64,000 bases of DNA, taken from the NCBI RefSeq assembly GCF_900182555.1, contig NZ_FXTH01000009.1, forward strand, positions 1 through 64,000, read 5' to 3'. The stretch's first letter is position 1. Each line of letters begins with the position of its first letter. Origin of the DNA: Fodinibius sediminis (GTDB lineage Bacteria > Bacteroidota > Rhodothermia > Balneolales > Balneolaceae). Below are positions 1 to 64,000 of the stretch, one piece after another. A program made the translations under genes and the position numbers. A model generated the notes under the pieces. That model did no database searches and was not told the origin of the DNA. It worked only from the letters and a program-made list of their open reading frames with translations.

Positions 1-136
1 AATTCCGTTTTAATCATCGAAATAAAAACTTATATAACGTCTTACTGGATAAGCTCCGAGAGGACCCCCTTTGAGAGCTTAACTTCATAAGACCCTAAAA
101 TATTATGACAGCACTTACCGTTGGATGAAGTTTGGG

Positions 137-1042
137 TTACGACTTGGAAAGATAGTACTTAGCAAAGCCTTTTGCCCATCCGAGAGAAAGGACTACTTTC
201 TGCAGATAATGAATTCCCCATAAGACTGGCAGGTGTTGCCTCATTTCGTCCTTGCCCCGCCTTTCAATTTTATCTCTCAGCTCGCGGGTCCCCGGTGGAA
301 CGAATTGATACAGCATGAGCAGAATAAGTTTCACGGGGTGCATATCATTGTCCAGCCAGACTTTGGGCTGGCCGGTTCCGACCCGGAATACTTTTCTCAT
401 GAGGGGAAGAAACGGGCGTGCCGGGTAATGAACTTCAGCATGGGCATCATACACGAGCTTAAATCCCGCCCTGGATGCTTTTTTGGTCCAGTACAAATCC
501 ATGCCTGATCGGTGGTTTTCCGGAAAGGGACCTACGGTGTCCAGTACCTCTCGCTTGAAAAAAAGATTCCCGCCCGCGCAGGATTGTCCACGGTCAATCA
601 AGTCTTTCATGTCTACAAATAACAGGGAGTCATACCACTCGCCAAAGGTCTCTTCGTTGGAGTAGGTAAATGAAATCTGGCCGCCCACCAGATCTGCGTC
701 TGTCTTCCGGAGACGACGAATCCCGTTTTGAAGCCAGTGAGGGGTGGGCGTACAATTTACATCCAGCAGCACCAGGATATCACCTCTGGCACGGGAGAGC
801 CCTTCATTTCGGGCGGCGTACGGATTTTGTACGTCGGTTCTGCGGCAAAGAATGATATCAGAATGAGATTGTATTTTCTGCACAGTCCGGTCGGTGGAGC
901 CATTATCGACTACAATGATTTCAAAATGTTCGCGGGGATATTGCTGATTTTGAAGGGCATCGAGAAAGTCGTCAATTTGCTCCTCAGCATTGTAAACAGG
1001 AGTAATGACGGAAACAAGGGGATATGTCATAGCCTCGGGCAT
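137..1042 (-). CDS. Family 2 glycosyltransferase of surface-polysaccharide operon
   Basis: Predicted to transfer a sugar from a nucleotide-sugar donor onto a polysaccharide or lipid-linked intermediate at the inner face of the cytoplasmic membrane. The 301-residue protein has a GT-A N-terminus (SVITPVYN near residue 11, VVDNGSTD near 45, LLDVNC near 92 at the DxD position) and a hydrophobic C-terminal third that may bind the membrane. It is the last gene seen in a minus-strand operon, 11 bases after the sulfotransferase. A second in-frame ATG at 1030 (MTYPLVS) starts closer to the domain and may be the true start. Family call is firm; the sugar is unknown. Confidence 0.88.
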   Translation of the reverse strand: MPEAMTYPLVSVITPVYNAEEQIDDFLDALQNQQYPREHFEIIVVDNGSTDRTVQKIQSHSDIILCRRTDVQNPYAARNEGLSRARGDILVLLDVNCTPTPHWLQNGIRRLRKTDADLVGGQISFTYSNEETFGEWYDSLLFVDMKDLIDRGQSCAGGNLFFKREVLDTVGPFPENHRSGMDLYWTKKASRAGFKLVYDAHAEVHYPARPFLPLMRKVFRVGTGQPKVWLDNDMHPVKLILLMLYQFVPPGTRELRDKIERRGKDEMRQHLPVLWGIHYLQKVVLSLGWAKGFAKYYLSKS

Positions 1043-1053
1043 GAAAGAGCTAC

Positions 1054-2007
1054 TTATGATGAACGGAGGTCGTATGATAATGTTCGGGCCACCGGTGCAA
1101 TAATTGCATTGACTTTTTTAATCTGAGAGCTGGTCCAGTTTTCTGGTACTGAGAAGGTTCCTTCTTCCTGGGCATTGTGTTTCTTTCCCATGACGCTCTT
1201 TATATCTGAAGCGGGCGGATGGTAGGGAACGGACTCCACAAAGTTGAAAAGTTCGGCAATGAGTTCTGGCTTTGCCTGGAAAAAAGCTTCGGAAGAGAAG
1301 TTCATTTTCTGTTCACTCGGCAGCTGTTCCATAAAGGTCAGGCAATGGTGATTAATTTTCTGCCAGTTCCAGGCTACCTTTTCCAGATTCGTGAGCTCGC
1401 CCCACTGTTCGTGAAGGGGATCTCCGGAGAGGGGAGTGATGCGGGCATAATCGCGCATGTGGCCGCAGTAATAACGACGGCGCATCCCTGAACGTATGAA
1501 ATCATAAGGGTTGCGGTAGATATGAATAAACTTGCTTGCCGGATATAATTCAAGGAGCAGGTCGGCAATGTAACTCAATCGATTATTTGTTTCCACATAG
1601 CTGAATCCATCGCGGATGCTCCTGAATACGAGCTCATCGCGCAGGTAGATGGTGGTTCCAAGGGCCTGCTCTCGGCCTATGCTGCCATTGTAGTAATCGA
1701 AGGAAAACTGGAAAAGTTCCGGCGAGGGTTCATGAAAAGCATCGATACCGGGAGCCAGGTTAAGCAGCCTCGTCAGTGTATTCGTGCCGGTTCTGCCCGT
1801 GGACAGCACCCATACAGGCTGAAGCTGTTTCCACCGGTCATCCGTAATGCGATTGGTTATCTGCGGGGCTTCGTCAATGGGATCTTCCTCTAAGGCGAAA
1901 GCACGGAGCAGCGCCCGGTTCGACTGCTCAAATTTCCGCTTGACGAATCGGTGATGCCGGTCGAGTATGTTGCGGGTGATCCGTAGGAGGTTCTGCTTCA
2001 GAGACAT
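1054..2007 (-). CDS. Sulfotransferase family protein
   Basis: Likely moves sulfate from PAPS to a hydroxyl of a carbohydrate. The 317-residue sequence shows the 5'-phosphosulfate loop as STGRTGTNTL (about residues 69-78) and a 3'-phosphate-binding segment IHIYRNPYDFIRSG in the middle, the arrangement of cytosolic and carbohydrate sulfotransferases. No membrane segment is obvious. It lies between an acetyltransferase-like gene (20 bases upstream) and a glycosyltransferase (11 bases downstream), so the substrate is probably the repeat unit made by this operon. With the divergent sulfotransferase at 5481 it points to a sulfated polysaccharide. Substrate is inferred. Confidence 0.85.
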   Translation of the reverse strand: MSLKQNLLRITRNILDRHHRFVKRKFEQSNRALLRAFALEEDPIDEAPQITNRITDDRWKQLQPVWVLSTGRTGTNTLTRLLNLAPGIDAFHEPSPELFQFSFDYYNGSIGREQALGTTIYLRDELVFRSIRDGFSYVETNNRLSYIADLLLELYPASKFIHIYRNPYDFIRSGMRRRYYCGHMRDYARITPLSGDPLHEQWGELTNLEKVAWNWQKINHHCLTFMEQLPSEQKMNFSSEAFFQAKPELIAELFNFVESVPYHPPASDIKSVMGKKHNAQEEGTFSVPENWTSSQIKKVNAIIAPVARTLSYDLRSS

Positions 2008-2027
2008 AATGATCAGGCAGTAATTTT

Positions 2028-2618
2028 TTAATCAGAAAGGGGGCGTCCGCTTATTCCACCGTACTTTCCTTCGCGCTCGAGACGATTATAATGTTCTTCG
2101 TCACGTTTTTTCAGCAACCGGTATTTCTGGCTGCCGATGATGGACAGCGCGGGAACATGGCCTGCGACCGTACATCCGGCCCCCACAATGACGCCATCCT
2201 CAATGACGGTACCGGGTGCCACGACGACGTTCATCCCTATCCAGACATTTTTTCCGATATGCACGGGCTTATAGACGTCATTGTCATCAATAGGCAGTCG
2301 TTTCCCTTCATAGTCATGGTTCATGGTGTAGCACACGAAATTTCGGCTGATGTGGGTGTTTTCACCGATAAACAGCCCCCCCTCCGCCCGGATGTGTACA
2401 TTGTCTCCTATATGCACATTCTTTTCGATAACGGCTTGTTCGAATCCGGAGAATTTTTTGACCCGTCCATTGATACGCAGATCCGGACTGCAGTTCTCGG
2501 AGCTTTGAATTAGTTTTTGATTTTCTTTCTGGATGGTATGCTTTTCTCCCTGCTCAACCAGCTTATAAAAAAAAGCGCCGATGCGACGGGCAAAAAAGCG
2601 GGCGATATCTTTAACCAT
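2028..2618 (-). CDS. Left-handed beta-helix (hexapeptide) acyltransferase
   Basis: Predicted O-acetyl- or acyltransferase that decorates the polysaccharide. The 196 residues contain repeated hexapeptide turns from about residue 60 (VHIGDNVHI, IGENTHIS, VHIGKNVWIGMN, VIEDGVIVGAG), ending with the GSQKYRLLKKR tail common in these enzymes; the N-terminal 55 residues are an extension without clear family. Histidine in NHDYEG is a candidate catalytic residue. Its ATG overlaps the 3' end of the flippase gene by eight bases (stop and start interlocked), so the two are probably translationally coupled. Donor and acceptor are not readable from sequence. Confidence 0.85.
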   Translation of the reverse strand: MVKDIARFFARRIGAFFYKLVEQGEKHTIQKENQKLIQSSENCSPDLRINGRVKKFSGFEQAVIEKNVHIGDNVHIRAEGGLFIGENTHISRNFVCYTMNHDYEGKRLPIDDNDVYKPVHIGKNVWIGMNVVVAPGTVIEDGVIVGAGCTVAGHVPALSIIGSQKYRLLKKRDEEHYNRLEREGKYGGISGRPLSD

Positions 2619-4047
2619 ACTGAATATATTCTTTTAAAAAGTAAGATAATGTTTTTCCCTTTCTGTAAAAATGAAAGAGTATTGCTGCCAATAAAAGTGG
2701 TGCGCCGGCATATTCAAACAAATAAAAGTAATGCTCCAGGTATAGCAGACTTACAAAGGCAAAAGTGATAAAGGTACTAAAGGTGCCGACATACCCCATC
2801 GCTGTACTTTTAAATACTTCCAGAGAGAACATTCGGTATGCCATGATAATGCGATAGCTTAATGCGATAAAGAATATGACTCCCACGCTGTATGAAGTCC
2901 CAATCACCCCAAACTGTTTGGTAAACAGGTAGATAAAAGGAACAAAAAGGATGACCTCAATTATTCTACCGACAGCAAGAATGTTTTGTTTCTTCTCTGC
3001 TAAAAATAGCGGTACGATAATGTTGCCGATACCCCTCATCAGGCCGGTAAAGGTTAAAATTTGAATAATGGGAATGGCTTCTACCCACCGGTCATCGAAA
3101 AAGAGATTGATTAGGGGGGATGTAAGCATAAACAGCCCCGTGAAAACGATGCAAAGCAGCAGAATCTGGTCTTCCAGAATTCGGTTGATCTTTGTATGGG
3201 CCTGCTCATCACCGGCTACCAGTTTCGTGTAATAGGGAAAGAGCACCCGTCCGAAGAGTTTCCTGATAATTGTGATAATAACATTTATCAAGGTGTAGCC
3301 GATCAGGTAAAAGCCCAGGATATCACTGCCCAAAAGCTTGCCCACCATAAGGTCGTCGATCTGGATGGTAACAAAGGATCCCAGGGATATCAGAAAAAAA
3401 TGCTTGCCGTGATGGAAAATCTCCTTCAGGTAACGCCATTCAGGAAACCGTGGCCAGGCGGGGATGCCGAAGAAGCCGTAACTCATAAACACTTTGAAGC
3501 CTTCCACAATGAGCAGGGCCATAACCATGGCCAGCACGCTCTGATATACATATGCCAGGGCAACCACGATGATAAAGAACAGGATCTGTCCCAGAGCATC
3601 ATAGATGGCGATATTTTTGAATTCTATGTCTCGCTCTGATAAATAGAGGGCAGGGGTGGTAAATGACTGAATCGCTGGAACAATGATGGCCAGTGTAAAG
3701 ATGAACTTGCCTTCCGGAGAATCCACGAAGGATGCATAATAGGGAACAATGGCCAGGGCCACCCCCGTAATGAAGAGGCCCCGCAGGATCATAAACCCCC
3801 AGATGGATCGCAAAAAACTTTTTTTTATAGATTCACGTTGTATCAGCAGTTTCTGAATGCCCACTTCCGTGAGGCTCTCCATCGCTTTAATGAGAACATT
3901 GGCAAGTCCCCAGATGCCAAAATCGGCGGGTGAGAGAAAAATAGCCAGTACAGGGGTCTGAATAAACTTGATTAAATAGGTGACGCCCAGCGGTAAGGCT
4001 AATAATTTAATGGATGATAAGGATTTCTTCTTTAAGTCTTCCCCCAT
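2611..4047 (-). CDS. Wzx-type polysaccharide flippase (MOP superfamily)
   Basis: Predicted to flip lipid-linked oligosaccharide repeat units across the inner membrane. The 478-residue protein is hydrophobic throughout, with about 12-14 membrane helices, and begins KKKSLSSIKLLALPLGVTYLIKFIQTPVLAIFLSP, typical of polysaccharide-biosynthesis (RfbX/Wzx) proteins. Length is normal for the family. It sits between the Wzz-like gene (77 bases upstream) and the acyltransferase it overlaps. Together with Wzz this suggests a Wzy-dependent pathway, although no Wzy polymerase lies in the window; it may be further left. Function confident, substrate unknown. Confidence 0.88.
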   Translation of the reverse strand: MGEDLKKKSLSSIKLLALPLGVTYLIKFIQTPVLAIFLSPADFGIWGLANVLIKAMESLTEVGIQKLLIQRESIKKSFLRSIWGFMILRGLFITGVALAIVPYYASFVDSPEGKFIFTLAIIVPAIQSFTTPALYLSERDIEFKNIAIYDALGQILFFIIVVALAYVYQSVLAMVMALLIVEGFKVFMSYGFFGIPAWPRFPEWRYLKEIFHHGKHFFLISLGSFVTIQIDDLMVGKLLGSDILGFYLIGYTLINVIITIIRKLFGRVLFPYYTKLVAGDEQAHTKINRILEDQILLLCIVFTGLFMLTSPLINLFFDDRWVEAIPIIQILTFTGLMRGIGNIIVPLFLAEKKQNILAVGRIIEVILFVPFIYLFTKQFGVIGTSYSVGVIFFIALSYRIIMAYRMFSLEVFKSTAMGYVGTFSTFITFAFVSLLYLEHYFYLFEYAGAPLLLAAILFHFYRKGKTLSYFLKEYIQYG

Positions 4048-4124
4048 GTAACAACGGTCCTTGCAGTAATGATGTCCTTCAGAAATAACTGGTTTCTGAT
4101 GCAGGATGAGCTGTCCGACGACGG

Positions 4125-5135
4125 TCAGTCTTCCTTGCGCAGGATAAATGAAGCGGTTATCCAGCTGATGCCGATAAATAAACCAAGTATCGTTCCCAGG
4201 AATACAATCAGCTTACGGTTCGGCTGAATGAGTGTACTGGGCATCGTAATATCATCTAATAGGCGGAAAGGAGGTAATTGTTCCTGAATATTTAATTCCA
4301 TCCTCTGGACTTGCTGCCTGAGGGTATGGTAACGTTCCAGGTTCGATTCGTAGCGGCTTTGAAGACCTGTATTGTTGTCGGTTGACTGCTCACTGAGTGC
4401 CTGCCGGGAGGTTTCAAGTTCTTGTCCGGCTTTCTGAAGTTGGGTTTCAAGAAAATTTTTATACAGCACTGCTTTTTCCGTTTTATACGAACTAGCCCGG
4501 TTATACAAGGTCTCAAGCGTGAGTTTGACCAGCTGTGCAGCCAGCATGGATTCGGGCATGGAGGCAGATATCTGAACAATACCGGTTCTCCGCTGGTAGG
4601 TGGCCGTAATGCGACTGGAAAGCTCGCTTATAACGTTGCGCTCGGAGGGGCTCAGCTTGAGAATGGAGACCGCCAGCTGCGGGGTCGTCTTGCTGCTGTC
4701 GTCAGCAGCCTGAGCTTTGGTCTGCACGGGCTCGGGCTGCGACTTGTCCCCGCCCAGGATGGAACCGGGAAGCCCGATGGTGTATTGGTACATCCTGTGA
4801 AAGATGGAGGGTTGGTAGACCTCCGTAAAATACTGGAACATCGTAAGAGTAGAATCCACGCCGCTGTAATTAAACGGCTGGTGCATCAATTCTTTTTTGA
4901 AAGCAACACTGTTTACCATATGGGGATAGAGCTGTAAAAGATAGGAGGGGGGGCGGTTTTCGCGTCCCACCCCGGTCAGGCCGAAGAGAAGCCCGTAGCT
5001 TTCCAAAGCCTCATTAACGTTATCCTGAAGCTCATACTCCGGAATAATAGAAGCACTGGAGGAATACTCAGCAGGGCTGAAGAGCGCGAAAAAGAGGCTT
5101 ATGGCAAAGAAGATTGCTACAGACCAGTAGACCAC
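4125..5135 (-). CDS. Wzz/GNVR-type polysaccharide chain-length regulator (start unresolved)
   Basis: Polysaccharide co-polymerase that controls chain length in the inner membrane. It has an N-terminal membrane helix, a large periplasmic region with a coiled coil (about residues 195-275), a PNR motif and a second helix (about residues 304-328); no tyrosine-kinase domain follows. The given start is the GTG at 5135, which falls directly at the first helix. The frame stays open to 5303 and encodes a typical cytoplasmic lead-in ending IDFSKLLHYYWARRTV, so the real protein is probably about 50 residues longer. That extension holds no ATG, GTG or TTG; ATT (5288, 5285) or CTG (5282) are the only near-cognate options at its beginning. 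First gene of the minus-strand operon. Confidence 0.82.
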   Translation of the reverse strand: MVYWSVAIFFAISLFFALFSPAEYSSSASIIPEYELQDNVNEALESYGLLFGLTGVGRENRPPSYLLQLYPHMVNSVAFKKELMHQPFNYSGVDSTLTMFQYFTEVYQPSIFHRMYQYTIGLPGSILGGDKSQPEPVQTKAQAADDSSKTTPQLAVSILKLSPSERNVISELSSRITATYQRRTGIVQISASMPESMLAAQLVKLTLETLYNRASSYKTEKAVLYKNFLETQLQKAGQELETSRQALSEQSTDNNTGLQSRYESNLERYHTLRQQVQRMELNIQEQLPPFRLLDDITMPSTLIQPNRKLIVFLGTILGLFIGISWITASFILRKED

Positions 5136-5480
5136 TGTTCTCCTGGCCCAGTAGTAATGCAGCAGTTTGCTGAAATCAATTCGTTCATAATCTTCATCCG
5201 GCTCTTTCGATACGGGAATGAGGCGATAATACTGCTGGTTATCCGGGGCCTCGTCTTCGTTATGGTCGGTTGAGGAACTCAGAATAATCGAATTTTTATA
5301 TCTTCAGGATTACATTAATATGACAAGTTAACTTCCGTGAAGTCATTTTACAAAAGGATATGGCAAAGATACTGTAGGGCAACATTTTCCGGAACCTGCA
5401 GACCGTGCCAGGGTTATACTTCATATAAGTTACCGATCACAAGCCGATTTAGTTTCAATATTATTTAAAATCTTTTTTCA

Positions 5481-6305
5481 ATGCTTCCCGATTTTATCAT
5501 TATAGGAGCGATGAAAAGTGGTACCTCCAGCCTGTTTCATTACCTGCAGCTGCATCCTGAGGTTGGAATGTCAGCAATCAAAGAAGTTGATTTCTTTATT
5601 GCTGAAAATAATTACGGCAAGGGGGTAGACTGGTACCGGTCACAGTTCACGGGGAATTTCAGCAAATATGGGGAGGCTTCCCCCAATTATTCAAAAGCCC
5701 ACTATTTCGCAGGGGTGCCACAGCGTATGCATGACCTTCTGCCTGATGTAAAATTGATTTACCTGGTACGTGATCCGATCGAACGGATTATCTCCCATTA
5801 CACACATAACTACAGCGAGGGAAGGGAGCATCGCACGATAGAAGAAGCCCTGGAAACGTTGAGTGATAATCATTATGTGATGTGCAGTAAATATTTTTGG
5901 CAGCTGAATCATTTTATGGAATATTATCAAGGAGCGCAGATTCTGGTTATGCCATCCCGTGAGTTGAAGTATGAGCGACATTCAGCTTTGCAGCGGGTAT
6001 TTGCATTTGTGGGGGTGGATGAGATGTTTTACGACCCCGCCTACGAGGAACAAAAGCACCAAAGCAGTCAAAAAAGGCGAAAGGGACGTCTAAGCCGTCT
6101 TGTCCTGGAAAGCCCGCTCATCAAAACCCTCAAGTATTATATTCCGGATGCGATCAAGGATCCCATCAAAAAAGCAACACGTCCGGAGATTACCAAGCCC
6201 ACGCTACGGCCGGAATTGCGCGACAAGCTTCGCGAATATTTGCAGCCGGATGTCGAAAAGCTGCAGGCCTTTACAGGCTATTCCTTTTCATCCTGGGACA
6301 TATAA
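5481..6305 (+). CDS. Sulfotransferase domain protein
   Basis: PAPS-dependent sulfotransferase, probably acting on a carbohydrate. The 274 residues contain the 5'-phosphosulfate loop GAMKSGTSSLF (residues 9-19) and the 3'-phosphate motif LVRDPIERIISHY (about 95-107), as in heparan-sulfate and NodH-like sulfotransferases. The ATG at 5481 follows an AT-rich leader with no Shine-Dalgarno sequence. It is transcribed away from the Wzz-Wzx operon, so both could be expressed from the shared 180-bp region. A perfect 10-bp hairpin lies about 105 bases beyond the stop. Confidence 0.86.
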   Translation: MLPDFIIIGAMKSGTSSLFHYLQLHPEVGMSAIKEVDFFIAENNYGKGVDWYRSQFTGNFSKYGEASPNYSKAHYFAGVPQRMHDLLPDVKLIYLVRDPIERIISHYTHNYSEGREHRTIEEALETLSDNHYVMCSKYFWQLNHFMEYYQGAQILVMPSRELKYERHSALQRVFAFVGVDEMFYDPAYEEQKHQSSQKRRKGRLSRLVLESPLIKTLKYYIPDAIKDPIKKATRPEITKPTLRPELRDKLREYLQPDVEKLQAFTGYSFSSWDI

Positions 6306-6410
6306 TAAAAGGGTGGTTTTATACTGTGGGCAGGAGAGAGTTCAATGAATCAATCTGTATTAATATATTAACCCACTGAATGGCAGTAGGATAGGTACCT
6401 TATTAAAGGT

Positions 6411-6442
6411 AAAGTCGGGCCACTGATTTGCAGCCCGACTTT
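6411..6442. terminator. Perfect 10-bp hairpin between convergent genes
   Basis: AAAGTCGGGC (6411-6420) pairs perfectly with GCCCGACTTT (6433-6442) around a 12-base loop. It lies five bases beyond the stop of the minus-strand Dabb gene and about 105 bases after the plus-strand sulfotransferase stop, so it can serve both. There is no long T tract on either side, so termination strength is uncertain. Confidence 0.6.
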
Positions 6443-6447
6443 GTGGT

Positions 6448-6768
6448 TTAGACATCTACCTTATAATCTACAAAATGTCGTTCGTCGATAACGGATTCAA
6501 TAAATTTGACTGCTTTCTTGTGGTGCTCGTTGCGGCTGTACATGGTGTAATCAAGCTCAGTTTCAAAATCTGAAATAAGAACAACATCGTAGGGGGCCCC
6601 GCTTTCATCATCATCGTCCGATATATTTATGCCTACCTCCACATTTTTAATCTCTTCGATGTTAATCTTTAACCCCTCCAGAATCAGCTTCATTTTTTCA
6701 GCATTCTTCTCTTTGGAGGCTCCTTCCGCTTCGTCTTTCAATTTCCACATTACAACATGTCGAATCAT
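6448..6768 (-). CDS. Dabb family (stress-responsive A/B barrel) protein
   Basis: Small cytoplasmic dimeric alpha+beta barrel protein of 106 residues. It begins MIRHVVMWKLKDEAEG, the typical Dabb opening, and ends HHKKAVKFIESVIDERHFVDYKV, the typical closing strand and helix. The biochemical role of most bacterial members is unknown; plant relatives are salt- or stress-induced. It is preceded by a clear Shine-Dalgarno sequence (TAGGAG, six bases before ATG), unusual in this window. Probably monocistronic, bounded by the hairpin at 6411 and a long upstream intergenic region. Confidence 0.88.
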   Translation of the reverse strand: MIRHVVMWKLKDEAEGASKEKNAEKMKLILEGLKINIEEIKNVEVGINISDDDDESGAPYDVVLISDFETELDYTMYSRNEHHKKAVKFIESVIDERHFVDYKVDV

Positions 6769-7171
6769 AATATTCTCCTATTATGTGTGCTTGATTTATG
6801 AAATACTGTTTAGTGTTGAAAAGTAGTTGGCTTGTTATCAGTTAGAAATCGGGTAGGCTACGACCAAGTCGGTCTTCCTGCTCTATCTATTGATAAATGT
6901 TGAATTGTTTTTCCCATAACTAAGCCCAGCTACTGATTTGGCCATTCTCCTTACAGCTATGTTGTCTGCAAGTGTCTTAACTCCCAATTAATAAAAAATT
7001 AGGTAAAATACCTAAGTGGTTTTCAGGAATTAGATTAGAACACTTTTAAATTAGCAGTTTACGGTTTAATTGCAAGAAAAAAAGCCCTGTGAATGATATT
7101 ATTGAAACTATCTGGGACGAGTTCTCCTTTACATAATTAGGAAATCGAAGATTTAAAAAAGTCCACTATTT
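6769..7171. other. Divergent intergenic region between Dabb gene and aconitase
   Basis: About 400 bases with no supportable gene. It must carry promoters for the minus-strand Dabb gene and the plus-strand aconitase. The one clear structure is the dyad at 6999-7015, described separately. The stretch close to the aconitase start is AT-rich. Confidence 0.5.
6999..7015. promoter_or_regulatory. Perfect 7-3-7 inverted repeat upstream of aconitase (possible DtxR-like operator)
   Basis: TTAGGTA (6999-7005), spacer AAA, TACCTAA (7009-7015). The arms are perfectly complementary and lie about 156 bases before the aconitase ATG. The TTAGG...CCTAA layout resembles boxes bound by DtxR/IdeR/MntR-family metal regulators, but the length differs from the 19-bp classic box. 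Regulator assignment is inference from similarity only. Confidence 0.35.
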
Positions 7172-9142
7172 ATGAGTACACCACTGAACGTCACACAAAA
7201 ACTTATTAAAAGCCATCTTGTTGACGGAGAGATGAAACCGGGTGAGGAAATTGGCTTGAAAATCGACCAGACTCTCACCCAGGATGCAACGGGTACCATG
7301 GTGATGCTGGAACTGGAAGCCATGGAGCTGGAGGAAGCCCAGACGGAGCTGTCCTGTCAGTATGTAGATCATAACCTGATACAAACCGACTTTAAAAATC
7401 CCGACGACCACGTCTTTCTGAAATCAGCCGCCGAACATTTTGGCATGTGGTTTAGCCGACCGGGCAACGGAGTGAGTCATCCCATCGAAACTGAGCGGTT
7501 TGCGATTCCGGGCAAAACGCTGGCCGGTTCCGACAGCCATACTCCAGCATCCGGATGTATGGGAATGCTGGCTATTGGAGCTGGTGGACTTGATGTGGCT
7601 TTTGCTATTGCCGGCGAGCCCATGTATATGAAGATGCCGAAAGTACTCGGTGTTGAGCTGAAAGGTGAGCTGCCCGACTGGGTAAGTGCCAAGGATGTGG
7701 TGCTCGAGATGCTGCGCCGCTATGATGTTGACGGGGCCACGGGATATGTGATTGAGTACTTCGGTGAGGGGCTACACAACCTTTCCACAATGGATCGCCA
7801 TGTGATCGCAAATATGGGAACCGAGATGGGAGCGACAAGCACGGTCTTTCCGGCTGATGGAGAAGTACGGCGTTTTATGGAATCTCAGCAGCGTGGCCAT
7901 GATTTTGTTGAACTCAAAGCCGATGAGGGAGCAGAATATGACAAGTATGAAGAACTTGTTTTAAATGATGTTGAACCTCTGATTGCGCTTCCAAGCAGTC
8001 CGGGCAATGTAGTTCCTGTACGCGAAGTAGAGGGACAGGACATCTATCAGTCCTATATTGGCTCTTCTGCCAATCCTGGCTATCGTGATTTCTGGATTGC
8101 CTCTGAAATTGTAAAAGGAAAGACAGTGAATGACAATGTATCGTACGACATAAACCCCACGTCTCGACAGATTATTGAGAATATGGTCAAGAATGATGTG
8201 ATGTTTAACCTTGTGCAGTCAGGGGCCCGTATTCATCAGGCTGGTTGCAATGGCTGTATTGGGATGGGACAGGCGCCGGCATCAGGACAGAACAGCCTTC
8301 GAACCGTTCCGCGCAACTTCCCGGACCGTTCAGGAACACCCGAGGATTCGGTATTCCTGGTAAGCCCTGAAACTGCTGCAGCTTCAGCCCTGACGGGAAA
8401 AATTACCGATCCACGGGATCTCGAGGAGCTGTATAACATGAAGTATCCAAGATTTGAGGAGCCTGAGGCTTTGGTGGTCAATACGGAGATGCTGACTGAG
8501 CCCAAACCCAAAAACAAACGGGGTGAGATCAAGAAAGGACCGAATATTTCCACCATGCCTGATTTTGATGAGCTGCAGGATTTTGAAGTACCGGTACTGC
8601 TTAAGATGGGAGATGATATTTCTACCGATGAGATTCTGCGTGCCGGGGCCGAGGTGCTTCCGTACCGAAGCAATATTCCTGAGATTAGCAAATTTACCCT
8701 TGACGTGGTTGATAAAAACTTCCATGATCGTGCGATGAGGGCCAAGCAGGAACATGGCGGACATGTGGTTGTTGCAGGTGAAAACTATGCACAGGGGTCC
8801 AGTCGGGAACATGCGGCTATTGCTCCGCGTTACCTGGGTATGCGGGCCGTCATTGCCAAAAGCTATGCCCGTATCGGCTGGCAGAACCTCATCAACTTCG
8901 GTATACCGCCGCTGGAGTTTGAGCATGATGCAGATTATGAAGATATCGATCAGGGTGATGTCCTTGAGGTCAATGACATCCGGAGTGCCATAAAGAACGG
9001 GCATGAAGTTGTTATTCATAATAAGACCAAAGGAAAGAAATACACGGTGAAGCATACCTTCAGCGAACGTCAGAAAGAAGCCGTGCTCTACGGAGGCGTG
9101 ATTAACCGGTTTAAGGCAAATAAGCAAAATGGCAGAGGGTAA
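7172..9142 (+). CDS. Aconitate hydratase, Aquifex-type (about 650 residues)
   Basis: Catalyses citrate-isocitrate isomerisation in the TCA cycle using a [4Fe-4S] cluster. The 656-residue single chain has LeuC-like domains 1-3 (GSDSHTPASGCMGM near 119-132; AGCNGCIGMGQAPASG with Cys359 and Cys362) and a LeuD-like swivel domain from about residue 475, with the substrate loop YAQGSSREHAAIAPRYLG. This is the shorter aconitase class, not the 750-900-residue AcnA/AcnB forms. At the position of the usual first cluster ligand (SCTN in most aconitases) it reads SSAN (residues 298-301), possibly a subfamily trait. A strong hairpin-T terminator follows, so it is probably monocistronic. Confidence 0.92.
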   Translation: MSTPLNVTQKLIKSHLVDGEMKPGEEIGLKIDQTLTQDATGTMVMLELEAMELEEAQTELSCQYVDHNLIQTDFKNPDDHVFLKSAAEHFGMWFSRPGNGVSHPIETERFAIPGKTLAGSDSHTPASGCMGMLAIGAGGLDVAFAIAGEPMYMKMPKVLGVELKGELPDWVSAKDVVLEMLRRYDVDGATGYVIEYFGEGLHNLSTMDRHVIANMGTEMGATSTVFPADGEVRRFMESQQRGHDFVELKADEGAEYDKYEELVLNDVEPLIALPSSPGNVVPVREVEGQDIYQSYIGSSANPGYRDFWIASEIVKGKTVNDNVSYDINPTSRQIIENMVKNDVMFNLVQSGARIHQAGCNGCIGMGQAPASGQNSLRTVPRNFPDRSGTPEDSVFLVSPETAAASALTGKITDPRDLEELYNMKYPRFEEPEALVVNTEMLTEPKPKNKRGEIKKGPNISTMPDFDELQDFEVPVLLKMGDDISTDEILRAGAEVLPYRSNIPEISKFTLDVVDKNFHDRAMRAKQEHGGHVVVAGENYAQGSSREHAAIAPRYLGMRAVIAKSYARIGWQNLINFGIPPLEFEHDADYEDIDQGDVLEVNDIRSAIKNGHEVVIHNKTKGKKYTVKHTFSERQKEAVLYGGVINRFKANKQNGRG

Positions 9143-9165
9143 CGCCACCCGATCCTGAAGATCCG

Positions 9166-9208
9166 GGACCCCTTTGGTGCAAATACGCATCAGTTGGGGT
9201 CCTTTTTT
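9166..9208 (+). terminator. Rho-independent terminator of aconitase gene
   Basis: GGACCCC (9166-9172) pairs with GGGGTCC (9196-9202) and is followed directly by six T (9203-9208). It begins 24 bases after the aconitase stop codon. Confidence 0.8.
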
Positions 9209-9496
9209 AATGGGAAGGAGGGTATTCTGTTGGCTGCTGATGCAGGAAGGAAGATCCACATCCACAGGAAGGGCTATTTTTTTGCTCCTGCAGGTACGTT
9301 TTTTAACTGCTCTGTGGCTAAAGGCAAGTTGGAGCCATGGACAAGCGAGAGCCTGGAGCATAGCCTGATTTATTGTATGCGGAAGCTCTGGGGTGATGGG
9401 ACAGTCTGCCTCCAGGCAGAAGTAGGTTTTATCTTATTGGAGAATTATCTAATAAATAAAAGCTGGAACTTGTTTAACCGACCTTGAAGGAAAACG

Positions 9497-10135
9497 TTAC
9501 CTGTTTACCAGGTTATTCCTGATGGCATAACGGGTCATATCAACGTTAGTATCGAGGTTCATTTTATTTTTTATGCGGGAACGGTAGGTATGAACGGTAT
9601 GGGTACTCAGGGAGAGTTCACCTGCAATTTCCGCAACGCTTTTTCCTTCCGCGATCTTGCACAGCACCTCAAATTCACGATCGGAGAGTCCTTCGTGGAG
9701 GGGTTGATCGCTTTGGTCAATCTGGAGGACCATCTGCTCAGCCACTTCATCACTGATATACCGCCTGTTTTCCTGCACAATACGCTTGATGGCCTTGACC
9801 AGCTTGTCAGAAATACTTGACTTGCACAGATACCCCTCAGCTCCAGCCTTGAGCACCCGAATGGCAAACCGCTCTGCGGGATGGATGCTGAGAATAAGAA
9901 TGGATAGGTGAGGGTAGAGATTCTTGATGTCTTTAATCAGATCTATGCCACTTTTTCCCGGCATTGAAATATCAAGAATAAGCAGATCGGGTGGAGGAGT
10001 ACTCTCAAGGATATTAAGCAGTTCTTTGCCGTTGGAAGATTCTCCGATTACTTTGATGCCCAGTTCTTTGTGAAGAACTTTTTTTATCCCTTCCCGCATC
10101 AACGGATGGTCATCGGCGATGACAACATTGATCAT
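9497..10135 (-). CDS. NarL/FixJ-family response regulator
   Basis: DNA-binding response regulator of 212 residues. The receiver domain (1-120) has acidic pocket Asp8/Asp9, phospho-acceptor Asp55 (LLILDISMPG) and the conserved Lys in YLCKSS. The C-terminal LuxR-type helix-turn-helix (about 148-205) reads LSDREFEVLCKIAEGKSVAEIAGELSLSTHTVHTYRSRI. No cognate histidine kinase lies beside it, so its signal and targets are unknown. It stands alone on the minus strand, with an 830-bp upstream region that may hold regulatory sites. Confidence 0.92.
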   Translation of the reverse strand: MINVVIADDHPLMREGIKKVLHKELGIKVIGESSNGKELLNILESTPPPDLLILDISMPGKSGIDLIKDIKNLYPHLSILILSIHPAERFAIRVLKAGAEGYLCKSSISDKLVKAIKRIVQENRRYISDEVAEQMVLQIDQSDQPLHEGLSDREFEVLCKIAEGKSVAEIAGELSLSTHTVHTYRSRIKNKMNLDTNVDMTRYAIRNNLVNR

Positions 10136-10967
10136 GGTAAATGGTTCAATACTTTAAGTACCCTTTTAGAAGTACCCTTGTAGGTTAATGAAGCATGAAG
10201 TCGAGGGTACTCGACTCCTTGTTTTATAATAAAGTATATTAAACTGAAAATGTTCCCATATAACGACTATCTGCCGAAATTAACAGGGACTTATAGGCTG
10301 CATCTTAGGGAAGATATTAAAAATGCTGGTATCTGCCGCCAGCAATGTGCAACAGTTTATCAGTTGCCTATCACTATTCGTTTTAGCCAAAACAGGTTTC
10401 TATCGTATATGGGAAAAAGTAAAATCTGAAAACGGGCGAGTAGCAGGTACCGCAGGCTGTGAAATCTGGACCAGTCCATATCTGCAGGAATGGCTGCAAG
10501 CGTTAATTGCTTCTTGTGATATCCCTGATAATACTGGGAGACTAAAGGACAGCTAATCCCCCAAACGGGGTAGAAATCAATGATATCGTGTTTTCTTGTA
10601 CATTCGTATTCAACCTTAATACCAGGAAACAGAAAGCAGGCAGATCGGCCATCCGGAAAAGGAACAAAAGTATTGATGGCCGGTGCTGAGAAAACTCATT
10701 TTGCATGGTTGTGGCAGATTGGATGACTGTCTTTGTATCATGGAGTAATGACGGGGATATGATAGGTGCGGCCAAAAGACAGGACAAGGGAGGCCGCCGT
10801 CGTGCAGGTTAGGCAGAGTACCCGGCAACCCCCTGGCACATGTTCACCGTGCCAGGAGGATTGCCTCGCCCGTGAAGCAAAAGGGTACTCCCTCTCTCTT
10901 ATAGATCACAAATGTTTGTGTGAAGCGGTTGGTTCAGTGCTCTTCATCCGGGTTAAGTGCATACTTT
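10136..10967. other. Long intergenic region without supportable gene
   Basis: About 830 bases between the response-regulator gene and the DUF1328 gene, both minus strand. Open frames here (10323-10556, 10542-10787, 10766-11095) have no family resemblance and unnatural composition. No tRNA-like fold or strong terminator was seen. It should contain the response-regulator promoter near 10140-10260, an AT-rich stretch. Confidence 0.45.
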
Positions 10968-11132
10968 TCACGGTCTTCGAAAGCCGCCGAAAAAGAGTGA
11001 GACAACAAAGAGCACCAAGAATATATAGAAGAGTATTTGTGCTATATCAGCTGCCCCTTCTGCCACGCCGCCAAAACCAAAGACAGCTGCTATAATTGCG
11101 ATGATTAAAAAAGTAATGGCCCATCTTAACAT
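10968..11132 (-). CDS. DUF1328 (YtjA-like) small membrane protein
   Basis: A 54-residue protein starting [20 protein letters not shown] and ending FFGGFRRP, with two membrane helices separated by [12 protein letters not shown]; this is the DUF1328/YtjA pattern in full. These tiny inner-membrane proteins are widespread and often sit with stress genes; their function is unknown. Start at 11132 is fixed by a strong Shine-Dalgarno sequence (AAGGAGA, GGAG seven bases before ATG). It lies 25 bases downstream of another small membrane protein gene on the same strand, so the two are probably co-transcribed. Confidence 0.9.
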
Positions 11133-11157
11133 AAAGATTCTCCTTTTTTACTTAAGT

Positions 11158-11358
11158 TTAATTTTTGGAAATACGTACGGTCACAAGGCCTGTGATCAAG
11201 ACCACCAGTGAGATTATCATGGGAACCGGATCCCCTTTGGAAACTGCAATATCCAAACCAAATACACCGAATGATTCGGAATTGTTGATATAGGTAATGC
11301 CGGTGTAAACAAGGGCAATAAGTCCTGCTATTGTGATGAAGTATCCGAAGATTTTCAT
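11158..11358 (-). CDS. Small two-helix membrane protein, function unknown
   Basis: A 66-residue protein with an N-terminal helix (about residues 4-22, GYFITIAGLIALVYTGITYI), a short polar loop (NNSESFGVFGLDIAVSKGDPV) and a second helix (about 46-62). It resembles small membrane proteins such as DUF3185-like ones in layout, but I cannot assign a family with confidence. An AGGA lies four bases before the ATG. It is flanked by the CHRD lipoprotein gene upstream (62 bases) and DUF1328 downstream on the same strand, suggesting an envelope-stress operon. Confidence 0.75.
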   Translation of the reverse strand: MKIFGYFITIAGLIALVYTGITYINNSESFGVFGLDIAVSKGDPVPMIISLVVLITGLVTVRISKN

Positions 11359-11420
11359 AAATTCCTGAAACGAATTTCTTGCCGGGTGTAATCTATTGAT
11401 GCAAATATCATAAGGGGCTG

Positions 11421-11999
11421 CTACATATCCATTCCGGAGGTATCCATCTCGGATGAGGTAAGCTGCCCGCGTATTTCGCCCGCCTTGTTTTCTGCCGAAT
11501 GCACATTGATATAAAGGCTGTCCGCTTTGAGTGCCGATATATGATCCATACTCAGGGGATAGGTGTTATCCCATGTGCCAGACATTTTATCATCACCGAG
11601 AGATGGTTCCAGGGATTGTATGGGATCTCCATTTTCCCCTTCAGCTCCCAAATGTATATGCGATCCGGTATACTCAGAGCCCAGGCCCGAAAATTCACCC
11701 TTCAGGTGGATGCTGTCGCCTCGCAGGGTAACTGTTGTGCTGCCCGAGGCTTCTGTATCGACTTCCGGTACTTCATTGGAACCCTCGAGCGAAGCCCGGA
11801 ATGTTTGTTCCTGCTCCTGGGCCATTCTGTAGTCTTGATTTTGGGTTTGAGGCTTCTCACTCATCTGGCTGCTGGTGTCACCGTTGGTATCCATATCAGA
11901 GGCCCTGTCCCTGTCAGCACAACCAGCTAATGCTCCAAGACTTGTGGTAATTACGAAAACTCCAATAATGACGGCTGTAATCGATTGTTGATTATTCAT
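11421..11999 (-). CDS. CHRD-domain lipoprotein
   Basis: Exported lipoprotein of 192 residues. The signal sequence ends in a lipobox LAGC (Cys27), followed by a polar linker rich in Asp, Ser and Gln to about residue 65. The CHRD domain (about 67-182) starts FRASLEGSNEVP and contains GSHIHLGAEGENGDP and YINVHSAENKAGEIRGQL, conserved features of this family. CHRD modules occur in secreted proteins of many bacteria; no reaction is established. AAAGGTG precedes the ATG by five bases. It heads a small minus-strand group with two membrane proteins. Confidence 0.9.
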   Translation of the reverse strand: MNNQQSITAVIIGVFVITTSLGALAGCADRDRASDMDTNGDTSSQMSEKPQTQNQDYRMAQEQEQTFRASLEGSNEVPEVDTEASGSTTVTLRGDSIHLKGEFSGLGSEYTGSHIHLGAEGENGDPIQSLEPSLGDDKMSGTWDNTYPLSMDHISALKADSLYINVHSAENKAGEIRGQLTSSEMDTSGMDM

Positions 12000-12182
12000 G
12001 GCAACACCTTTGCTGGTTATGAATTGTACTTTTTGGTAAGCCTATTTTTAACTTTTCCATGATTCGAGTTCATCATATAACGTTCATAGGGGGCGCGGAA
12101 GAAATCTAAGAACCGTAGCTGGTGTGGAGATCTATTATCCGGACAGAAAGCAAAAACCATGTGGCATATAATCTCGGAATGT

Positions 12183-12542
12183 TTATACCCGTGATGATAG
12201 GGTCTTGCGTTCATATCCATAATAATCATAGACTGAATGTACATACTCATCGGTCAGTGGCCAGTTATCTTTATCAAAGCCGGGTGCATTTTTCAGCGCC
12301 TCTTTATCAATGTCTATTTTTACAAGCTCTTCCTCTTTTTCGCTGAATACCAGCGCTTCCAGGGGAATGGCAAAATAATCGTCGCCCATGCCCATGAATC
12401 CCCCGAACGAGAGGACCACATAGAGTACCTGACCGGTTTCCAGGTCAATCATCAAGTCTTGTATATCTCCAATATTTTCTCCCTGAAGATTTTGTACTTT
12501 GGTTCCCGTAAGGGAAGTGGCTGACAGTGTACGAGGTTTCAT
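12183..12542 (-). CDS. PRC-barrel domain protein
   Basis: A 119-residue cytoplasmic protein with one PRC-barrel (about residues 8-85): SATSLTGTKVQNLQGENIGDIQDLMIDLETGQVLYVVLSFGGFMGMGDDYFAIPLEAL, a near-textbook match. The C-terminal tail (GFDKDNWPLTDEYVHSVYDYYGY) is typical of stand-alone PRC-barrel proteins induced by stress or found with CsbD-like genes. Such barrels usually bind protein or RNA partners; none is known here. It sits 183 bases upstream of the CHRD gene on the same strand. Confidence 0.88.
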   Translation of the reverse strand: MKPRTLSATSLTGTKVQNLQGENIGDIQDLMIDLETGQVLYVVLSFGGFMGMGDDYFAIPLEALVFSEKEEELVKIDIDKEALKNAPGFDKDNWPLTDEYVHSVYDYYGYERKTLSSRV

Positions 12543-12915
12543 AATGATATCGATTGATTAATAGCTATTGTGTAATACTTCTGAAAATTCTTCTCCAAAA
12601 AAAACTCATGAATGACCGGGAAAAATGGAATAGCGATATATGTGATCTTCGTGTAGTCATTTTTATGACCCCTTCATTAATGATTCTATAGGTTAAGCTG
12701 TACCCGGGATATTACTCTTTTTGCCGTGGTCGGGAAGAAGGGAAATGAACGTTGGCCTATGCTAAAATGAGGGTGCTCCCTATCTCCGTCATATCCGCTG
12801 AGAACAGGAAGGCGGTTTACTTAAAACTGCCACAAAAGAAAGGCAAACAAAGCTACAGCATAATATCTGAACCGGACATAGTTTATGATAAATACAATTG
12901 AATAAAGGAGGCCTC
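12543..12915. other. Divergent intergenic region
   Basis: About 370 bases between the minus-strand PRC-barrel gene and the plus-strand HeH-like gene. No gene, tRNA or strong hairpin was seen; it should hold promoters for both directions. Confidence 0.45.
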
Positions 12916-13167
12916 ATGCCGGACCAAAACACGAGTCACATTAAGGACCAGGAGAAATACGAAGAACTCAGAGACCAGGGAATGAGCAAAGAAAAAGCAG
13001 CGCGTATTGCAAATGCAGGCAGGGAAGCATCAGAAAAGGGTGGAAAACACAAAAAATATGAAAAATGGACGAAGGATGAACTGTATGAAAAAGCGCAAGA
13101 AGTGGGTATTGAGGGGCGTTCAAAAATGAACAAGGAAGAGCTGATTCGGGCCCTCAGGGACCACTGA
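12916..13167 (+). CDS. Small SAP/HeH (Rho N-terminal-like) protein
   Basis: An 83-residue protein. The N-terminal half (SHIKDQEKYEELRDQGMSKEKAARIANA) is a charged helical segment seen in small proteins of halophiles; the C-terminal 37 residues (YEKWTKDELYEKAQEVGIEG...MNKEELIRALRDH) form a helix-extended loop-helix like the Rho N-terminal/SAP fold, suggesting nucleic-acid binding. I chose ATG 12916 because AAAGGAGG ends four bases before it; the in-frame ATG at 12898 would put this site inside the gene. The same C-terminal module recurs in the YtxH-like gene at 17036. Confidence 0.85.
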   Translation: MPDQNTSHIKDQEKYEELRDQGMSKEKAARIANAGREASEKGGKHKKYEKWTKDELYEKAQEVGIEGRSKMNKEELIRALRDH

Positions 13168-13559
13168 TACGAACAGCTGGTAAGATCGTAGAATAGGAAT
13201 ATTTCTTATGCGTTCTTTCTGTCATAGATTTCCGTTATTAGCAATACCTGGTCAGGTTTTTGATCAGCCCGTCGTCTGTATTAGATGTTGATGGATATCA
13301 TCCAAATGATAACATGACCCCAACATAAACCTGAACCGTTTTTGGACGTTCCCTTTGTTGCAGCTCTCATTATATGCTAAAAAAACTCCCGGGGTATTAG
13401 AATGTGGTTTGTACATGGTGCCCGGATGTCCTTGCACGGGAAAGTGGAATAAAATAACGTGCGAACTGGATGGGAACAGGGAATTCCCGGGGGAGGTGAG
13501 ATATATGAGGATACCTTGCTGCAGCTTTGGCGAAGGGAACAGGAACCACAGGGGCAAAT
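13168..13559. other. Convergent intergenic region without supportable gene
   Basis: About 390 bases between the HeH-like gene and the EcsC-family gene, which converge. Frames at 13264-13557 and 13355-13681 are unconvincing. No clear hairpin-T terminator was found. Confidence 0.4.
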
Positions 13560-14219
13560 TCAGTTCCCGCTTTCATCCTGCCAGGTCTCAAAATAGGCCT
13601 CTTTATAGGCTTCTTTTATGGCTTTACTTGTTTTTCGGGCAAAAGAGTAATTTAGGGAAGCCCCTGCCAGACCGCCGATAACAGGAACAAGTCGTTTTGC
13701 TCTTTTTGATGAAATGTTTCTTCCGAATATTCTGGCAACTCTTATAATCAGGTTCAGGGTGAAGTTTTCTGAAGCCTTTGCGGATCCCGCCAGGGTGTTG
13801 GCATTTATCAGCTGATGCTTCAGGGTAGCTTGTGTCACTGCATTAATACCGAGAGCCTCAAAATAGATGTTGAGGATCCTATCCCTCTGCAGGGGATTAT
13901 CAGGATGAAAGCCGTTGAGGATTGCAAAGCGTTCGGAAAGCCGGTATAACTGAATAGCTAGGGAGATAGTGTCAATGCCTGCAAAGGTGACTGCAGTAGT
14001 GAACCCGCCTATGCCGGTAGTCAGGCCTCCCACAGCACTCCACCTGGCATGAGACAGGCGGTAATCTTCCATCATTTCCTCGATAATGTCATAGTTCGAT
14101 GCCTGTTTGCGAAAATCTTCTACGGCATGGACGTCCAGGTCGCGCGCCCGAGCTTTGTTGATAATTTCTTCGGACCTTACATGGAGCAGGGAGTTTTTTA
14201 TGGTGTCAATCATAATCAA
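13560..14219 (-). CDS. EcsC family protein
   Basis: A 219-residue member of the EcsC family. The diagnostic stretch is GGLTTGIGGFTTAVTFAGIDTISLAIQLYRLSERFAILNGF (about residues 65-105), with a second hydrophobic Gly/Ala segment near 185-200 (VPVIGGLAGASLNYSFARKTSKAIKEAY). Despite the name from the Bacillus ecs operon, family members have no settled activity; they look membrane-associated. The start may be the second ATG at 14213. It lies on the minus strand, divergent from the DUF421 gene, inside the stress-gene island. Confidence 0.85.
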   Translation of the reverse strand: MIMIDTIKNSLLHVRSEEIINKARARDLDVHAVEDFRKQASNYDIIEEMMEDYRLSHARWSAVGGLTTGIGGFTTAVTFAGIDTISLAIQLYRLSERFAILNGFHPDNPLQRDRILNIYFEALGINAVTQATLKHQLINANTLAGSAKASENFTLNLIIRVARIFGRNISSKRAKRLVPVIGGLAGASLNYSFARKTSKAIKEAYKEAYFETWQDESGN

Positions 14220-14533
14220 TGGGTTATGTGTTAATAAGCGCTGTTAAATAGTGCCCCCGGCATACGGGAGGGAATAGATTTATCCACCTGGTAGTACCTT
14301 TTCTATGAACGCAGGCATAAATAGTTTCAAGAACCTCATGATAACTTGTGAAAAGCAGAAATAGCTACACCGCATGTGTCAAAATTGTTACATATGACCA
14401 GCTTCTTAAGCTTTATATTGCTTTTCTTTTTCAATGTTGATAAGCTGATGACCAACGCCTGTGTTGTAACCATGGAAGGCGTGGTGCATATTTATCGCAT
14501 AACCATACCTGTTAATTGAAGACATAGCTTTTT
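14220..14533. other. Divergent intergenic region EcsC/DUF421
   Basis: About 310 bases carrying promoters for both flanking genes. Apart from AT-rich tracts around 14395-14440 I see nothing specific. Confidence 0.4.
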
Positions 14534-15067
14534 ATGGATTATTCCTGGATTACTACTTCCTGGATGGCAGCATGGATGGTTGTTCTTACGACCGCTGGAA
14601 TTTATGTTGCCCTTATTGTCCTTACACGGATAGCCGGGCTGCGTTCTTTCTCAAAAATGTCCAGTTTCGATTTTGCTATCACCGTTGCTATTGGCTCGGT
14701 TATTGGCAGTACTGTTTTGACTAAAGATCCCCCCTTAAATTTGGCCGTGGTAGCCCTTGCTGCTTTGTATCTCATGCAAATTCTTATTGCCAGTCTGCGC
14801 GGCCGTTCGTCTGTGGTAAGTCGACTGGTGAATAATGAGCCCTTGCTGCTTATGAAGGGAACGGAAGTTCTGGAAGAGAATTTAAAAAAGGCCAAAGTCA
14901 CACATGCCGATCTCCATGCAAAGCTACGCGAGGCCAATGTGACTCAGCTTCACCAGATTAAAGCGGTAGTAATGGAAGCTACCGGGGATGTTTCAGTACT
15001 GCACAACGATGATCCCGATCATGAACTGGATGAGGAATTATTGAAGGAGGTAAGGATAAGACAATGA
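14534..15067 (+). CDS. DUF421 (YetF-like) membrane protein
   Basis: A 177-residue inner-membrane protein. Three helices fill residues 10-90, including LTRIAGLRSFSKMSSFDFAITVAIGSVIGSTVL, the signature of the YetF/YkjA family; the C-terminal cytoplasmic domain includes LLLMKGTEVLEENLKKAKVTHADLHAKLREANV and a short beta strand (IKAVVMEATGDVSVL). Family members are linked to spore or stress physiology in Bacillus, without a known reaction. Start at 14534 has no Shine-Dalgarno sequence. Probably monocistronic. Confidence 0.9.
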   Translation: MDYSWITTSWMAAWMVVLTTAGIYVALIVLTRIAGLRSFSKMSSFDFAITVAIGSVIGSTVLTKDPPLNLAVVALAALYLMQILIASLRGRSSVVSRLVNNEPLLLMKGTEVLEENLKKAKVTHADLHAKLREANVTQLHQIKAVVMEATGDVSVLHNDDPDHELDEELLKEVRIRQ

Positions 15068-15514
15068 TCTGTTGGAATTGTCTAATTCTTGGTTTTTGTA
15101 AACCGGGAACGCCGTAGTCATCTTCGACAGGTCTATTTTAATGTCCGGATCTATTAAAAGGAGGGTTTTTTAAGCCCGAACCTTTTAGTATATAAGACCT
15201 GTAATGACAGAATTTATTTATACTATCTAAAAATGAATGTTGAAGTGGAAAAAAGACAAATACCCGATGAGATCTGCATGCTGTTTTATAAAAAAAGGTG
15301 ATCAGCTTACAAAAAAGCTGAATCCAAATAGGACCCGATGGTGCCTGTGTGACTGCATACGGGACAGGTGAGGACTGGGAGAAAGAGCGTGCTTGCTCCT
15401 GATAGAACAGAGATGCATCAGTCAGCTAAAATGCTGTGGAGCCTGGGATGGCAAACCAACGGGAAGATTTACAGCAAGAAGATTCTATTTGAATTAATTA
15501 AAGACAAGTGATTC
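15068..15514. other. Intergenic region before AI-2E permease
   Basis: About 450 bases. There is an imperfect inverted repeat around 15151-15187 (TTAAAAGGAGGG and AACCTTTTAG arms) and a weak hairpin at 15302-15322 (TCAGCTT/AAGCTGA). A 22-codon frame near 15231 is not credible as a gene. Confidence 0.4.
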
Positions 15515-16627
15515 ATGAAGAATAAGAATGATTCCACTTCTACATACTCTTTTCTGAGGAAGGTGCTGATCTTTGTGGTTATCGCCCTTGCCGTCACCCT
15601 CCTCGTGATGTTTGTGGGAGAGGCAATTGATACGCTGTTAATTATCTTTGCGGGCATATTGCTTGGCACTATTTTTCGATCAGCCCGCGACTTTATTCAT
15701 CAAAAACTGCGTTTGGGACATGGCATATCCCTGACTTTGGTTATCCTGATTTTCCTGGCGACCGTATCCGGCCTTACTTATGTGCTGGCCCCCAGCATTG
15801 CCAACCAGGTCGATACCTTTTATCAACAGCTGCCTGAAACCTGGGAGATGACGAAGCAGGAAATCTCACGTTTTGGATGGGGACGGGAACTGGCGCAGGA
15901 GAATCCCCATATCCGCGATTTTTTTGAAGACGAGACGGATCAGACCGGCGAGGATTACGATATGACCAAGAGTATCCTGGGCTATCTGTCGACCACCGCC
16001 ACGATTATAGCCGCTCTGGTGCTGGTCTTTGTCATTGCTGTTTATATCGCGGCGGAACCAACACTTTACTCGGAGGGATTTGTCCGCATGTTTCCCAAAA
16101 AGAGGAGGGAGCGGGTACTGCAAATCATGAATGAAATAGCCATCACCATCCAGTGGTGGATTGTGGGACAGGTGGTTTCCATGATTATCCTGGGCACCCT
16201 TGCAACACTGGGTCTCTGGCTGCTGGGGGTGCCGTATGCGCTGCTGCTTGGGGTCTTTACCGCGCTTATGACGTTTATTCCGAACCTGGGGCCTATTATA
16301 GCAGCTGTGCCTATCTTGCTAATTTCTTTGACGGTGGGCCTGGAAACAGCCATCTATACTGGTATTTTTTATGCCATCCTGCAGGGCGTGGAGGGGTACT
16401 TTATTACCCCCATGATTCACCGCCGGGCGATCTCTGTTCCCCCGGTACTGATCATCACTATTCAGTTCCTGCTCTATTATTTGATTGGTTTTATGGGCGT
16501 GTTGCTTGCCATGCCGCTCATGGGCTGTGTTATGGTGCTTGTAAAAAGACTCTATATACAGGACATACTGGGCGATCCGCTGGAAGAACGGCTTCCACAC
16601 GATTTGAGGGGAGATAATATCTTTTGA
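15515..16627 (+). CDS. AI-2E family transporter (paralogue 1)
   Basis: Inner-membrane permease of 370 residues with about eight helices. It shows the family pattern: two N-terminal helices, a long extracytoplasmic segment (about 90-140: QVDTFYQQLPETWEMTKQEI...), then a C-terminal bundle with LLGVPYALLLGVFTALMTFIPNLGPIIAAVPILL and a QGVEGYFITPMIHRRAISVPPVLII motif. Members have been linked to AI-2 export, Na+/Li+-H+ antiport or unknown substrates, so the name is not proof of function. Two further paralogues lie at 19433 and 61384. A CsbD gene follows 113 bases downstream. Confidence 0.88.
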   Translation: MKNKNDSTSTYSFLRKVLIFVVIALAVTLLVMFVGEAIDTLLIIFAGILLGTIFRSARDFIHQKLRLGHGISLTLVILIFLATVSGLTYVLAPSIANQVDTFYQQLPETWEMTKQEISRFGWGRELAQENPHIRDFFEDETDQTGEDYDMTKSILGYLSTTATIIAALVLVFVIAVYIAAEPTLYSEGFVRMFPKKRRERVLQIMNEIAITIQWWIVGQVVSMIILGTLATLGLWLLGVPYALLLGVFTALMTFIPNLGPIIAAVPILLISLTVGLETAIYTGIFYAILQGVEGYFITPMIHRRAISVPPVLIITIQFLLYYLIGFMGVLLAMPLMGCVMVLVKRLYIQDILGDPLEERLPHDLRGDNIF

Positions 16628-16740
16628 ACAAGATAAGCTGAAACTTTTTGGATTTCTGGGCATTAGAATAGATACAGCGTGCAGTGGTATGCGCCTGTGG
16701 ATATAAAGTCGCTGGTATCAAGTTAAAATCATCCATCATT

Positions 16741-16935
16741 ATGAGCGAGTTAATAACAAAAGAGAACTGGCAAGAACTTAAGGCCAAACTTATAGAAGAT
16801 TATGCGATATTAACCGAACAGGGGCTGCAGTATGAAGAGGGAAAAGAGGAAAAACTCCTTGGTATGTTGCAGCAGAAACTGGGAAAAACCAAAGCGGAAA
16901 TAATGAGTATTCTACGTGAATATACCCAGCGGTAA
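16741..16935 (+). CDS. CsbD-like stress protein (paralogue 1)
   Basis: A 64-residue acidic/basic helical protein: NWQELKAKLIEDYAILTEQGLQYEEGKEEKLLGMLQQKLGKTKAEI, the CsbD pattern. CsbD proteins are sigma-B or general-stress induced in other bacteria and have no known activity. I chose ATG 16741 because the domain begins four to six residues later; an in-frame upstream start at 16684 adds residues unlike any CsbD protein. It is more divergent than the second CsbD at 17508, lacking the usual GNW.K.KGK start. First of three small co-directional stress genes. Confidence 0.85.
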   Translation: MSELITKENWQELKAKLIEDYAILTEQGLQYEEGKEEKLLGMLQQKLGKTKAEIMSILREYTQR

Positions 16936-17035
16936 TTCGCGTGAATAAAAGCAATTGTTGAAATGATTTTACCCCGGCACGACGTTACAATAGTAGTTGC
17001 TAGTCATCAATATCTCTAATCAAACTGGTATTATT

Positions 17036-17446
17036 ATGGGAACAAGAAATAAAGAAAAAGTGATTTTGGCTACTCTCACCGGCGTAGCCAGCGGTGTAAT
17101 CCTCGGACTGCTTTTTGCTCCTGAGAAGGGGGAGAAAACGCGGGAAAAAATAAGTCAGAAACAGGCCGAATACCTCAAGGATCTGAAAGATGAGATCGAA
17201 GAGTTGCGCAGCAAGATTAATCAGAAGATCGAGGCGGGAAAAAAAGAGGTCGATGAACTCGGCAAGGAGGTTAAATTTAAAAGTGATGATGTGATCAGCA
17301 AAGCCAAAAAAATGGCCTCCTATGACGAATGGACCAAAGAGGAACTCTATCAAAGAGCCAAGGAAACGGGTATTGAAGGGTATTCCACGATGAACAAGGA
17401 TGAACTGATAGAAGCCCTGAGACAGCACAAGCCGATCTCCTTCTAA
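17036..17446 (+). CDS. YtxH-like membrane protein fused to HeH/SAP-like domain
   Basis: A 136-residue protein with three parts. Residues 1-30 hold the YtxH-type single membrane helix (VILATLTGVASGVILGLLFAPEKGEKTREKI); residues 30-95 are a charged coiled coil; residues 98-133 (YDEWTKEELYQRAKETGIEGYSTMNKDELIEALRQH) are a helix-loop-helix nearly identical in pattern to the protein at 12916. This would tether a putative nucleic-acid- or protein-binding domain to the inner membrane. ATG 17036 is preferred over the upstream 16997 start because YtxH proteins begin just before the helix. Flanked by two CsbD genes. Confidence 0.85.
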   Translation: MGTRNKEKVILATLTGVASGVILGLLFAPEKGEKTREKISQKQAEYLKDLKDEIEELRSKINQKIEAGKKEVDELGKEVKFKSDDVISKAKKMASYDEWTKEELYQRAKETGIEGYSTMNKDELIEALRQHKPISF

Positions 17447-17507
17447 TATTGGGGAGCATTTTTTTACACGGGAAGATATCATCAGCAGCATTAATAAATG
17501 AAATATT

Positions 17508-17693
17508 ATGGATAAATTAAGACTGGAAGGGAACTGGAACAAAATCAAGGGTAAACTAAAAGAGGAATATGGAGAGTTGACCGATGACGACCTTGTCTAT
17601 GAGGAAGGCAAAGAGGATCAACTCATCGGCAAACTCCAGGAGAAACTTGGGAAGACCAGAGACGAAGTAAAAGCGATCTTGCGTGATATGTAG
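17508..17693 (+). CDS. CsbD family stress protein (paralogue 2)
   Basis: A 61-residue canonical CsbD protein: [53 protein letters not shown]. Cytoplasmic, mostly helical, general-stress associated in other bacteria; molecular role unknown. About half of its residues match the CsbD-like protein at 16741 by eye, so the pair arose by duplication with the YtxH-like gene between them. The gap to the metal-transport genes downstream contains a separate promoter, so it probably ends this cassette. Confidence 0.92.
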
Positions 17694-17743
17694 GCTGCTC
17701 AAACCAATGGATGAAGTATTAAACAGATTCCCTTGAGAATGAT

Positions 17744-17793
17744 TTGCTGTTTAAATTTTTGGTGTGTATAATTATACACACTTAAATTTAAAC
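17744..17793. promoter_or_regulatory. Promoter overlapped by 20-bp perfect palindrome (putative metal-regulator operator)
   Basis: GTGTGTATAATTATACACAC at 17762-17781 is a perfect palindrome. Outside it, GTTTAAATTT (17749-17758) and AAATTTAAAC (17784-17793) form a second perfect inverted pair centred half a base away. The palindrome contains TATAAT (17767-17772), which lies 17 bases after TTGCTG (17744-17749), a plausible -10/-35 pair. Binding here would block transcription of the MerC-like/ZIP operon starting at 17802. Likely binders are a Fur-family (Zur-type) repressor or the ribbon-helix-helix protein of the same operon; that is inference. Confidence 0.6.
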
Positions 17794-17801
17794 AGGTTCA
17801 C

Positions 17802-18182
17802 TTGGCTACAAAAAAAATCTGGGACGCTATAGGATTAGGCTTTTCCGGGCTGTGTATAATTCATTGCATGCTAATCCCCGTTGTTTTCACAATGGTATCA
17901 CTGCATTCCACAGCGGGAGTAATACATGACGGGATGCATCCTGTTCTTCTTCTTATTATTATTCCATCCGTCTATTTGGCAATAAGGCAAAGAAAGAATG
18001 GTAATTTCATATATACCATACTCATAGCAGGTTTATCCATACTTATTCTGTCATGGGTACTCCATGATCTTCTGGGAACAGCCGGAGAGGCCGTTGTTGC
18101 CTCGGTTGGAAGTTTATTGCTAATTCTGGGGCATTGGCTGAATTTCAGAACGCATACCAGGCAGTGCCGTATCCTGCGCTGA
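17802..18182 (+). CDS. MerC-domain membrane protein
   Basis: A 126-residue inner-membrane protein with four helices. The N-terminal helix has GLGFSGLCIIHCMLIPVV, with the Cys-x-x-x-Cys pair (CIIHC) and nearby His typical of MerC-domain proteins, followed by HDGMHPVLLLIIIPSVYLAI and a C-terminal GHWLNF...C segment. MerC itself carries mercury, but in this bacterial group such proteins usually occur with zinc genes and no mer operon. Start is TTG at 17802 (reading MATKKIWD), the first codon giving the family N-terminus. First gene of a three-gene operon with ZIP (37 bases on) and a DNA-binding protein. Confidence 0.85.
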   Translation: MATKKIWDAIGLGFSGLCIIHCMLIPVVFTMVSLHSTAGVIHDGMHPVLLLIIIPSVYLAIRQRKNGNFIYTILIAGLSILILSWVLHDLLGTAGEAVVASVGSLLLILGHWLNFRTHTRQCRILR

Positions 18183-18219
18183 AGCGGTAACTCCAAGTGA
18201 CCGATACTTTTATAACGAA

Positions 18220-19041
18220 ATGCCTGACCGAGTCGTTGTCTACAGTACTCTTTTCATATTGTGTGTGTTTACCTTCATTGCCATGCTGATGTCGAACTGG
18301 AAGGTGATTGGCATCTCCTGGATCGCTTTTGCTTCTATGGCAGCAGCCATACCCATGGGGGTCAAGGCTGCCGCACAGCACAGACTGAATCATCTTATTG
18401 CCGGCTATGGACTGGCCAGCGGAGCCATGATAACCAGTGCCGCCATTTTCCTGGTGCCGACAGCCATGAATCACCATCCGGTGTATGGGGGGCTGGGAAT
18501 AGCGCTGGGCATTATGGCCGGATTTGCAATTCATACCCTCAATCATGGCTTGACGCATACCTCCTCATCCATAGATCCCGTTGTTTTGGAATTGACCTCG
18601 CATGCACTTTCGGCCGGTCTTATCATCGGCATTGTGTATGCTGCCATGCCGGAGTTAGGACTGCTTCTGGGTATAGCTATTGTTTCGCACAAGGGGCCCG
18701 CTGGCTATGCGGCTTCACGGCGACTGGCCAAGCAGGGAAAATCAGCGGTTTTAATACTGCTGCCGGCATCTGCTATTGGGCTTACTGCGCTTCCGGTAAG
18801 TCTGTTGAATATTCCCGGGAATGATGTTGTAAATGCCCTTATTTTCGGTTTCGCTACGGGGGTGTTTTTTCATGTCGCCATTGATTTTCTTCCTGAGTGT
18901 GAAGTGGGGGGGAAGATCCACCGGGAAACCAATTTAGAACATGATGAACACCACAAATTGGATCAATATCGGCAATGGGCGGTTTTATACACATTCCTTG
19001 GGGGACTTGCTGTTTTCCTGGCCTGGTACATGGCCTACTAA
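18220..19041 (+). CDS. ZIP-family metal transporter
   Basis: Probable zinc (or other divalent metal) importer of 273 residues with about eight helices. Transport-site motifs are visible: HALSAGLIIGIVYAAMPE in helix IV and SHKGPAGYAASRRLAKQG in helix V, with His residues in both, plus FHVAIDFLPE near the end. A histidine-containing loop (NHHP, HTLNHGLTHTSSS) lies before helix IV and another (EHDEHHKLDQY) near the C-terminus, likely metal-binding. It follows the MerC-like gene and precedes the ribbon-helix-helix gene by 27 bases, so expression should follow the palindromic operator at 17762. Substrate zinc is inferred. Confidence 0.85.
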   Translation: MPDRVVVYSTLFILCVFTFIAMLMSNWKVIGISWIAFASMAAAIPMGVKAAAQHRLNHLIAGYGLASGAMITSAAIFLVPTAMNHHPVYGGLGIALGIMAGFAIHTLNHGLTHTSSSIDPVVLELTSHALSAGLIIGIVYAAMPELGLLLGIAIVSHKGPAGYAASRRLAKQGKSAVLILLPASAIGLTALPVSLLNIPGNDVVNALIFGFATGVFFHVAIDFLPECEVGGKIHRETNLEHDEHHKLDQYRQWAVLYTFLGGLAVFLAWYMAY

Positions 19042-19068
19042 ATATTCATTGAACAACTTCATAATGAT

Positions 19069-19407
19069 ATGAAACGGTTAAACTTTACGCTGGACAGCGA
19101 AACGGTACAGCTGCTGGCCGAGCTGTCTGAGAAATATTACGATGGCAATAAATCACAGACCGTCCGCGCGGCCCTGGAGAGTCTGGCTGTCCATGCCGGG
19201 CATGAAGGGTGGGTGATTGCAGGATACACGCCCAAGGAGTTGGATGATGAAGCAAGTTGTCACAGCTGCGGAGAATCGCACGAAAAAGGCGAGGTGCTCT
19301 ACCGCCCCGTCTTTGAAAAGGGCAACAGCCCGAATGCTTTTTCATCCATGCCAGCAGAAAACTGGCTGGACTGTCCGGAATGTGCGGAGAAACAGATTCA
19401 CCAGTAA
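19069..19407 (+). CDS. Ribbon-helix-helix regulator with CxxC/CxxC tail
   Basis: A 112-residue protein. Residues 1-44 (KRLNFTLDSETVQLLAELSEKYYDGNKSQTVRAALESLA) are a CopG/Arc-type ribbon-helix-helix DNA-binding domain. The C-terminal half carries Cys64-x-x-Cys67 (CHSC) and Cys102-x-x-Cys105 (CPEC), a zinc-ribbon-like arrangement, plus His65, His71 and a WVIAGY segment. As last gene of a metal-transport operon it is a good candidate for a metal-responsive autoregulator, analogous in logic to NikR but with a different metal domain. No toxin gene is adjacent, so an antitoxin role is unlikely. Function inferred. Confidence 0.8.
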   Translation: MKRLNFTLDSETVQLLAELSEKYYDGNKSQTVRAALESLAVHAGHEGWVIAGYTPKELDDEASCHSCGESHEKGEVLYRPVFEKGNSPNAFSSMPAENWLDCPECAEKQIHQ

Positions 19408-19432
19408 CCGTTATCGATTATCACCTGCATTA

Positions 19433-20515
19433 TTAACTATTGTCCGATCCTATTTTGATGAATGATTGAAGGGTTAGGGAGTGCTCCTCGGTACCGCGTG
19501 TGCCCAGCAGGAAGCCGATCGGTTTCAGGCTTTCGATATTCTCGCATACAATCTTAAGCATGGCCAGGTAGGGAATAACCATAAACATGCCGGGCAGCCC
19601 CCAGATCATGCCTCCCGCTATGAGTGATAGAATAGTGACCAGGGGATTAATCTGTACATAGGAGCCGGTAATATTCGGGGTCAGGATGTTGTTTTCTATG
19701 AATTGCACTACAAAAAACTGGCCGATGACGCCCAGGGCCAGGGTGGGCGACTGGGTTGCCAATACAAAAAGTAGGGCAATTCCATAGCCAATGACTGTGC
19801 CGAGGTACGGTATAAGATTAAAAATAGCAGCTATAAGTCCCAAAAGGAGCGCGTAGTTTACCCCGATAAGGTAGAAGCCCAGGCTGTTAAGGCCTATAAG
19901 GATGAAACAAACCATAAATAGGCCCTTTAGATATTTTGGGACCACCTCTGCTGCCTGATCAATGATAGCCCGCGTGACCTGGTGCTGACTGTCTGGTACA
20001 AGCTGAAAGACAAAATCTTGGAATTTATTGCGGTAAAACAGGAGCAGGAAGGTATAAACAGGCAGCAGCCCGACCGTTAAGATGGTGTTGGCCGTGCCGG
20101 TAAAGAACTCCGCAATGTACTGCCCCGAACCCCGAATGCTTTCAACAACGGAATCCAGCTGTTCGGCGGTAACCCCGAATGTTCGTCCCAGTGCCCATCG
20201 AAAGCGGGTGATATTGGTATCAAGCTGTTCTTTAATCTCAGGCAGATCCTCTGTAAAGGTTACAATGAGAAGAGCGATACCGTAAATAACACCGACTAAA
20301 AGGGTAAAAGAACCAACAATGAGAATAAGGTTGGTGGCAATCCTGGGGAATTGGCCCTGTTCCATTTTATGAGCTGCGGGATACAGCAGGTAGGCAAATA
20401 AAATGGACAGGAAAAGAGGGACCAGCAGCTGCCTGGTCATGATGAGCGCCGTAACCACCGTGAAGAGAAGTAACAGCCTGATAAGATACCGCAGCGCCAA
20501 GGGATATTTTTCCAT
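19433..20515 (-). CDS. AI-2E family transporter (paralogue 2)
   Basis: Inner-membrane permease of 360 residues starting MEKYPLALRYLIRLLLLFTVV. It has paired N-terminal helices, a central amphipathic segment (DLPEIKEQLDTNITRFRWALG...), and the conserved C-terminal LLLGLIAAIFNLIPYLGTVIGYGIALL and FIENNILTPNITGSYVQINPLVTILSLIAGGMIWGLPGMF. ATG 20515 is preferred: the frame is open 50 codons further to 20665, but that part is not hydrophobic and overlaps the preceding gene. It lies 62 bases after the D-amino-acid-oxidase-like gene on the same strand. Substrate unknown. Confidence 0.86.
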   Translation of the reverse strand: MEKYPLALRYLIRLLLLFTVVTALIMTRQLLVPLFLSILFAYLLYPAAHKMEQGQFPRIATNLILIVGSFTLLVGVIYGIALLIVTFTEDLPEIKEQLDTNITRFRWALGRTFGVTAEQLDSVVESIRGSGQYIAEFFTGTANTILTVGLLPVYTFLLLFYRNKFQDFVFQLVPDSQHQVTRAIIDQAAEVVPKYLKGLFMVCFILIGLNSLGFYLIGVNYALLLGLIAAIFNLIPYLGTVIGYGIALLFVLATQSPTLALGVIGQFFVVQFIENNILTPNITGSYVQINPLVTILSLIAGGMIWGLPGMFMVIPYLAMLKIVCENIESLKPIGFLLGTRGTEEHSLTLQSFIKIGSDNS

Positions 20516-20577
20516 GATGAGTTGATTAGCTGGAATTACTACTGCTGACGTGAACAGGCCGATCGATGTTGTCCCGG

Positions 20578-21759
20578 TTACTGCCCGTTGATCCTGGTTT
20601 TTAAAATTTCGCTTATTGTTGACTGTGACCATGAAGTAACATCGCGGGCTACTTTTATCGCACACCCCCAGGAAAGGGTGACGCCAGCGCCCCCGTGACC
20701 ATAGTTGTGATAGATCATTTTATCCCCAATTGTTTCATGATCAAGACGTAATCCTCCCTTTTTCTTTCGTATATAGCGGTAACCGATAAATGGTATAAGC
20801 TCCTTGACCTTCCCAAACGGGAGGGAAAAACTGTTCTCAATAATTTCCCTGTTCAGATTAACAACGGGAGCCGGTACCTTGTAGTTCCCAATCTGGTATT
20901 CCGGTGAAGCCATCAGCTTGCCGCGCCATTGACCGCCGGTGGTAAGAACCCCCTGCTGTCGGCTGCCGCCAAGGATCCAACCGTCCCGCCGCGGATAACA
21001 GTACACATCACAGGCAGAACCATCTGCCTGGGCATATACTCCGGGGGTGGGTGTATAGTTATAGGACTGCACAGGCCCGCCTTTGGATGTCCTGAGCAGG
21101 GGAGCGCCTTCCCGGTATAGCAGGTGGCCCCGAAGCAGCAGGTGAGGTGCAGGATCGTCGAATAGCAGTCGGCTGCCCAGTCCGCTGCAATTCACAATAT
21201 GCGCAGCCGGCAGTCGACTAATATCTTCGGGATGCAGTTTCCGGGAATGTATGGTACCGCCCTGTTTGAGGTAACGTTCTTTAAGCGCCGGGAAGTAGAC
21301 CGGCCAGTCGGCAAAGAGGCAGTCAAACGACCACCCGGCGGTGACCTGTATACCGGGACGCCCGGGTGCGATAGCGGTCTGTGACCCGCTGTCGAGCAGA
21401 CAGACGTTATCCATCCATGCAAGGTACTTGGGCGGCTTTTTAGGAATTTCAAACAGTTCGTGGTGTCTGCGGCGTTCTATGCCCGGGAAAGAAGCATTGA
21501 GCAGGGTGTAGAAGAGGCTCTGAGAGGTGTTGAATAGAGATCTGAGGCGGTCGCTGTGAATGGAATGGGGGATAACTGAGGCCGAGGGAAAAAGGCTTGC
21601 AAAATCCGGGTGTGCATTTTTGCGGTCGATTTTTTCGACCATCTTATCTGTATAAATGATCGTATCATACCCCAGGAGCTGCAGCACATACGCTGTTGTC
21701 AGGCCAGATACCCCGCTGCCAATAATAATAACAGGCTTGGAATGCGTGGTTGAATCCAT
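20578..21759 (-). CDS. D-amino-acid oxidase-like FAD oxidoreductase
   Basis: Flavoenzyme of 393 residues, DAO family. The dinucleotide fold is at residues 9-40 (PVIIIGSGVSGLTTAYVLQLLGYDTIIYTD), with NCSGLGSR near 190 and the C-terminal FAD-binding motif YGHGGAGVTLSWGCA near 363, which together are characteristic of D-amino-acid and D-aspartate oxidases. These deaminate D-amino acids to 2-oxo acids with release of ammonia and H2O2. It follows the PLP-dependent dehydratase/racemase gene by about 60 bases, suggesting a linked amino-acid route. Exact substrate cannot be read. Confidence 0.87.
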   Translation of the reverse strand: MDSTTHSKPVIIIGSGVSGLTTAYVLQLLGYDTIIYTDKMVEKIDRKNAHPDFASLFPSASVIPHSIHSDRLRSLFNTSQSLFYTLLNASFPGIERRRHHELFEIPKKPPKYLAWMDNVCLLDSGSQTAIAPGRPGIQVTAGWSFDCLFADWPVYFPALKERYLKQGGTIHSRKLHPEDISRLPAAHIVNCSGLGSRLLFDDPAPHLLLRGHLLYREGAPLLRTSKGGPVQSYNYTPTPGVYAQADGSACDVYCYPRRDGWILGGSRQQGVLTTGGQWRGKLMASPEYQIGNYKVPAPVVNLNREIIENSFSLPFGKVKELIPFIGYRYIRKKKGGLRLDHETIGDKMIYHNYGHGGAGVTLSWGCAIKVARDVTSWSQSTISEILKTRINGQ

Positions 21760-21821
21760 GATAACCGATGAATAGGTGAAGATGCGTTAAAGGTCACAGC
21801 CTTGAGGTTTTAAAGCTTATT

Positions 21822-22766
21822 TCATCCATGGCAGATGGTCAAGGTCCATATTGCCCCGCTGATGATAATGCCGATTTCTTTTCCTTGTGTATCCAGGTGA
21901 TTGAACGCAGCTGCTACGGGTACGGCCGCTGATGGTTCAATGATGAGCTTCATCCGCTCCCATACAAAGCGCATAGCGTTAATAATTTCCTCTTCGCCTA
22001 CGGTAACAATCTGGTCGGCATGCCGGCGGATGCACCGAAAGGTCAGCTCACTCAGTGAGGTACGGAGTCCGTCTGCGATGGTATCGGTTCGTTGCACGGG
22101 ATGAAGTTTGCCCGTAGTAAAAGACAGGTAAGCGTCGTTGGCGCGTTCAGGCTCAACCCCCAGTATGCGGGTATCAGGCGAGAGCCCTGAAGCGGCGATA
22201 GCGGTTCCGCTTAGAAGCCCGCCTCCGCCTACCGGAGCAAGGATCATATCCAGGTTGGGATAATCCTCCAGCAGTTCAAGTGCGGCACTGCCTTGCCCCA
22301 TGATGATATCAGGATTGTCATAGGGATGAATAAAGGTGGCTCCGGTTTTATGCACAACCGACTGCAGGGTCTGTTCCCGTGCTTGTTGTGTAGATTCACA
22401 AAAAGTGATATTAGCTCCATAATCTCGAACAGCACGAACTTTAACACCGGGGGCATTCTCGGGCATTACGATGTGTGCTGGAATACCGCGCAGTTTAGCT
22501 GCGAGGGAGACCGCCTGGGCATGGTTGCCCGAAGAGTGGGTAGCTACCCCGTTGGAGGCCTCAGTCCCTGACAGTTCGCCAACAGCATGCGTAGCACCCC
22601 GGAATTTAAAGGCTCCGACCTTTTGGAAATTTTCACACTTGAACCGGAGCATTCCGCCGCCGGCCCGATCATTCACTTTCCGGCTGCTTAGCACAGGGGT
22701 GCGGTGTACCTTGTTTCTGATCCTGAGGTAAGCCTGCTGTATGTTGGTAAATGTGGGAATCGGCAC
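21822..22766 (-). CDS. PLP-dependent threonine/serine dehydratase or serine racemase, 3' end frameshifted
   Basis: Fold-type II PLP enzyme. Visible motifs: FQKVGAFKFRGA with the PLP lysine, SSGNHAQAVSLAAKL, and the phosphate-binding GGGGLLSG. GTG 22766 (VPIPTFTNIQQAYLRI...) gives about 314 residues, the family's usual length; the frame extends to 22907 but the extra residues are not conserved. The last 10 residues (IWTLTICHG) are out of frame: one extra base at the C4 run 21854-21857 (plus-strand numbering) restores SGGNMDLDHLPWMK with a stop at 21817, the normal family ending. Sequencing error or recent frameshift; either way the catalytic core is intact. First gene of a set with a DAO-like oxidase and a permease. 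Confidence 0.85.
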   Translation of the reverse strand: MPIPTFTNIQQAYLRIRNKVHRTPVLSSRKVNDRAGGGMLRFKCENFQKVGAFKFRGATHAVGELSGTEASNGVATHSSGNHAQAVSLAAKLRGIPAHIVMPENAPGVKVRAVRDYGANITFCESTQQAREQTLQSVVHKTGATFIHPYDNPDIIMGQGSAALELLEDYPNLDMILAPVGGGGLLSGTAIAASGLSPDTRILGVEPERANDAYLSFTTGKLHPVQRTDTIADGLRTSLSELTFRCIRRHADQIVTVGEEEIINAMRFVWERMKLIIEPSAAVPVAAAFNHLDTQGKEIGIIISGAIWTLTICHG

Positions 22767-23189
22767 GAAAAGAGGGAATATATTAAGCTTTAGCTGAAAT
22801 AGGTCATGGCCCCCTACTGCTGCAGGGGACACCAGTAACGAAAATAGGAAAAAATCCAGTGGAATGGCAGCGGTCAGGGTGAAAACAGATGAGGTAGAAG
22901 GGACCATCCGTATGGCCGGGGGGGATTACTGTGGACACTGGCTGCCGTTATTTTGAGAAATACGTAGCCATCAGCAGCGGTGCCCGGAAAGATGTTCATA
23001 AATTCACTGGTCTTATGGCAGTGACCTCTGCTGTTGATATGACTCTGCCGCAGGCATGGCAACGGGGATGGAAACTTTCTGCCTCGATATATTATTTCGG
23101 GCCGGGTTTGTTAAAAGAGATTGAAACTGATAATTGTCGCAGTTTGTTTTTTGGTCCGGCAGGGTAGGCCCCCGGTGATACCGGGTTAT
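22767..23189. other. Intergenic region upstream of dehydratase
   Basis: About 420 bases if the dehydratase starts at 22766. Both neighbours are on the minus strand. No supportable gene; a frame at 22931-23167 on the plus strand has no family resemblance. Confidence 0.4.
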
Positions 23190-24860
23190 TCAGTTCTTGA
23201 TCGACTCCTTAATACCGCTCAGCAGGGATTTCCACCAGTAGTTGAAGATCGACTTTGTTTTATCCCGTTCAAAATCAATTCGCCCGGCCTGTATGCCGGT
23301 TTCGGGAGTATTGTTTTCACGCACAATAAAATTATTGGCCAGGAATGTTTTGAAATTTTCAAGCAGGCCGTACTGCTCGATCGACTGTTTATCAAGCACG
23401 GAAATATTTAAATCCTGGTAATTCATTACAAGGGTACCGCTGGATTCCTCTTCATTCAGCGTCATCTCGAATGTAAGGCTGTCGAGCCGCCCCCGGTCAA
23501 TACGAACAAATGCAACGTGTTCCACCATGCTATTGAAGTGGGTGAGTGGCATTTGATGAAGTTTCCCGTTAATTCTGTGAAAGCCATTGCGAGTATCCAT
23601 GGGAAAGGAAAAATGGACATCAAGTCGCCCGCTGCCCATGACACGCGTCTGGGTCTCCAGGGTCGTGGTGATGCCTGCTTTTGCCTCATCGGGGTAATTG
23701 CTGATATTTCGGAACATGGCGTCAGTATGTTCAAAAGTGATGGTACCGGCTCTCGGGGTATTACCTACATATTCGGAGTAAGAAATGAAAGCATTGTCAA
23801 TCCTCAGGGAATCCATTTTGACGGGAATGTCGAGCTCATCTCTGAAACGAATAAACGAGAGCTTTTTGATGCTGGGCGGTCCGCCGGCAATACCGCGATT
23901 AAGATAATCCTTGAGGCTGGCATCGGTGATTTGACCATAACGGCTGTAAATACGACCGGAGTTGACAAAACGCCTGTAATCAAAGCCCTCCAGGCGCAGA
24001 CGGGGGATCACAAGGTCAATACGGTCAATTGTACTGCCGTGCTGCCGTGCAAATTCCAGCTCGCCGTATTGGGGAATGAGCTGGAGGGAATCGAGGACGA
24101 CATGCTGTTTTTGTGAGGAAAGGGAAAGGGTTTGGAAACGAATGGTATTCAGGCTGTCGGAAAGCTCTATCATGAAGTCGCGGACATCCATAGAGATAGC
24201 ATCGGTAATGAAAGTGCGTCCGGAGGCCACGCTGGATGAATCAACCCGGATGTCGAAAAGGGAAAGGTTCAGCTCTCGGATGGAGGAAAGGGTATCCTGT
24301 GTGTGACTGAGCCTGCCCTGTCCTTCCTGCACGGTAAACTCACCGACTTCCAGTCCCCGGTAACGGTCCGGGAGGGCGGCGTAGATGGTGGAATCTACAG
24401 AAGAAAAAGAGCTGCTGCTGTCAGCCGTAGAGGGATCGGGATTTTTCAGGATCTCAATATCGGGTTCCAGCAGTCGAATGGTACTGATGCGGAGTTCATC
24501 CCCCACCATCGAGGAAATCACATTGACCCCCTCAATGTCGATTTTTCCGAGCGAACCCCGGAAAAGAAAGCCAGGAGGACGGGTGTTGTAAAATGCGGCT
24601 GTGTCAGCATCAATCTGAATATTGTTGACATGGGCCGTACCGGAAAAAACGTTAAGGGCCAGATTGTCGAAGGTGATGGTATAGGTGCTGTCGGATAACT
24701 GTTGCACTTCATTCTTAAGCCGTTGGCCGATGTAGTCATCGAGAAAAAAAGTGATTAGAACCTGGAGCAGAAGAAGGATAAGAAGCACGCCCCCAAGAAC
24801 GTAAAGAAGTTTTTTAAGCAGCGGATGCATGCCGGACAAGGTGGGCCTGACTTTTGCCAT
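23190..24860 (-). CDS. AsmA/DUF748-like membrane-anchored periplasmic protein
   Basis: A 556-residue protein with one N-terminal helix (about residues 15-37, LLKKLLYVLGGVLLILLLLQVLITFF) and a long beta-rich periplasmic part. The opening after the helix (LDDYIGQRLKNEVQQLSDSTYTITFDNLALNVFSGTAHVNNIQID) matches AsmA-type proteins of Bacteroidota, which are thought to help phospholipid or outer-membrane homeostasis as bridge-like lipid carriers. Only the N-terminal resemblance is clear; no catalytic motif is visible. Stands alone on the minus strand. Function inferred. Confidence 0.72.
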   Translation of the reverse strand: MAKVRPTLSGMHPLLKKLLYVLGGVLLILLLLQVLITFFLDDYIGQRLKNEVQQLSDSTYTITFDNLALNVFSGTAHVNNIQIDADTAAFYNTRPPGFLFRGSLGKIDIEGVNVISSMVGDELRISTIRLLEPDIEILKNPDPSTADSSSSFSSVDSTIYAALPDRYRGLEVGEFTVQEGQGRLSHTQDTLSSIRELNLSLFDIRVDSSSVASGRTFITDAISMDVRDFMIELSDSLNTIRFQTLSLSSQKQHVVLDSLQLIPQYGELEFARQHGSTIDRIDLVIPRLRLEGFDYRRFVNSGRIYSRYGQITDASLKDYLNRGIAGGPPSIKKLSFIRFRDELDIPVKMDSLRIDNAFISYSEYVGNTPRAGTITFEHTDAMFRNISNYPDEAKAGITTTLETQTRVMGSGRLDVHFSFPMDTRNGFHRINGKLHQMPLTHFNSMVEHVAFVRIDRGRLDSLTFEMTLNEEESSGTLVMNYQDLNISVLDKQSIEQYGLLENFKTFLANNFIVRENNTPETGIQAGRIDFERDKTKSIFNYWWKSLLSGIKESIKN

Positions 24861-24967
24861 AGACCATGGGGTTTATCAATGAATAAACGTTGGAACCGTA
24901 AACAGACGCTTTTGCCATTATCTTACCCGGTTCAGTGATGATAACCTAATGATAGGGCCCAAAGTTC

Positions 24968-25363
24968 CTATTGTTCCGCAGAGGGGATGTCAACTTCAAT
25001 ATGTTCGAACAGAGGCTGTTGGGCAAACATATACTTTTGTACCGGTTGCCCGCCGATCAGGTGTTCCTGGATAATCTGTTCCAGTACTTCCGGTTTACAG
25101 GAGTGATACCAGATGCCTTCCGGATAGACTACAGCAACGGGTCCTTTTTTACAGACCCGCAGGCAGTTTGCCTTGGTCCGGTAAATACCGCCTGCTCCAT
25201 CGGGATCGAGTTCTCGCAGGCGGCTTTTGAGAAAAGCCCAGGCTTCAAGGCCGATTTCCTTTTTGCAGCATTTGGGCTTGGTCTGATCGGCACAGAGAAA
25301 AATATGGCGTTTGATCTTGCCAATATGGAGTTCCCTGGCCTTTTTACGGAGGCGTTTGTTCAT
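24968..25363 (-). CDS. Thioredoxin-like (2Fe-2S) ferredoxin
   Basis: A 131-residue protein of the thioredoxin-like ferredoxin family. Four cluster cysteines fit the pattern [10 protein letters not shown] (about residues 24-33) and [23 protein letters not shown] (about 67-89), followed by the conserved helix [13 protein letters not shown]. Such proteins bind one [2Fe-2S] cluster and carry electrons; partner enzymes are unknown here. The N-terminus is very basic ([20 protein letters not shown]). Single gene between an AsmA-like gene and a small outer-membrane barrel gene. Confidence 0.88.
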
Positions 25364-25414
25364 GAAATAATAATATTTGGGTTATAAAGAAAGCTCTAAA
25401 CCGATGGATCAGGA

Positions 25415-25894
25415 TTAATTGATATACAGCCGCATACCCAGTCCTCCGGCAAAGAAAAAGCGGAAATAGGGACTGAAATCCAGGGTGGGGGCCAGCTCGA
25501 AAAAAGCTTCGAGATCCGAATCTTCAATCGAATACACCATACCGAGCGGTCCCCGTATTCCGCTGATAAAGTCATCGCCAGCATCGGTCCAAAGCAGGCG
25601 CATCCCCAGTCCGTAGTACAGCTGAAAGTTCTCGATATCCATGGGCCTGTGCTGCAAAAGATCCGTATGGAAGTATACTTGTGATATGTTTTCACCTGCA
25701 CTGAAGGAGAGGGCGCCATCCAGTGCCAGTTCGTTACTGATCCAGACCTTGGCACTTAACCCGGTCGGGTCGTTGAGAATAGCCCCGACGCCCACACGGC
25801 CCGACGATTCCTGGGCATAGGCAGGGAGGGCCAGGGTAAGCAGGGTACCACAGAAAAGAAGAGTCAACAACGTTTTTTTCATCATTAGAGACAC
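25415..25894 (-). CDS. Small outer-membrane beta-barrel protein
   Basis: A 159-residue exported protein with signal peptide MKKTLLTLLFCGTLLTLALPAYAQ (using the internal ATG at 25882, a likely start) and alternating beta strands ending in GGLGMRLYIN. The GVGAILNDPTGLSAKVWISNELALDGALSFSAG opening is typical of small eight-strand barrels in this group. No known activity. It is separated from the ferredoxin gene by 51 bases on the same strand. Confidence 0.78.
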   Translation of the reverse strand: MSLMMKKTLLTLLFCGTLLTLALPAYAQESSGRVGVGAILNDPTGLSAKVWISNELALDGALSFSAGENISQVYFHTDLLQHRPMDIENFQLYYGLGMRLLWTDAGDDFISGIRGPLGMVYSIEDSDLEAFFELAPTLDFSPYFRFFFAGGLGMRLYIN

Positions 25895-26006
25895 CGGATA
25901 GGTTTAGAAGTATGACAGTAACCGCAAGCGGTTGCTACTAGCTATAAGAAAAGGATTTCTGGGGAAATAATGAATCCTGTTTTGGCTGGCTGGGTGATTT
26001 TACCTG

Positions 26007-27617
26007 TCAATAGTCGAGGCCGGGCTGGGTAAGCTCATAATCGTTCCTTATTTTGGCCTCCTCTACCATCTGTTCCACATCATGGAGCATAGCCCGGACA
26101 TCATAGATTATACCATCCTTGATCGTATAGGCTATACCGCCCTTGCGAACGATTTTATTCTGCTTATTGACATGGACAGCCCCCGTTCCATACAGGACTT
26201 TCAGGTTTTGCATGGGGTTGGCATCTACCAGCACCATATCGGCCAGCTTGCCCACCTCAATGGTTCCTAGGTCATCGGTCATGCCAAGTACTTCAGCTGC
26301 TTTCAGCGAAGCCGACTGAAAAATTTCAAGCGGATGAAAGCCTGCTTCACGGAAAAGTTCCATCTCCTGTATGTAGCCAAAGCCATAGAGCTTGTATATG
26401 TACCCAGCGTCGGAACCCAGGGTTACCCTTCCACCACGGTTCTTAAACTCGTTGACAAACGTCATCCAAAGCCGGTAATTCTGCTTCCAGAGCACTTCCT
26501 GCTCGGTCCCCCAGTTGAGCCAATAGGACCCGTGAGAGATACGGCTTGGCTTGAAAAATTCCCAGAGGGAGGGCAGGGTGTAGCGCTCATGCCATTCGGC
26601 CCGGCGTTGGGCACTGAGGTCGCGGCTGGCCTCATAAATGGTGAAAGTGGGATTAAGTGTGACATCCAGCTCCAGCATCTCATTCATCACACGGTTCCAT
26701 TTTCTGCTATGGGGTTCGGCAGCCTGCTTCCAAAGTTTTCCTGCCTCCTCAAATCTGTGTTGTTCATTGTTATAATTGTAGTTATAAGGATAATCTTGAA
26801 TTGTTTTATCTTCAAATAGGGCTTCCGGAATACCATACCAGTGAGTTATGCTTGTAAGCCCAAGCCGTGCTGATTCAAGCGCATTATTATAAACTACGCG
26901 GGTTTGGGCGTGGTGAGTCATGGTGCCCAGTCCCTGTTTGTTGGCCTCATCGATAGCTGCGGCATATACCGCTTTTCGGCTGCCAAAAAATTTGATGCCA
27001 TCGGCTCCCCTGTCAGCAATCATCCGGACCCATTTTCGGGCTTCCGCAGGGGTTGTTATTTCCCCTTCATGACCCATTCCAAAGCCGACATAAGCAAACA
27101 GCCGGGGAGCCGTAATGGTGTTATTCTTACTGCGTTCTTTCTGTCGAAGGGTCCAGTCCATCCCGTTGAAGGAGCCGGGTTCCCGGACAGTGGTGATGCC
27201 ATGAGCCATCCACAGTTTGTAGACATATTCCGCGGGGGTTCCCTGGGCTTCGCCGCCGGTATGGGCATGCATATCGATAAACCCGGGCAGCAGATACATG
27301 CTGCTGGCGTCAAGAACCTTTGTCTCCGCATTGTCCTGGGGACGTTGGCTCTCGTCAACAGGTATGCCGGGATAGCCCACGGACTGTACGGCCGCAATTC
27401 GATTATGTTCTATAACAATATCCACCGGTCCCCGGGGCGGAGCGCCCGTTCCGTCAATGAGTGTGACGCCGCGAATGATCAACCGCTGGTAAGGTCCTTC
27501 TCCCATGGAACGTTCAGGTGCTTCAGGCACCTGTGCAGTTGCGGCGACATTCAGCCCCGCAAGGAGGAGATAGGTTAACAGAAGAAAGCGAAGTTTCAGC
27601 ATAAAAGAACTGTTCAT
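26007..27617 (-). CDS. Secreted amidohydrolase family protein
   Basis: Periplasmic or outer-membrane metal-dependent hydrolase of 536 residues. Signal peptide: MLKLRFLLLTYLLLAGLNVAATAQ. Metal-site HxH is in GFIDMHAHTGG (His117, His119); further ligands probably lie in MTHHAQT (near 237) and TSITHWYGI (near 258), and the last Asp in VTLGSDAGYIYK (near 401). The composite-domain ends (LIDGTGAPPRGPVDIVIEHNRI and LGTIEVGKLADMVLVDANPMQNL) are the usual imidazolonepropionase/Xaa-Pro dipeptidase-like pattern. Substrate unknown. Monocistronic by spacing. Confidence 0.88.
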   Translation of the reverse strand: MNSSFMLKLRFLLLTYLLLAGLNVAATAQVPEAPERSMGEGPYQRLIIRGVTLIDGTGAPPRGPVDIVIEHNRIAAVQSVGYPGIPVDESQRPQDNAETKVLDASSMYLLPGFIDMHAHTGGEAQGTPAEYVYKLWMAHGITTVREPGSFNGMDWTLRQKERSKNNTITAPRLFAYVGFGMGHEGEITTPAEARKWVRMIADRGADGIKFFGSRKAVYAAAIDEANKQGLGTMTHHAQTRVVYNNALESARLGLTSITHWYGIPEALFEDKTIQDYPYNYNYNNEQHRFEEAGKLWKQAAEPHSRKWNRVMNEMLELDVTLNPTFTIYEASRDLSAQRRAEWHERYTLPSLWEFFKPSRISHGSYWLNWGTEQEVLWKQNYRLWMTFVNEFKNRGGRVTLGSDAGYIYKLYGFGYIQEMELFREAGFHPLEIFQSASLKAAEVLGMTDDLGTIEVGKLADMVLVDANPMQNLKVLYGTGAVHVNKQNKIVRKGGIAYTIKDGIIYDVRAMLHDVEQMVEEAKIRNDYELTQPGLDY

Positions 27618-27701
27618 TAATATGATAAAATAGCCCTCACCAAAATAGACATTAAACCGGGAGGAGATTGTAAAAATACATATAACAGAAGGTACTACAG
27701 C

Positions 27702-28163
27702 CTACAGCAGTAGGGCCCCTTCATGCCTGAGTAAAAAGCGTTTTCGAATGATGCCGCCTCCGTAGCCGACCAGATGCCCTTCAGCGCCAACCACCCGGTG
27801 ACAGGGAATCAGAATGGGGATGGGATTTTGCCCATTGGCACGTCCTACAGCCCTCATTTTTTGGCTGTTGCCCAGATATTCAGCCACCTGTCCATAACTC
27901 ACCGTCTGGCCATAGGGAATGGATTTCAGCATCTTCCAGACCTTCTTCTGGAAGGGGGTCCCCTCAGGCTGAAGGCAAAGGCTGAATTCCGTTCGCTTAC
28001 CGTCAAAATATTCGGACAGCTCCTGTACCAGCTGTTCGATAATACCATTTGTAGTCTCCCGAGGGGAAGCAGGGACGCTGTCGAGAAAGCAGATCTTTCG
28101 CACGGCCTCCTGCGAAGCAGTCAGTTCAAGCCAGCCTATGGGACTTTCGTAGTAACCGGTCAT
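27702..28163 (-). CDS. ogt: Methylated-DNA--protein-cysteine methyltransferase
   Basis: Suicide DNA-repair protein that takes O6-alkyl groups from guanine onto its own cysteine. The 153 residues contain the acceptor motif PCHRV (Cys121), the helix-turn-helix SYGQVAEYLGNSQKMRAVGRANGQNP with the arginine finger, and the VGYGGGIIRKRFLL ending, all conserved. The N-terminal domain is short, as in Ogt-type enzymes without the Ada regulatory part. It ends 6 bases before the coding end of the YaiO gene region, same strand, so may be co-transcribed with it. Confidence 0.93.
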   Translation of the reverse strand: MTGYYESPIGWLELTASQEAVRKICFLDSVPASPRETTNGIIEQLVQELSEYFDGKRTEFSLCLQPEGTPFQKKVWKMLKSIPYGQTVSYGQVAEYLGNSQKMRAVGRANGQNPIPILIPCHRVVGAEGHLVGYGGGIIRKRFLLRHEGALLL

Positions 28164-28169
28164 ACTTTA

Positions 28170-29456
28170 TTAAAAACGATAAGAAACAAAGATATTAAAA
28201 CTGTATTTTTCCCGGTTGTAGTTTGTAAATTGTTCGGACTCAAAGCCGATTTCTCCGCCCAGGTCAAAGTGCCGGTTAAGGGGATATTGGCCGTTCATCC
28301 CGATAGACCAGAAATTACGGGTTCGGAAATCGTCGGCGAATTCAATATCCGTGCCGGCTGATCCCATGCCGCCCTTGAGGCTCATATAAAATCGTTCCCC
28401 TCCGAAATATCGGCGTGCCAGTATACCCAGCGACTGCTGATTATCTGAGTCTGATGGTACCATATAGCCGCGAGTGGTGAAGAGATAATTTTTCCAGTAC
28501 TTGCTCAGCGAAAGAATAAAGACCGAGCTCTGGGAGTTGGAAAAATCGAGGTGACGTATTCCGCCTTCCAGCACAAAGGAGCCCTGAAGTGTCTGGTACA
28601 GCGAAAGTCCCAGCCGGTAGCGGGGAAAAATGGCGGCATCGGAATAGCCCGCATTCAAATAAGCGTACATTCCTTTATATAGTGATGGATAGGCATCCAG
28701 ATTGAACTGAACGCCGTCTAATGCAAAGCGGTTACCGTATTGCAGCCGTCCGATAACCGGGCCGACCCCTGTTTCACGGGAGAGCCGGAATTCCATGAAG
28801 TTCCACGGATCAAAATGTTGCTGGAATCGTTCGTGCTTGTAGGAGAGTGTAGCCCTGTATTTGAGCTGCTTCAGCTGAACACGCTGCAGTTGCCGCCTCG
28901 CTTCTAAATTTGAATCGCGGGCCAGAATTTCACGGTATAATTGCTCGGCTTCATTATAACGCTCCAGTTCACTGAGCAGGGAGGCTTCGGTGAGCATAAA
29001 TTCGGTATTTTCCGGATAATACTTCAGTGCCTGATCGGTCCATCTGAGTGCAGTTTCGGGACGAGCTGCCCACTGTTCGATATCAATGATGGATGTCAAT
29101 GCCCGCTTGTTGTCAGGATCTTTGATTAGAATGTAATGAAGTTCCTTGCGTGCTTTTTGGTAATGCTTTTCCCACGCATGGAGGTTGGCGATAAAGATGC
29201 GAATGCCATGATAATCCGGACTTTGTTTAAGAGCCTGGTAGGCCAGTTGTTTGGCTTTGTGATAGTTGTTTTCCTCAAAGGCGGCATGCCGGGCTTCCCT
29301 GAAGCGTTGACCGGTATTGGTTGTACTCTGCTGTGCATGGGTAGACAGAGGGCTGGTGGCTGTGACGAGCAGCAATAGCACAGATAATCTGATAGACCGT
29401 CCATGAGTTATAAAATAATTACACATAAATCGATTAGATATGAAATTTGCCATCAT
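28170..29456 (-). CDS. TPR protein with C-terminal YaiO-type outer-membrane barrel
   Basis: A 428-residue exported protein. After a signal peptide (ending STHAQ), TPR-like helices fill about residues 50-205 (YHKAKQLAYQALKQSPDYHGI, YQKARKELHYILIKDPDN, YNEAEQLYREILARDSN); the rest is a YaiO-type beta barrel (KYRATLSYKHERFQQHFDPWNFMEF ... YSFNIFVSYRF) with a C-terminal Phe. The TPR-plus-barrel design matches porins that export polysaccharide. It is divergent from a response regulator, a HEAT protein and a processive glycosyltransferase, a combination fitting exopolysaccharide synthesis and export. Start may be ATG 29426, which shortens the pre-sequence by 10 residues. Confidence 0.87.
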   Translation of the reverse strand: MMANFISNRFMCNYFITHGRSIRLSVLLLLVTATSPLSTHAQQSTTNTGQRFREARHAAFEENNYHKAKQLAYQALKQSPDYHGIRIFIANLHAWEKHYQKARKELHYILIKDPDNKRALTSIIDIEQWAARPETALRWTDQALKYYPENTEFMLTEASLLSELERYNEAEQLYREILARDSNLEARRQLQRVQLKQLKYRATLSYKHERFQQHFDPWNFMEFRLSRETGVGPVIGRLQYGNRFALDGVQFNLDAYPSLYKGMYAYLNAGYSDAAIFPRYRLGLSLYQTLQGSFVLEGGIRHLDFSNSQSSVFILSLSKYWKNYLFTTRGYMVPSDSDNQQSLGILARRYFGGERFYMSLKGGMGSAGTDIEFADDFRTRNFWSIGMNGQYPLNRHFDLGGEIGFESEQFTNYNREKYSFNIFVSYRF

Positions 29457-29760
29457 TATTCATTTACAATGGGTCATAGACTTACCTATCAGACAGCGTA
29501 TTAAAAATCAGGCGAAAAATACAGCTAAACGGGGACAGAATCTATTGCAGCATTGAACATAAAACTGATCTAAATAATATTTAATGTATATGATGGATTA
29601 TCTATTTTTGCTTCATATTTAATTGCAGCAGGCTTCAAAAGGTGATTTCAGCTTATGGTTTTAATGGATCATCATGTTTTGAAGCAGGAAGGATACAATT
29701 ACTTTGTCATTTATATTCATTACTTTATTAGTCGTTGGCATATAAATTCTAAAGGGTAAT
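29457..29760. other. Divergent promoter region of exopolysaccharide-type module
   Basis: About 300 AT-rich bases between the YaiO gene (minus) and the response regulator (plus). No gene. It should carry both promoters; AAAGGG lies six bases before the response-regulator ATG. No clear operator dyad was seen. Confidence 0.45.
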
Positions 29761-30225
29761 ATGGAACGAATCAATAAGCTAAAAAAAGCCATTCATAAAA
29801 CGTTACTGGATAAAAGCAGTGAAAGCATGACTGTTTCTGAAGATAATCCCATCAAGGTGCTGGTTGTTGATGATGATGAATTGACCCGCAAGCTTATTGT
29901 CCGGCTGCTGGAGCGGAATACCAAGGCTCAAGTGACCTCCTTAAGTAATGGCATAGAAGGGCTGGAATACATCAAGAGTCATTATCCGGATCTGGTAATC
30001 CTGGATCTCATGCTCCCGGGCATGACGGGATTCGAAATATTGCAAAAGATGCGTGAAGAAGAACTGCTGGAAAAACATACCAAGGTTATCCTGGTTACGG
30101 CCAAGTCAAGACCCGAGGATGTTGAGCGGGGATTTGAGCTTTCAGCCGATGAATTTATTTCCAAGCCTTTTCAGCCGCAGGAGTTTATAGTCCGCATTAA
30201 AAAAGTGTTAAATAAAACAGACTGA
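29761..30225 (+). CDS. Single-domain response regulator
   Basis: A 154-residue CheY-like protein with a 30-residue N-terminal extension. The receiver domain has the acidic pocket VLVVDDDE (Asp37-39), phospho-acceptor Asp82 (LVILDLMLPGMTG), the conserved Thr in ILVTAKS and the Lys in FISKPFQPQEFI. There is no output domain, so it should act by protein contact. As first gene of a run with a HEAT-repeat protein and a GT2 synthase, it may switch polysaccharide synthesis on or off. No kinase is adjacent. Confidence 0.92.
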   Translation: MERINKLKKAIHKTLLDKSSESMTVSEDNPIKVLVVDDDELTRKLIVRLLERNTKAQVTSLSNGIEGLEYIKSHYPDLVILDLMLPGMTGFEILQKMREEELLEKHTKVILVTAKSRPEDVERGFELSADEFISKPFQPQEFIVRIKKVLNKTD

Positions 30226-30233
30226 TAAAGCTG

Positions 30234-30626
30234 ATGCCGTCTCTGTCCATAGATTTGATATATGCCATCCTCTGGACATTGACAGGGTTGTTGACCCTGA
30301 TTTTCATGTTTTTGCTTGGATATACCTTCTGGACACGAGTACAAAATAAGTATTGGAACAGTTATCGAAGGAAATTTCGTGACAGTTACGGACCGAAGAT
30401 TTTTGCTTTTCTGGAAGGCAATGCCGGACAATCTGAGGCTGATGCGTTGATTAATAAATTAAACCGGGCAACTCGTGATATATCTTTTTTCCTTGCAATG
30501 CTCAAGGAGATGATCGAAATAGTAAAGGGAGAGGAACGCGAAAAGTTAAATATTTTGATTGAGCACCCCCGGTTCATTGATTTCTTCCAAAAAAATTGTT
30601 TTCCCGTTCTAAAAGGGATCAGTTGA
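30234..30626 (+). CDS. HEAT-repeat membrane protein, N-terminal fragment (frameshifted)
   Basis: This frame gives 130 residues: a membrane helix (about residues 9-32, IYAILWTLTGLLTLIFMFLLGYTF), a basic stretch and the first helices of a HEAT-like region, running out of frame after HPRFIDFFQKN. The A run at 30589-30595 has seven A; eight would join this frame to the next one as ...FFQKKLFSRSKRDQ..., making a single protein of about 400 residues. The overlap of the two frames is 31 bases. The break may be a sequencing error, a mutation, or slippage on the A run. It starts 8 bases after the response-regulator gene. Confidence 0.8.
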   Translation: MPSLSIDLIYAILWTLTGLLTLIFMFLLGYTFWTRVQNKYWNSYRRKFRDSYGPKIFAFLEGNAGQSEADALINKLNRATRDISFFLAMLKEMIEIVKGEEREKLNILIEHPRFIDFFQKNCFPVLKGIS

Positions 30627-31435
30627 AAGGCTGTAAATATTTCAAATACACCAGCGCCGTTAAAGGACGGGTGGCGGCACGGCTGATAACTATCAGCAAA
30701 TCAACAAACCTGGTAGTGGCCTATTGTGCCACAAAAGCCCTGCAGGCGTCAGAGAATTTGTCGATCCGGCAAAATGGACTTATTCGTTTTTTAAAACGCG
30801 ATGATGTATCAGACCTCATGGTGAATGATCTTCTGCATTATTTTCACCGCGACAATGTAGCGTATTACGATGAAATTGGGAAAAGTCTCAAAAACATTTG
30901 CTATGATGAATCCATAACGGCTGAGAAGAAAAAAGTTATCACGCTTTACATGGCAGATCACAATTTTTTCAGCCAGGCCGATTTCCTGCTAAATTCACTG
31001 GAAAAGCGTGAATACAATCGTGCCAATGCTCCCGTAATCACAGGGCTTATTGAAGCGCTGGGACGGCTGCATGTCAAGGAAGCGGCTCCGCTAATCAAGG
31101 AGTATTTGAATACGGCAGAGACCTCCCTGCAAATTACCTGTGTCCGGGCACTGGGCCGACTGGGAGGTGAAGAAAACCTGCTTTTCTTATTGAACTCCAT
31201 ACTTCGGTTTGATTTCACAGTACGGAAAGAGATCATAAAAGTTCTTGTCAACAACTCAGAAGCGGGCATCCCCCTTTTGCTCCAATTTTTGGATGTAAAC
31301 CAAAAGTTTGTTTCTTATTCGAGAGACCAAAGTGAATTGACGATAGAAATGGAAGAGCTGATACGTAAAATTAGAAGTACGGCAAGAGGCATCCGGATAC
31401 TGCTGCCTGCCAAAGTCGTCAATAGCCATGGATGA
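30596..31435 (+). CDS. HEAT-repeat protein, C-terminal fragment (frameshifted)
   Basis: This frame starts formally at TTG 30596 and gives 279 residues of HEAT-like helical repeats (LVVAYCATKALQAS, YNRANAPVITGLIEALGRLHVKEAAPLIKEYL, SLQITCVRALGRLGGEENLLFLL, TVRKEIIKVLVNN). It has no start signal of its own and continues the helical repeat of the upstream frame, so it is the C-terminal part of one protein. HEAT proteins are scaffolds; here it may connect the response regulator with the membrane synthase. Its stop overlaps the glycosyltransferase start by 8 bases, so they are translationally coupled. Confidence 0.82.
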   Translation: MFSRSKRDQLKGCKYFKYTSAVKGRVAARLITISKSTNLVVAYCATKALQASENLSIRQNGLIRFLKRDDVSDLMVNDLLHYFHRDNVAYYDEIGKSLKNICYDESITAEKKKVITLYMADHNFFSQADFLLNSLEKREYNRANAPVITGLIEALGRLHVKEAAPLIKEYLNTAETSLQITCVRALGRLGGEENLLFLLNSILRFDFTVRKEIIKVLVNNSEAGIPLLLQFLDVNQKFVSYSRDQSELTIEMEELIRKIRSTARGIRILLPAKVVNSHG

Positions 31436-32840
31436 CTGGAGTATAAGGGGGATTGCTGAGTGGACCATTATCGGTTATTTCCTTATTTTTAACAGCACCT
31501 ATCTGCTTTTGGTGATCAGTGCATTAGTGCACGTCAGGAAGCAGCTTTTTCACAGCGATATTGTCCAATCCTTCGGGCTTTTTAAAACCAATTTTTATAG
31601 AAGAATCAGCATTCTTGTGCCCGCATACAACGAGTCGGGCAATATTATTGAATCCGTGGAATCTCTTCTGAAACTTCACTACCCGGATTATGAAGTGATC
31701 GTTATCAATGACGGCAGCAGTGATGCCACGATGGAGCAGCTTATTTCTCATTTTGATTTGCAGGAGACGGAGCTTTTTTACGAAGAATCGGTGGATCACA
31801 AGACTGTCAGAGCCATTTATAAATCACCGGAATTGTCGCCCCTGACGGTTATTGATAAAGAAAACGGGGGCAAGGCTGATGCCCTAAACGCGGGGCTGAA
31901 TGTATCCGATAGTGACCTGATCTGTTCCATCGACGCTGATTCACTACTTGAAGTAGATGTACTGCAAAAGCTTATCCGCACTTTCATTCAGCATAAAGAC
32001 ACTATCGCTGCCGGCGGTATTGTGCGTGTGGTCAATGGCTGCAAAATGAAAAACAGAGAAATACAGCAGATTCATGTCCCCAAAAGTTTTCTGGGGAGGC
32101 TTCAATCTGTGGAATACCTGCGGTCTTTTTTATTCGGCCGGGTTGGCTGGGATTATTTAAACAGTTTGCTCATCGTATCCGGGGCATTCGGAATTTTCAA
32201 GCGAACGGCCGTCCAGGAGGTAGGTGGCTATCTTCCGGATACGGTAGGTGAGGATATCGAGCTTATTATTCGGCTTCACAGCCATTATCAGGAACGGAAT
32301 ACCGATTATAAAATACGATTTCTGCCCGAACCTATTTGCTGGACGGAAGTGCCCGATGATTATACGAGCCTGAAAAATCAGCGCAACCGCTGGCATCGAG
32401 GCCTGGCCGATGCCATCTGGCGTCATCGTAAGATGCTGTTTAATCCAACCTATGGATATATTGGGATGTTCATATTACCATTCTTCCTGTTTTTCGAGCT
32501 CCTGGGGCCCATTGTCAGGGTCGGCGGATATGGATACCTGGCGATGCAATTTTTTACTCCCGGCGCCCTTGATACCTCTTTTGTGATATTGTTTTTAAGC
32601 GCTTCTATTATCTACGGCATGATTGTGTCTCTTATTTCCGTGCTGGCGGAAGAGTTAACTTTTAAAACGTACAGCAGCTACAAAGACATTTTGGTACTCA
32701 TTCTGTATTCCTTCCTTGAAAATTTAGGGTATCGGCAGGTTCACGCATGGTGGCAGCTGCTGGGGCTGTTTGATTTTTTAAAAGGCAAAAAAAGCTGGGG
32801 GAAAATCAATCGCAGGGGCTTTAAAGATAACAACGCATAG
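31428..32840 (+). CDS. Processive family 2 glycosyltransferase (PgaC/BcsA-like)
   Basis: Inner-membrane polysaccharide synthase of 470 residues. One N-terminal helix (about 8-32) precedes the catalytic domain with SILVPAYNESGNI, VINDGSSD, KENGGKADALNAG, SIDADS (DxD), GEDIEL (catalytic Asp) and QRNRW, the QxxRW motif of processive synthases. Three or more helices follow (about 340-450). This domain order matches poly-N-acetylglucosamine and related synthases. No cyclic-di-GMP PilZ domain is visible; control may come from the response regulator and HEAT protein of the same operon. Product unknown. Confidence 0.92.
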   Translation: MDDWSIRGIAEWTIIGYFLIFNSTYLLLVISALVHVRKQLFHSDIVQSFGLFKTNFYRRISILVPAYNESGNIIESVESLLKLHYPDYEVIVINDGSSDATMEQLISHFDLQETELFYEESVDHKTVRAIYKSPELSPLTVIDKENGGKADALNAGLNVSDSDLICSIDADSLLEVDVLQKLIRTFIQHKDTIAAGGIVRVVNGCKMKNREIQQIHVPKSFLGRLQSVEYLRSFLFGRVGWDYLNSLLIVSGAFGIFKRTAVQEVGGYLPDTVGEDIELIIRLHSHYQERNTDYKIRFLPEPICWTEVPDDYTSLKNQRNRWHRGLADAIWRHRKMLFNPTYGYIGMFILPFFLFFELLGPIVRVGGYGYLAMQFFTPGALDTSFVILFLSASIIYGMIVSLISVLAEELTFKTYSSYKDILVLILYSFLENLGYRQVHAWWQLLGLFDFLKGKKSWGKINRRGFKDNNA

Positions 32841-33003
32841 CGTCATAATTTATTTATTATCCCGCGGATTATTGATCTGGTTCAGTTTTCTTATCCTGAA
32901 TAACTGGCATTTCCAGTGATATCTAAAATTTTGTGTGGGCTGTAACTTTGCTTCATCTGTTTACGTAGCCTCCATAAAACGAAACCGGAACCAATTATTG
33001 CTT

Positions 33004-35355
33004 ATGATTGTGAAAGATTACATTCCTTATTTTTTGACCCTGCTTGTTATCGTGACCGCCGGCACGGCCCGTGCGCAGTCCGAAAGCTACCATTATCATA
33101 TAAACCTGAATGAAGTGGTCGATGATCAGCTCCGGGTGGATCTTGAGACGCCAGAGATTGAAGAGCAATCAATTAAATTTTATATGCCGAACATCATTCC
33201 GGGAACCTACCGGGAGAGCAATTACGGGATGTTTGTAAGCAGGTTAAAAGCCTATAATGAGGCAGGCGGAGAACTGCCGGTGAACCGGCTTGGCAAGAAT
33301 GAATGGGAAATTCAACAGGCCCGCGAGATGCAGCGTCTGAGCTACTGGGTGGAGGACACCTACGATACCGAGAAAGAACACAAGGTGTATGGAATGTCCG
33401 GAACCAATATCCGTGCCGGGGAAAATTATGTCATCTACAGTTCGGGCTTCTTCGGTTATCTGGAAGGACTGAAAGAGGAGTCTTTTGAGATTAACTTCAC
33501 CAAGCCCGAAGGCTTCTATGGAAGTACAGGGCTCATTCCGGTGCATACGACCGCGACCGGGGAGACCTATCGCACGCGCGATTATGATATGCTTATTGAC
33601 TCCCCCTTTATGTTTAACAGGCCTGATACAACCATTATTGATGTTGCGAATGCCGAAGTTCTTGTTTCAGTCTATTCTCCAACCGGCAAGGTGACGTCCA
33701 AATTTCTGGCTGAACAGTATCGCCCACTGCTGCAAGCCCACAAGGAATACCTGGGCGGTAAACTGCCCGTCGACAAGTATGCTTTTATCATGTATTTCGA
33801 AGAACCCTCAAAAATTCAGTCCGTAACGGGAGCCCACGAGCACAGTTACTCCAGCTTTTATTATGTTCACGAGATGCCTCAGGAGCAGATCGCCCCCCTT
33901 TTAACCGATATTGCCTCCCATGAATTCTACCACATTGTTACACCGCTGAATATTCATTCGGGGGAGATCGCCTACTTTGATTATAATGAGGCGGATTTAT
34001 CCCGGCACTTGTGGCTCTATGAGGGAGTTACAGAATATGCTTCGCACCATATACAGGTGGTTAACGGGCTGATCTCCAACGAGGAATTTGTAAAGCGGCT
34101 GGAAGATAAAATCAACCGTTCCAAGCAGCGCTACGATGACGAGCTTCCTTTTACAGAGCTGAGTGAGTTTGCGGCGGGCAAGTACAACGAGCAGTATACC
34201 AATGTTTATCAGAAGGGAGCACTGATTGGGGCAATGCTGGATCTCAAAATTATAGAATCGACAGGCGGAGTTATGAATCTGCAGGATGTTATTGACAAGC
34301 TGAGTCAGCGGTATGGGAAGGACCAACCGTTCGAGGATGCGGACTTATTTGATGAAATAACGAGTATGACGTCGCCGGAGGTGGGTCGTTTTTTTGAGAA
34401 ATACGTAGCCGGCCCTTATCCACTGCCGCTTGAAGGACTGTTGGGCAAAGCCGGCATTGCGATGGTTCATGTCAGAGGGGAAATGGCTCCCAGCTTCGAA
34501 GTTGAGGCCCTGGGTTATGATGCGAGTGAGAACCGTATGAAGGTGGTCAGCACGGACAAGTTGAATGCTTTTGGCCGGGCGCTGGGCCTTCGGGAAAATG
34601 ACCTGCTGATCAAGATGCAGGGGGTGGATGTTGATCCGATGAAAGGAAAAGCACTGATGGACAGCCTGAGTACAACCATAGCAGAAGGGGATACCGTCAG
34701 CTGGACTGTGGAACGATTACAGGAAGACGGAACCACACGACAGCAGATGCTGCTGCGGGCCCCGATGACCATGGTCAAACAAAAGGATCGGTATGAGTTG
34801 TCTCTCATGGATAATGTTACCCGTGAACAAAGCGTACTGCGCGAGCAATGGCTGAATCCGAATGCGCCCACAGCCGATCCGGTGGACGTCGGCAGTATCA
34901 ATGGCATCATCCGGGCCATGTATGATGTTATCTCGGGCCCTGCGGGGGAGCGCGACTGGGAGCGCTTCCGTTCGCTTTTTAAGCCGGGAGCAAGCATGGG
35001 GGCTTTACACTCCGACAAGAAAGGGACTCTGCAGTATACAGCGATGACCCCGGAGGAATACCAAGAGCGGAATCATCCATTCTTCATGGAAAATGGATTT
35101 TGGGAAGAGGAGTTGGCCCGGGATGTCTTCCGGTTTGGAGAAATAGCTACTGTACAGACTGCCTACGAGTTCAGGATCGCCGATGACGGTGAAACCAACG
35201 AAACTGCATCACAGCGAGGGGTAAACAGTATACAGCTGGTTTACGACCAGGGACGCTGGTGGATTACCAGTATTACCTGGAATACGGAACGGGATGATAA
35301 CCCTATTCCCGAAGATCTGCTGAGCCAAAAAATTCCGGAGGGTGGAACTCAGTAA
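33004..35355 (+). CDS. M61 family metallopeptidase with PDZ and NTF2-like C-terminal domain
   Basis: Secreted zinc aminopeptidase-type enzyme of 783 residues from ATG 33004, chosen because it starts the signal peptide (IPYFLTLLVIVTAGTARAQ). The peptidase core has HEFYH (about residue 303) and a downstream LYEGVTEY glutamate. A PDZ-like segment follows (about 515-610: LGLRENDLLIKMQGVDVDP). The last 150 residues (ERDWERFRSLFKPGASMG ... RGVNSIQLVYDQGRWWITSITW) look like an NTF2/SnoaL-type fold, unusual for M61 peptidases. M61 enzymes cleave N-terminal Gly or Ala. Monocistronic by spacing. Confidence 0.86.
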   Translation: MIVKDYIPYFLTLLVIVTAGTARAQSESYHYHINLNEVVDDQLRVDLETPEIEEQSIKFYMPNIIPGTYRESNYGMFVSRLKAYNEAGGELPVNRLGKNEWEIQQAREMQRLSYWVEDTYDTEKEHKVYGMSGTNIRAGENYVIYSSGFFGYLEGLKEESFEINFTKPEGFYGSTGLIPVHTTATGETYRTRDYDMLIDSPFMFNRPDTTIIDVANAEVLVSVYSPTGKVTSKFLAEQYRPLLQAHKEYLGGKLPVDKYAFIMYFEEPSKIQSVTGAHEHSYSSFYYVHEMPQEQIAPLLTDIASHEFYHIVTPLNIHSGEIAYFDYNEADLSRHLWLYEGVTEYASHHIQVVNGLISNEEFVKRLEDKINRSKQRYDDELPFTELSEFAAGKYNEQYTNVYQKGALIGAMLDLKIIESTGGVMNLQDVIDKLSQRYGKDQPFEDADLFDEITSMTSPEVGRFFEKYVAGPYPLPLEGLLGKAGIAMVHVRGEMAPSFEVEALGYDASENRMKVVSTDKLNAFGRALGLRENDLLIKMQGVDVDPMKGKALMDSLSTTIAEGDTVSWTVERLQEDGTTRQQMLLRAPMTMVKQKDRYELSLMDNVTREQSVLREQWLNPNAPTADPVDVGSINGIIRAMYDVISGPAGERDWERFRSLFKPGASMGALHSDKKGTLQYTAMTPEEYQERNHPFFMENGFWEEELARDVFRFGEIATVQTAYEFRIADDGETNETASQRGVNSIQLVYDQGRWWITSITWNTERDDNPIPEDLLSQKIPEGGTQ

Positions 35356-35543
35356 TGCTGCAATCGGTTTGTGGCACCGTACGACAAGTAGATCATCTCA
35401 ACGCCTCAGCAGATAAATACAGATTTGATATGAAGCCGTAGATACTCTGAATGTCCTGATTCAAAATTCCATGACAGATTCCGTCGCTAATGATGTATGC
35501 AAGTACAAGCATGATCTGGCCAGGCACATGAGGGTCTTGTATT

Positions 35544-36440
35544 TTGAGCGTTATTTGGTCCCCAGTGGATAATACACATTCGCAGGAAAGGCGAGAAGCG
35601 GTTTTAGAAACGTTTAATCGCCATATCAATTACCTGGGGGAAGCGGTTCGGCTTAACAGCACAGCGCTTTTTGCCAATTACCTGGAGTGGATTGATGGAA
35701 TGCTTCGGGAACAAGAGACACCTGGAACGGACTCACAGGAAACGGTGAAGTTGCTGAAGGATCAGATGCTTGGCATGGCTGCTCACGACCTGCGAAATCC
35801 CCTTACAGTCATTCAGGGCTGTGCTCTGTTCCTGATGGAGGATGATGAGAACCACCATCTTTTTACTGAGGATCAGTACCAGTTTATCAGGGAAATCAAG
35901 CAGTCAAGTGAATACATGGTAGAGATCATTGAGGATATGTTAGATATTTCAACGTTTGAGTCTGGGAGTATATCCCTCGAGCTGCAAGAGCACAATCTCA
36001 ATGAATTGATTGAGCGGGCCGTCATGCTAAACCGTCCTTCAGCACAGAAAAAAGATATCAGGATAAGTGTTGAACTACCGGAGCTACCGATCATTAAGAG
36101 CATAGATGTGCATAAATTTCAGCAGGTATTGGACAATTTATTGTCCAATGCCATTAAATATTCGCATCCCCGCACAGAAGTTCAAGTGTTTATCGAAGGT
36201 ACGAGCAGCAGCGAAGTTCTTATTATCGTCCGAGACCAGGGGCAGGGGATACCGGAGGAGGAAATCGCCGACATATTTGAGCCCTTTTCAGCATTGAGCG
36301 TCAGGCCGACTTCCGGTGAGAAAAACACGGGACTTGGACTAACGATTGCCCAGAAAATTGTTACTGCCCACGGCGGAACCATAGAGGTAGAAAGTGAAGT
36401 GGGAAAGGGATCGGCATTTTATGTGAGGTTTCCACGGTAA
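35544..36440 (+). CDS. Sensor histidine kinase (soluble)
   Basis: A 298-residue kinase with a HisKA domain (AAHDLRNPL, His81) and HATPase_c domain with N box VLDNLLSNAIKY, G1 DQGQGIPEEE, F/G2 EKNTGLGLTIAQKIV and GKGSAFYVRF. No membrane helix, so it senses an internal signal or partner. The start at TTG 35544 is weak. Another frame, from ATG 35471, runs to 35572 and reads like a natural N-terminus (MTDSVANDVCKYKHDLARHM...YFERYLVP); removing one base at the C4 run 35560-35563 would join it to VDNTHSQERREAV of this gene. Its stop is directly next to that of the convergent Ser/Thr kinase gene. Confidence 0.88.
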   Translation: MSVIWSPVDNTHSQERREAVLETFNRHINYLGEAVRLNSTALFANYLEWIDGMLREQETPGTDSQETVKLLKDQMLGMAAHDLRNPLTVIQGCALFLMEDDENHHLFTEDQYQFIREIKQSSEYMVEIIEDMLDISTFESGSISLELQEHNLNELIERAVMLNRPSAQKKDIRISVELPELPIIKSIDVHKFQQVLDNLLSNAIKYSHPRTEVQVFIEGTSSSEVLIIVRDQGQGIPEEEIADIFEPFSALSVRPTSGEKNTGLGLTIAQKIVTAHGGTIEVESEVGKGSAFYVRFPR

Positions 36441-38906
36441 TTATTCCCAGAAGTCGGACAGGAATTTTTCCCAGCGGTTCCGGTTGTTTTCATAGACACG
36501 TTCCAGATCCGAAAGAATATCCTGGTAATCCCTGTTCTGGTGCATCGGCTGCCATACGGGATTTTCCGCTACCCAGGGGTAATTTTCATATCCCAGGTAG
36601 ATGGCCTTGCGAAGCCAGTGAAGGGCTTCCGTGGCGTTGTCATCCACAACAAAATACGAGGCGAGGCGGAACGCCATCTCACAGTCTGTGGATGCAATGG
36701 TCAGCAATTCATCGGTAATAAGTTCATGAGCCTTTTCATGCTGCCCATTCCTTACATAGCACATTGCCAGGGTCGGATAGGTGACGCGCCGATTGGGATC
36801 CTCGGCGATGACGGATTCGAGTATGGGAATGGCCTTTTCGTAACCGCCCTCACGAAAATAAAGATAGCCCTCGGTCGTACGCAGCAGTGAATGTTTGGGC
36901 TCCAGAGTCAACCCCTTATTTACTTCCAGCCAGGCCAGATCCATCTGTCCCAGATAATGGTTTAGCCGTGCTCTTCTGTTGTAAATCTGGGTGGCTCCCG
37001 CAGGATTCTTCTGAAGAGCCATCCCCAGCAGTCGCAATGCCTCCGTGTGGAGTCCGTCCAGCTGAATGATGATACCGGCACCCAGTAACACTTCGGAATT
37101 ACGGCCGTTATTTTTCAGCAGGTACTGTATGTCTCGCCGGGCTTGTTCTTTTTCACCCCGCCACAGGTAGGTATAGGCCCGTTGCAGCTTTGCCTCAACA
37201 TTGTCAGGGTCCAGTTCAAGGGCCCTTTCCAGGTGCCGCTGCGCCTTCATAAAGTGGGTGGGGCCCCCGAGACCGTTGGTGACATAGTTGAGGTGGGTAC
37301 GTCCAAGCCCTCCGTGGGCAGCGGCAAAGTCGGGGGCTTTCTCCAATACCTCTTCAAATTTTGTTTGTGCCTCCTGGAGATCCTTGGGATTGTTTGACCC
37401 CCATAAAAAACGGGAGAGCAGGGCCTGTGCTTCCAGGTACTGTTCGGAGAGATCCAGGGGCAGGTGGTCCATAGAGGTTTTTTCCCGGTGTGCCTCAAGT
37501 TTGCCAAGGTTAAAAAGGGCCTCGAAAATGTCGTCCGATATTTCGCCCTGCACCTTCACAAGGTCGAAAGAGGGGACCGAAATGGTATTGCCGGCCTGAA
37601 TGGTCTTGGTGGCTATTTCGATGAGCTGCCAGTTCAGGGTAAACCCCTCTTCAGCGGTAAAGAACGACCCGGTTAGAACATACTCCGTTTCAAGTTTATG
37701 GCCCGCTTCAATTTCATCAACGGATTGATCGGCAAGTGACAAGAAGGTACCCGGGGGACGTATGGCTACGGAGGCATTCTGGGAAAGGCGCGTGGCTATG
37801 GCATCGGCCATGGCCAGCCCGAAATACCGGTTCCGCTTGTTTCCTTCGTCCTGTTTAAACGGCAGTACCGCAATGGAATTCGCAACGACGTCTGCCTCAT
37901 CCTTCTGTAAAAAAAATTCGGTAAGCATGGAAAAGACGCCGGTACGTTTGTCTTTACCTTTTTCCCTGCTTCCCGGCTGCCTGGGAGAAGGAGAGGGGAG
38001 CAGGGCCGTTTGCTCGCCGGGAATCATGCCCTGTTCAAAATCCATGCTCTTCATGAGCATTTTAAGTGCTTCATGGAGCTCTGTAACCGATTTAAAACGG
38101 TTGGATGGCTGTTTATCTATCGTTTTAAGAATCAGGCTGTTGAGGCTACTGGGAATTTCTTCACGGTAAACCCTGGGTTCTGTGGGCTTGCTCGAGCGAA
38201 TGGCGTGGATCAACAGGGATTGTTCGTTGCGAGCGGGACCCGAAAAGGGATGATGACCGGTAATAATCTCATAGAGGATAACTCCCATCGAAAAGATATC
38301 AGACTGTTTACTGCTCCGCAGGGTTACAAATTGCTCAGGAGCCATATAGGCTGTTGTGCCAAAACGTGAAGACTGGAGCTCATCACCCTCTGTTGCCAAG
38401 GCCCGCTCTTCCGGTTCATCCATCATTGAAGAGGCAGGCGATTCTCTTCTTCTGGCAAGTCCAAAGTCAAGGATCTTGACCAGTCCACCATCTGTTACCA
38501 TGATATTGGCGGGTTTAAGATCACGATGCAAAATATCAAGCCTGTGGGCTTCAGCCAGCCCATCGGCAATCTGAATACTGATAGAAAGGGCAAACTGCAA
38601 ATTAAGCGGTCCACCGGCGAGCAACTCCTCCAGCGTGCGTCCCGGAACGTACTGCATGACGATATAGGGTCGTTTTTCAAATTCCCCAACCTCATAGATG
38701 GCACTGACATTGGGATGCTGAATGGCCGAGGCTATACGGGCCTCTTCGAGGATGCGTTCCCGAATATGTTTGTCGGTCGCCCGTTCCGGATGTACAATCT
38801 TTATCACCACCGGACGCATGAGCTTGGTATCGGTGGCATAATAGACCGTCCCGTGTTGGCCTGCACCCAGTTTGTATTCTATGTTGTAGTGGTGAATGCT
38901 GTCCAT
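36441..38906 (-). CDS. Serine/threonine protein kinase with TolB-like and TPR domains
   Basis: Eukaryotic-type kinase of 821 residues. The kinase domain (about 1-270) has LGAGQHGTVYYA, the lysine in VVIKIVH, catalytic HRDLKPANI and DFGLARR. A linker leads to a TolB/FlgO-like domain (about 340-465, SIAVLPFKQDEGNKRNRYFGLAMADAIATRLSQ), then TPR units to about 780 (AHGGLGRTHLNYV, HLERALELDPDNVEAKLQRAYTYLWRGEKEQARRDI). No membrane segment is evident, so it is probably cytoplasmic. This architecture matches multi-domain kinases common in Rhodothermota and Gemmatimonadota; substrates unknown. Stop codon abuts that of the histidine kinase gene. Confidence 0.92.
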   Translation of the reverse strand: MDSIHHYNIEYKLGAGQHGTVYYATDTKLMRPVVIKIVHPERATDKHIRERILEEARIASAIQHPNVSAIYEVGEFEKRPYIVMQYVPGRTLEELLAGGPLNLQFALSISIQIADGLAEAHRLDILHRDLKPANIMVTDGGLVKILDFGLARRRESPASSMMDEPEERALATEGDELQSSRFGTTAYMAPEQFVTLRSSKQSDIFSMGVILYEIITGHHPFSGPARNEQSLLIHAIRSSKPTEPRVYREEIPSSLNSLILKTIDKQPSNRFKSVTELHEALKMLMKSMDFEQGMIPGEQTALLPSPSPRQPGSREKGKDKRTGVFSMLTEFFLQKDEADVVANSIAVLPFKQDEGNKRNRYFGLAMADAIATRLSQNASVAIRPPGTFLSLADQSVDEIEAGHKLETEYVLTGSFFTAEEGFTLNWQLIEIATKTIQAGNTISVPSFDLVKVQGEISDDIFEALFNLGKLEAHREKTSMDHLPLDLSEQYLEAQALLSRFLWGSNNPKDLQEAQTKFEEVLEKAPDFAAAHGGLGRTHLNYVTNGLGGPTHFMKAQRHLERALELDPDNVEAKLQRAYTYLWRGEKEQARRDIQYLLKNNGRNSEVLLGAGIIIQLDGLHTEALRLLGMALQKNPAGATQIYNRRARLNHYLGQMDLAWLEVNKGLTLEPKHSLLRTTEGYLYFREGGYEKAIPILESVIAEDPNRRVTYPTLAMCYVRNGQHEKAHELITDELLTIASTDCEMAFRLASYFVVDDNATEALHWLRKAIYLGYENYPWVAENPVWQPMHQNRDYQDILSDLERVYENNRNRWEKFLSDFWE

Positions 38907-39157
38907 ATATCGTTCGTATAGGTTTTAGGGTCCGCTAAAGTTAGCTACAAATGAAATTAACTTCTAGCCGGGCGGCGGTTAAGATAGACTTGCTTTTCAG
39001 ACCCTGAGCGGATGTTTGGTTTCATTCATACCCTGCCCTGCCAAAAATACATTTGGAAACGTCAGCATTAAAGTATTAGTATGACGTAAACCGATCCCCA
39101 AAAGATCTTATTTGCTCATGAAAACCCGGGGCTGATTACCATCAATCAATTCATAGG

Positions 39158-40006
39158 CTAGTTGATGGAAAGTTGTCCCGATCGATCAAACGTAAAGTTG
39201 GTACTGCCCAGCAGTTCATGAAGGGCATTGAAATTGAAGGTTCCACGCAGCTGGTACTCGAGCGACTCTGATCCTGACAGTATACGATATCCTGATCGGC
39301 CGATCTCGGAAAGATTCAGGGAGAGGGGAATCGTCAGCTGTGTTGTTCCATTTTCCCGAATCGACACATCCTGCAACGCCATTCCCTCTGCCCACGGTCT
39401 GCCATTTACAACCAAGTCGTAAGTGAGTTGATTGATATCAAATCCAATGCCATTGGGATTGTCAAAAGCAAGTTGGAGTGCCAGATCAGCACTGCTGAAG
39501 CTCAAATTTTGAACCTTCAGGTTTTGAACATTTATCCTCGGTAATTTTAAAAGGGGGAGGGAGCCTTCTTTCCGTACGGGTATCTCCGTAGCACCGAGGA
39601 CCGGCAGATCAAACCGAAGGTGACTCAAAAAATTATAGGTGGTTTCATCCTGGTCTGACAATCCTGAAATAGCCTGGTATACATCGGAAAAGTCAAGCGT
39701 CATTGGCACCTGAATGATGCTTTCCCCGCCGGCATCAATATCAACCTGTTCTGTTTGATCTCCTTTAATAAAAGAGCTGCCGTTTAGATCCAGATTGTAG
39801 TCATATCCCAGCATCTGCAAAGCCACGGCATTGGGGTTTTCAATTTTGATATCATATATCAGCTGCATTTGATGGAAATTAAATCCGGTTACCCTGACAT
39901 CATCGACAGAAAGGCGGGGCTTGTCAATACTGCTGGCCAAGTCCTTGATTGTTTTACAGCTCATAATAAGCAGGGGGAACAGAAAAAGGATCGTATATTT
40001 TCTCAT
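39158..40006 (-). CDS. LEA type 2 (WHy-domain) lipoprotein
   Basis: Exported lipoprotein of 282 residues from ATG 40006. The signal peptide MRKYTILFLFPLLIMSC ends at the lipid-modified Cys17. Two WHy/LEA-2 domains are visible: one near 28-125 (SVDDVRVTGFNFHQMQLIYDIKIENPNAVALQMLGYDYNLDLNG) and one near 150-250 (RINVQNLKVQNLSFSSADLALQLAFDNPNGIGFDINQLTYDLVVNG), each with the NPN motif. LEA-2 proteins protect against desiccation or salt stress in other organisms; no activity is shown for bacterial forms. Monocistronic. Confidence 0.86.
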   Translation of the reverse strand: MRKYTILFLFPLLIMSCKTIKDLASSIDKPRLSVDDVRVTGFNFHQMQLIYDIKIENPNAVALQMLGYDYNLDLNGSSFIKGDQTEQVDIDAGGESIIQVPMTLDFSDVYQAISGLSDQDETTYNFLSHLRFDLPVLGATEIPVRKEGSLPLLKLPRINVQNLKVQNLSFSSADLALQLAFDNPNGIGFDINQLTYDLVVNGRPWAEGMALQDVSIRENGTTQLTIPLSLNLSEIGRSGYRILSGSESLEYQLRGTFNFNALHELLGSTNFTFDRSGQLSIN

Positions 40007-40575
40007 AACAGGAAAAATAATCTGCAATAGCTGAAATGTAAAAGTATTAGATTATCTGTGGTAAGTCGTATTTCGTATATAGAAAGAACTTACATATGTT
40101 CAGCGACTAAACACAACTGCAATACCATACGCAGAGAACAATTAAAGTACTTCGTGATAAAAGCTATACCTTGCTAACCATCTGATGTTCCTGATGATAT
40201 GGGATTTTATAAAGTTAGATTCTACCACGATAAAAAAACTGCCGCGGGGGACGAGTATATCCTTCATCCCTTCTCTGCATACTGCATTTGGGCAACCATA
40301 AAGGGAACATGCTTTTACTGCAATAGAATAGACCATGTGGAAGTGTTTCATGAGCACCGAAAGGCGCAGTTTAACAAGGGATCAATGACCATACCGGGGC
40401 CTTGAGCCTGAATCCGTGTTCTTCATCAAACAGGTATTGGATGAAATATAATGCTTGGGGCCTGCATTTAGGGACCCTGAATGGAAGATCAACTGCCTGG
40501 CAACGTCCCTCCCTTTATTTGAACCTCCATTATGACAGCCGAGTTAAACTCCGGATATTGTATTACCATTAAAAC
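40007..40575. other. Intergenic region between LEA-2 gene and TonB receptor gene
   Basis: About 570 bases; both neighbours are on the minus strand. Frames at 40142-40357 and 40199-40405 overlap on opposite strands and match nothing known to me. It should hold the LEA-2 promoter near 40030-40120. No terminator with a T tract was found after the receptor gene. Confidence 0.4.
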
Positions 40576-42804
40576 CTAGAAATACATTCTGTACAGTATT
40601 GATATATTTCGTGCAGGTTCCGGCATTAGCTCCTTGATACGCGAGAGATGATTCCGGTAGGTAGTATTGAAAATATTGTCAGCATTCAACGAAATGGTAT
40701 GGAGCAGGCGGGCCGACTCAAAACGATATTGTCCGAAAAGCCCTGCCACAGTATACCCACTGGTGGGGGTCTCAAAATCGCCTGTACGGTCCTGGCGATC
40801 GGCAATTGTTATCTTTCCACCCAGATGAAAGCCGCCACTGGCGTATTTTAAATTAATATGTGCCTGAAGGGGGGGGATCATGGGGAGAGGCTGCCAGCCA
40901 GCAGTTTCTATTTCTCGCTGGGCATGGGTGTAGCTCATAGATCCGGTGAGGGCCCAGTGATCCCAAAAAGATACCTGTGACGAAAATTCAATTCCCCGGA
41001 ACCGTGCATCAACTCCGGAAAACTGGTAGACATTGAGCGAGGGGAACCGGGCGCTTTGTTGGCCGGTGTTGCGGGGGTATATGTAGCCATTAAAGGAATT
41101 ATGATAAACCCCCACCTCTGCAGTTGCGGATGAGCTTTTGTAGCAGATAAACAGTTCTTTTCCCAGCCCGCGTTCTGGATTAAGATCGGGATTACCAACC
41201 TCGTAGGAGTACGAGGCCAAGTGTGGTCCTTCCGAGTAGAGTTCCTCTTGGGAGGGCGGTCGAAAGGAGTGCATGAAGGTTGCCCCTGTAAAAAAACCGC
41301 TGCCAATATCATAGATTGCTGATGCAGAGGTTGCCAGACCGTAAAAGGTCCGCTCGCGAATCCGACCGATGGAAGACTCATATTGTTCCTCCGGGGTGGC
41401 CCTGGAAAGTTCGAAACGTGCACCAACTTCCAGGTGAAGTGCCCCGATATTTTTTTCTTCTATGGCAAAACTGGCCAGGCTGTAGGCATCTGAGCCAGGG
41501 GTCTGGGTACCATCTACGGCGTAGTCTTTGGCTTCTCCCCAAAAGCCTATTTTTCCTTGCTCTAAAAACCCCCATCGCTGGTGCCGTACTGCAACCTTTG
41601 CATTGGTGGTCAATAATCCATATTCCGTACCGATTTGTCCGTCCTCTTCAAGCTCCCTGTGGTAGTAGTTTTTGTACGAAAGGTTCGCCTGCACTGATTT
41701 AAACACGGGATTGTCAAGCGTTATTTCCGCTCTGCCTTCTGTTTGATATTTACGAACCTCAATATTGACACCATGCTCATGTCCGCCTGCTGGATCTGGT
41801 GGGATACCATAGTTCGTCAGATACATGCTGCCAGCCAGGCCTGCATAGCCCCAGGGATGTATAGAACTCAGTCCCACGGAGTTGTTGGTGGAAAAAATAT
41901 CGGAATTTTGAAGGCTTCCCTCCGGGGTTTTAAGGTTCTGAGCGGAACGAAGATTGCCATCAAAATTGAGCGCGAGACTGCTGCCCAGTGGGATCCCGGC
42001 ATTGACTGCAGCTACACCGCCGGTATTTACGGACTGCCCCTCCAGGCTGGCTGTTCCATGCAGGTGGTCGGGCAGGGTAGGGGAAATTTGGTTGCGAACA
42101 ACATTGATAACTCCGCCGATGGCATTGGCGCCGTATTCGAGAGCGGCGGGTCCACGGGCGATTTCGATCTCTTCGGCAGCCATGGGGTCCACTGTTACGG
42201 CATGATCCGCCGATTGTGAAGAGACGTCCCCCGTTCGTTCCCCGTCCTGTAGAATAAGCAGCCGCTCACCACCAAGTCCGCGGATGATGGGCCTTGCCGG
42301 GGCTGATCCCATCGACCGTGAACTGATGCCGGGCATCTCTTCCATCGTGGAAGAAAGCGTAGTGCCCAGGTTCTGACGGAGATCTGCACCCTTAATGGTT
42401 TTAGAGGCGTGTTCGAGGTTTGCCGAGGATGCATGGTCTGCGGTCCCAATCACTTCCACTGCCTGAGCATTAAGTACCGATGGCCTCAGGGACAGGGTCA
42501 AGGCCGTGGTTTCATTGCTATTTACGGTGATAACCTGTGTAACAGACTGGTAGCCTATACGGGATGCAGAAAGCGTATATTCACCTGCGGGAATGTTATT
42601 AAAAGTAAAAGCCCCATCACCATGGGCCGTTATGGCGCGATCCAGTTCTTCAAGGTAGAGATAAACGAAGCCGAGAGGGTCTTCTGTTTCCCGGTCAATT
42701 GTTTGGCCTTTAATGGTCCCGCGGTTCCTGTCTGCTTGTGCATGGGCCGGGGATGAAAAAACAAGGGTGATACTAATGGAAAGAAAAAGAGTTATATATC
42801 GCAT
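40576..42804 (-). CDS. TonB-dependent receptor, ZnuD-like
   Basis: Outer-membrane active transporter of 742 residues from ATG 42804 (signal MRYITLFLSISITLVFSSPAHAQ). Domains: carboxypeptidase-regulatory-like N-terminus (about 30-110), plug (about 125-240, IIRGLGGERLLILQDGERTGDVSSQSADHAVTVDP), then a 22-strand barrel ending SILYRMYF. Loop region TNYGIPPDPAGGHEHGVNIEVRKYQTEGRAEI closely follows the His-rich zinc loop of ZnuD-type receptors. Upstream on the same strand lie a His-rich lipoprotein and a His-rich small protein, supporting metal, most likely zinc, uptake. Metal is inferred. Confidence 0.85.
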   Translation of the reverse strand: MRYITLFLSISITLVFSSPAHAQADRNRGTIKGQTIDRETEDPLGFVYLYLEELDRAITAHGDGAFTFNNIPAGEYTLSASRIGYQSVTQVITVNSNETTALTLSLRPSVLNAQAVEVIGTADHASSANLEHASKTIKGADLRQNLGTTLSSTMEEMPGISSRSMGSAPARPIIRGLGGERLLILQDGERTGDVSSQSADHAVTVDPMAAEEIEIARGPAALEYGANAIGGVINVVRNQISPTLPDHLHGTASLEGQSVNTGGVAAVNAGIPLGSSLALNFDGNLRSAQNLKTPEGSLQNSDIFSTNNSVGLSSIHPWGYAGLAGSMYLTNYGIPPDPAGGHEHGVNIEVRKYQTEGRAEITLDNPVFKSVQANLSYKNYYHRELEEDGQIGTEYGLLTTNAKVAVRHQRWGFLEQGKIGFWGEAKDYAVDGTQTPGSDAYSLASFAIEEKNIGALHLEVGARFELSRATPEEQYESSIGRIRERTFYGLATSASAIYDIGSGFFTGATFMHSFRPPSQEELYSEGPHLASYSYEVGNPDLNPERGLGKELFICYKSSSATAEVGVYHNSFNGYIYPRNTGQQSARFPSLNVYQFSGVDARFRGIEFSSQVSFWDHWALTGSMSYTHAQREIETAGWQPLPMIPPLQAHINLKYASGGFHLGGKITIADRQDRTGDFETPTSGYTVAGLFGQYRFESARLLHTISLNADNIFNTTYRNHLSRIKELMPEPARNISILYRMYF

Positions 42805-42858
42805 AGGATAGAAAATTATAACGGGCAAGGAAGGTACTTGCCTTAGCCATTGACAAAG

Positions 42859-43326
42859 TCAGTTGACGGTTACAGGTATGGAGGGGGTTTCAAAATCCGC
42901 ATGTTCACTTTTATCATGCCAAAGCTGGAAGCGGACCATGGTCTGGCCCTCTTGATTGCCTGTAAGACGAAAACTCCACGGAGTTTGTTGACTGTCCTGG
43001 TTTATTTCAGCAACAGCGGTGTCAATTTGATTCCATTTCAGGCTGTAATCATGCTCTGGTTGAAAAAGCTCCCCGTCGTGGTCCAGGAAATACACGGTGA
43101 TCAGAGGGGTAGTTTCTCCGTTGACGACTTCAAGCTGGCCGGAAGTGATCACCCCTTCTTCGATACGAACAATCTCAGTGCTGTCCATCTTTAAAATAAC
43201 CCCTTCCGGATGGTGATGTTCTTCCTCATCGCTGGAACTGGCTGGATTGCTGCAGCCGGCAAGAAAAAGGGCAAGGGTTAAAACAGGTATGATCATTATA
43301 TGGGTAAAAGGTATACTAAATTTCAT
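42859..43326 (-). CDS. His-rich lipoprotein linked to TonB metal receptor
   Basis: A 155-residue lipoprotein (signal ending FLAGC, Cys25) with an acidic His cluster DEEEHHHPEG right after the linker, then two related beta-rich segments (about 40-150) with VYFLDHDGELFQPEHDYSLKW and VRFQLWHDKSEHADFETPSIPVTV. Its histidines suggest metal binding at the outer-membrane periplasmic face or cell surface. The gene lies 54 bases before the ZnuD-like receptor on the same strand, so it probably hands metal to, or works with, the receptor. I cannot name a family. Function inferred from context. Confidence 0.78.
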   Translation of the reverse strand: MKFSIPFTHIMIIPVLTLALFLAGCSNPASSSDEEEHHHPEGVILKMDSTEIVRIEEGVITSGQLEVVNGETTPLITVYFLDHDGELFQPEHDYSLKWNQIDTAVAEINQDSQQTPWSFRLTGNQEGQTMVRFQLWHDKSEHADFETPSIPVTVN

Positions 43327-43425
43327 AACAGGGTAACTTTAATGGTGAAAATAGAAACGGTATGTACGGCATTCCCCGTGGAATAGAACCGAACATTTTG
43401 TTATTCAGATGTGATGGACGAGGAC

Positions 43426-43746
43426 TTATAAAATAACCGGCGGGGATCGTCCACGGTCAACTACCAGATAGGTGGGAACCGCGAAATGAGTGGTTTCTGA
43501 GACCTTATTTTCAACATTAAAGAAAGCATCAGCTGAAGAGGAGGGAGAAAGGATCTCGGTTTCAAAAAGATAGCCGCTTATGGGACAAACCGTGGTATCG
43601 CTGCTGATGCAATGCCCGGTATCAGTAAAGTCAGAGCTGTGATTCCATTCAAGATGATGATGGGAATGAAGCGTAGTAATGGTAAGCCCGATGCCGGTAA
43701 GCAAGAGCAAAAACAGACCTACTTTAAATTTTATGTCACGCTTCAT
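43426..43746 (-). CDS. Small His-rich exported protein of metal-uptake locus
   Basis: A 106-residue protein with one N-terminal hydrophobic segment (about residues 8-24, VGLFLLLLTGIGLTITT) and then LHSHHHLEWNHSSDFTDTGHC, a dense His/Cys cluster, followed by TTVCPISGYLFE. The clustered His plus two Cys make metal binding likely. It is the first gene of the minus-strand set that continues with the His-rich lipoprotein (99 bases) and ZnuD-like receptor. Not a family I can name; could be a periplasmic metal sensor or buffer. Confidence 0.72.
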   Translation of the reverse strand: MKRDIKFKVGLFLLLLTGIGLTITTLHSHHHLEWNHSSDFTDTGHCISSDTTVCPISGYLFETEILSPSSSADAFFNVENKVSETTHFAVPTYLVVDRGRSPPVIL

Positions 43747-43895
43747 CCTATTGCTTTACTAAATAAACTCAACTGTCTTGCGTAAACGTGCCAAAACAGA
43801 ATTTAAGTATCGACTAACTGACTGTTTAAAGCAATCAATAAATCTTTATAAGACTTATCTCAATATACATTTAAGAAGATAAATGACAAAAAATT

Positions 43896-44072
43896 ATGAT
43901 TTTTAATGCTACAACTAGTGGTGAAGGAGCGGCAGAACTGACGGCAGTGGGTTTTGCGGCAAACTTAGGCGGCAGGGTCATTATGATAGAGAAAGGTCGT
44001 ATCGGCCGGCGATTTCCGGCGGACTGGATGTCAGCGATCATGACTCTATCCCCTGGATGTACAACCGTATAA
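43896..44072 (+). pseudogene. Remnant of FAD-dependent disulfide oxidoreductase (N-terminal fragment)
   Basis: A 58-codon frame reads ...SGEGAAELTAVGFAANLGGRV then IMIEKGRIGRRF before degenerating and stopping. This matches the N-terminal FAD-binding fold of mercuric-reductase/dihydrolipoamide-dehydrogenase-like enzymes (GAG..GL.AA.FAA.LG..V.LIEK..IGG.C). The first glycines and the redox CxxxxC region are missing or altered, and no continuation exists before the hairpin at 44077. It is probably a decayed 5' end of a lost gene next to the MFS permease. Fragment identity is good, origin is inferred. Confidence 0.65.
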
Positions 44073-44076
44073 TAAC

Positions 44077-44105
44077 ATTGCCCCGCTCAAAAAAGACGGG
44101 GCAAT
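44077..44105. terminator. 9-bp hairpin downstream of MFS gene
   Basis: ATTGCCCCG (44077-44085) pairs perfectly with CGGGGCAAT (44097-44105). It lies 38 bases beyond the stop of the minus-strand permease gene and directly after the pseudogene fragment. No strong T tract follows on the minus strand, so it may be a weak terminator or only a hairpin. Confidence 0.5.
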
Positions 44106-44143
44106 GGAAATCATTCTATAAGCTATGTTCGGTGCTGCATCCC

Positions 44144-45397
44144 TCAGGAAACATTGGGAGCGGTAGCTTGGGCCATTTCATCCACCGTCTTCTTTTCCGT
44201 TTTTTTCTGCCATACGTAGAAGATGCTAAACAAGACGATCAGGATAAGCGGGAAAATAGCCACTTTTGCCAGGGTCGCCTGTCCGGCGGCCAACTCAAGC
44301 TCAGATCCGCTCAGCCCCATATCAGCATAGGTACTCCGGGCGCTGTCGATCCAGCTTCCAATGATCGGCTGAAAGATAGAAGTGGAAAACATGCCGATAG
44401 CGCCTAACAGCGAAAGACCGAGGGCACCGGTTTTGGGAGCTCTCTTGGCAGCTGTACCTATCATGACAGGCCAGAAGTAGCAAACGCCTATAGCGAAAAA
44501 GATAGCGGCCACATACGCCATCGCTCCGGTAAAGATGCTGAACATATAGATACCGATAGCTGCAAATACGGAACCTCCCAGAAGCACGCCGGGCTGACCC
44601 AGTGCTTCAACAACAGGGCCTGCAAAGAACCGGCCTACAGCCATCAGGCCCGTTACCAGTGCCAATATTAACATCGGGCTGGCCCCGCTCTCAGCCATAA
44701 CAATATTTACCCACTGCTGGGGACCGAATTCTGAAATGGCGGTAATCGCGAAACAGAAAAACAAAAATATATAAACCGGACTCCCCAGCGCCTTGACATT
44801 TTCCTTGAGGGATTTCATCTCCTCCAGTTTGGGTTCCGGGAATTTTTGTCCGAAGAACAGAACGGCATAAGTGATCGTGGGAATCATGATAATCCACATT
44901 TGGGCTTCCCATCCCATCGAAAAATCTGTCATGAATTTTGAAATCAGACTGCCGAGTACAATGCCGCCGGGAAACCACATATGGAAACGGTTCAGCATTT
45001 TATCCACCTTATTTCCGGTGTATGAATCGGCAATCATCGGATTGCAGGCGGCTTCCGTACAGCCATTGCCCAGGCCAATCAACAGGGTGGATATAAGCAG
45101 GAGGGTATATCCGCCGGCGTAAATCGTCAATATGATCCCCAGGGTATGCACGACAAAGGCAAACTGCATAATCCTCTTGGGACCAATAGAATTATAAAAA
45201 ATTCCGCCTAAAACCATTGAGATGGGGAACCCCAAAAACCACATGGAATTGATGAAACCGAGTTGTTCGGCTGATAATCCAAATTGATCTCCGAGTTCTG
45301 GTAGTATCCCTGCCCGAATGGCAAAAGTAAAAGCGGTGGTAATGAGTGCAAAACAGCTTCCCAGAAAAAGAATTCGCTCGTTAACTTGTTTAGTCAT
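44144..45397 (-). CDS. MFS permease, FucP-like (sugar-type)
   Basis: Inner-membrane transporter of 417 residues with 12 helices. The opening (FALITTAFTFAIRAGILPELGDQFGLSAEQLGFINSMWFLGFPISMVLGG) and GNGCTEAACNPMIADSY in helix IV match sugar permeases of the FHS/FucP group and related MFS proteins common in Bacteroidota. A Gly-rich central loop (EPKLEEMKSLKENVKALGSP) divides the halves. Substrate is not readable; a sugar or sugar acid is most likely. Single gene; AT-rich promoter region upstream. Confidence 0.85.
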   Translation of the reverse strand: MTKQVNERILFLGSCFALITTAFTFAIRAGILPELGDQFGLSAEQLGFINSMWFLGFPISMVLGGIFYNSIGPKRIMQFAFVVHTLGIILTIYAGGYTLLLISTLLIGLGNGCTEAACNPMIADSYTGNKVDKMLNRFHMWFPGGIVLGSLISKFMTDFSMGWEAQMWIIMIPTITYAVLFFGQKFPEPKLEEMKSLKENVKALGSPVYIFLFFCFAITAISEFGPQQWVNIVMAESGASPMLILALVTGLMAVGRFFAGPVVEALGQPGVLLGGSVFAAIGIYMFSIFTGAMAYVAAIFFAIGVCYFWPVMIGTAAKRAPKTGALGLSLLGAIGMFSTSIFQPIIGSWIDSARSTYADMGLSGSELELAAGQATLAKVAIFPLILIVLFSIFYVWQKKTEKKTVDEMAQATAPNVS

Positions 45398-45774
45398 TAT
45401 AGATAGTTTTGTGGATAGTTAAAGTAATAGTATTAATGCTCATCCCTATTGTGAGGCGGTCTTCCCCAGCAATCATATCCCCTGTATCCATAATATGGAT
45501 TTTTACATTGGATAAGCGAATCGTAATCGACAAGACGTTAAAATAGAAAAGTCGATAAATAATTCAATATTTTTAAAAAAAATTTAATTATTTGCGCAAA
45601 GCAGGGCTTGTCTCATATCGAGCAGGGATAATGAGGGATAGGAGGAGGACCAGAGACGAGGTCTGAGGGGCAGTTGACAGTAAAGATACAGGCTGGAGGG
45701 GTTTCTTGTTGTAGAATATATCTTCTGTCAAATAGCCTGGTCCGGACGGGGAATAAAAAGGAAGCTTCAGGAGG
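45398..45774. other. Intergenic region upstream of MFS gene
   Basis: About 380 bases. The 190 bases nearest the permease start are AT-rich (A/T runs at 45560-45595) and likely hold its promoter. The minus-strand frame 45588-45803 has no family resemblance and partly overlaps a better small gene, so I do not call it. Confidence 0.4.
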
Positions 45775-45933
45775 CTACCCCCAGGCCATAAGGAGAACCG
45801 CAACGAATACCAGGAGGCCGCTTAGGCCATAAAGGTATCGTGCCGGTATAAGACTGGATGATTTATTGAACAAGGTGATTATGAGACCGGAAACAAAGGT
45901 CCCCATCGACAGTCCCAGCAAAAAATAAACCAT
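45775..45933 (-). CDS. Short two-helix membrane protein, unknown function
   Basis: A 52-residue frame: MVYFLLGLSMGTFVSGLIITLF, a short polar turn (NKSSSLIPARYLYG), then LSGLLVFVAVLLMAWG and stop. Two clean membrane helices with a positive turn are unlikely to arise by chance in this non-AT-rich stretch. There is no Shine-Dalgarno sequence, which fits most genes here. It ends a few hundred bases before the permease start on the same strand and follows the serine-hydrolase gene on the other side. No family recognised; existence is moderately supported. Confidence 0.5.
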   Translation of the reverse strand: MVYFLLGLSMGTFVSGLIITLFNKSSSLIPARYLYGLSGLLVFVAVLLMAWG

Positions 45934-45990
45934 GTAGCAAGCTTTTGTTTGATTCTGGTTCGAAAATAGTGACCAACGGGGTGCAAATGG

Positions 45991-47277
45991 TCAATCGTCC
46001 ACGGCCTGGCCGACCAACTGACGGAATTTCCACCCGGTGGGGTCGGAGGTGCCCTGTGTCTGTTTCAGCAGAATACCGATAATACGTTCCTGCGGATCCG
46101 CAAAATACTGGGTATTGAAATAACCGCCCCAGTCAAAAGTACCCTTGCTGCCCATGCCTCCCAAATTTTCTCCCCGCTGATTGACAACCCCAAATGCAAG
46201 TCCGTAATGTTTTCCATTTCCCTCCCAGAGGTCGCCGATTTGGTTGCTCATCATAAATTGGACAGTCGTCCTGCTGAGCAGGCGTACCCCGTTTAGCTCC
46301 CCCTTGTTCAGGTACATCTGGAGAAATGTGGCATAGTCGCGGGCCGTACTGGAAAGCCCGGCTCCGCCCGAATAAAATTGCCTAGCCCCTTTTACCGGAT
46401 AGTTCGGATCATAGAAGGTGACTGGGTACCGTACCCATCGGCCATCTTCTGTTGTTTGCACCGGGACCAGTCGATCTGCCTTGGAGTCGGGCAGATAGAA
46501 CCAGGTGTCATCCATCCCCAGTGGATCAAAGATGCGGGTCCGGAAGAATTCATTGAGGGGCATGCCGGATAACGTCTCGATAAAATAACCCAGCACGTCC
46601 AGCCCTTCGCTGTAGGTATATCCTTCGCCGGGATGGTGATGCAGGGGCAGCTCAGCAAGTTTTCGCACACTCTCTCCAATGGTGATGTCCTTCGTCGTAA
46701 AAAGATCCGTCACACCGGCCTTTTGATAGATTTTTCTGAAGCGGTCGTCGCCGTCGATCATGCCGTAGCCGATGCCGGAGGTATGGGTCAGGAGATGACG
46801 AATCGTAATCGGCTTATTGGCAGGGATGGTGGTATAGGTTGTATCTTTCACCATGAGAGAGTCCAGAACCCGGGCCTCCTCAAAGGCTGGAATATATTTT
46901 GAAATCGGATCATCCAGTTGAAACTTACCTTCCTCCCACAGCATCATCACTGCTGTTGAAGTTATGGCTTTGGTCTGAGAGGCAATTCTGAAGATGTCAT
47001 TTTTTCGAAGGGGGCGTCCGGAGGTGTTGTCAGCCATCCCCAAAGCTTTGTGATATATGATTTTCCCATTCCGGGCCACCAGTGCAACCGCCCCGGGAAT
47101 CTGTTGTTCTCCCACGGCCTCATCAAGCATGGTATCGATTCGCGCCAGCCGTTCTTCCGACATTCCCTGGCTAATGGCGGTGGCCTCAGAAAGCGGGGGA
47201 GAGGTCTGTATAGACGGGGTCTGGGCAGAAGCAATAAAAGAGACAAGGGGAAAGAACAGTGTTAATAGGTATTTCAT
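45991..47277 (-). CDS. Secreted serine hydrolase (beta-lactamase/esterase family)
   Basis: Periplasmic penicillin-binding-protein-like hydrolase of 428 residues from ATG 47277 (signal MKYLLTLFFPLVSFIASAQ). Motifs: SxxK as RIASQTKAITS with the catalytic Ser, YxN-equivalent as YSEG in YTYSEGLDVLGYFIE, and the late GxSG-like GGMGSKGTFDWGG segment. This is the class-C/EstB type that hydrolyses esters or D-amino-acid amides; it is not a convincing resistance beta-lactamase. The frame opens at 47319, but the internal ATG gives a proper signal peptide. Substrate unknown. Confidence 0.88.
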   Translation of the reverse strand: MKYLLTLFFPLVSFIASAQTPSIQTSPPLSEATAISQGMSEERLARIDTMLDEAVGEQQIPGAVALVARNGKIIYHKALGMADNTSGRPLRKNDIFRIASQTKAITSTAVMMLWEEGKFQLDDPISKYIPAFEEARVLDSLMVKDTTYTTIPANKPITIRHLLTHTSGIGYGMIDGDDRFRKIYQKAGVTDLFTTKDITIGESVRKLAELPLHHHPGEGYTYSEGLDVLGYFIETLSGMPLNEFFRTRIFDPLGMDDTWFYLPDSKADRLVPVQTTEDGRWVRYPVTFYDPNYPVKGARQFYSGGAGLSSTARDYATFLQMYLNKGELNGVRLLSRTTVQFMMSNQIGDLWEGNGKHYGLAFGVVNQRGENLGGMGSKGTFDWGGYFNTQYFADPQERIIGILLKQTQGTSDPTGWKFRQLVGQAVDD

Positions 47278-47422
47278 CCTTAAATGATCGACTGAGATAT
47301 TAGTGTACCCGTTTTGCACCCTCTGTCAGCGGCGGAACTCCTGGTAAGTTAACAGGATCCGCCGGAACTGCAAAAACTGAATGAAGAGACAGGCAAAGAA
47401 AAAATTAAGCCTGGACATTCAT

Positions 47423-47463
47423 AAAAAAAGCCTCTCTCCGGCTATGGAAAGAGGCTTTTAAAA
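47423..47463. terminator. Terminator after sucD (bidirectional-type hairpin)
   Basis: AAAAGCCTCT (47426-47435) pairs with AGAGGCTTTT (47450-47459), with extra pairing in the arms. On the minus strand the stem is followed by a T run (from A run 47423-47429), making a good terminator for sucD, whose stop is at 47484. Confidence 0.8.
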
Positions 47464-47483
47464 AGCAGATAGTTGCCAGATTC

Positions 47484-48353
47484 TTAACTGATCAATTCTT
47501 TGAGCGTGATACCAATTTCCGCCGGGCTGTCGACAACCGTGACCCCGGCTTCACGAAGTGCTTTCTTCTTGTCTTCAGCTCCACCCTGACCGCCGGAAAT
47601 AATAGCTCCGGCATGTCCCATACGTCGGCCGGGAGGGGCTGTGCTTCCCGCGATGAAAGCAACAACCGGTTTTTCAACATGAGCCTCGATATAGGCAGCG
47701 GCCTCTTCTTCGGCCGAGCCGCCGATTTCACCGATCAGTACAATAGCCTCGGTATCGGGGTCATCTTCAAAAAGTGTAACAGCATCCGTGTGCGTCGTTC
47801 CGATCACAGGGTCGCCGCCAATGCCGATGGCAGTGCTCTGACCCAGCCCGGCTTTTGTAAGCTGATCAACGGCTTCGTAGGTCAGTGTTCCTGAGCGGGA
47901 TACCAGTCCCACCTTGCCCGGAGTGAAAATATTGCCGGGCATAATACCTATCTTGGCCTCGCCGGGAGTAATTACACCTGGGCAGTTGGGACCGATGAGC
48001 GTAGCACCGTGGCTTTTCACAATTTGCTTGGCGGTAATCATATCCTTGACGGGGATCCCTTCGGTAATGCAGATAATAACCTCAATACCGGCAAAAGCGG
48101 CTTCAGAGATAGCATCTCCGGCAAAAGCGGGGGGGACAAAAATGACAGATGTATTGGCATCTTCTTTTTCAACCGCATCGGCGACGGTATTATATACCGG
48201 AAGTCCGAGATGTTCCTGCCCGCCTTTTCCCGGGGTAACTCCCGCTACCACATCGGTACCGTATTCTATCATTTGTTCGGCATGGAAGCCGCCTTCGCTT
48301 CCCGTAATTCCCTGTACAACTAACCGTGTATCATTACCAACAAGTACGCTCAT
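47484..48353 (-). CDS. sucD: Succinate--CoA ligase (ADP-forming) alpha subunit
   Basis: TCA-cycle enzyme subunit that forms succinate and ATP (or GTP) from succinyl-CoA, carrying the phospho-histidine. The 289 residues show the CoA-binding Rossmann start ([19 protein letters not shown]), the ligase centre [31 protein letters not shown] and the phospho-His loop in [21 protein letters not shown]. Length and motifs are those of ordinary SucD. The beta subunit gene is not adjacent, as is common when sucC and sucD are separated. Followed by a clear terminator. Confidence 0.96.
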
Positions 48354-48623
48354 GAGCTTTTTTAGTTAAATTAAACATTTTTTTAGTCGGACGGAATATA
48401 CCCACAAGATGATGAATTGGCAAAGAGAGGTTCTCAAAATTGGTTTTCTACATTGCGGGCTTGTATTATTCCGTTATCGATCCAAACCTGAATGATTTTT
48501 ATCGGCACAAATCCCGACTTTTTTGAATGAAAATGGGATGTCCCATGTGGATAGTTAATAATTTTCAATTTATCGAGATAATGAGATGAGATTCATCATG
48601 AATTCTCTTATCATTTCAGTGCT

Positions 48624-50645
48624 ATGGCAGTAATGATTCCCGACGAAAAAAAAGAGGAAGTCCGCGGTGCATCAGACATCGTAGAGGTTGTTGAGGACTA
48701 TGTAAAATTGAAGAGGTCCGGCCGCAGCTGGAAGGGGTTATGTCCTTTTCATGACGAGCGCACCCCCTCGTTCCATGTGACACCCGACCTGGGCATCTAC
48801 AAATGTTTTGGGTGCGGGGCTTCCGGGGATGTATTCAATTTTGTCATGGAGATGGAAGGGGTCGGTTTTGTGGAAGCAATGCGATCCCTCGCTGACCGCT
48901 ACGGGGTTTCCCTGCCTGAAGAAGATGACCAGGAATTTGATGAAGACCACCACCTTCGCGAGGGGATCTACCACGCACTGAAATACGCGGGGGTGTTTTT
49001 CCATCGCCACCTGATGGAAACAGATGAAGCCCATAAGGCACGGGATTATTTGCAGGAGAGAGGATACAATCGCAAGATCATCAAACGCTATGGCCTGGGC
49101 TATGCACCCGCCGCAGGCGATAAACTGTACCGAACGGCCCTGGATTCAGGATTGAATGAAGAATACCTGTTGGAAGCGGGTTTGATAAAGCCGAGCAAGC
49201 GGGGAGAGGGATTCTATGATGCCTTCCGGGGACGCCTCATGTTTCCCATCTTTAATCCATCTGGCAAGGTGATTGCCTATGCAGGACGCGTGCTCGGAAA
49301 GAAAAAGACGGCAAAATACATAAATTCGCCCCAGACCAAGGTGTATAACAAGAGCAAGGTGCTCTACGGGATAAATTTTGCCAAAAATGAGATTCGTAAA
49401 TCCAATGAGGTTATTTTGGTGGAGGGATATACCGATGTTATTTCACTGCAGCAATATGGGATCGGGAATGTAGTGGCTTCCAGCGGAACCTCACTGACGC
49501 CCGGGCAGATGAAGCTTCTGCACCGCTACGGGGATACGATTACCATGATTTATGATTCCGACTCGGCGGGACAGCGGGCCATGAAACGGGGCATTAATAT
49601 TGCCCTGCGTGAAGGGATGGATGTTATGCTGCTGGAGCTTCCGGAGGGGGAGGATCCCGACTCCTTTGTCCGGCAATTTGGAAAAGATTCATTTTTGGAG
49701 CTGAAACGGGAGGGGGGCAATGACTTTCTTACCTACCAGATCCACAAGGCTAAAGAGGAAGGACGATGGGAAAAACCTGCCGAAAAGAAGAAGGTTATCA
49801 GTGAAATTCTGGAAAGTATTGCCCACATGCCGGACCCGGTTTCGCGGGAAACCTTTGTTCAGCACTTGAATACCAAGGCCAAAGTGGGGGACCGGGCGCT
49901 GTTTGAGGAGCTTGGAAAGATTCAAAAGGAGCTGAAGGAAGAACGCGCACGGGCCCGAAAAAGGGAACAGCGGCGTATCGAACGGGAACAGCGGAAATCG
50001 TCGGACACAGCTCCGGCACCGCATACTGCGGGGATCAGGAAGAAGGTTGATTCTTCAGCTCCCGATAAGGGGGCATCACTGACACGGAAGAGGCCAAATT
50101 ATGAAAAAGAGCTGATTCGGCTCATGCTGATGTATGGACAAGAGATGATCGATTATGTTGGTTCGCACTGTTCGGACAAGCATTTTGAGGATCAACAACT
50201 GCGAGTATTCTATGAAGATATTATCGAGCGGTATAAAGCCGATCAGGAGGTAAGCGTAGAGCAGTATGCCCAGGCTGACCATCCCTACCCGGAGCTTGTA
50301 GGAGAGGTGGTGCTGGAGAAGTATTCGGTGAGCGACCGGCATCATGAAAAAGTAGGCGTGCAGTATAAAAAAGACAAGAATCCCTACCGGACAGCCAAGG
50401 GAGCACTAAAGGCGCTGAAAGTACATTTTCTTAAACGGCTGCAGACTGAGCTTTATGAACAGTACAATGCCGCATCCGGGGAGGAACGGAAGAAGGTTAT
50501 GCGACTTATGAAGGAGGCCGGCCGCCGGCGTACCCGAATACAGCAATCCCCCATTGATGAGCTGTTTCCGGATCCCGATACTGAGGACGCCAAGAGTATA
50601 TCGGACAAAGTCTTCGAATACAAGATGAAGGGAGACAAAGAGTAA
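48624..50645 (+). CDS. dnaG: DNA primase
   Basis: Makes RNA primers at the replication fork. The 673 residues have the zinc-binding domain (Cys40, His43, Cys61, Cys64 in CPFHDERTPSF ... YKCFGCGASGDVFNF), the RNA-polymerase core with Toprim motifs (VEGYTDVISL; DSDSAGQRAM) and a DnaB-binding C-terminal region of about 180 residues. A highly charged linker (KREQRRIEREQRKSS) separates core and C-terminus. An alternative start, MIPDEKK at 48633, is close to most homologues. No sigma-factor gene follows; the next gene is an inositol-monophosphatase family member. Confidence 0.97.
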   Translation: MAVMIPDEKKEEVRGASDIVEVVEDYVKLKRSGRSWKGLCPFHDERTPSFHVTPDLGIYKCFGCGASGDVFNFVMEMEGVGFVEAMRSLADRYGVSLPEEDDQEFDEDHHLREGIYHALKYAGVFFHRHLMETDEAHKARDYLQERGYNRKIIKRYGLGYAPAAGDKLYRTALDSGLNEEYLLEAGLIKPSKRGEGFYDAFRGRLMFPIFNPSGKVIAYAGRVLGKKKTAKYINSPQTKVYNKSKVLYGINFAKNEIRKSNEVILVEGYTDVISLQQYGIGNVVASSGTSLTPGQMKLLHRYGDTITMIYDSDSAGQRAMKRGINIALREGMDVMLLELPEGEDPDSFVRQFGKDSFLELKREGGNDFLTYQIHKAKEEGRWEKPAEKKKVISEILESIAHMPDPVSRETFVQHLNTKAKVGDRALFEELGKIQKELKEERARARKREQRRIEREQRKSSDTAPAPHTAGIRKKVDSSAPDKGASLTRKRPNYEKELIRLMLMYGQEMIDYVGSHCSDKHFEDQQLRVFYEDIIERYKADQEVSVEQYAQADHPYPELVGEVVLEKYSVSDRHHEKVGVQYKKDKNPYRTAKGALKALKVHFLKRLQTELYEQYNAASGEERKKVMRLMKEAGRRRTRIQQSPIDELFPDPDTEDAKSISDKVFEYKMKGDKE

Positions 50646-50730
50646 ATTGCCGATTGCTGTTATTTACGGGACCCTGGGAGCAGATTTTATTAATCTTTTA
50701 AATATTTACAAAGTATAAACCTCCATCGGA

Positions 50731-51552
50731 ATGCCTGATTACACAAGTGAACTGAACATCGCCCGGCAGGCTGCTGAGAAAGCGGCCGGTATCATTCGGG
50801 AATACCAGTCGGCCAATTCATTTACCATTAACTTCAAGGGGAAAAATGATCTTGTTACCGACGCAGACGTAAAAACGGAAGAGGAAATCATAGCCCTGCT
50901 GGAGCAGGAATTTCCTGGTGATCATATTCTGGCTGAAGAGTCATTTGACCAGGTTCGTCTTCCCGAAGACAGAACCTGGCTTATCGATCCCATCGATGGT
51001 ACGACCAACTTCGCACACGGTTTTCCCGTTTACTGTGTCTCCATCGCATTGTGGGAACACCGAGAGCCCCAAATGGGGCTGGTACTGGAGGTCTCCCGTG
51101 ATGAATGCTTCAGCGCTATTGCCGGAAAGGGGGCCTACCTGGATGGAGCCTCCATCTCGGTTTCCAAGATCAGGGAACCTGAAAATGCACTGATCGGCAC
51201 TGGCTTTCCCTACAACGACCTGAGTTTGATTGACAACTACCTGGACTTTTTTCGGATGCTGATGTATAAGACCCAGGGGGTGCGCCGGGCGGGAGCGGCC
51301 GCTTACGATCTGTGCTGTGTGGCTTCAGGACGTCTCGACGGATTCTATGAATATGCGCTAAATCCATGGGACGTAGGAGCTGCCGCCCTCTTAGTCAGAG
51401 AAGCTGGAGGACAGGTGTCGGATTGGGTCGGAGGGGATAACTGGCTGCTCGGCCAGCGTATTGTCGCCGGAAATGCCTCTGTCCATCAATTCTTGCTGGA
51501 GGCCATCCAGCAGGAGTTTACCCCTGACGAGCTGGCAAGTATTATTCCCTGA
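50731..51552 (+). CDS. Inositol monophosphatase family protein
   Basis: Mg2+-dependent, Li+-sensitive-type sugar phosphatase of 273 residues. Metal and catalytic motifs: ITDADV-like VTDADVKTEEEI, EESFDQV (Glu), WLIDPIDGTTNFAHGFP and NPWDVGAAALLVREAGG near 215. These are complete, so it should be active on inositol-1-phosphate or similar phosphates (SuhB/CysQ types are relatives). Starts 85 bases after dnaG and may share its transcript. Convergent with bshB1. Confidence 0.93.
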   Translation: MPDYTSELNIARQAAEKAAGIIREYQSANSFTINFKGKNDLVTDADVKTEEEIIALLEQEFPGDHILAEESFDQVRLPEDRTWLIDPIDGTTNFAHGFPVYCVSIALWEHREPQMGLVLEVSRDECFSAIAGKGAYLDGASISVSKIREPENALIGTGFPYNDLSLIDNYLDFFRMLMYKTQGVRRAGAAAYDLCCVASGRLDGFYEYALNPWDVGAAALLVREAGGQVSDWVGGDNWLLGQRIVAGNASVHQFLLEAIQQEFTPDELASIIP

Positions 51553-51581
51553 ACTATGGTAGCAGATCAATTTAGCTCATC

Positions 51582-52325
51582 TTATCGCATGGGGTTGGTT
51601 TCGAAAAAGGTATTGAATGATGCCATGGGCTGGGGACCGTTGTGGTATTTGAAAGGCTCACCATAGGTGGCTCCAATCAGGTGGCCATAGTGGCGGGCAC
51701 GGGCTTCTATCCCTTTAAAGAATTTAGAATTGGAAATATAGGTTTCCGGTTCCTCTCCGACCTCTTCCACCTTGAACTGTGTCTCAAAAGCCAGGATCGC
51801 ATCCTTTTTGGCTTCAAAGGTTTTACTGATATCAAAGACCATATCCGGCTCAAACGGGCGGTCCTGCATATAATGGAGGATGTGGGAGGGACGCCATCGC
51901 TGCTGGGGCACTCCTTGCTCATCGGTGGTTTCAATTTTAGTCAGACCGCTGTAAAACAGGGCGTCCAGGGCCAGCCGGGTTGCCTGTCCGTGGTCGGGGT
52001 GCCGGTCGGAGGGCGCTCCAGTCAGGCAGATATGGGGACGATATTTTCGAATCTGTCGGATAATCTTGAGTTGGTTCTCCCGGCTGTTTTCAATATTGGT
52101 ATCTGCGATGCCCAGATTATGCCGGACGTCAAGCCCAATGACATCGGCAGCCGCGGCAGCTTCCTCCATCCGCTGAGCAGGGGTACCTCGGGTTCCCATT
52201 TCCCCACGTGTGAAGTCAATGACCCCTACTTTCTTTCCTTGGTTGACCAGGGCAGCGAGTGTACCCCCGCAGCAAAGTTCGGTGTCATCCGGGTGAGCCG
52301 CCAGCGCTAAGATATCCAGTTGCAT
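51582..52325 (-). CDS. bshB1: Bacillithiol biosynthesis deacetylase BshB1
   Basis: Removes acetyl from GlcNAc-malate in bacillithiol synthesis, a low-molecular-weight thiol. The 247 residues have the PIG-L zinc motif AAHPDDTELCCGG (His11, Asp13, Asp14) and HPDHG near residue 108, plus the BshB1-specific start MQLDILALAAHPDD and GEMGTRGTP. The FETQFKV segment and YGEPFKYHNGPQPM end also fit. The other genes of the pathway (bshA, bshC) are not in the window. It supports membership of a group that uses bacillithiol. Confidence 0.92.
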   Translation of the reverse strand: MQLDILALAAHPDDTELCCGGTLAALVNQGKKVGVIDFTRGEMGTRGTPAQRMEEAAAAADVIGLDVRHNLGIADTNIENSRENQLKIIRQIRKYRPHICLTGAPSDRHPDHGQATRLALDALFYSGLTKIETTDEQGVPQQRWRPSHILHYMQDRPFEPDMVFDISKTFEAKKDAILAFETQFKVEEVGEEPETYISNSKFFKGIEARARHYGHLIGATYGEPFKYHNGPQPMASFNTFFETNPMR

Positions 52326-52786
52326 AATATAAATTGAGTGGGTTCAATGAGGTAGTAAGTTTTTCATTCAGCCTCCTAAAATCGGATCAAATTAATCCAC
52401 ATGCAATGGTTAATGTTGTTTCTGCAGCCCGGATTGTTTGAAGCAATAATAAACCGGATTTCGAACGAAATGGGGTGGATTACGATTGCGGTGGTTCAGT
52501 AGAAAGCCTCCATTCCGGCCAAATGGTGTGGTATTACAGGGATTTTAATGTTACCGCTGAAAAATGCGGTCAGCAACGGCAAGGGGCTGCGGTTCTATAT
52601 GGTATTTGCATGTACCTCTACAGTGTAATGGCTTCAAGTGCTTATTTGGTTTGTTAAGCTGCACAGGAGGATCCAAAACGAAGCCCGCGATACGAATAGA
52701 AGGCTTTAATTACTGCATCACTTTAACCAGAATTTCCTTATAATAAAACAGCAAGAGGTGAAATCCCTGAATTTAATTTGAGCATT
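52326..52786. other. Divergent intergenic region bshB1/YqjD-like cassette
   Basis: About 460 bases that should carry promoters for bshB1 (minus) and the small membrane cassette (plus). Frames at 52475-52657 (plus) and 52718-52927 (minus) are not convincing. Confidence 0.4.
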
Positions 52787-52999
52787 ATGAATGAAGAAAT
52801 ACTTGAAAATGTAAATAAGCGACTGGATGATGCGCTTGATCGCGGCAGGCGCATGGTTGAAAACGATGAGCTGCCCGAACAGGTGGAGGAGCTTAAAGGT
52901 AAGGCAGAAACAATCATACGGAATCATCCTATAAAAAGTGTTGCCGCAGGACTTTTTGCAGGTTACGTTTTAGGTAAGATTTTAAGCTCCGATGACTAA
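52787..52999 (+). CDS. YqjD/ElaB-like (DUF883-type) small membrane protein
   Basis: A 70-residue protein: an acidic helix (EEILENVNKRLDDALDRGRRMVENDELPEQVEELKGKAET) and one C-terminal helix IRNHPIKSVAAGLFAGYVLGKIL, the layout of ElaB/YqjD-type ribosome-associated inner-membrane proteins. I chose ATG 52787; the in-frame TTG at 52778 is less likely. It is first in a run with a YqjE-like and a coiled-coil membrane protein, the same neighbourhood as E. coli yqjD-yqjE-yqjK. Function unknown; E. coli members bind ribosomes in stationary phase. Confidence 0.82.
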   Translation: MNEEILENVNKRLDDALDRGRRMVENDELPEQVEELKGKAETIIRNHPIKSVAAGLFAGYVLGKILSSDD

Positions 53000-53005
53000 T
53001 ACAGT

Positions 53006-53449
53006 ATGAAAACAAAAAAATCCACCGATCAAGTAGGTCAAAAGCTTAGAGGCATCACTACGGATCTCAAGCGGTACGTCGAAAAGCGCATTGAGCTGAT
53101 GATGCTTAATTTTGGAGAACATTTTTCCAAATGGATGGCTATATCCGTACAGCGATCGGCAGGAGCCCTGTTGCTGCTGGTGGGTACCTGTTTTCTGCTT
53201 GTTGCCCTTGCTGTTTACCTGGAAAATCTGCTGGCTGTTCCGGGGCTTGGTTTTGCTTTGGTATCCATTCCCTTGTTTATTTTCGGAGGCTTATTTGTGT
53301 ACCTGAAACCCAGGCGTTTGTTCAGGCAACTACAGGAACTTTTTGAGGAAGAAGTTATTGAAGCTATTGAGCAGAATAACAAAGAAGACGATAAACAGAA
53401 ACAGCTGGAGGCTTCAGAACACAGAAAATCGTACAATAATGAGGAATAA
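53006..53449 (+). CDS. YqjE-like / putative Holin-X family membrane protein
   Basis: A 147-residue protein with two central helices (about 51-72, GALLLLVGTCFLLVALAVYLEN, and 77-98, GLGFALVSIPLFIFGGLFVYL), flanked by basic N-terminal and strongly charged C-terminal tails (EEVIEAIEQNNKEDDKQKQ). This matches YqjE and the so-called phage holin family (Holin_X) but no phage gene is near; the name is historical. It starts six bases after the YqjD-like stop, so translation is probably coupled. Role unknown. Confidence 0.83.
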   Translation: MKTKKSTDQVGQKLRGITTDLKRYVEKRIELMMLNFGEHFSKWMAISVQRSAGALLLLVGTCFLLVALAVYLENLLAVPGLGFALVSIPLFIFGGLFVYLKPRRLFRQLQELFEEEVIEAIEQNNKEDDKQKQLEASEHRKSYNNEE

Positions 53450-53458
53450 AAAGGTATT

Positions 53459-53860
53459 ATGACCAAAGACAAGGTAGATAAACTTGAAGAGAAAAAAAGA
53501 GCGCTGGAAGCGGAACTGAATAGTATTCAGCATGAGCTTGACGACTCCATCGACCAGGTACGCAGCGACGTAAGTGAAAAATTAGATCCCAAGTCGTTTA
53601 TCCGTGAGCACCCGCTTCCGGTGGTTGGAGGGGCCGTAGTGCTGGGTTTTCTGCTTGGACATAATGATGAGAGACCCAGGAAGAGGGCAAGATCCTCTTC
53701 ATCATCGTCCGATGGCAAGTTTACCAGTACCCTCCTATACGAGTTAAAACGGCTGGCGACCAAGAAGGCACTGTCTTTTGCCACGGATTTCATGGAACAG
53801 AAATTCCATGAAAAGACCGGCCGTCACTTTGAATCTCCGAATGGAACCGTAGAGGAATAA
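53459..53860 (+). CDS. Coiled-coil single-helix membrane protein of YqjDEK-like cassette
   Basis: A 133-residue protein: a charged coiled coil (about residues 1-40), a short hydrophobic helix (FIREHPLPVVGGAVVLGFLLGH, about 47-68), a basic Ser-rich linker (RKRARSSSSSSDG) and a helical end. The EHPLPVVGGAVVLGFLLGH segment resembles the terminal helix of YqjD/DUF883 proteins. It is nine bases after the YqjE-like gene, and likely last in this three-gene operon. Family uncertain; I see no catalytic motif. Confidence 0.78.
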   Translation: MTKDKVDKLEEKKRALEAELNSIQHELDDSIDQVRSDVSEKLDPKSFIREHPLPVVGGAVVLGFLLGHNDERPRKRARSSSSSSDGKFTSTLLYELKRLATKKALSFATDFMEQKFHEKTGRHFESPNGTVEE

Positions 53861-54039
53861 CGGTTGCCTGCCAATCGCATATAAAACCGTGCCCGCCTTC
53901 AGTTGTTTTAGTACGGGGAAGTGTATCAGATCATCTGGCCCGCCTTTTTTATTTTTTTACATAAAAAAATCTTTTGGGAGTGTAACTATCTTTATAATAG
54001 TTCGTGTAATTGACCAGTAATAAAACGAATAAAACTATT

Positions 54040-55401
54040 ATGAATATGCGGATTGGGATACTTTTACTGCTCATCGGCTTTAGCCTGTCGACAACCGTAC
54101 ATGCCCAGGATGCTCCCGGTGACCGGGAAATTTCACTGCAGGATGCCATTGAAATTGCCCTGGAAAATAATAACCAGCTTAAAGTTGCAAGCAATAATGT
54201 TGATCTTGCAGACAAACAGGTTCGAAGCGAAAAGGCGGATTATTTTCCTTCTGTAAATGCAAATATCTCTGGCAACAGGAATATAGGACGTACCTTCGAT
54301 CAGAGTGCCGGTCAGATCACAACAGAAACAAATAATTCCTTTCGAAGCAGTCTGAATGCGAATCTTCCTATCTTCAGCGGTCTTGAAAATTTGCATTCAC
54401 TGAGAAGCAGCCAGTATGGCAAACGATCTGATGAAGAAAATCTTCAGCGTGTGCGGGAAGATATTATTTTTAATACGGCCAGCAACTACCTACAGCTTAT
54501 TCTGGATCAGAAATTCCTGGAAATTGATCGTGAGAACCTGGCCGCCTCGCGCAAAACCCTGGAGCAGGTCCGTGCACAGGTGGAAGTAGGGGCCCGACCG
54601 CAGGTAGACCTTTATAATCAGGAGGCTACGGTAGCAAATAATGAGCTGGCTGTAGTCAATTCCGAGAACGCCGTGCAGTCAAGTCGATTGCAGCTGATCA
54701 ATATGCTTCAGATCGATCCCCGCAAAGAGTATGAATTTGCTACGCCCGATATTGCCGATCAGTCCATTGGTGCCAGGCAGTACGACCTGGACCAGTTGGT
54801 AACGACTGCACTTGAGAACCGTTCTGACCTGCAAAGTGAAAAATTCGATATCGAATCGATCAAGCACCAGCTCAGTGCCACACGCGGCAGCCTGTATCCG
54901 TCCTTGAGCCTAAGCGGTTCCATTTCGAGCAGCTACTCGGAATTACGTCCGTTTGATTTTCGGGACCAGTTCTGGGATCAAAACATCAACCGTGCCATCG
55001 GCCTGTCGCTGAGCATACCAATTTTCGGTAATCTGGATCGAAGGACGAACGTCCAGACGCAGCAGATCAATTATAAAAATGCCCGGCTTGACCTGGAAAA
55101 TACGGAGCTCCAGGTCGTCCAGGAGGTTAATCAGGCCTACAATGACTATCAATCCTATATCAAGCAGCTGGAATCTTCTGAGAAGGCCTTGCGGGCTGCT
55201 GAGCGGTCGTACCTGACCCAGAAAGAGCGCTATGAAGTAGGGGCCGGCACCCTCATAGAACTGAGTGATGCCAATGCACAGTATGTTGAAGCTCAGGCGA
55301 GCAGAGCGCAAGCATTGTTTCGGGTTATTTTTCAACGAAAATTGCTTGATTACTACGTTGGTAAGCTGGATCAGAATGTATCATTTGGTTTCATGAGATA
55401 A
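54040..55401 (+). CDS. TolC-like outer-membrane efflux channel
   Basis: Outer-membrane channel of 453 residues from ATG 54040 (signal MNMRIGILLLLIGFSLSTTVHAQ). The two-fold TolC repeat is visible: LQDAIEIALENNNQLKVASNNVDLADKQVRSEKADYFPSVNANIS near 30-75 and TALENRSDLQSEKFDIESIKHQLSATRGSLYPSLSLSGSISSSY near 250-300; a second helical half ends YEVGAGTLIELSDANAQYVEAQA. Usually it works with an ABC or RND pump and a membrane-fusion protein. The MacB-like ATPase gene at 55784 is next but 380 bases away. The in-frame TTG at 54010 is less likely as a start. Confidence 0.93.
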   Translation: MNMRIGILLLLIGFSLSTTVHAQDAPGDREISLQDAIEIALENNNQLKVASNNVDLADKQVRSEKADYFPSVNANISGNRNIGRTFDQSAGQITTETNNSFRSSLNANLPIFSGLENLHSLRSSQYGKRSDEENLQRVREDIIFNTASNYLQLILDQKFLEIDRENLAASRKTLEQVRAQVEVGARPQVDLYNQEATVANNELAVVNSENAVQSSRLQLINMLQIDPRKEYEFATPDIADQSIGARQYDLDQLVTTALENRSDLQSEKFDIESIKHQLSATRGSLYPSLSLSGSISSSYSELRPFDFRDQFWDQNINRAIGLSLSIPIFGNLDRRTNVQTQQINYKNARLDLENTELQVVQEVNQAYNDYQSYIKQLESSEKALRAAERSYLTQKERYEVGAGTLIELSDANAQYVEAQASRAQALFRVIFQRKLLDYYVGKLDQNVSFGFMR

Positions 55402-55783
55402 AAATGGCACGTCCGAAGAACAGCCTGTGCAAAACCTTCACGGGTGCCTGTTTACAAAGCAGCTTGTCTCGGGTGGCCCGGCAGTCTGCTCCGCGGGTTG
55501 GATTGTGCCGAAGGGGAGGCCATCATAAAATGTTTGCGGATATGTAAAACATACTACAAACACTGTTTTTGAACATGGTGTGAGGCTAATAAGTTGATGT
55601 AGAAACAGGAAGGATGTATAATGTTATTGCAACAGAGCGTTTGCAGTACTATTGACAGCAGGTAGAATGATGGAAATAATTGACAAACGCATACATCCGG
55701 TCTGGAGAAGAGGGGAATTCCAACAAGCAGTTGTCAGATGAAGATCTGCTTTTCACCAATAATCAAAATACAGCAGGTGGCAT
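55402..55783. other. Intergenic region between TolC-like and ABC ATPase genes
   Basis: About 380 bases with no supportable gene. The ABC gene start at 55784 has an AGGTGG sequence four bases before its ATG. No terminator seen after the TolC-like gene. Confidence 0.4.
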
Positions 55784-56527
55784 ATGAATGAGCCGGTTAT
55801 AAAAATTCGTGATCTGATGAAAATTTACCAAATGGGCAGCCAGGAGGTACACGCCCTTGATGGCGTTTCGTTTGATGTGATGGCGAATGAATATATCGCT
55901 ATCATGGGCCCTTCGGGATCAGGCAAATCAACGATGATGAACCTTATCGGATGCCTCGATACGCCGTCGAGCGGAACATATATATTGAACAGCCAGGATG
56001 TGAGTCAATTGGAGGATTCGGAACTTGCCGAGGTTCGAAATCGTGAAATCGGTTTTGTATTTCAGACTTTTAACCTGTTGCCCCGTACGGATTGTATCTC
56101 AAACGTCGAACTGCCGCTTATTTACTCGGGAATCAAGACTGCTGAGCGGCGGGAACGTGCATCGAAGACGCTTGAGCGAGTGGGACTCGGGGATCGCATC
56201 GATCATAAACCCAATGAGCTTTCCGGGGGGCAGCGCCAGCGTGTTGCCATCGCACGTGCACTGGTCAACAATCCCTCCATACTACTGGCTGATGAGCCGA
56301 CCGGAAATTTAGATACCCAGACCGGCGGTGAGATTATGATGCTTTTCGAAGAGCTCTACCGCATGGGCAATACGATATTGCTTGTCACGCACGAAGACGA
56401 CATTGCCGAACATGCCCGACGCATAATACGGCTTCGCGATGGTAAAATAGAAAGTGATACAAAGGTCGATACCCCCGCACTGGAACATCTTGATATAGCC
56501 ACCTCTACTTCTTTCAGAGCGGTTTAG
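55784..56527 (+). CDS. ABC transporter ATPase, MacB/LolD type
   Basis: ATP-binding subunit of 247 residues. Walker [11 protein letters not shown]-loop [11 protein letters not shown], signature [15 protein letters not shown], Walker [14 protein letters not shown] and the switch His in [15 protein letters not shown] are all intact. The pattern places it with MacB/LolD/FtsE-type ATPases that pair with four-helix permeases to move lipoproteins, peptides or drugs from the periplasm. No permease gene follows; the next gene is convergent, so its partner must lie elsewhere, perhaps after the TolC-like channel in another locus. Confidence 0.93.
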
Positions 56528-56546
56528 CAAGGGGGCAGGATACACT

Positions 56547-57377
56547 TCAGGAATGATCAAGCTCAATCCTGGGGGTTCCATTTCGGTAGAAGAGTTCCAG
56601 GGGGTGATTGTATACGCTGCTCAGGTTTTCCGAAGTCAGGACCTCTTTCTTGGGGCCGGAAAAAACGGCCCGGCCATTTTCCAGCAAAATGACGTTTTGG
56701 ATCTCAGGAAGCACTTCTTCCAGGTGATGAGTCACAATGATGACTGTTGTTCCCTGGCGGGCCACATCGCTGATAAGCTGCAGGCACGTTTTGCGAGCCA
56801 CTAGATCGAGGGCCGTTGTGGGTTCATCCAGCACAAGCACTTCCGGGGAAGTCACAAGAGCGCGGGCGATGAGGACCCGCCGGGCCTCGCCCGCCGACAT
56901 TCGATTAAACATGCGATCTTTCAGGTGAGACGCCCGCATAAGATCCAGTTTCTTCAAGGCTGTCTGTTTCATTTCATCGGAAATATCATGGTGTCGAAAC
57001 AGTTGCATACTGGAAAAAAAACCGGTAATCGCCACATCCAGACCGCTCAACCGGCCGTAACTGAGATTGTGCATGATACCATACTCCAGTTCGGTGGAAA
57101 TAATACCGATCCGCTTGCGGAGTTTGGTCACGTCCCAGTGATCCCTGCCAAAAACCTGAATAGGAGCGGGAGCATTATTTTCGGGAGCCACCGGATGCAA
57201 TTGATGGGTTAGAAGCTGGATAAAAGTGGACTTCCCTGATCCATTCGGCCCCACAATAGCCGTGTGATCCATACGGCCAATGGTCATCGAAAACTGATCC
57301 ATAACTTTGGTGTTATTTCGATAGGCGGTCACATCACGGAATTGCAAGATGGGATCTTCGTCGACGGGTTCTGTCAT
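56547..57377 (-). CDS. ABC transporter ATPase (ModF-like), no permease partner
   Basis: A 276-residue single ATPase domain with Walker A GPNGSGKST, signature MSAGEARRVLIARAL and Walker B VLVLDEPTTALD, switch His in IVTHHLEEV. The LRKRIGIISTELEYGIMHNLSYGRLSGLDVAITGFFSSMQLF insertion resembles one half of ModF (PhrA) proteins and other soluble ABC ATPases rather than importer subunits. The signature serine-glycine pair reads SAGE, which keeps the needed residues. It is convergent with the MacB-type gene; no permease lies beside it. Role uncertain. Confidence 0.88.
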   Translation of the reverse strand: MTEPVDEDPILQFRDVTAYRNNTKVMDQFSMTIGRMDHTAIVGPNGSGKSTFIQLLTHQLHPVAPENNAPAPIQVFGRDHWDVTKLRKRIGIISTELEYGIMHNLSYGRLSGLDVAITGFFSSMQLFRHHDISDEMKQTALKKLDLMRASHLKDRMFNRMSAGEARRVLIARALVTSPEVLVLDEPTTALDLVARKTCLQLISDVARQGTTVIIVTHHLEEVLPEIQNVILLENGRAVFSGPKKEVLTSENLSSVYNHPLELFYRNGTPRIELDHS

Positions 57378-57477
57378 GGTAGTTCACTGTCTGTAAAAGG
57401 GTTAAGCATGTGGTGTGTGCGGCTCCCGGCGGGCGCAAGGTTGTGTACTTGCAGTACCGCACGAAAGTTAAGCTTTT

Positions 57478-59739
57478 TCATGGTTGATCTCCGAGCCGTT
57501 TTTCGATCATTTGCTGCAATTGACGGAATTGACGGTTGTTCGGCTGTAGTTCCGTCAGCTTCCGGGCATGGGGCAGGGCTTTGTGATATTGCTCCTGTTG
57601 CACATACAGGGTGCTTATACCGTAGCGATACTCCGGATTATCCGGTGCCAGGTCTATGGCCTGAAGATAGGCTTCTTCGGCCTGATTCGGTTTCCCGAGT
57701 TGCTGGAGGCTAATAGCCCAGTTGTACCGTACCCTGGTATTTTGTGGCATCAGTGCTGCGGCCTTTTTAAAATGGGGCAGGGTGGCCTCCAGTTTTCGCT
57801 CTTCAGCCAGCAGGAGCGCAAGAGAATAGTGGGCTGGCCCATAATCGGGTTCCTGGCTGATAACTTTTTTCAGCAACTGCTCCGCTTCAGCATTATTACC
57901 CTGCCGATTGTACAGGTATGCCAGGTTAATCCGTGCCGGGTTAAAATAGGGATCCTTTTCCAGGGCCTTTTGATATGCATCAATTGCTTTTGTGACCTGC
58001 CCCCGCTTTTCAAAAAATTGTCCCCTGTTCATTTGTCCCTGTGGGAAATAACGACTAACGTCAAGGTATCGTTTGTACTCCTCGAGCGCCTGCTTAAACG
58101 GCTGTTTTAAATTAAAGGCAATATCGGCTGTGGAAAATTCGGCTAATCCACCTACAGCACCTATTCGAACAGCCCTCACAGAATCATCAAGGGCATCCTG
58201 CAAGACCGGGTTTTTCAGTGACTCGGGAAAATTTGCCAGGGCCCGGGAGGTACTGTTTCTGACCAAGGGACTTGGATCATTTATTGTTTTTTCGAGCAGG
58301 TCGCGGCTATTGGAGGAGGGGAACTGTCCGGCATACCAGACGGCTGTTGCCCGAACGATATCAGGCTGGAGGGTGTCAACGACAAGCTGTGCAAGCTCCG
58401 GCAATATATCAGCGCCTTCCCGGTCCGCTTTTGTAAAAATTTCCGAAAAGTGTTCGGGGCGTTGCGGTCCGTACCACTTCTCAACAGCGTCAGCAGCCCA
58501 TTGGGCCGACTCTTGATCATGGCAATTATTACAGGCATTGGGCGTATCAAACCCAACACTCAAATCGGGCCTGGGAACGCGAAAGCTGTGGTCCCGGCGA
58601 AAATCCACCTCCATATAATAGCGCCCGGGCATATGGCAGTTTATACATTGGGATGCCTCTGTATTGACCTGGTGCTTATGGTGCTCTACTGTGTTGTAGC
58701 GTGGCTCATGGCACTGCATACAGAGACTGTTATCCGTCACGTTGGCCTTCAGTTTGAGTGAATGTGGATCATGGCAATCGTTGCATTTTACTTTCTCCTC
58801 GAACATTTTGCTCTGTAAAAAAGAGCCATAAACATAGACCTCCTCCTTGATCTGTCCGTCAGGGAAATAAGAGTCGGGATGGGGAAGTGTGGGGCTGTAA
58901 TGGTCAAGAAAGTCGCCCGAATGACGATAGTCGTCTGTTAAATCCTCCCGGAGGGCATGGCATTGCGCACATTGGTTGATTTGTTGCGTCTGGGGAGTGT
59001 TGCGGGTCAGCTCCAGGTCCCTGCGAATGCGCTCAATCGTTGCGTCTTCAACAGCTTCTGATTCAACAAAATCTACGTGTTGCTTTCCGGGCCCGTGACA
59101 GGCTTCGCAGCTGACATTGATACTTGACCAGGTGGTATGGAATGAGTCTGCTTCGGCGATATAGTTCTGCTGCAGATTTGTTGAATGACAGTCGGCACAC
59201 ATGGTATTCCAGTTCATGGCACCTCCTGTCCAGTGCAGCCAGTCTCCGTGCTGGATATCTTCTTCGGGGTTCATGGCGAACCATTGCTCCTTTTGGGTAT
59301 CCCAGGCAATGTTCAGGGCCTGCAGTTTTCCTTTGCCGAAATCAATCAGGTATTGCTGCAGTGGTTCCCAGCCAAACGTGTGGGTAACCTGATATTGAAT
59401 ACGTTCCCCGCCCGGACCCGGAGCCTCCACCATAAACAGTGAGTCTTTTTTAAAAAAGCGATAGGCGGTGCCATGGTGTTCGAATGTGGTATCGTCGAAC
59501 CGGGCACGGACAGATTCATCCGTGGCTTTCTTCATGGCATAATCGTGGTGCGATCCCTTCCAGTCAGCCACCTGTTCACTGTGGCAGGAGGCACAGCGCT
59601 TGTCACCAACAAATTGACTGTTCTCCATTTTTTTTCCCGCGGTCGTTCCGGGAGTTTTTTCAGAGCTGGTGCAACTGAAGACAATGCCGGTACTCAGTGA
59701 GATTCCGGTGATCAATAATAAAAGCAGTGACCTATTCAT
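57478..59739 (-). CDS. Octahaem c-type cytochrome lipoprotein with HEAT and TPR repeats
   Basis: A 753-residue exported lipoprotein (signal ending IVFSC, Cys23). Eight CxxCH haem motifs are present: CASCH, CADCH, CEACH, CAQCH, CNDCH, CMQCH, CINCH and CNNCH (about residues 49-410). A HEAT-like segment follows (about 440-550, VRNSTSRALANFPESLKNPVLQDALDDSVRAVRIGAVGGLAEF), then TPRs (about 560-745, AIDAYQKALEKDPYFNPARINLAYLYNRQGNNAEAEQLLKKVI). The N-terminal part resembles cytochrome c-554/c-prime-type modules. It could be a periplasmic electron carrier or a reductase. An ankyrin lipoprotein gene lies 68 bases upstream. Confidence 0.9.
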   Translation of the reverse strand: MNRSLLLLLITGISLSTGIVFSCTSSEKTPGTTAGKKMENSQFVGDKRCASCHSEQVADWKGSHHDYAMKKATDESVRARFDDTTFEHHGTAYRFFKKDSLFMVEAPGPGGERIQYQVTHTFGWEPLQQYLIDFGKGKLQALNIAWDTQKEQWFAMNPEEDIQHGDWLHWTGGAMNWNTMCADCHSTNLQQNYIAEADSFHTTWSSINVSCEACHGPGKQHVDFVESEAVEDATIERIRRDLELTRNTPQTQQINQCAQCHALREDLTDDYRHSGDFLDHYSPTLPHPDSYFPDGQIKEEVYVYGSFLQSKMFEEKVKCNDCHDPHSLKLKANVTDNSLCMQCHEPRYNTVEHHKHQVNTEASQCINCHMPGRYYMEVDFRRDHSFRVPRPDLSVGFDTPNACNNCHDQESAQWAADAVEKWYGPQRPEHFSEIFTKADREGADILPELAQLVVDTLQPDIVRATAVWYAGQFPSSNSRDLLEKTINDPSPLVRNSTSRALANFPESLKNPVLQDALDDSVRAVRIGAVGGLAEFSTADIAFNLKQPFKQALEEYKRYLDVSRYFPQGQMNRGQFFEKRGQVTKAIDAYQKALEKDPYFNPARINLAYLYNRQGNNAEAEQLLKKVISQEPDYGPAHYSLALLLAEERKLEATLPHFKKAAALMPQNTRVRYNWAISLQQLGKPNQAEEAYLQAIDLAPDNPEYRYGISTLYVQQEQYHKALPHARKLTELQPNNRQFRQLQQMIEKRLGDQP

Positions 59740-59807
59740 TATAACAGCAGGCAGGTATTGGTATACGTAACATTAGAGTAATTGCTTCATTGTATCCAAC
59801 GTCGGTT

Positions 59808-60440
59808 CTATTTGATTTCTTCAAGAACCTGAACCACTTCGGAATGGTCGTTGTTGCGGGCAAAGTCAATCGCTGATTCGTCATCCTTGTCTGTAAGAGA
59901 TGGATCAGCCCCATGGTCCAGCAGTGTTGTCACAACTTCTTTGTTGCCCTCGGCAGCGGCAAACATCAAAGCCGACCAGCCGTCCACATTGTCTACCGCA
60001 TTGGGATCGGCATCGGATTCCAACAAAAGTGCCACTGTTTCAGGAAAGGGCCCGCTTGAGGCAAAAATAAGCGGGGTCCTTCCATCTGTATTTCGGGCGC
60101 TGACGTCCGCACCCTCTTCGAGAAGCAGCTGGACAATTTCGGTATGGCCGTTAAAGGAAGCCAGCATGAGCGGCGTACGGCCGCTGTTATCCGAGGCGTT
60201 AACATCCATACCCTGGCCGATCATCTCCCTGACTTTTCCTGTGCGCCCTCTCAGAGAGGCATTCCTGAGATCCTGCGCGGTGTACACCAGACCGGCGCTG
60301 TCGTCCCCGGCGGACGGCTCCTGTTTGGAAGTGTCGGGCTGTGATTCACTATTACAGGCTGCCAGGGAAAAAGCGCCTATTATTACAAGAGCTGTCAGAG
60401 CCGGACGAAAAAAAATTTTAAGGCTTGAAATTCTCAACAT
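59808..60440 (-). CDS. Ankyrin-repeat lipoprotein
   Basis: A 210-residue lipoprotein (signal ending LAAC, Cys29) with five ankyrin repeats from about residue 54: DLRNASLRGRTGKVREMIGQGMDVNASDNSGRTPLMLASFNGHTEIVQLLLEEGADVSARN, and so on, each with the TPLMLA/ALMFAA core. Ankyrin repeats bind proteins. It precedes the octahaem cytochrome gene by 68 bases on the same strand, so it may serve that cytochrome, for example as a periplasmic partner. No enzymatic motif. Confidence 0.9.
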   Translation of the reverse strand: MLRISSLKIFFRPALTALVIIGAFSLAACNSESQPDTSKQEPSAGDDSAGLVYTAQDLRNASLRGRTGKVREMIGQGMDVNASDNSGRTPLMLASFNGHTEIVQLLLEEGADVSARNTDGRTPLIFASSGPFPETVALLLESDADPNAVDNVDGWSALMFAAAEGNKEVVTTLLDHGADPSLTDKDDESAIDFARNNDHSEVVQVLEEIK

Positions 60441-60604
60441 GCTGTTGGTAAATGACTATTCAGGGTTACTCGAGTTATTGGTAACCCTACTTAAAAAATA
60501 TACCTCGTTTCCACAACTATTTTTTGGACGTTTTTTTATTGTCAATGGTGCTTAAATTTTGATATTCTGTGTTTCGTGAAAATAACAGCTCCAGATCAAT
60601 TGCT

Positions 60605-61315
60605 ATGAAAATTCTCTACGTATTTCCGCATCCGGATGATGAATCTTTTGGTCCGGCCCCGGCTATTGCCGCGCAACTGCGCAAAGGGCACGAAGTTTAT
60701 CTGTTGACCCTGACCAAAGGCGAAGCCACCAGGCAGCGATTTCGTCTTGGAATTGGAAAAAAAGAGATGGGAGAGATCCGGTTTAAAGAAATGCAATGCG
60801 TGCAGAAGGTTCTCGGGTTAAGTGGGATGAAAGTACTTGACCTTCCGGACAGCGGGCTCAAAGAGTTGGATCCGACAGATATTGAAGAAGTTATCCATGA
60901 ACATATAGATGTTATTCGTCCGGATGTATTAGTCACATATGCTGTCCACGGCATCAGTGGTTTCGAAGATCACCTGGTAAGTCATGCTGTGGTCAAGAGC
61001 GTATACTGCGACCGGAAACGGTCGGGGGCATCCCACCCCAGGCGCCTTGCATTCTTTACTCACTTCAGGGAGGAGAACAGCAGCGGGAAGTTTGATTTGA
61101 CCTCATCGGCAAAAGAAGAAATTGACTGCTGGATAGAGGCCAGTGAAGAAGATTACCAGAAATTTCATGATGCTCTTGACTGCTACAAAACCTACCAGCA
61201 AGTCATAGAGGATAGCAATGTTAAAAACGAGGTTGGCAAAAAGGTGCCCTTTGAAATCTTCCAGGAAAATTTTGATCCTCCCCTGGATGATCTTACGGAC
61301 AGAATGAAAGATTAA
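60605..61315 (+). CDS. PIG-L family deacetylase
   Basis: LmbE-type zinc deacetylase of 236 residues from ATG 60605, the start that matches the family opening MKILYVFPHPDDESFGPAPAIA. Zinc ligands are in PHPDDE (residues 9-14) and the HLVSHAVV region near 134 (GFEDHLVSHAVV). Members remove acetyl groups from GlcNAc-linked metabolites; BshB1 at 51582 is the better candidate for bacillithiol, so this one has another or a backup role. Divergent from the ankyrin gene. Confidence 0.88.
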   Translation: MKILYVFPHPDDESFGPAPAIAAQLRKGHEVYLLTLTKGEATRQRFRLGIGKKEMGEIRFKEMQCVQKVLGLSGMKVLDLPDSGLKELDPTDIEEVIHEHIDVIRPDVLVTYAVHGISGFEDHLVSHAVVKSVYCDRKRSGASHPRRLAFFTHFREENSSGKFDLTSSAKEEIDCWIEASEEDYQKFHDALDCYKTYQQVIEDSNVKNEVGKKVPFEIFQENFDPPLDDLTDRMKD

Positions 61316-61383
61316 GCTGACCTCTTCCGGCTTTGGCCATATTACATTATACTTTAATTCAATAGATAAAAAACTGTGGTGAT

Positions 61384-62436
61384 ATGAACAGACCCTATCC
61401 ACTCTGGCTAAAGGGTACAACACTTCTGCTGGGGGTGATTCTAATTTTTATCATTCTTATACATGGCAAGTTTATTCTGATGCCCCTGACGTATGCGGCC
61501 CTTATTGCCATGCTACTGGAACCCCTGAGTCAGCGGCTGGAGCGCCTGAAACTGAATCGCATTGCGGCCATTCTCATAAGCATAGTTCTGGTATTTGTTA
61601 TCCTGTTAGGCATTATTTCCCTATTGTCTATGCAGCTTGTACAATTTGCCGACCGGCTGCCCGAGGCAAACCAGAAAATACAGGCCGTGAGCAGCGACAT
61701 TCTTCAGTTTATGGAGGCAACGTTTAATGTGTCGCCAAGCCGGCAACTTGAATACCTGGAGCAGGGACTGTCTGCCATGATTAATAAAAGTGGTCAATAT
61801 ATGAGTACGGCCCTCGGGGCTACCACCAGCGTGTTTACAACACTTGGTCTACTGCCATTTTTTGTTTTCTTCATGATGTATTATAAAGAGATGTATCGCA
61901 CCTTTCTCCACAAGCTTATGCAAAATAATAACAAACTTGTCAATGATGTGATCGATGGCATTCAGGGAGTGACCCAGAACTACATTATTGGCATGCTGAC
62001 AGTGATAACACTGCTCGCCGTCCTAAACGCCATTGGACTATGGATTCTGGGTATGGAGCACGTCCTGTTTTTTGCCGCTTTTGCCGCAATTCTTGCCATC
62101 ATTCCCTACGTCGGTATTATTATCGGCAGTTTACCGGCCATTATTTTTGCCCTGTTGTTCACAGAATCTCTGTGGAACCCCGTGGGGGTAATCGCGGTGT
62201 TTGCTGTCGTTCAGTTTCTGGAAGGTAATTTTATTACGCCCAACATTGTGGGGTCCCGTGTGAGTATCAACCCGATGGTAGCTTTGTTGGCCCTGTTGAT
62301 CGGAGGCGAGCTATGGGGAATTTCGGGAATGATCCTGTTTGTCCCTATTGTAGGGGTCCTGAAACACCTTTTTGATCAGGTCGAGTCGCTGAAACCCCTG
62401 GGCTACCTGTTTGGTGATTCGAGGGAATACTCCTGA
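61384..62436 (+). CDS. AI-2E family transporter (paralogue 3)
   Basis: Inner-membrane permease of 350 residues: two N-terminal helices, a central segment (ADRLPEANQKIQAVSSDILQFMEATF), and the conserved C-terminal AAFAAILAIIPYVGIIIGSLPAIIFALLF and QFLEGNFITPNIVGSRVSINPMVALLALLIGGELWGISGMILFVPIVG. It is closest by eye to the paralogue at 19433 (shared NIxGSxVxINPxV motif), less so to the one at 15515. Starts 68 bases after the PIG-L gene and convergent with the lycopene cyclase gene. Confidence 0.88.
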   Translation: MNRPYPLWLKGTTLLLGVILIFIILIHGKFILMPLTYAALIAMLLEPLSQRLERLKLNRIAAILISIVLVFVILLGIISLLSMQLVQFADRLPEANQKIQAVSSDILQFMEATFNVSPSRQLEYLEQGLSAMINKSGQYMSTALGATTSVFTTLGLLPFFVFFMMYYKEMYRTFLHKLMQNNNKLVNDVIDGIQGVTQNYIIGMLTVITLLAVLNAIGLWILGMEHVLFFAAFAAILAIIPYVGIIIGSLPAIIFALLFTESLWNPVGVIAVFAVVQFLEGNFITPNIVGSRVSINPMVALLALLIGGELWGISGMILFVPIVGVLKHLFDQVESLKPLGYLFGDSREYS

Positions 62437-62466
62437 CATTCATAATGGGCTGTATTTCAGACAAGC

Positions 62467-63663
62467 CTAAATTTCCATCAGCCGTTTGCGACTTCGCCAG
62501 ATGGCTCTCAGGAAAGGAAGGTATGGAACACTTGCCATAATTTTCAGGTCTTCGAATGGGCTGGAGTCTTCGTTGAGAAACCGGAATATCTCATCCATTG
62601 AATTATTCGTGAAGAGATGATGGAACACATTCAGTGCTTCCCGGGGCTGGGTATAGAGAATGTCCAGGAGCCACAGATCATAGGCTTTAAAGCGAAAGGA
62701 TGAAACCGCAGGGGTGCCCGGTGCACCATGCGAAAGAAGTCCCTCCACGATGGCCCGGGCCTGATCCTGAATACGGCTGAAGGTGTAGCCGGTGGATGGC
62801 TTGGTTAGACCACCCTGGGTGCCCAGGTTTAAAACACGGGAAGTATACCATGGAATTACGGGGCGGTCCTGCATGGGAATGACCCCTCGTTCGATTCGTG
62901 AGATTTGATAATCTCCCGGACTCAGGCCAAAGCGGTTGTCAAGATAACGTGTGATCTTATTCTCATAGGCTTTTTTCTCAAGCAGCTGACCGGAGAAGAC
63001 TGTATACTCCAGCAGTCCTGACTTGGAGCTCCAGGGAAGCATATACATAAAGGAGACCCCCTCGGTGAATGTTTTGTCAAAGTCCATCAACACACAAGTG
63101 GAATCGTCAAAAACCGGCTTGTCAACAGTGAGTTCCCAGCCCAGAAAATGTTGTTTCAGAGGGTAATGAATGGCTTCCTCCTTGAAGCCGGGAGGTTCCA
63201 GGCAGCTTTGGAAAATATAATCAGCTTCAAAGCTTTGCTCTTCGGTATCAAGCACCGCCACCTCTTCAGAGGGGCTGCAGCTGAGCTGTTTTATTGATCC
63301 TTGAAAAAGATCGAAGTTCCGGTGGGCACCAACAGCTTCCAAGACCGTACGCTTGAAATCGACACTTCGCAGTCCATAGTAGTGATATTCATCAACAGAT
63401 TGTGCAATACGCTCGGAGGAAAGGCCTATTTCAATGGTTGTCCATTTCTTGTAAATAAGATCTGCATAGGGAGGCGTTCCAGAATACCAAAAACACCAGG
63501 TCTTATCGTTCTCCGGGGTCAGGTCAGCATCAACGATCAGTATGTTCTTTTCAGCTATCGGGGAATGAAGCATGTGCCAGGCCAGTGAGAGTCCCGAGGC
63601 ACCGGCGCCTGCTATAATATAGTCATACCTTTTCTGCACACTGTCGCTGAATTTACTTGCCAA
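62467..63663 (-). CDS. crtY: Lycopene beta-cyclase, CrtY type
   Basis: FAD/NAD-fold enzyme that cyclises the ends of lycopene to beta-ionone rings. The 398 residues start with YDYIIAGAGASGLSLAWHML and VDADLTPENDKTWCFW, include a CrtY-type IPMQDRPVIPWYTSRVLNLGTQGGLTKPSTGYTFSRIQDQA segment and a C-terminal helical region (FHHLFTNNSMDEIFRFLNEDSS), all conserved in bacterial CrtY/CrtL proteins. No membrane helix. Other carotenoid genes are outside the window. It implies that the organism makes cyclic carotenoids. Confidence 0.92.
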   Translation of the reverse strand: MASKFSDSVQKRYDYIIAGAGASGLSLAWHMLHSPIAEKNILIVDADLTPENDKTWCFWYSGTPPYADLIYKKWTTIEIGLSSERIAQSVDEYHYYGLRSVDFKRTVLEAVGAHRNFDLFQGSIKQLSCSPSEEVAVLDTEEQSFEADYIFQSCLEPPGFKEEAIHYPLKQHFLGWELTVDKPVFDDSTCVLMDFDKTFTEGVSFMYMLPWSSKSGLLEYTVFSGQLLEKKAYENKITRYLDNRFGLSPGDYQISRIERGVIPMQDRPVIPWYTSRVLNLGTQGGLTKPSTGYTFSRIQDQARAIVEGLLSHGAPGTPAVSSFRFKAYDLWLLDILYTQPREALNVFHHLFTNNSMDEIFRFLNEDSSPFEDLKIMASVPYLPFLRAIWRSRKRLMEI

Positions 63664-63745
63664 TTGAATGTGATTGTTATGTATTGTTCCAGAAGCGTGT
63701 CAAAGCTGTATAAACATTAAAAATGATGAAAAGGTGCCCCCTGTT

Positions 63746-64000
63746 CTAGAACGAGTGGCCGATGCCAAAGCTGAAATAAAGTTTTTTATTATTAAACCAC
63801 CCTTGCTGTAAATCATGAATGCGGAATGCAAAGTCAAAACGAATGACAATGTATTCCCAGTCAATGCGAAGACCTGCACCTGAACCTACTGCAATCTGGT
63901 TATAAAATTGATCAAATTTAAATTTACCCATCTCCAGCAGCCGGCGTTGATTTGCAACGGTTTCGGCTGAGCTTTGGGAAGTTGATGGAAATTCCGTCCG
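63746..64000 (-). CDS. BamA/TamA-like outer-membrane protein, C-terminal part (runs off window)
   Basis: The frame is open from the window edge to the stop at 63746 and gives 84 residues: RRLLEMGKFKFDQFYNQIAVGSGAGLRIDWEYIVIRFDFAFRIHDLQQGWFNNKKLYFSFGIGHSF. The IAVGSGAGLRIDW...IRFDFAFRI pattern and terminal Phe are the last strands of Omp85-superfamily barrels (surface antigen D15 domain). In this organism group such proteins belong to outer-membrane assembly or export. The rest of the gene lies beyond base 64000, so the exact type cannot be told. Confidence 0.75.
   Translation of the reverse strand, partial: RTEFPSTSQSSAETVANQRRLLEMGKFKFDQFYNQIAVGSGAGLRIDWEYIVIRFDFAFRIHDLQQGWFNNKKLYFSFGIGHSF

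Follow-up and report, generated by a model that had tools for sequence, protein, structure and literature searches.

Two kinds of described regulator come closest to the one considered here. NikR, the nickel-responsive repressor, recognizes an operator built of GTATGA half-sites within a long inverted repeat (PMC4486848). The targets of Zur, the zinc regulator of the Fur family, were reviewed and include COG0523/ZigA, the ZIP transporter gene zupT, TonB receptors and zrg ABC genes, and autoregulation has been reported for several Zur proteins (PMC6103462). A search of the open-access literature, which takes in few subscription papers, turned up no description of a ribbon-helix-helix (RHH) zinc regulator. 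The locus described here is part of a 64-kb stretch of DNA from Fodinibius sediminis (the window) and, judged from sequence, most likely encodes a zinc-dependent, autoregulating metal-uptake repressor, which would be Zur-like in its working and, in build, would combine a NikR-like DNA-binding part with a zinc module.

The operon comprises three plus-strand genes, which the sequence-only reading had named as MerC, ZIP and RHH genes. The first (17802–18182), with a TTG start, encodes a MerC-family membrane protein of 126 residues, which is a full match to PF03203 (E = 9e-15; 55.6 bits against a curated cut-off of 27.6). The second (18220–19041) encodes a protein of 273 residues whose similarity to PF02535 is weak (E = 3e-5) and misses the curated cut-off (24.1 against 35.1 bits), and which found no match among PDB sequences; all three genes of that reading are thus present, with the second to be called ZIP-like only. 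The third (19069–19407) encodes the RHH protein of 112 residues. Among 53 loci collected with this protein as query, MerC adjoins the RHH gene in most, and the ZIP gene belongs to the operon only in Fodinibius-type loci. No mercury-resistance genes were found among the neighbours of the operon. Upstream on the same strand lies a stress-type cluster (15515–17693) of an AI-2E-transporter-like membrane protein, two CsbD-like proteins and a YtxH protein with a Rho_N-like C-terminus; one CsbD and the YtxH protein were assigned by Pfam and the remainder by eye.

The domain structure of the RHH protein, an N-terminal RHH part followed by a C-terminal zinc-finger-like module with four cysteines, was deduced from an alignment of 47 sequences, the match to NikR and a structural model. 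The protein is 78–90% identical to its Fodinibius/Aliifodinibius counterparts, and the 32 invariant columns of the alignment include most of the strand MKRLNFT, the GNKS turn, a GW pair and the cysteines C64, C67, C102 and C105, in the arrangement CxxC...CxxC. It has no match to any Pfam family and none to an NCBIfam family above cut-off, and no relative was found in viral contigs. The sole PDB sequence matched by its profile was NikR (1q5v residues 1–80, E = 1e-4), in the RHH part only. The AlphaFold2 model (pLDDT 79.5, pTM 0.51) places the RHH helices at residues 10–24 and 28–43 and makes the C-terminal half rich in strands. A fold search with this model gave nothing at E < 0.001, the weak matches being C1/PARP zinc fingers and NikR. 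The window protein thus shares with NikR the N-terminal DNA-binding domain and, as predicted targets, metal-uptake genes, but the C-terminal nickel-binding tetramerisation domain of NikR was not detected and the Cys4 module takes its place. From Zur and Fur it differs by an unrelated fold, without the Fur domain (PF01475), and by a different operator.

The candidate operator is the perfect 20-bp palindrome GTGTGTATAATTATACACAC at 17762–17781, which reads GTGTGTA-TAATTA-TACACAC and covers the −10 box of a sigma70-like plus-strand promoter (17744–17772). The −35 box TTGCTG (17744–17749) and the −10 box TATAAT (17767–17772) are separated by 17 bp, and the sequence agrees on this point with what had been read from it earlier. 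It is the sole perfect even palindrome with arms of at least 8 (at least 16 bp in all) in the window. Nevertheless, the palindrome alone is unremarkable, because one of at least 20 bp also turned up in 6 of 100 windows simulated with the same dinucleotide composition, and conservation is the deciding point. The outer inverted pair in which it had been described as nested (17749–17758 and 17784–17793) is really a repeat of 12 bp (17747–17758 and 17784–17795), with its centre half a base away from that of the inner palindrome. Aligned orthologous loci do not keep it, even those of other Fodinibius, so that it was rejected as a part of the operator; this window-specific repeat is probably without function. 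A search of the window's own genome with up to two mismatches found no second copy of the operator, and the predicted regulon there is therefore a single operon; with one site only, the zinc reading depends on the relatives. Some 80 bases further on, within the MerC gene, TGTGTATAATT (17851–17861) repeats one half of the operator in inverted orientation, perhaps as a second half-site, perhaps by chance.

On these comparisons we consider it probable that the RHH protein is a zinc-sufficiency repressor acting on 17762–17781, that it autoregulates MerC-ZIP-RHH and that it stands in for Zur. An RHH dimer fused to the four-cysteine module, with zinc as its presumed ligand, would have the palindrome as its operator and would bind it directly. 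When zinc is sufficient, the protein would sit on GTGTGTA-N6-TACACAC over the −10 box and would repress the three genes, its own included; when zinc is scarce, it would release the operator and the metal transporters, presumably importers, would be made. The protein would thereby fill the role played by the Fur-family Zur in related bacteria.

The search of relatives for the palindrome ahead of MerC/ZIP genes, which the sequence-only reading had proposed as its check, found it conserved. Near the operon start, GTGTGTA-N5/6-TACACAC occurs with at most one mismatch in 40 of the 53 orthologous loci. The arms are nearly invariant and the six central bases variable in 34 aligned sites, and its position on the promoter is kept as well: the T of the −35 TTG, which precedes the site by 18 bases, is retained in 30 of the 34 aligned relatives (88%), as is the −10 pattern TA-T-TT across the aligned sites. 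Since the site is present also where MerC is divergent (L020, L023, L025, L037) or follows RHH (L021, L032), it accompanies the RHH gene and not one gene order. The loci without a site include two whose contigs end just before RHH (L018, L051), Longimonas (L022, L024), L047, L048 and Armatimonadota. Five of six Armatimonadota have a half-site TACAC(A/G)C, fused to TATAAT, directly next to the start codon of RHH; as the left arm there coincides with the common extended −10 (TGnTATAAT), the right half-site alone counts and gives weak support.

Co-occurrence was surveyed in 195 genomes of the class, of which 55 have the RHH gene, 128 MerC and 191 Fur-family genes. Exact sites with the 6-bp spacer were found in 36 of the 55 genomes with RHH and in none of the 140 without, many of which carry MerC and Fur-family genes. 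In several of the 19 remaining RHH-containing genomes the spacer measures 5 bp or a single base mismatches, and in some the contig stops before the promoter. The Fisher p-value of 1e-25 overstates independence, the genomes being related, and is a guide only; the association repeats, though, in several families, and in genus g5 the sole sampled genome with RHH (G271) has the exact site. The confinement of exact sites to genomes with RHH makes the operator specific enough for regulon prediction from sequence. Some sites that recur with one mismatch, namely GTGTGTACTTTTGTAGACAC and those of L117/L118, were put down to chance: they fall within coding sequences or at their ends, and genomes have them whether or not they carry RHH. 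A second exact operator was observed at a contig end in one genome (L175, G308:C158).

The genes behind the site in relatives are those of zinc starvation. In L031, labelled Gemmatimonadetes, 4.5 kb separate the site from RHH downstream; the long operon headed by the site encodes an ABC ATPase, a His-rich permease, a ZigA GTPase, an unnamed protein, MerC and RHH, and this GTPase is over the cut-off for ZigA, a zinc metallochaperone (608.6 against 600 bits). In G247 (L207), the site is followed by a small HSHDDCH/CPYC protein, a TonB receptor, DUF1826, a ZigA-like GTPase just below that cut-off (597.2 bits) and a second CobW-type GTPase. A ZigA-like GTPase stands behind the site also in G375 (L203/L189). 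Seven Rhodohalobacter-type genomes have a small HxH/CxxC protein, a lipoprotein and a ZnuD-like TonB receptor behind it; one such receptor, scanned whole, has ZnuD as its best NCBIfam match at 217 bits, far under the strict cut-off. The TonB operons behind the site begin, at L129, L174, L176–L178, L181, L182 and L207–L209, with genes for small proteins of secreted type that carry HxH and CxxC motifs and mostly end in RAPP; one weakly matches DUF2946, and they are possibly periplasmic zinc binders. The content of this predicted regulon (COG0523/ZigA, ZIP, TonB receptors, ABC genes) and the palindrome on the promoter are alike to those of Zur, the zinc-starvation genes (ZigA, DUF1826, ZnuD-like) lying at the sites of relatives, with only MerC-ZIP-RHH in the window. 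A poorer fit to a pure uptake role comes from Longimonas and Armatimonadota, where RHH genes stand alone, and from L047, where the gene lies beside a metal P-type ATPase (read from sequence).

Beside MerC, RHH and Fur-family genes alternate. Relatives without RHH often have a Fur-family (Zur-like) gene adjoining MerC, as in G092, G187, G265 and G259, which have close MerC orthologues; such genes also adjoin more distant MerC genes in families f2, f3, f44 and f45, and the RHH gene adjoins MerC in loci that lack the Fur-family gene. These MerC-linked genes were found with nearer queries, a profile from the main Fur proteins missing them. In genus g2, some relatives without RHH have neither gene beside MerC. 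A FAD-dependent oxidoreductase, at 20578–21759 on the minus strand of the window, is conserved as a neighbour on the downstream side of MerC in many Balneolaceae, whichever of the two regulators is present, and follows RHH directly in some Fodinibius. That several relatives without RHH share it indicates a common locus in which the regulator differs. The surroundings in G271 are different, and the unit may have moved in there. What had been proposed from the sequence, a metal-uptake unit with its own regulator and an operator unlike the Zur or Fur box, is supported in that the site tracks RHH and not Fur-family genes and that the targets in relatives are zinc-starvation genes.

The same alternation could be turned around, with the palindrome as the operator of a Fur-family regulator (Zur/Fur) and RHH as a co-transcribed passenger. 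Zinc regulons are usually Zur regulons (PMC6103462), Fur-family genes adjoin MerC in relatives without RHH, and the window's own genome has two Fur-family genes. We regard this as unlikely: with Fur-family genes in nearly all genomes of the survey, exact sites would not be expected in those with RHH only, and the inspected MerC upstream regions of relatives without RHH lack the site. Moreover, the Armatimonadota RHH genes retain the TACACAC half-site without any MerC, and the second Fur-family gene of the window's genome (L201, C16:19041–19325) lies beside a CusA/CzcA-type RND efflux gene. Still less credible, and very improbable in our view, is that the palindrome acts in RNA, as a hairpin or terminator belonging to the CsbD gene upstream, and is no operator. 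It does lie about 70 bases after the CsbD stop, and the outer repeat would lengthen the stem, but relatives do not preserve a palindromic spacer, the upstream genes differ (L210, L228), no T-run follows the palindrome and the site holds its position on the −10 box.

A more serious competitor, though clearly the less favoured, accepts binding of the RHH protein to the site and changes the signal to another metal or to thiol or redox stress sensed through the cysteines. The four invariant cysteines could form a redox switch, or the Cys4 module could be structural with a different signal sensed; MerC is named for mercury, and one homologue has the P-type ATPase as neighbour. Against this, what follows the site elsewhere is a set of zinc-scarcity genes, with ZigA over its cut-off, DUF1826 and ZnuD-like receptors, and no thiol-stress or mercury-reductase genes were among those observed there. 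The zinc-sufficiency repressor remains our preferred reading. It is set apart from NikR by its conserved site, GTGTGTA-N6-TACACAC without GTATGA half-sites, and by zinc rather than nickel genes, and resembles several Zur proteins in its proposed autoregulation.

We are evenly divided on the wider proposal that RHH proteins with four cysteines form a separate zinc-sensor family in Balneolota/Rhodothermota, Armatimonadota and some others, which replaced the Fur-family Zur in the control of zinc-uptake genes and would be a second RHH line of metal sensing besides NikR. If true, a zinc sensor would be added to the RHH fold, of which NikR is the sole case among metal sensors in the literature searched. 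The locus would also offer a clear case of regulator types substituting for one another beside one target gene, and zinc uptake in a large halophilic and marine group would be controlled by a small regulator that belongs to no Pfam family and to no NCBIfam family above cut-off.
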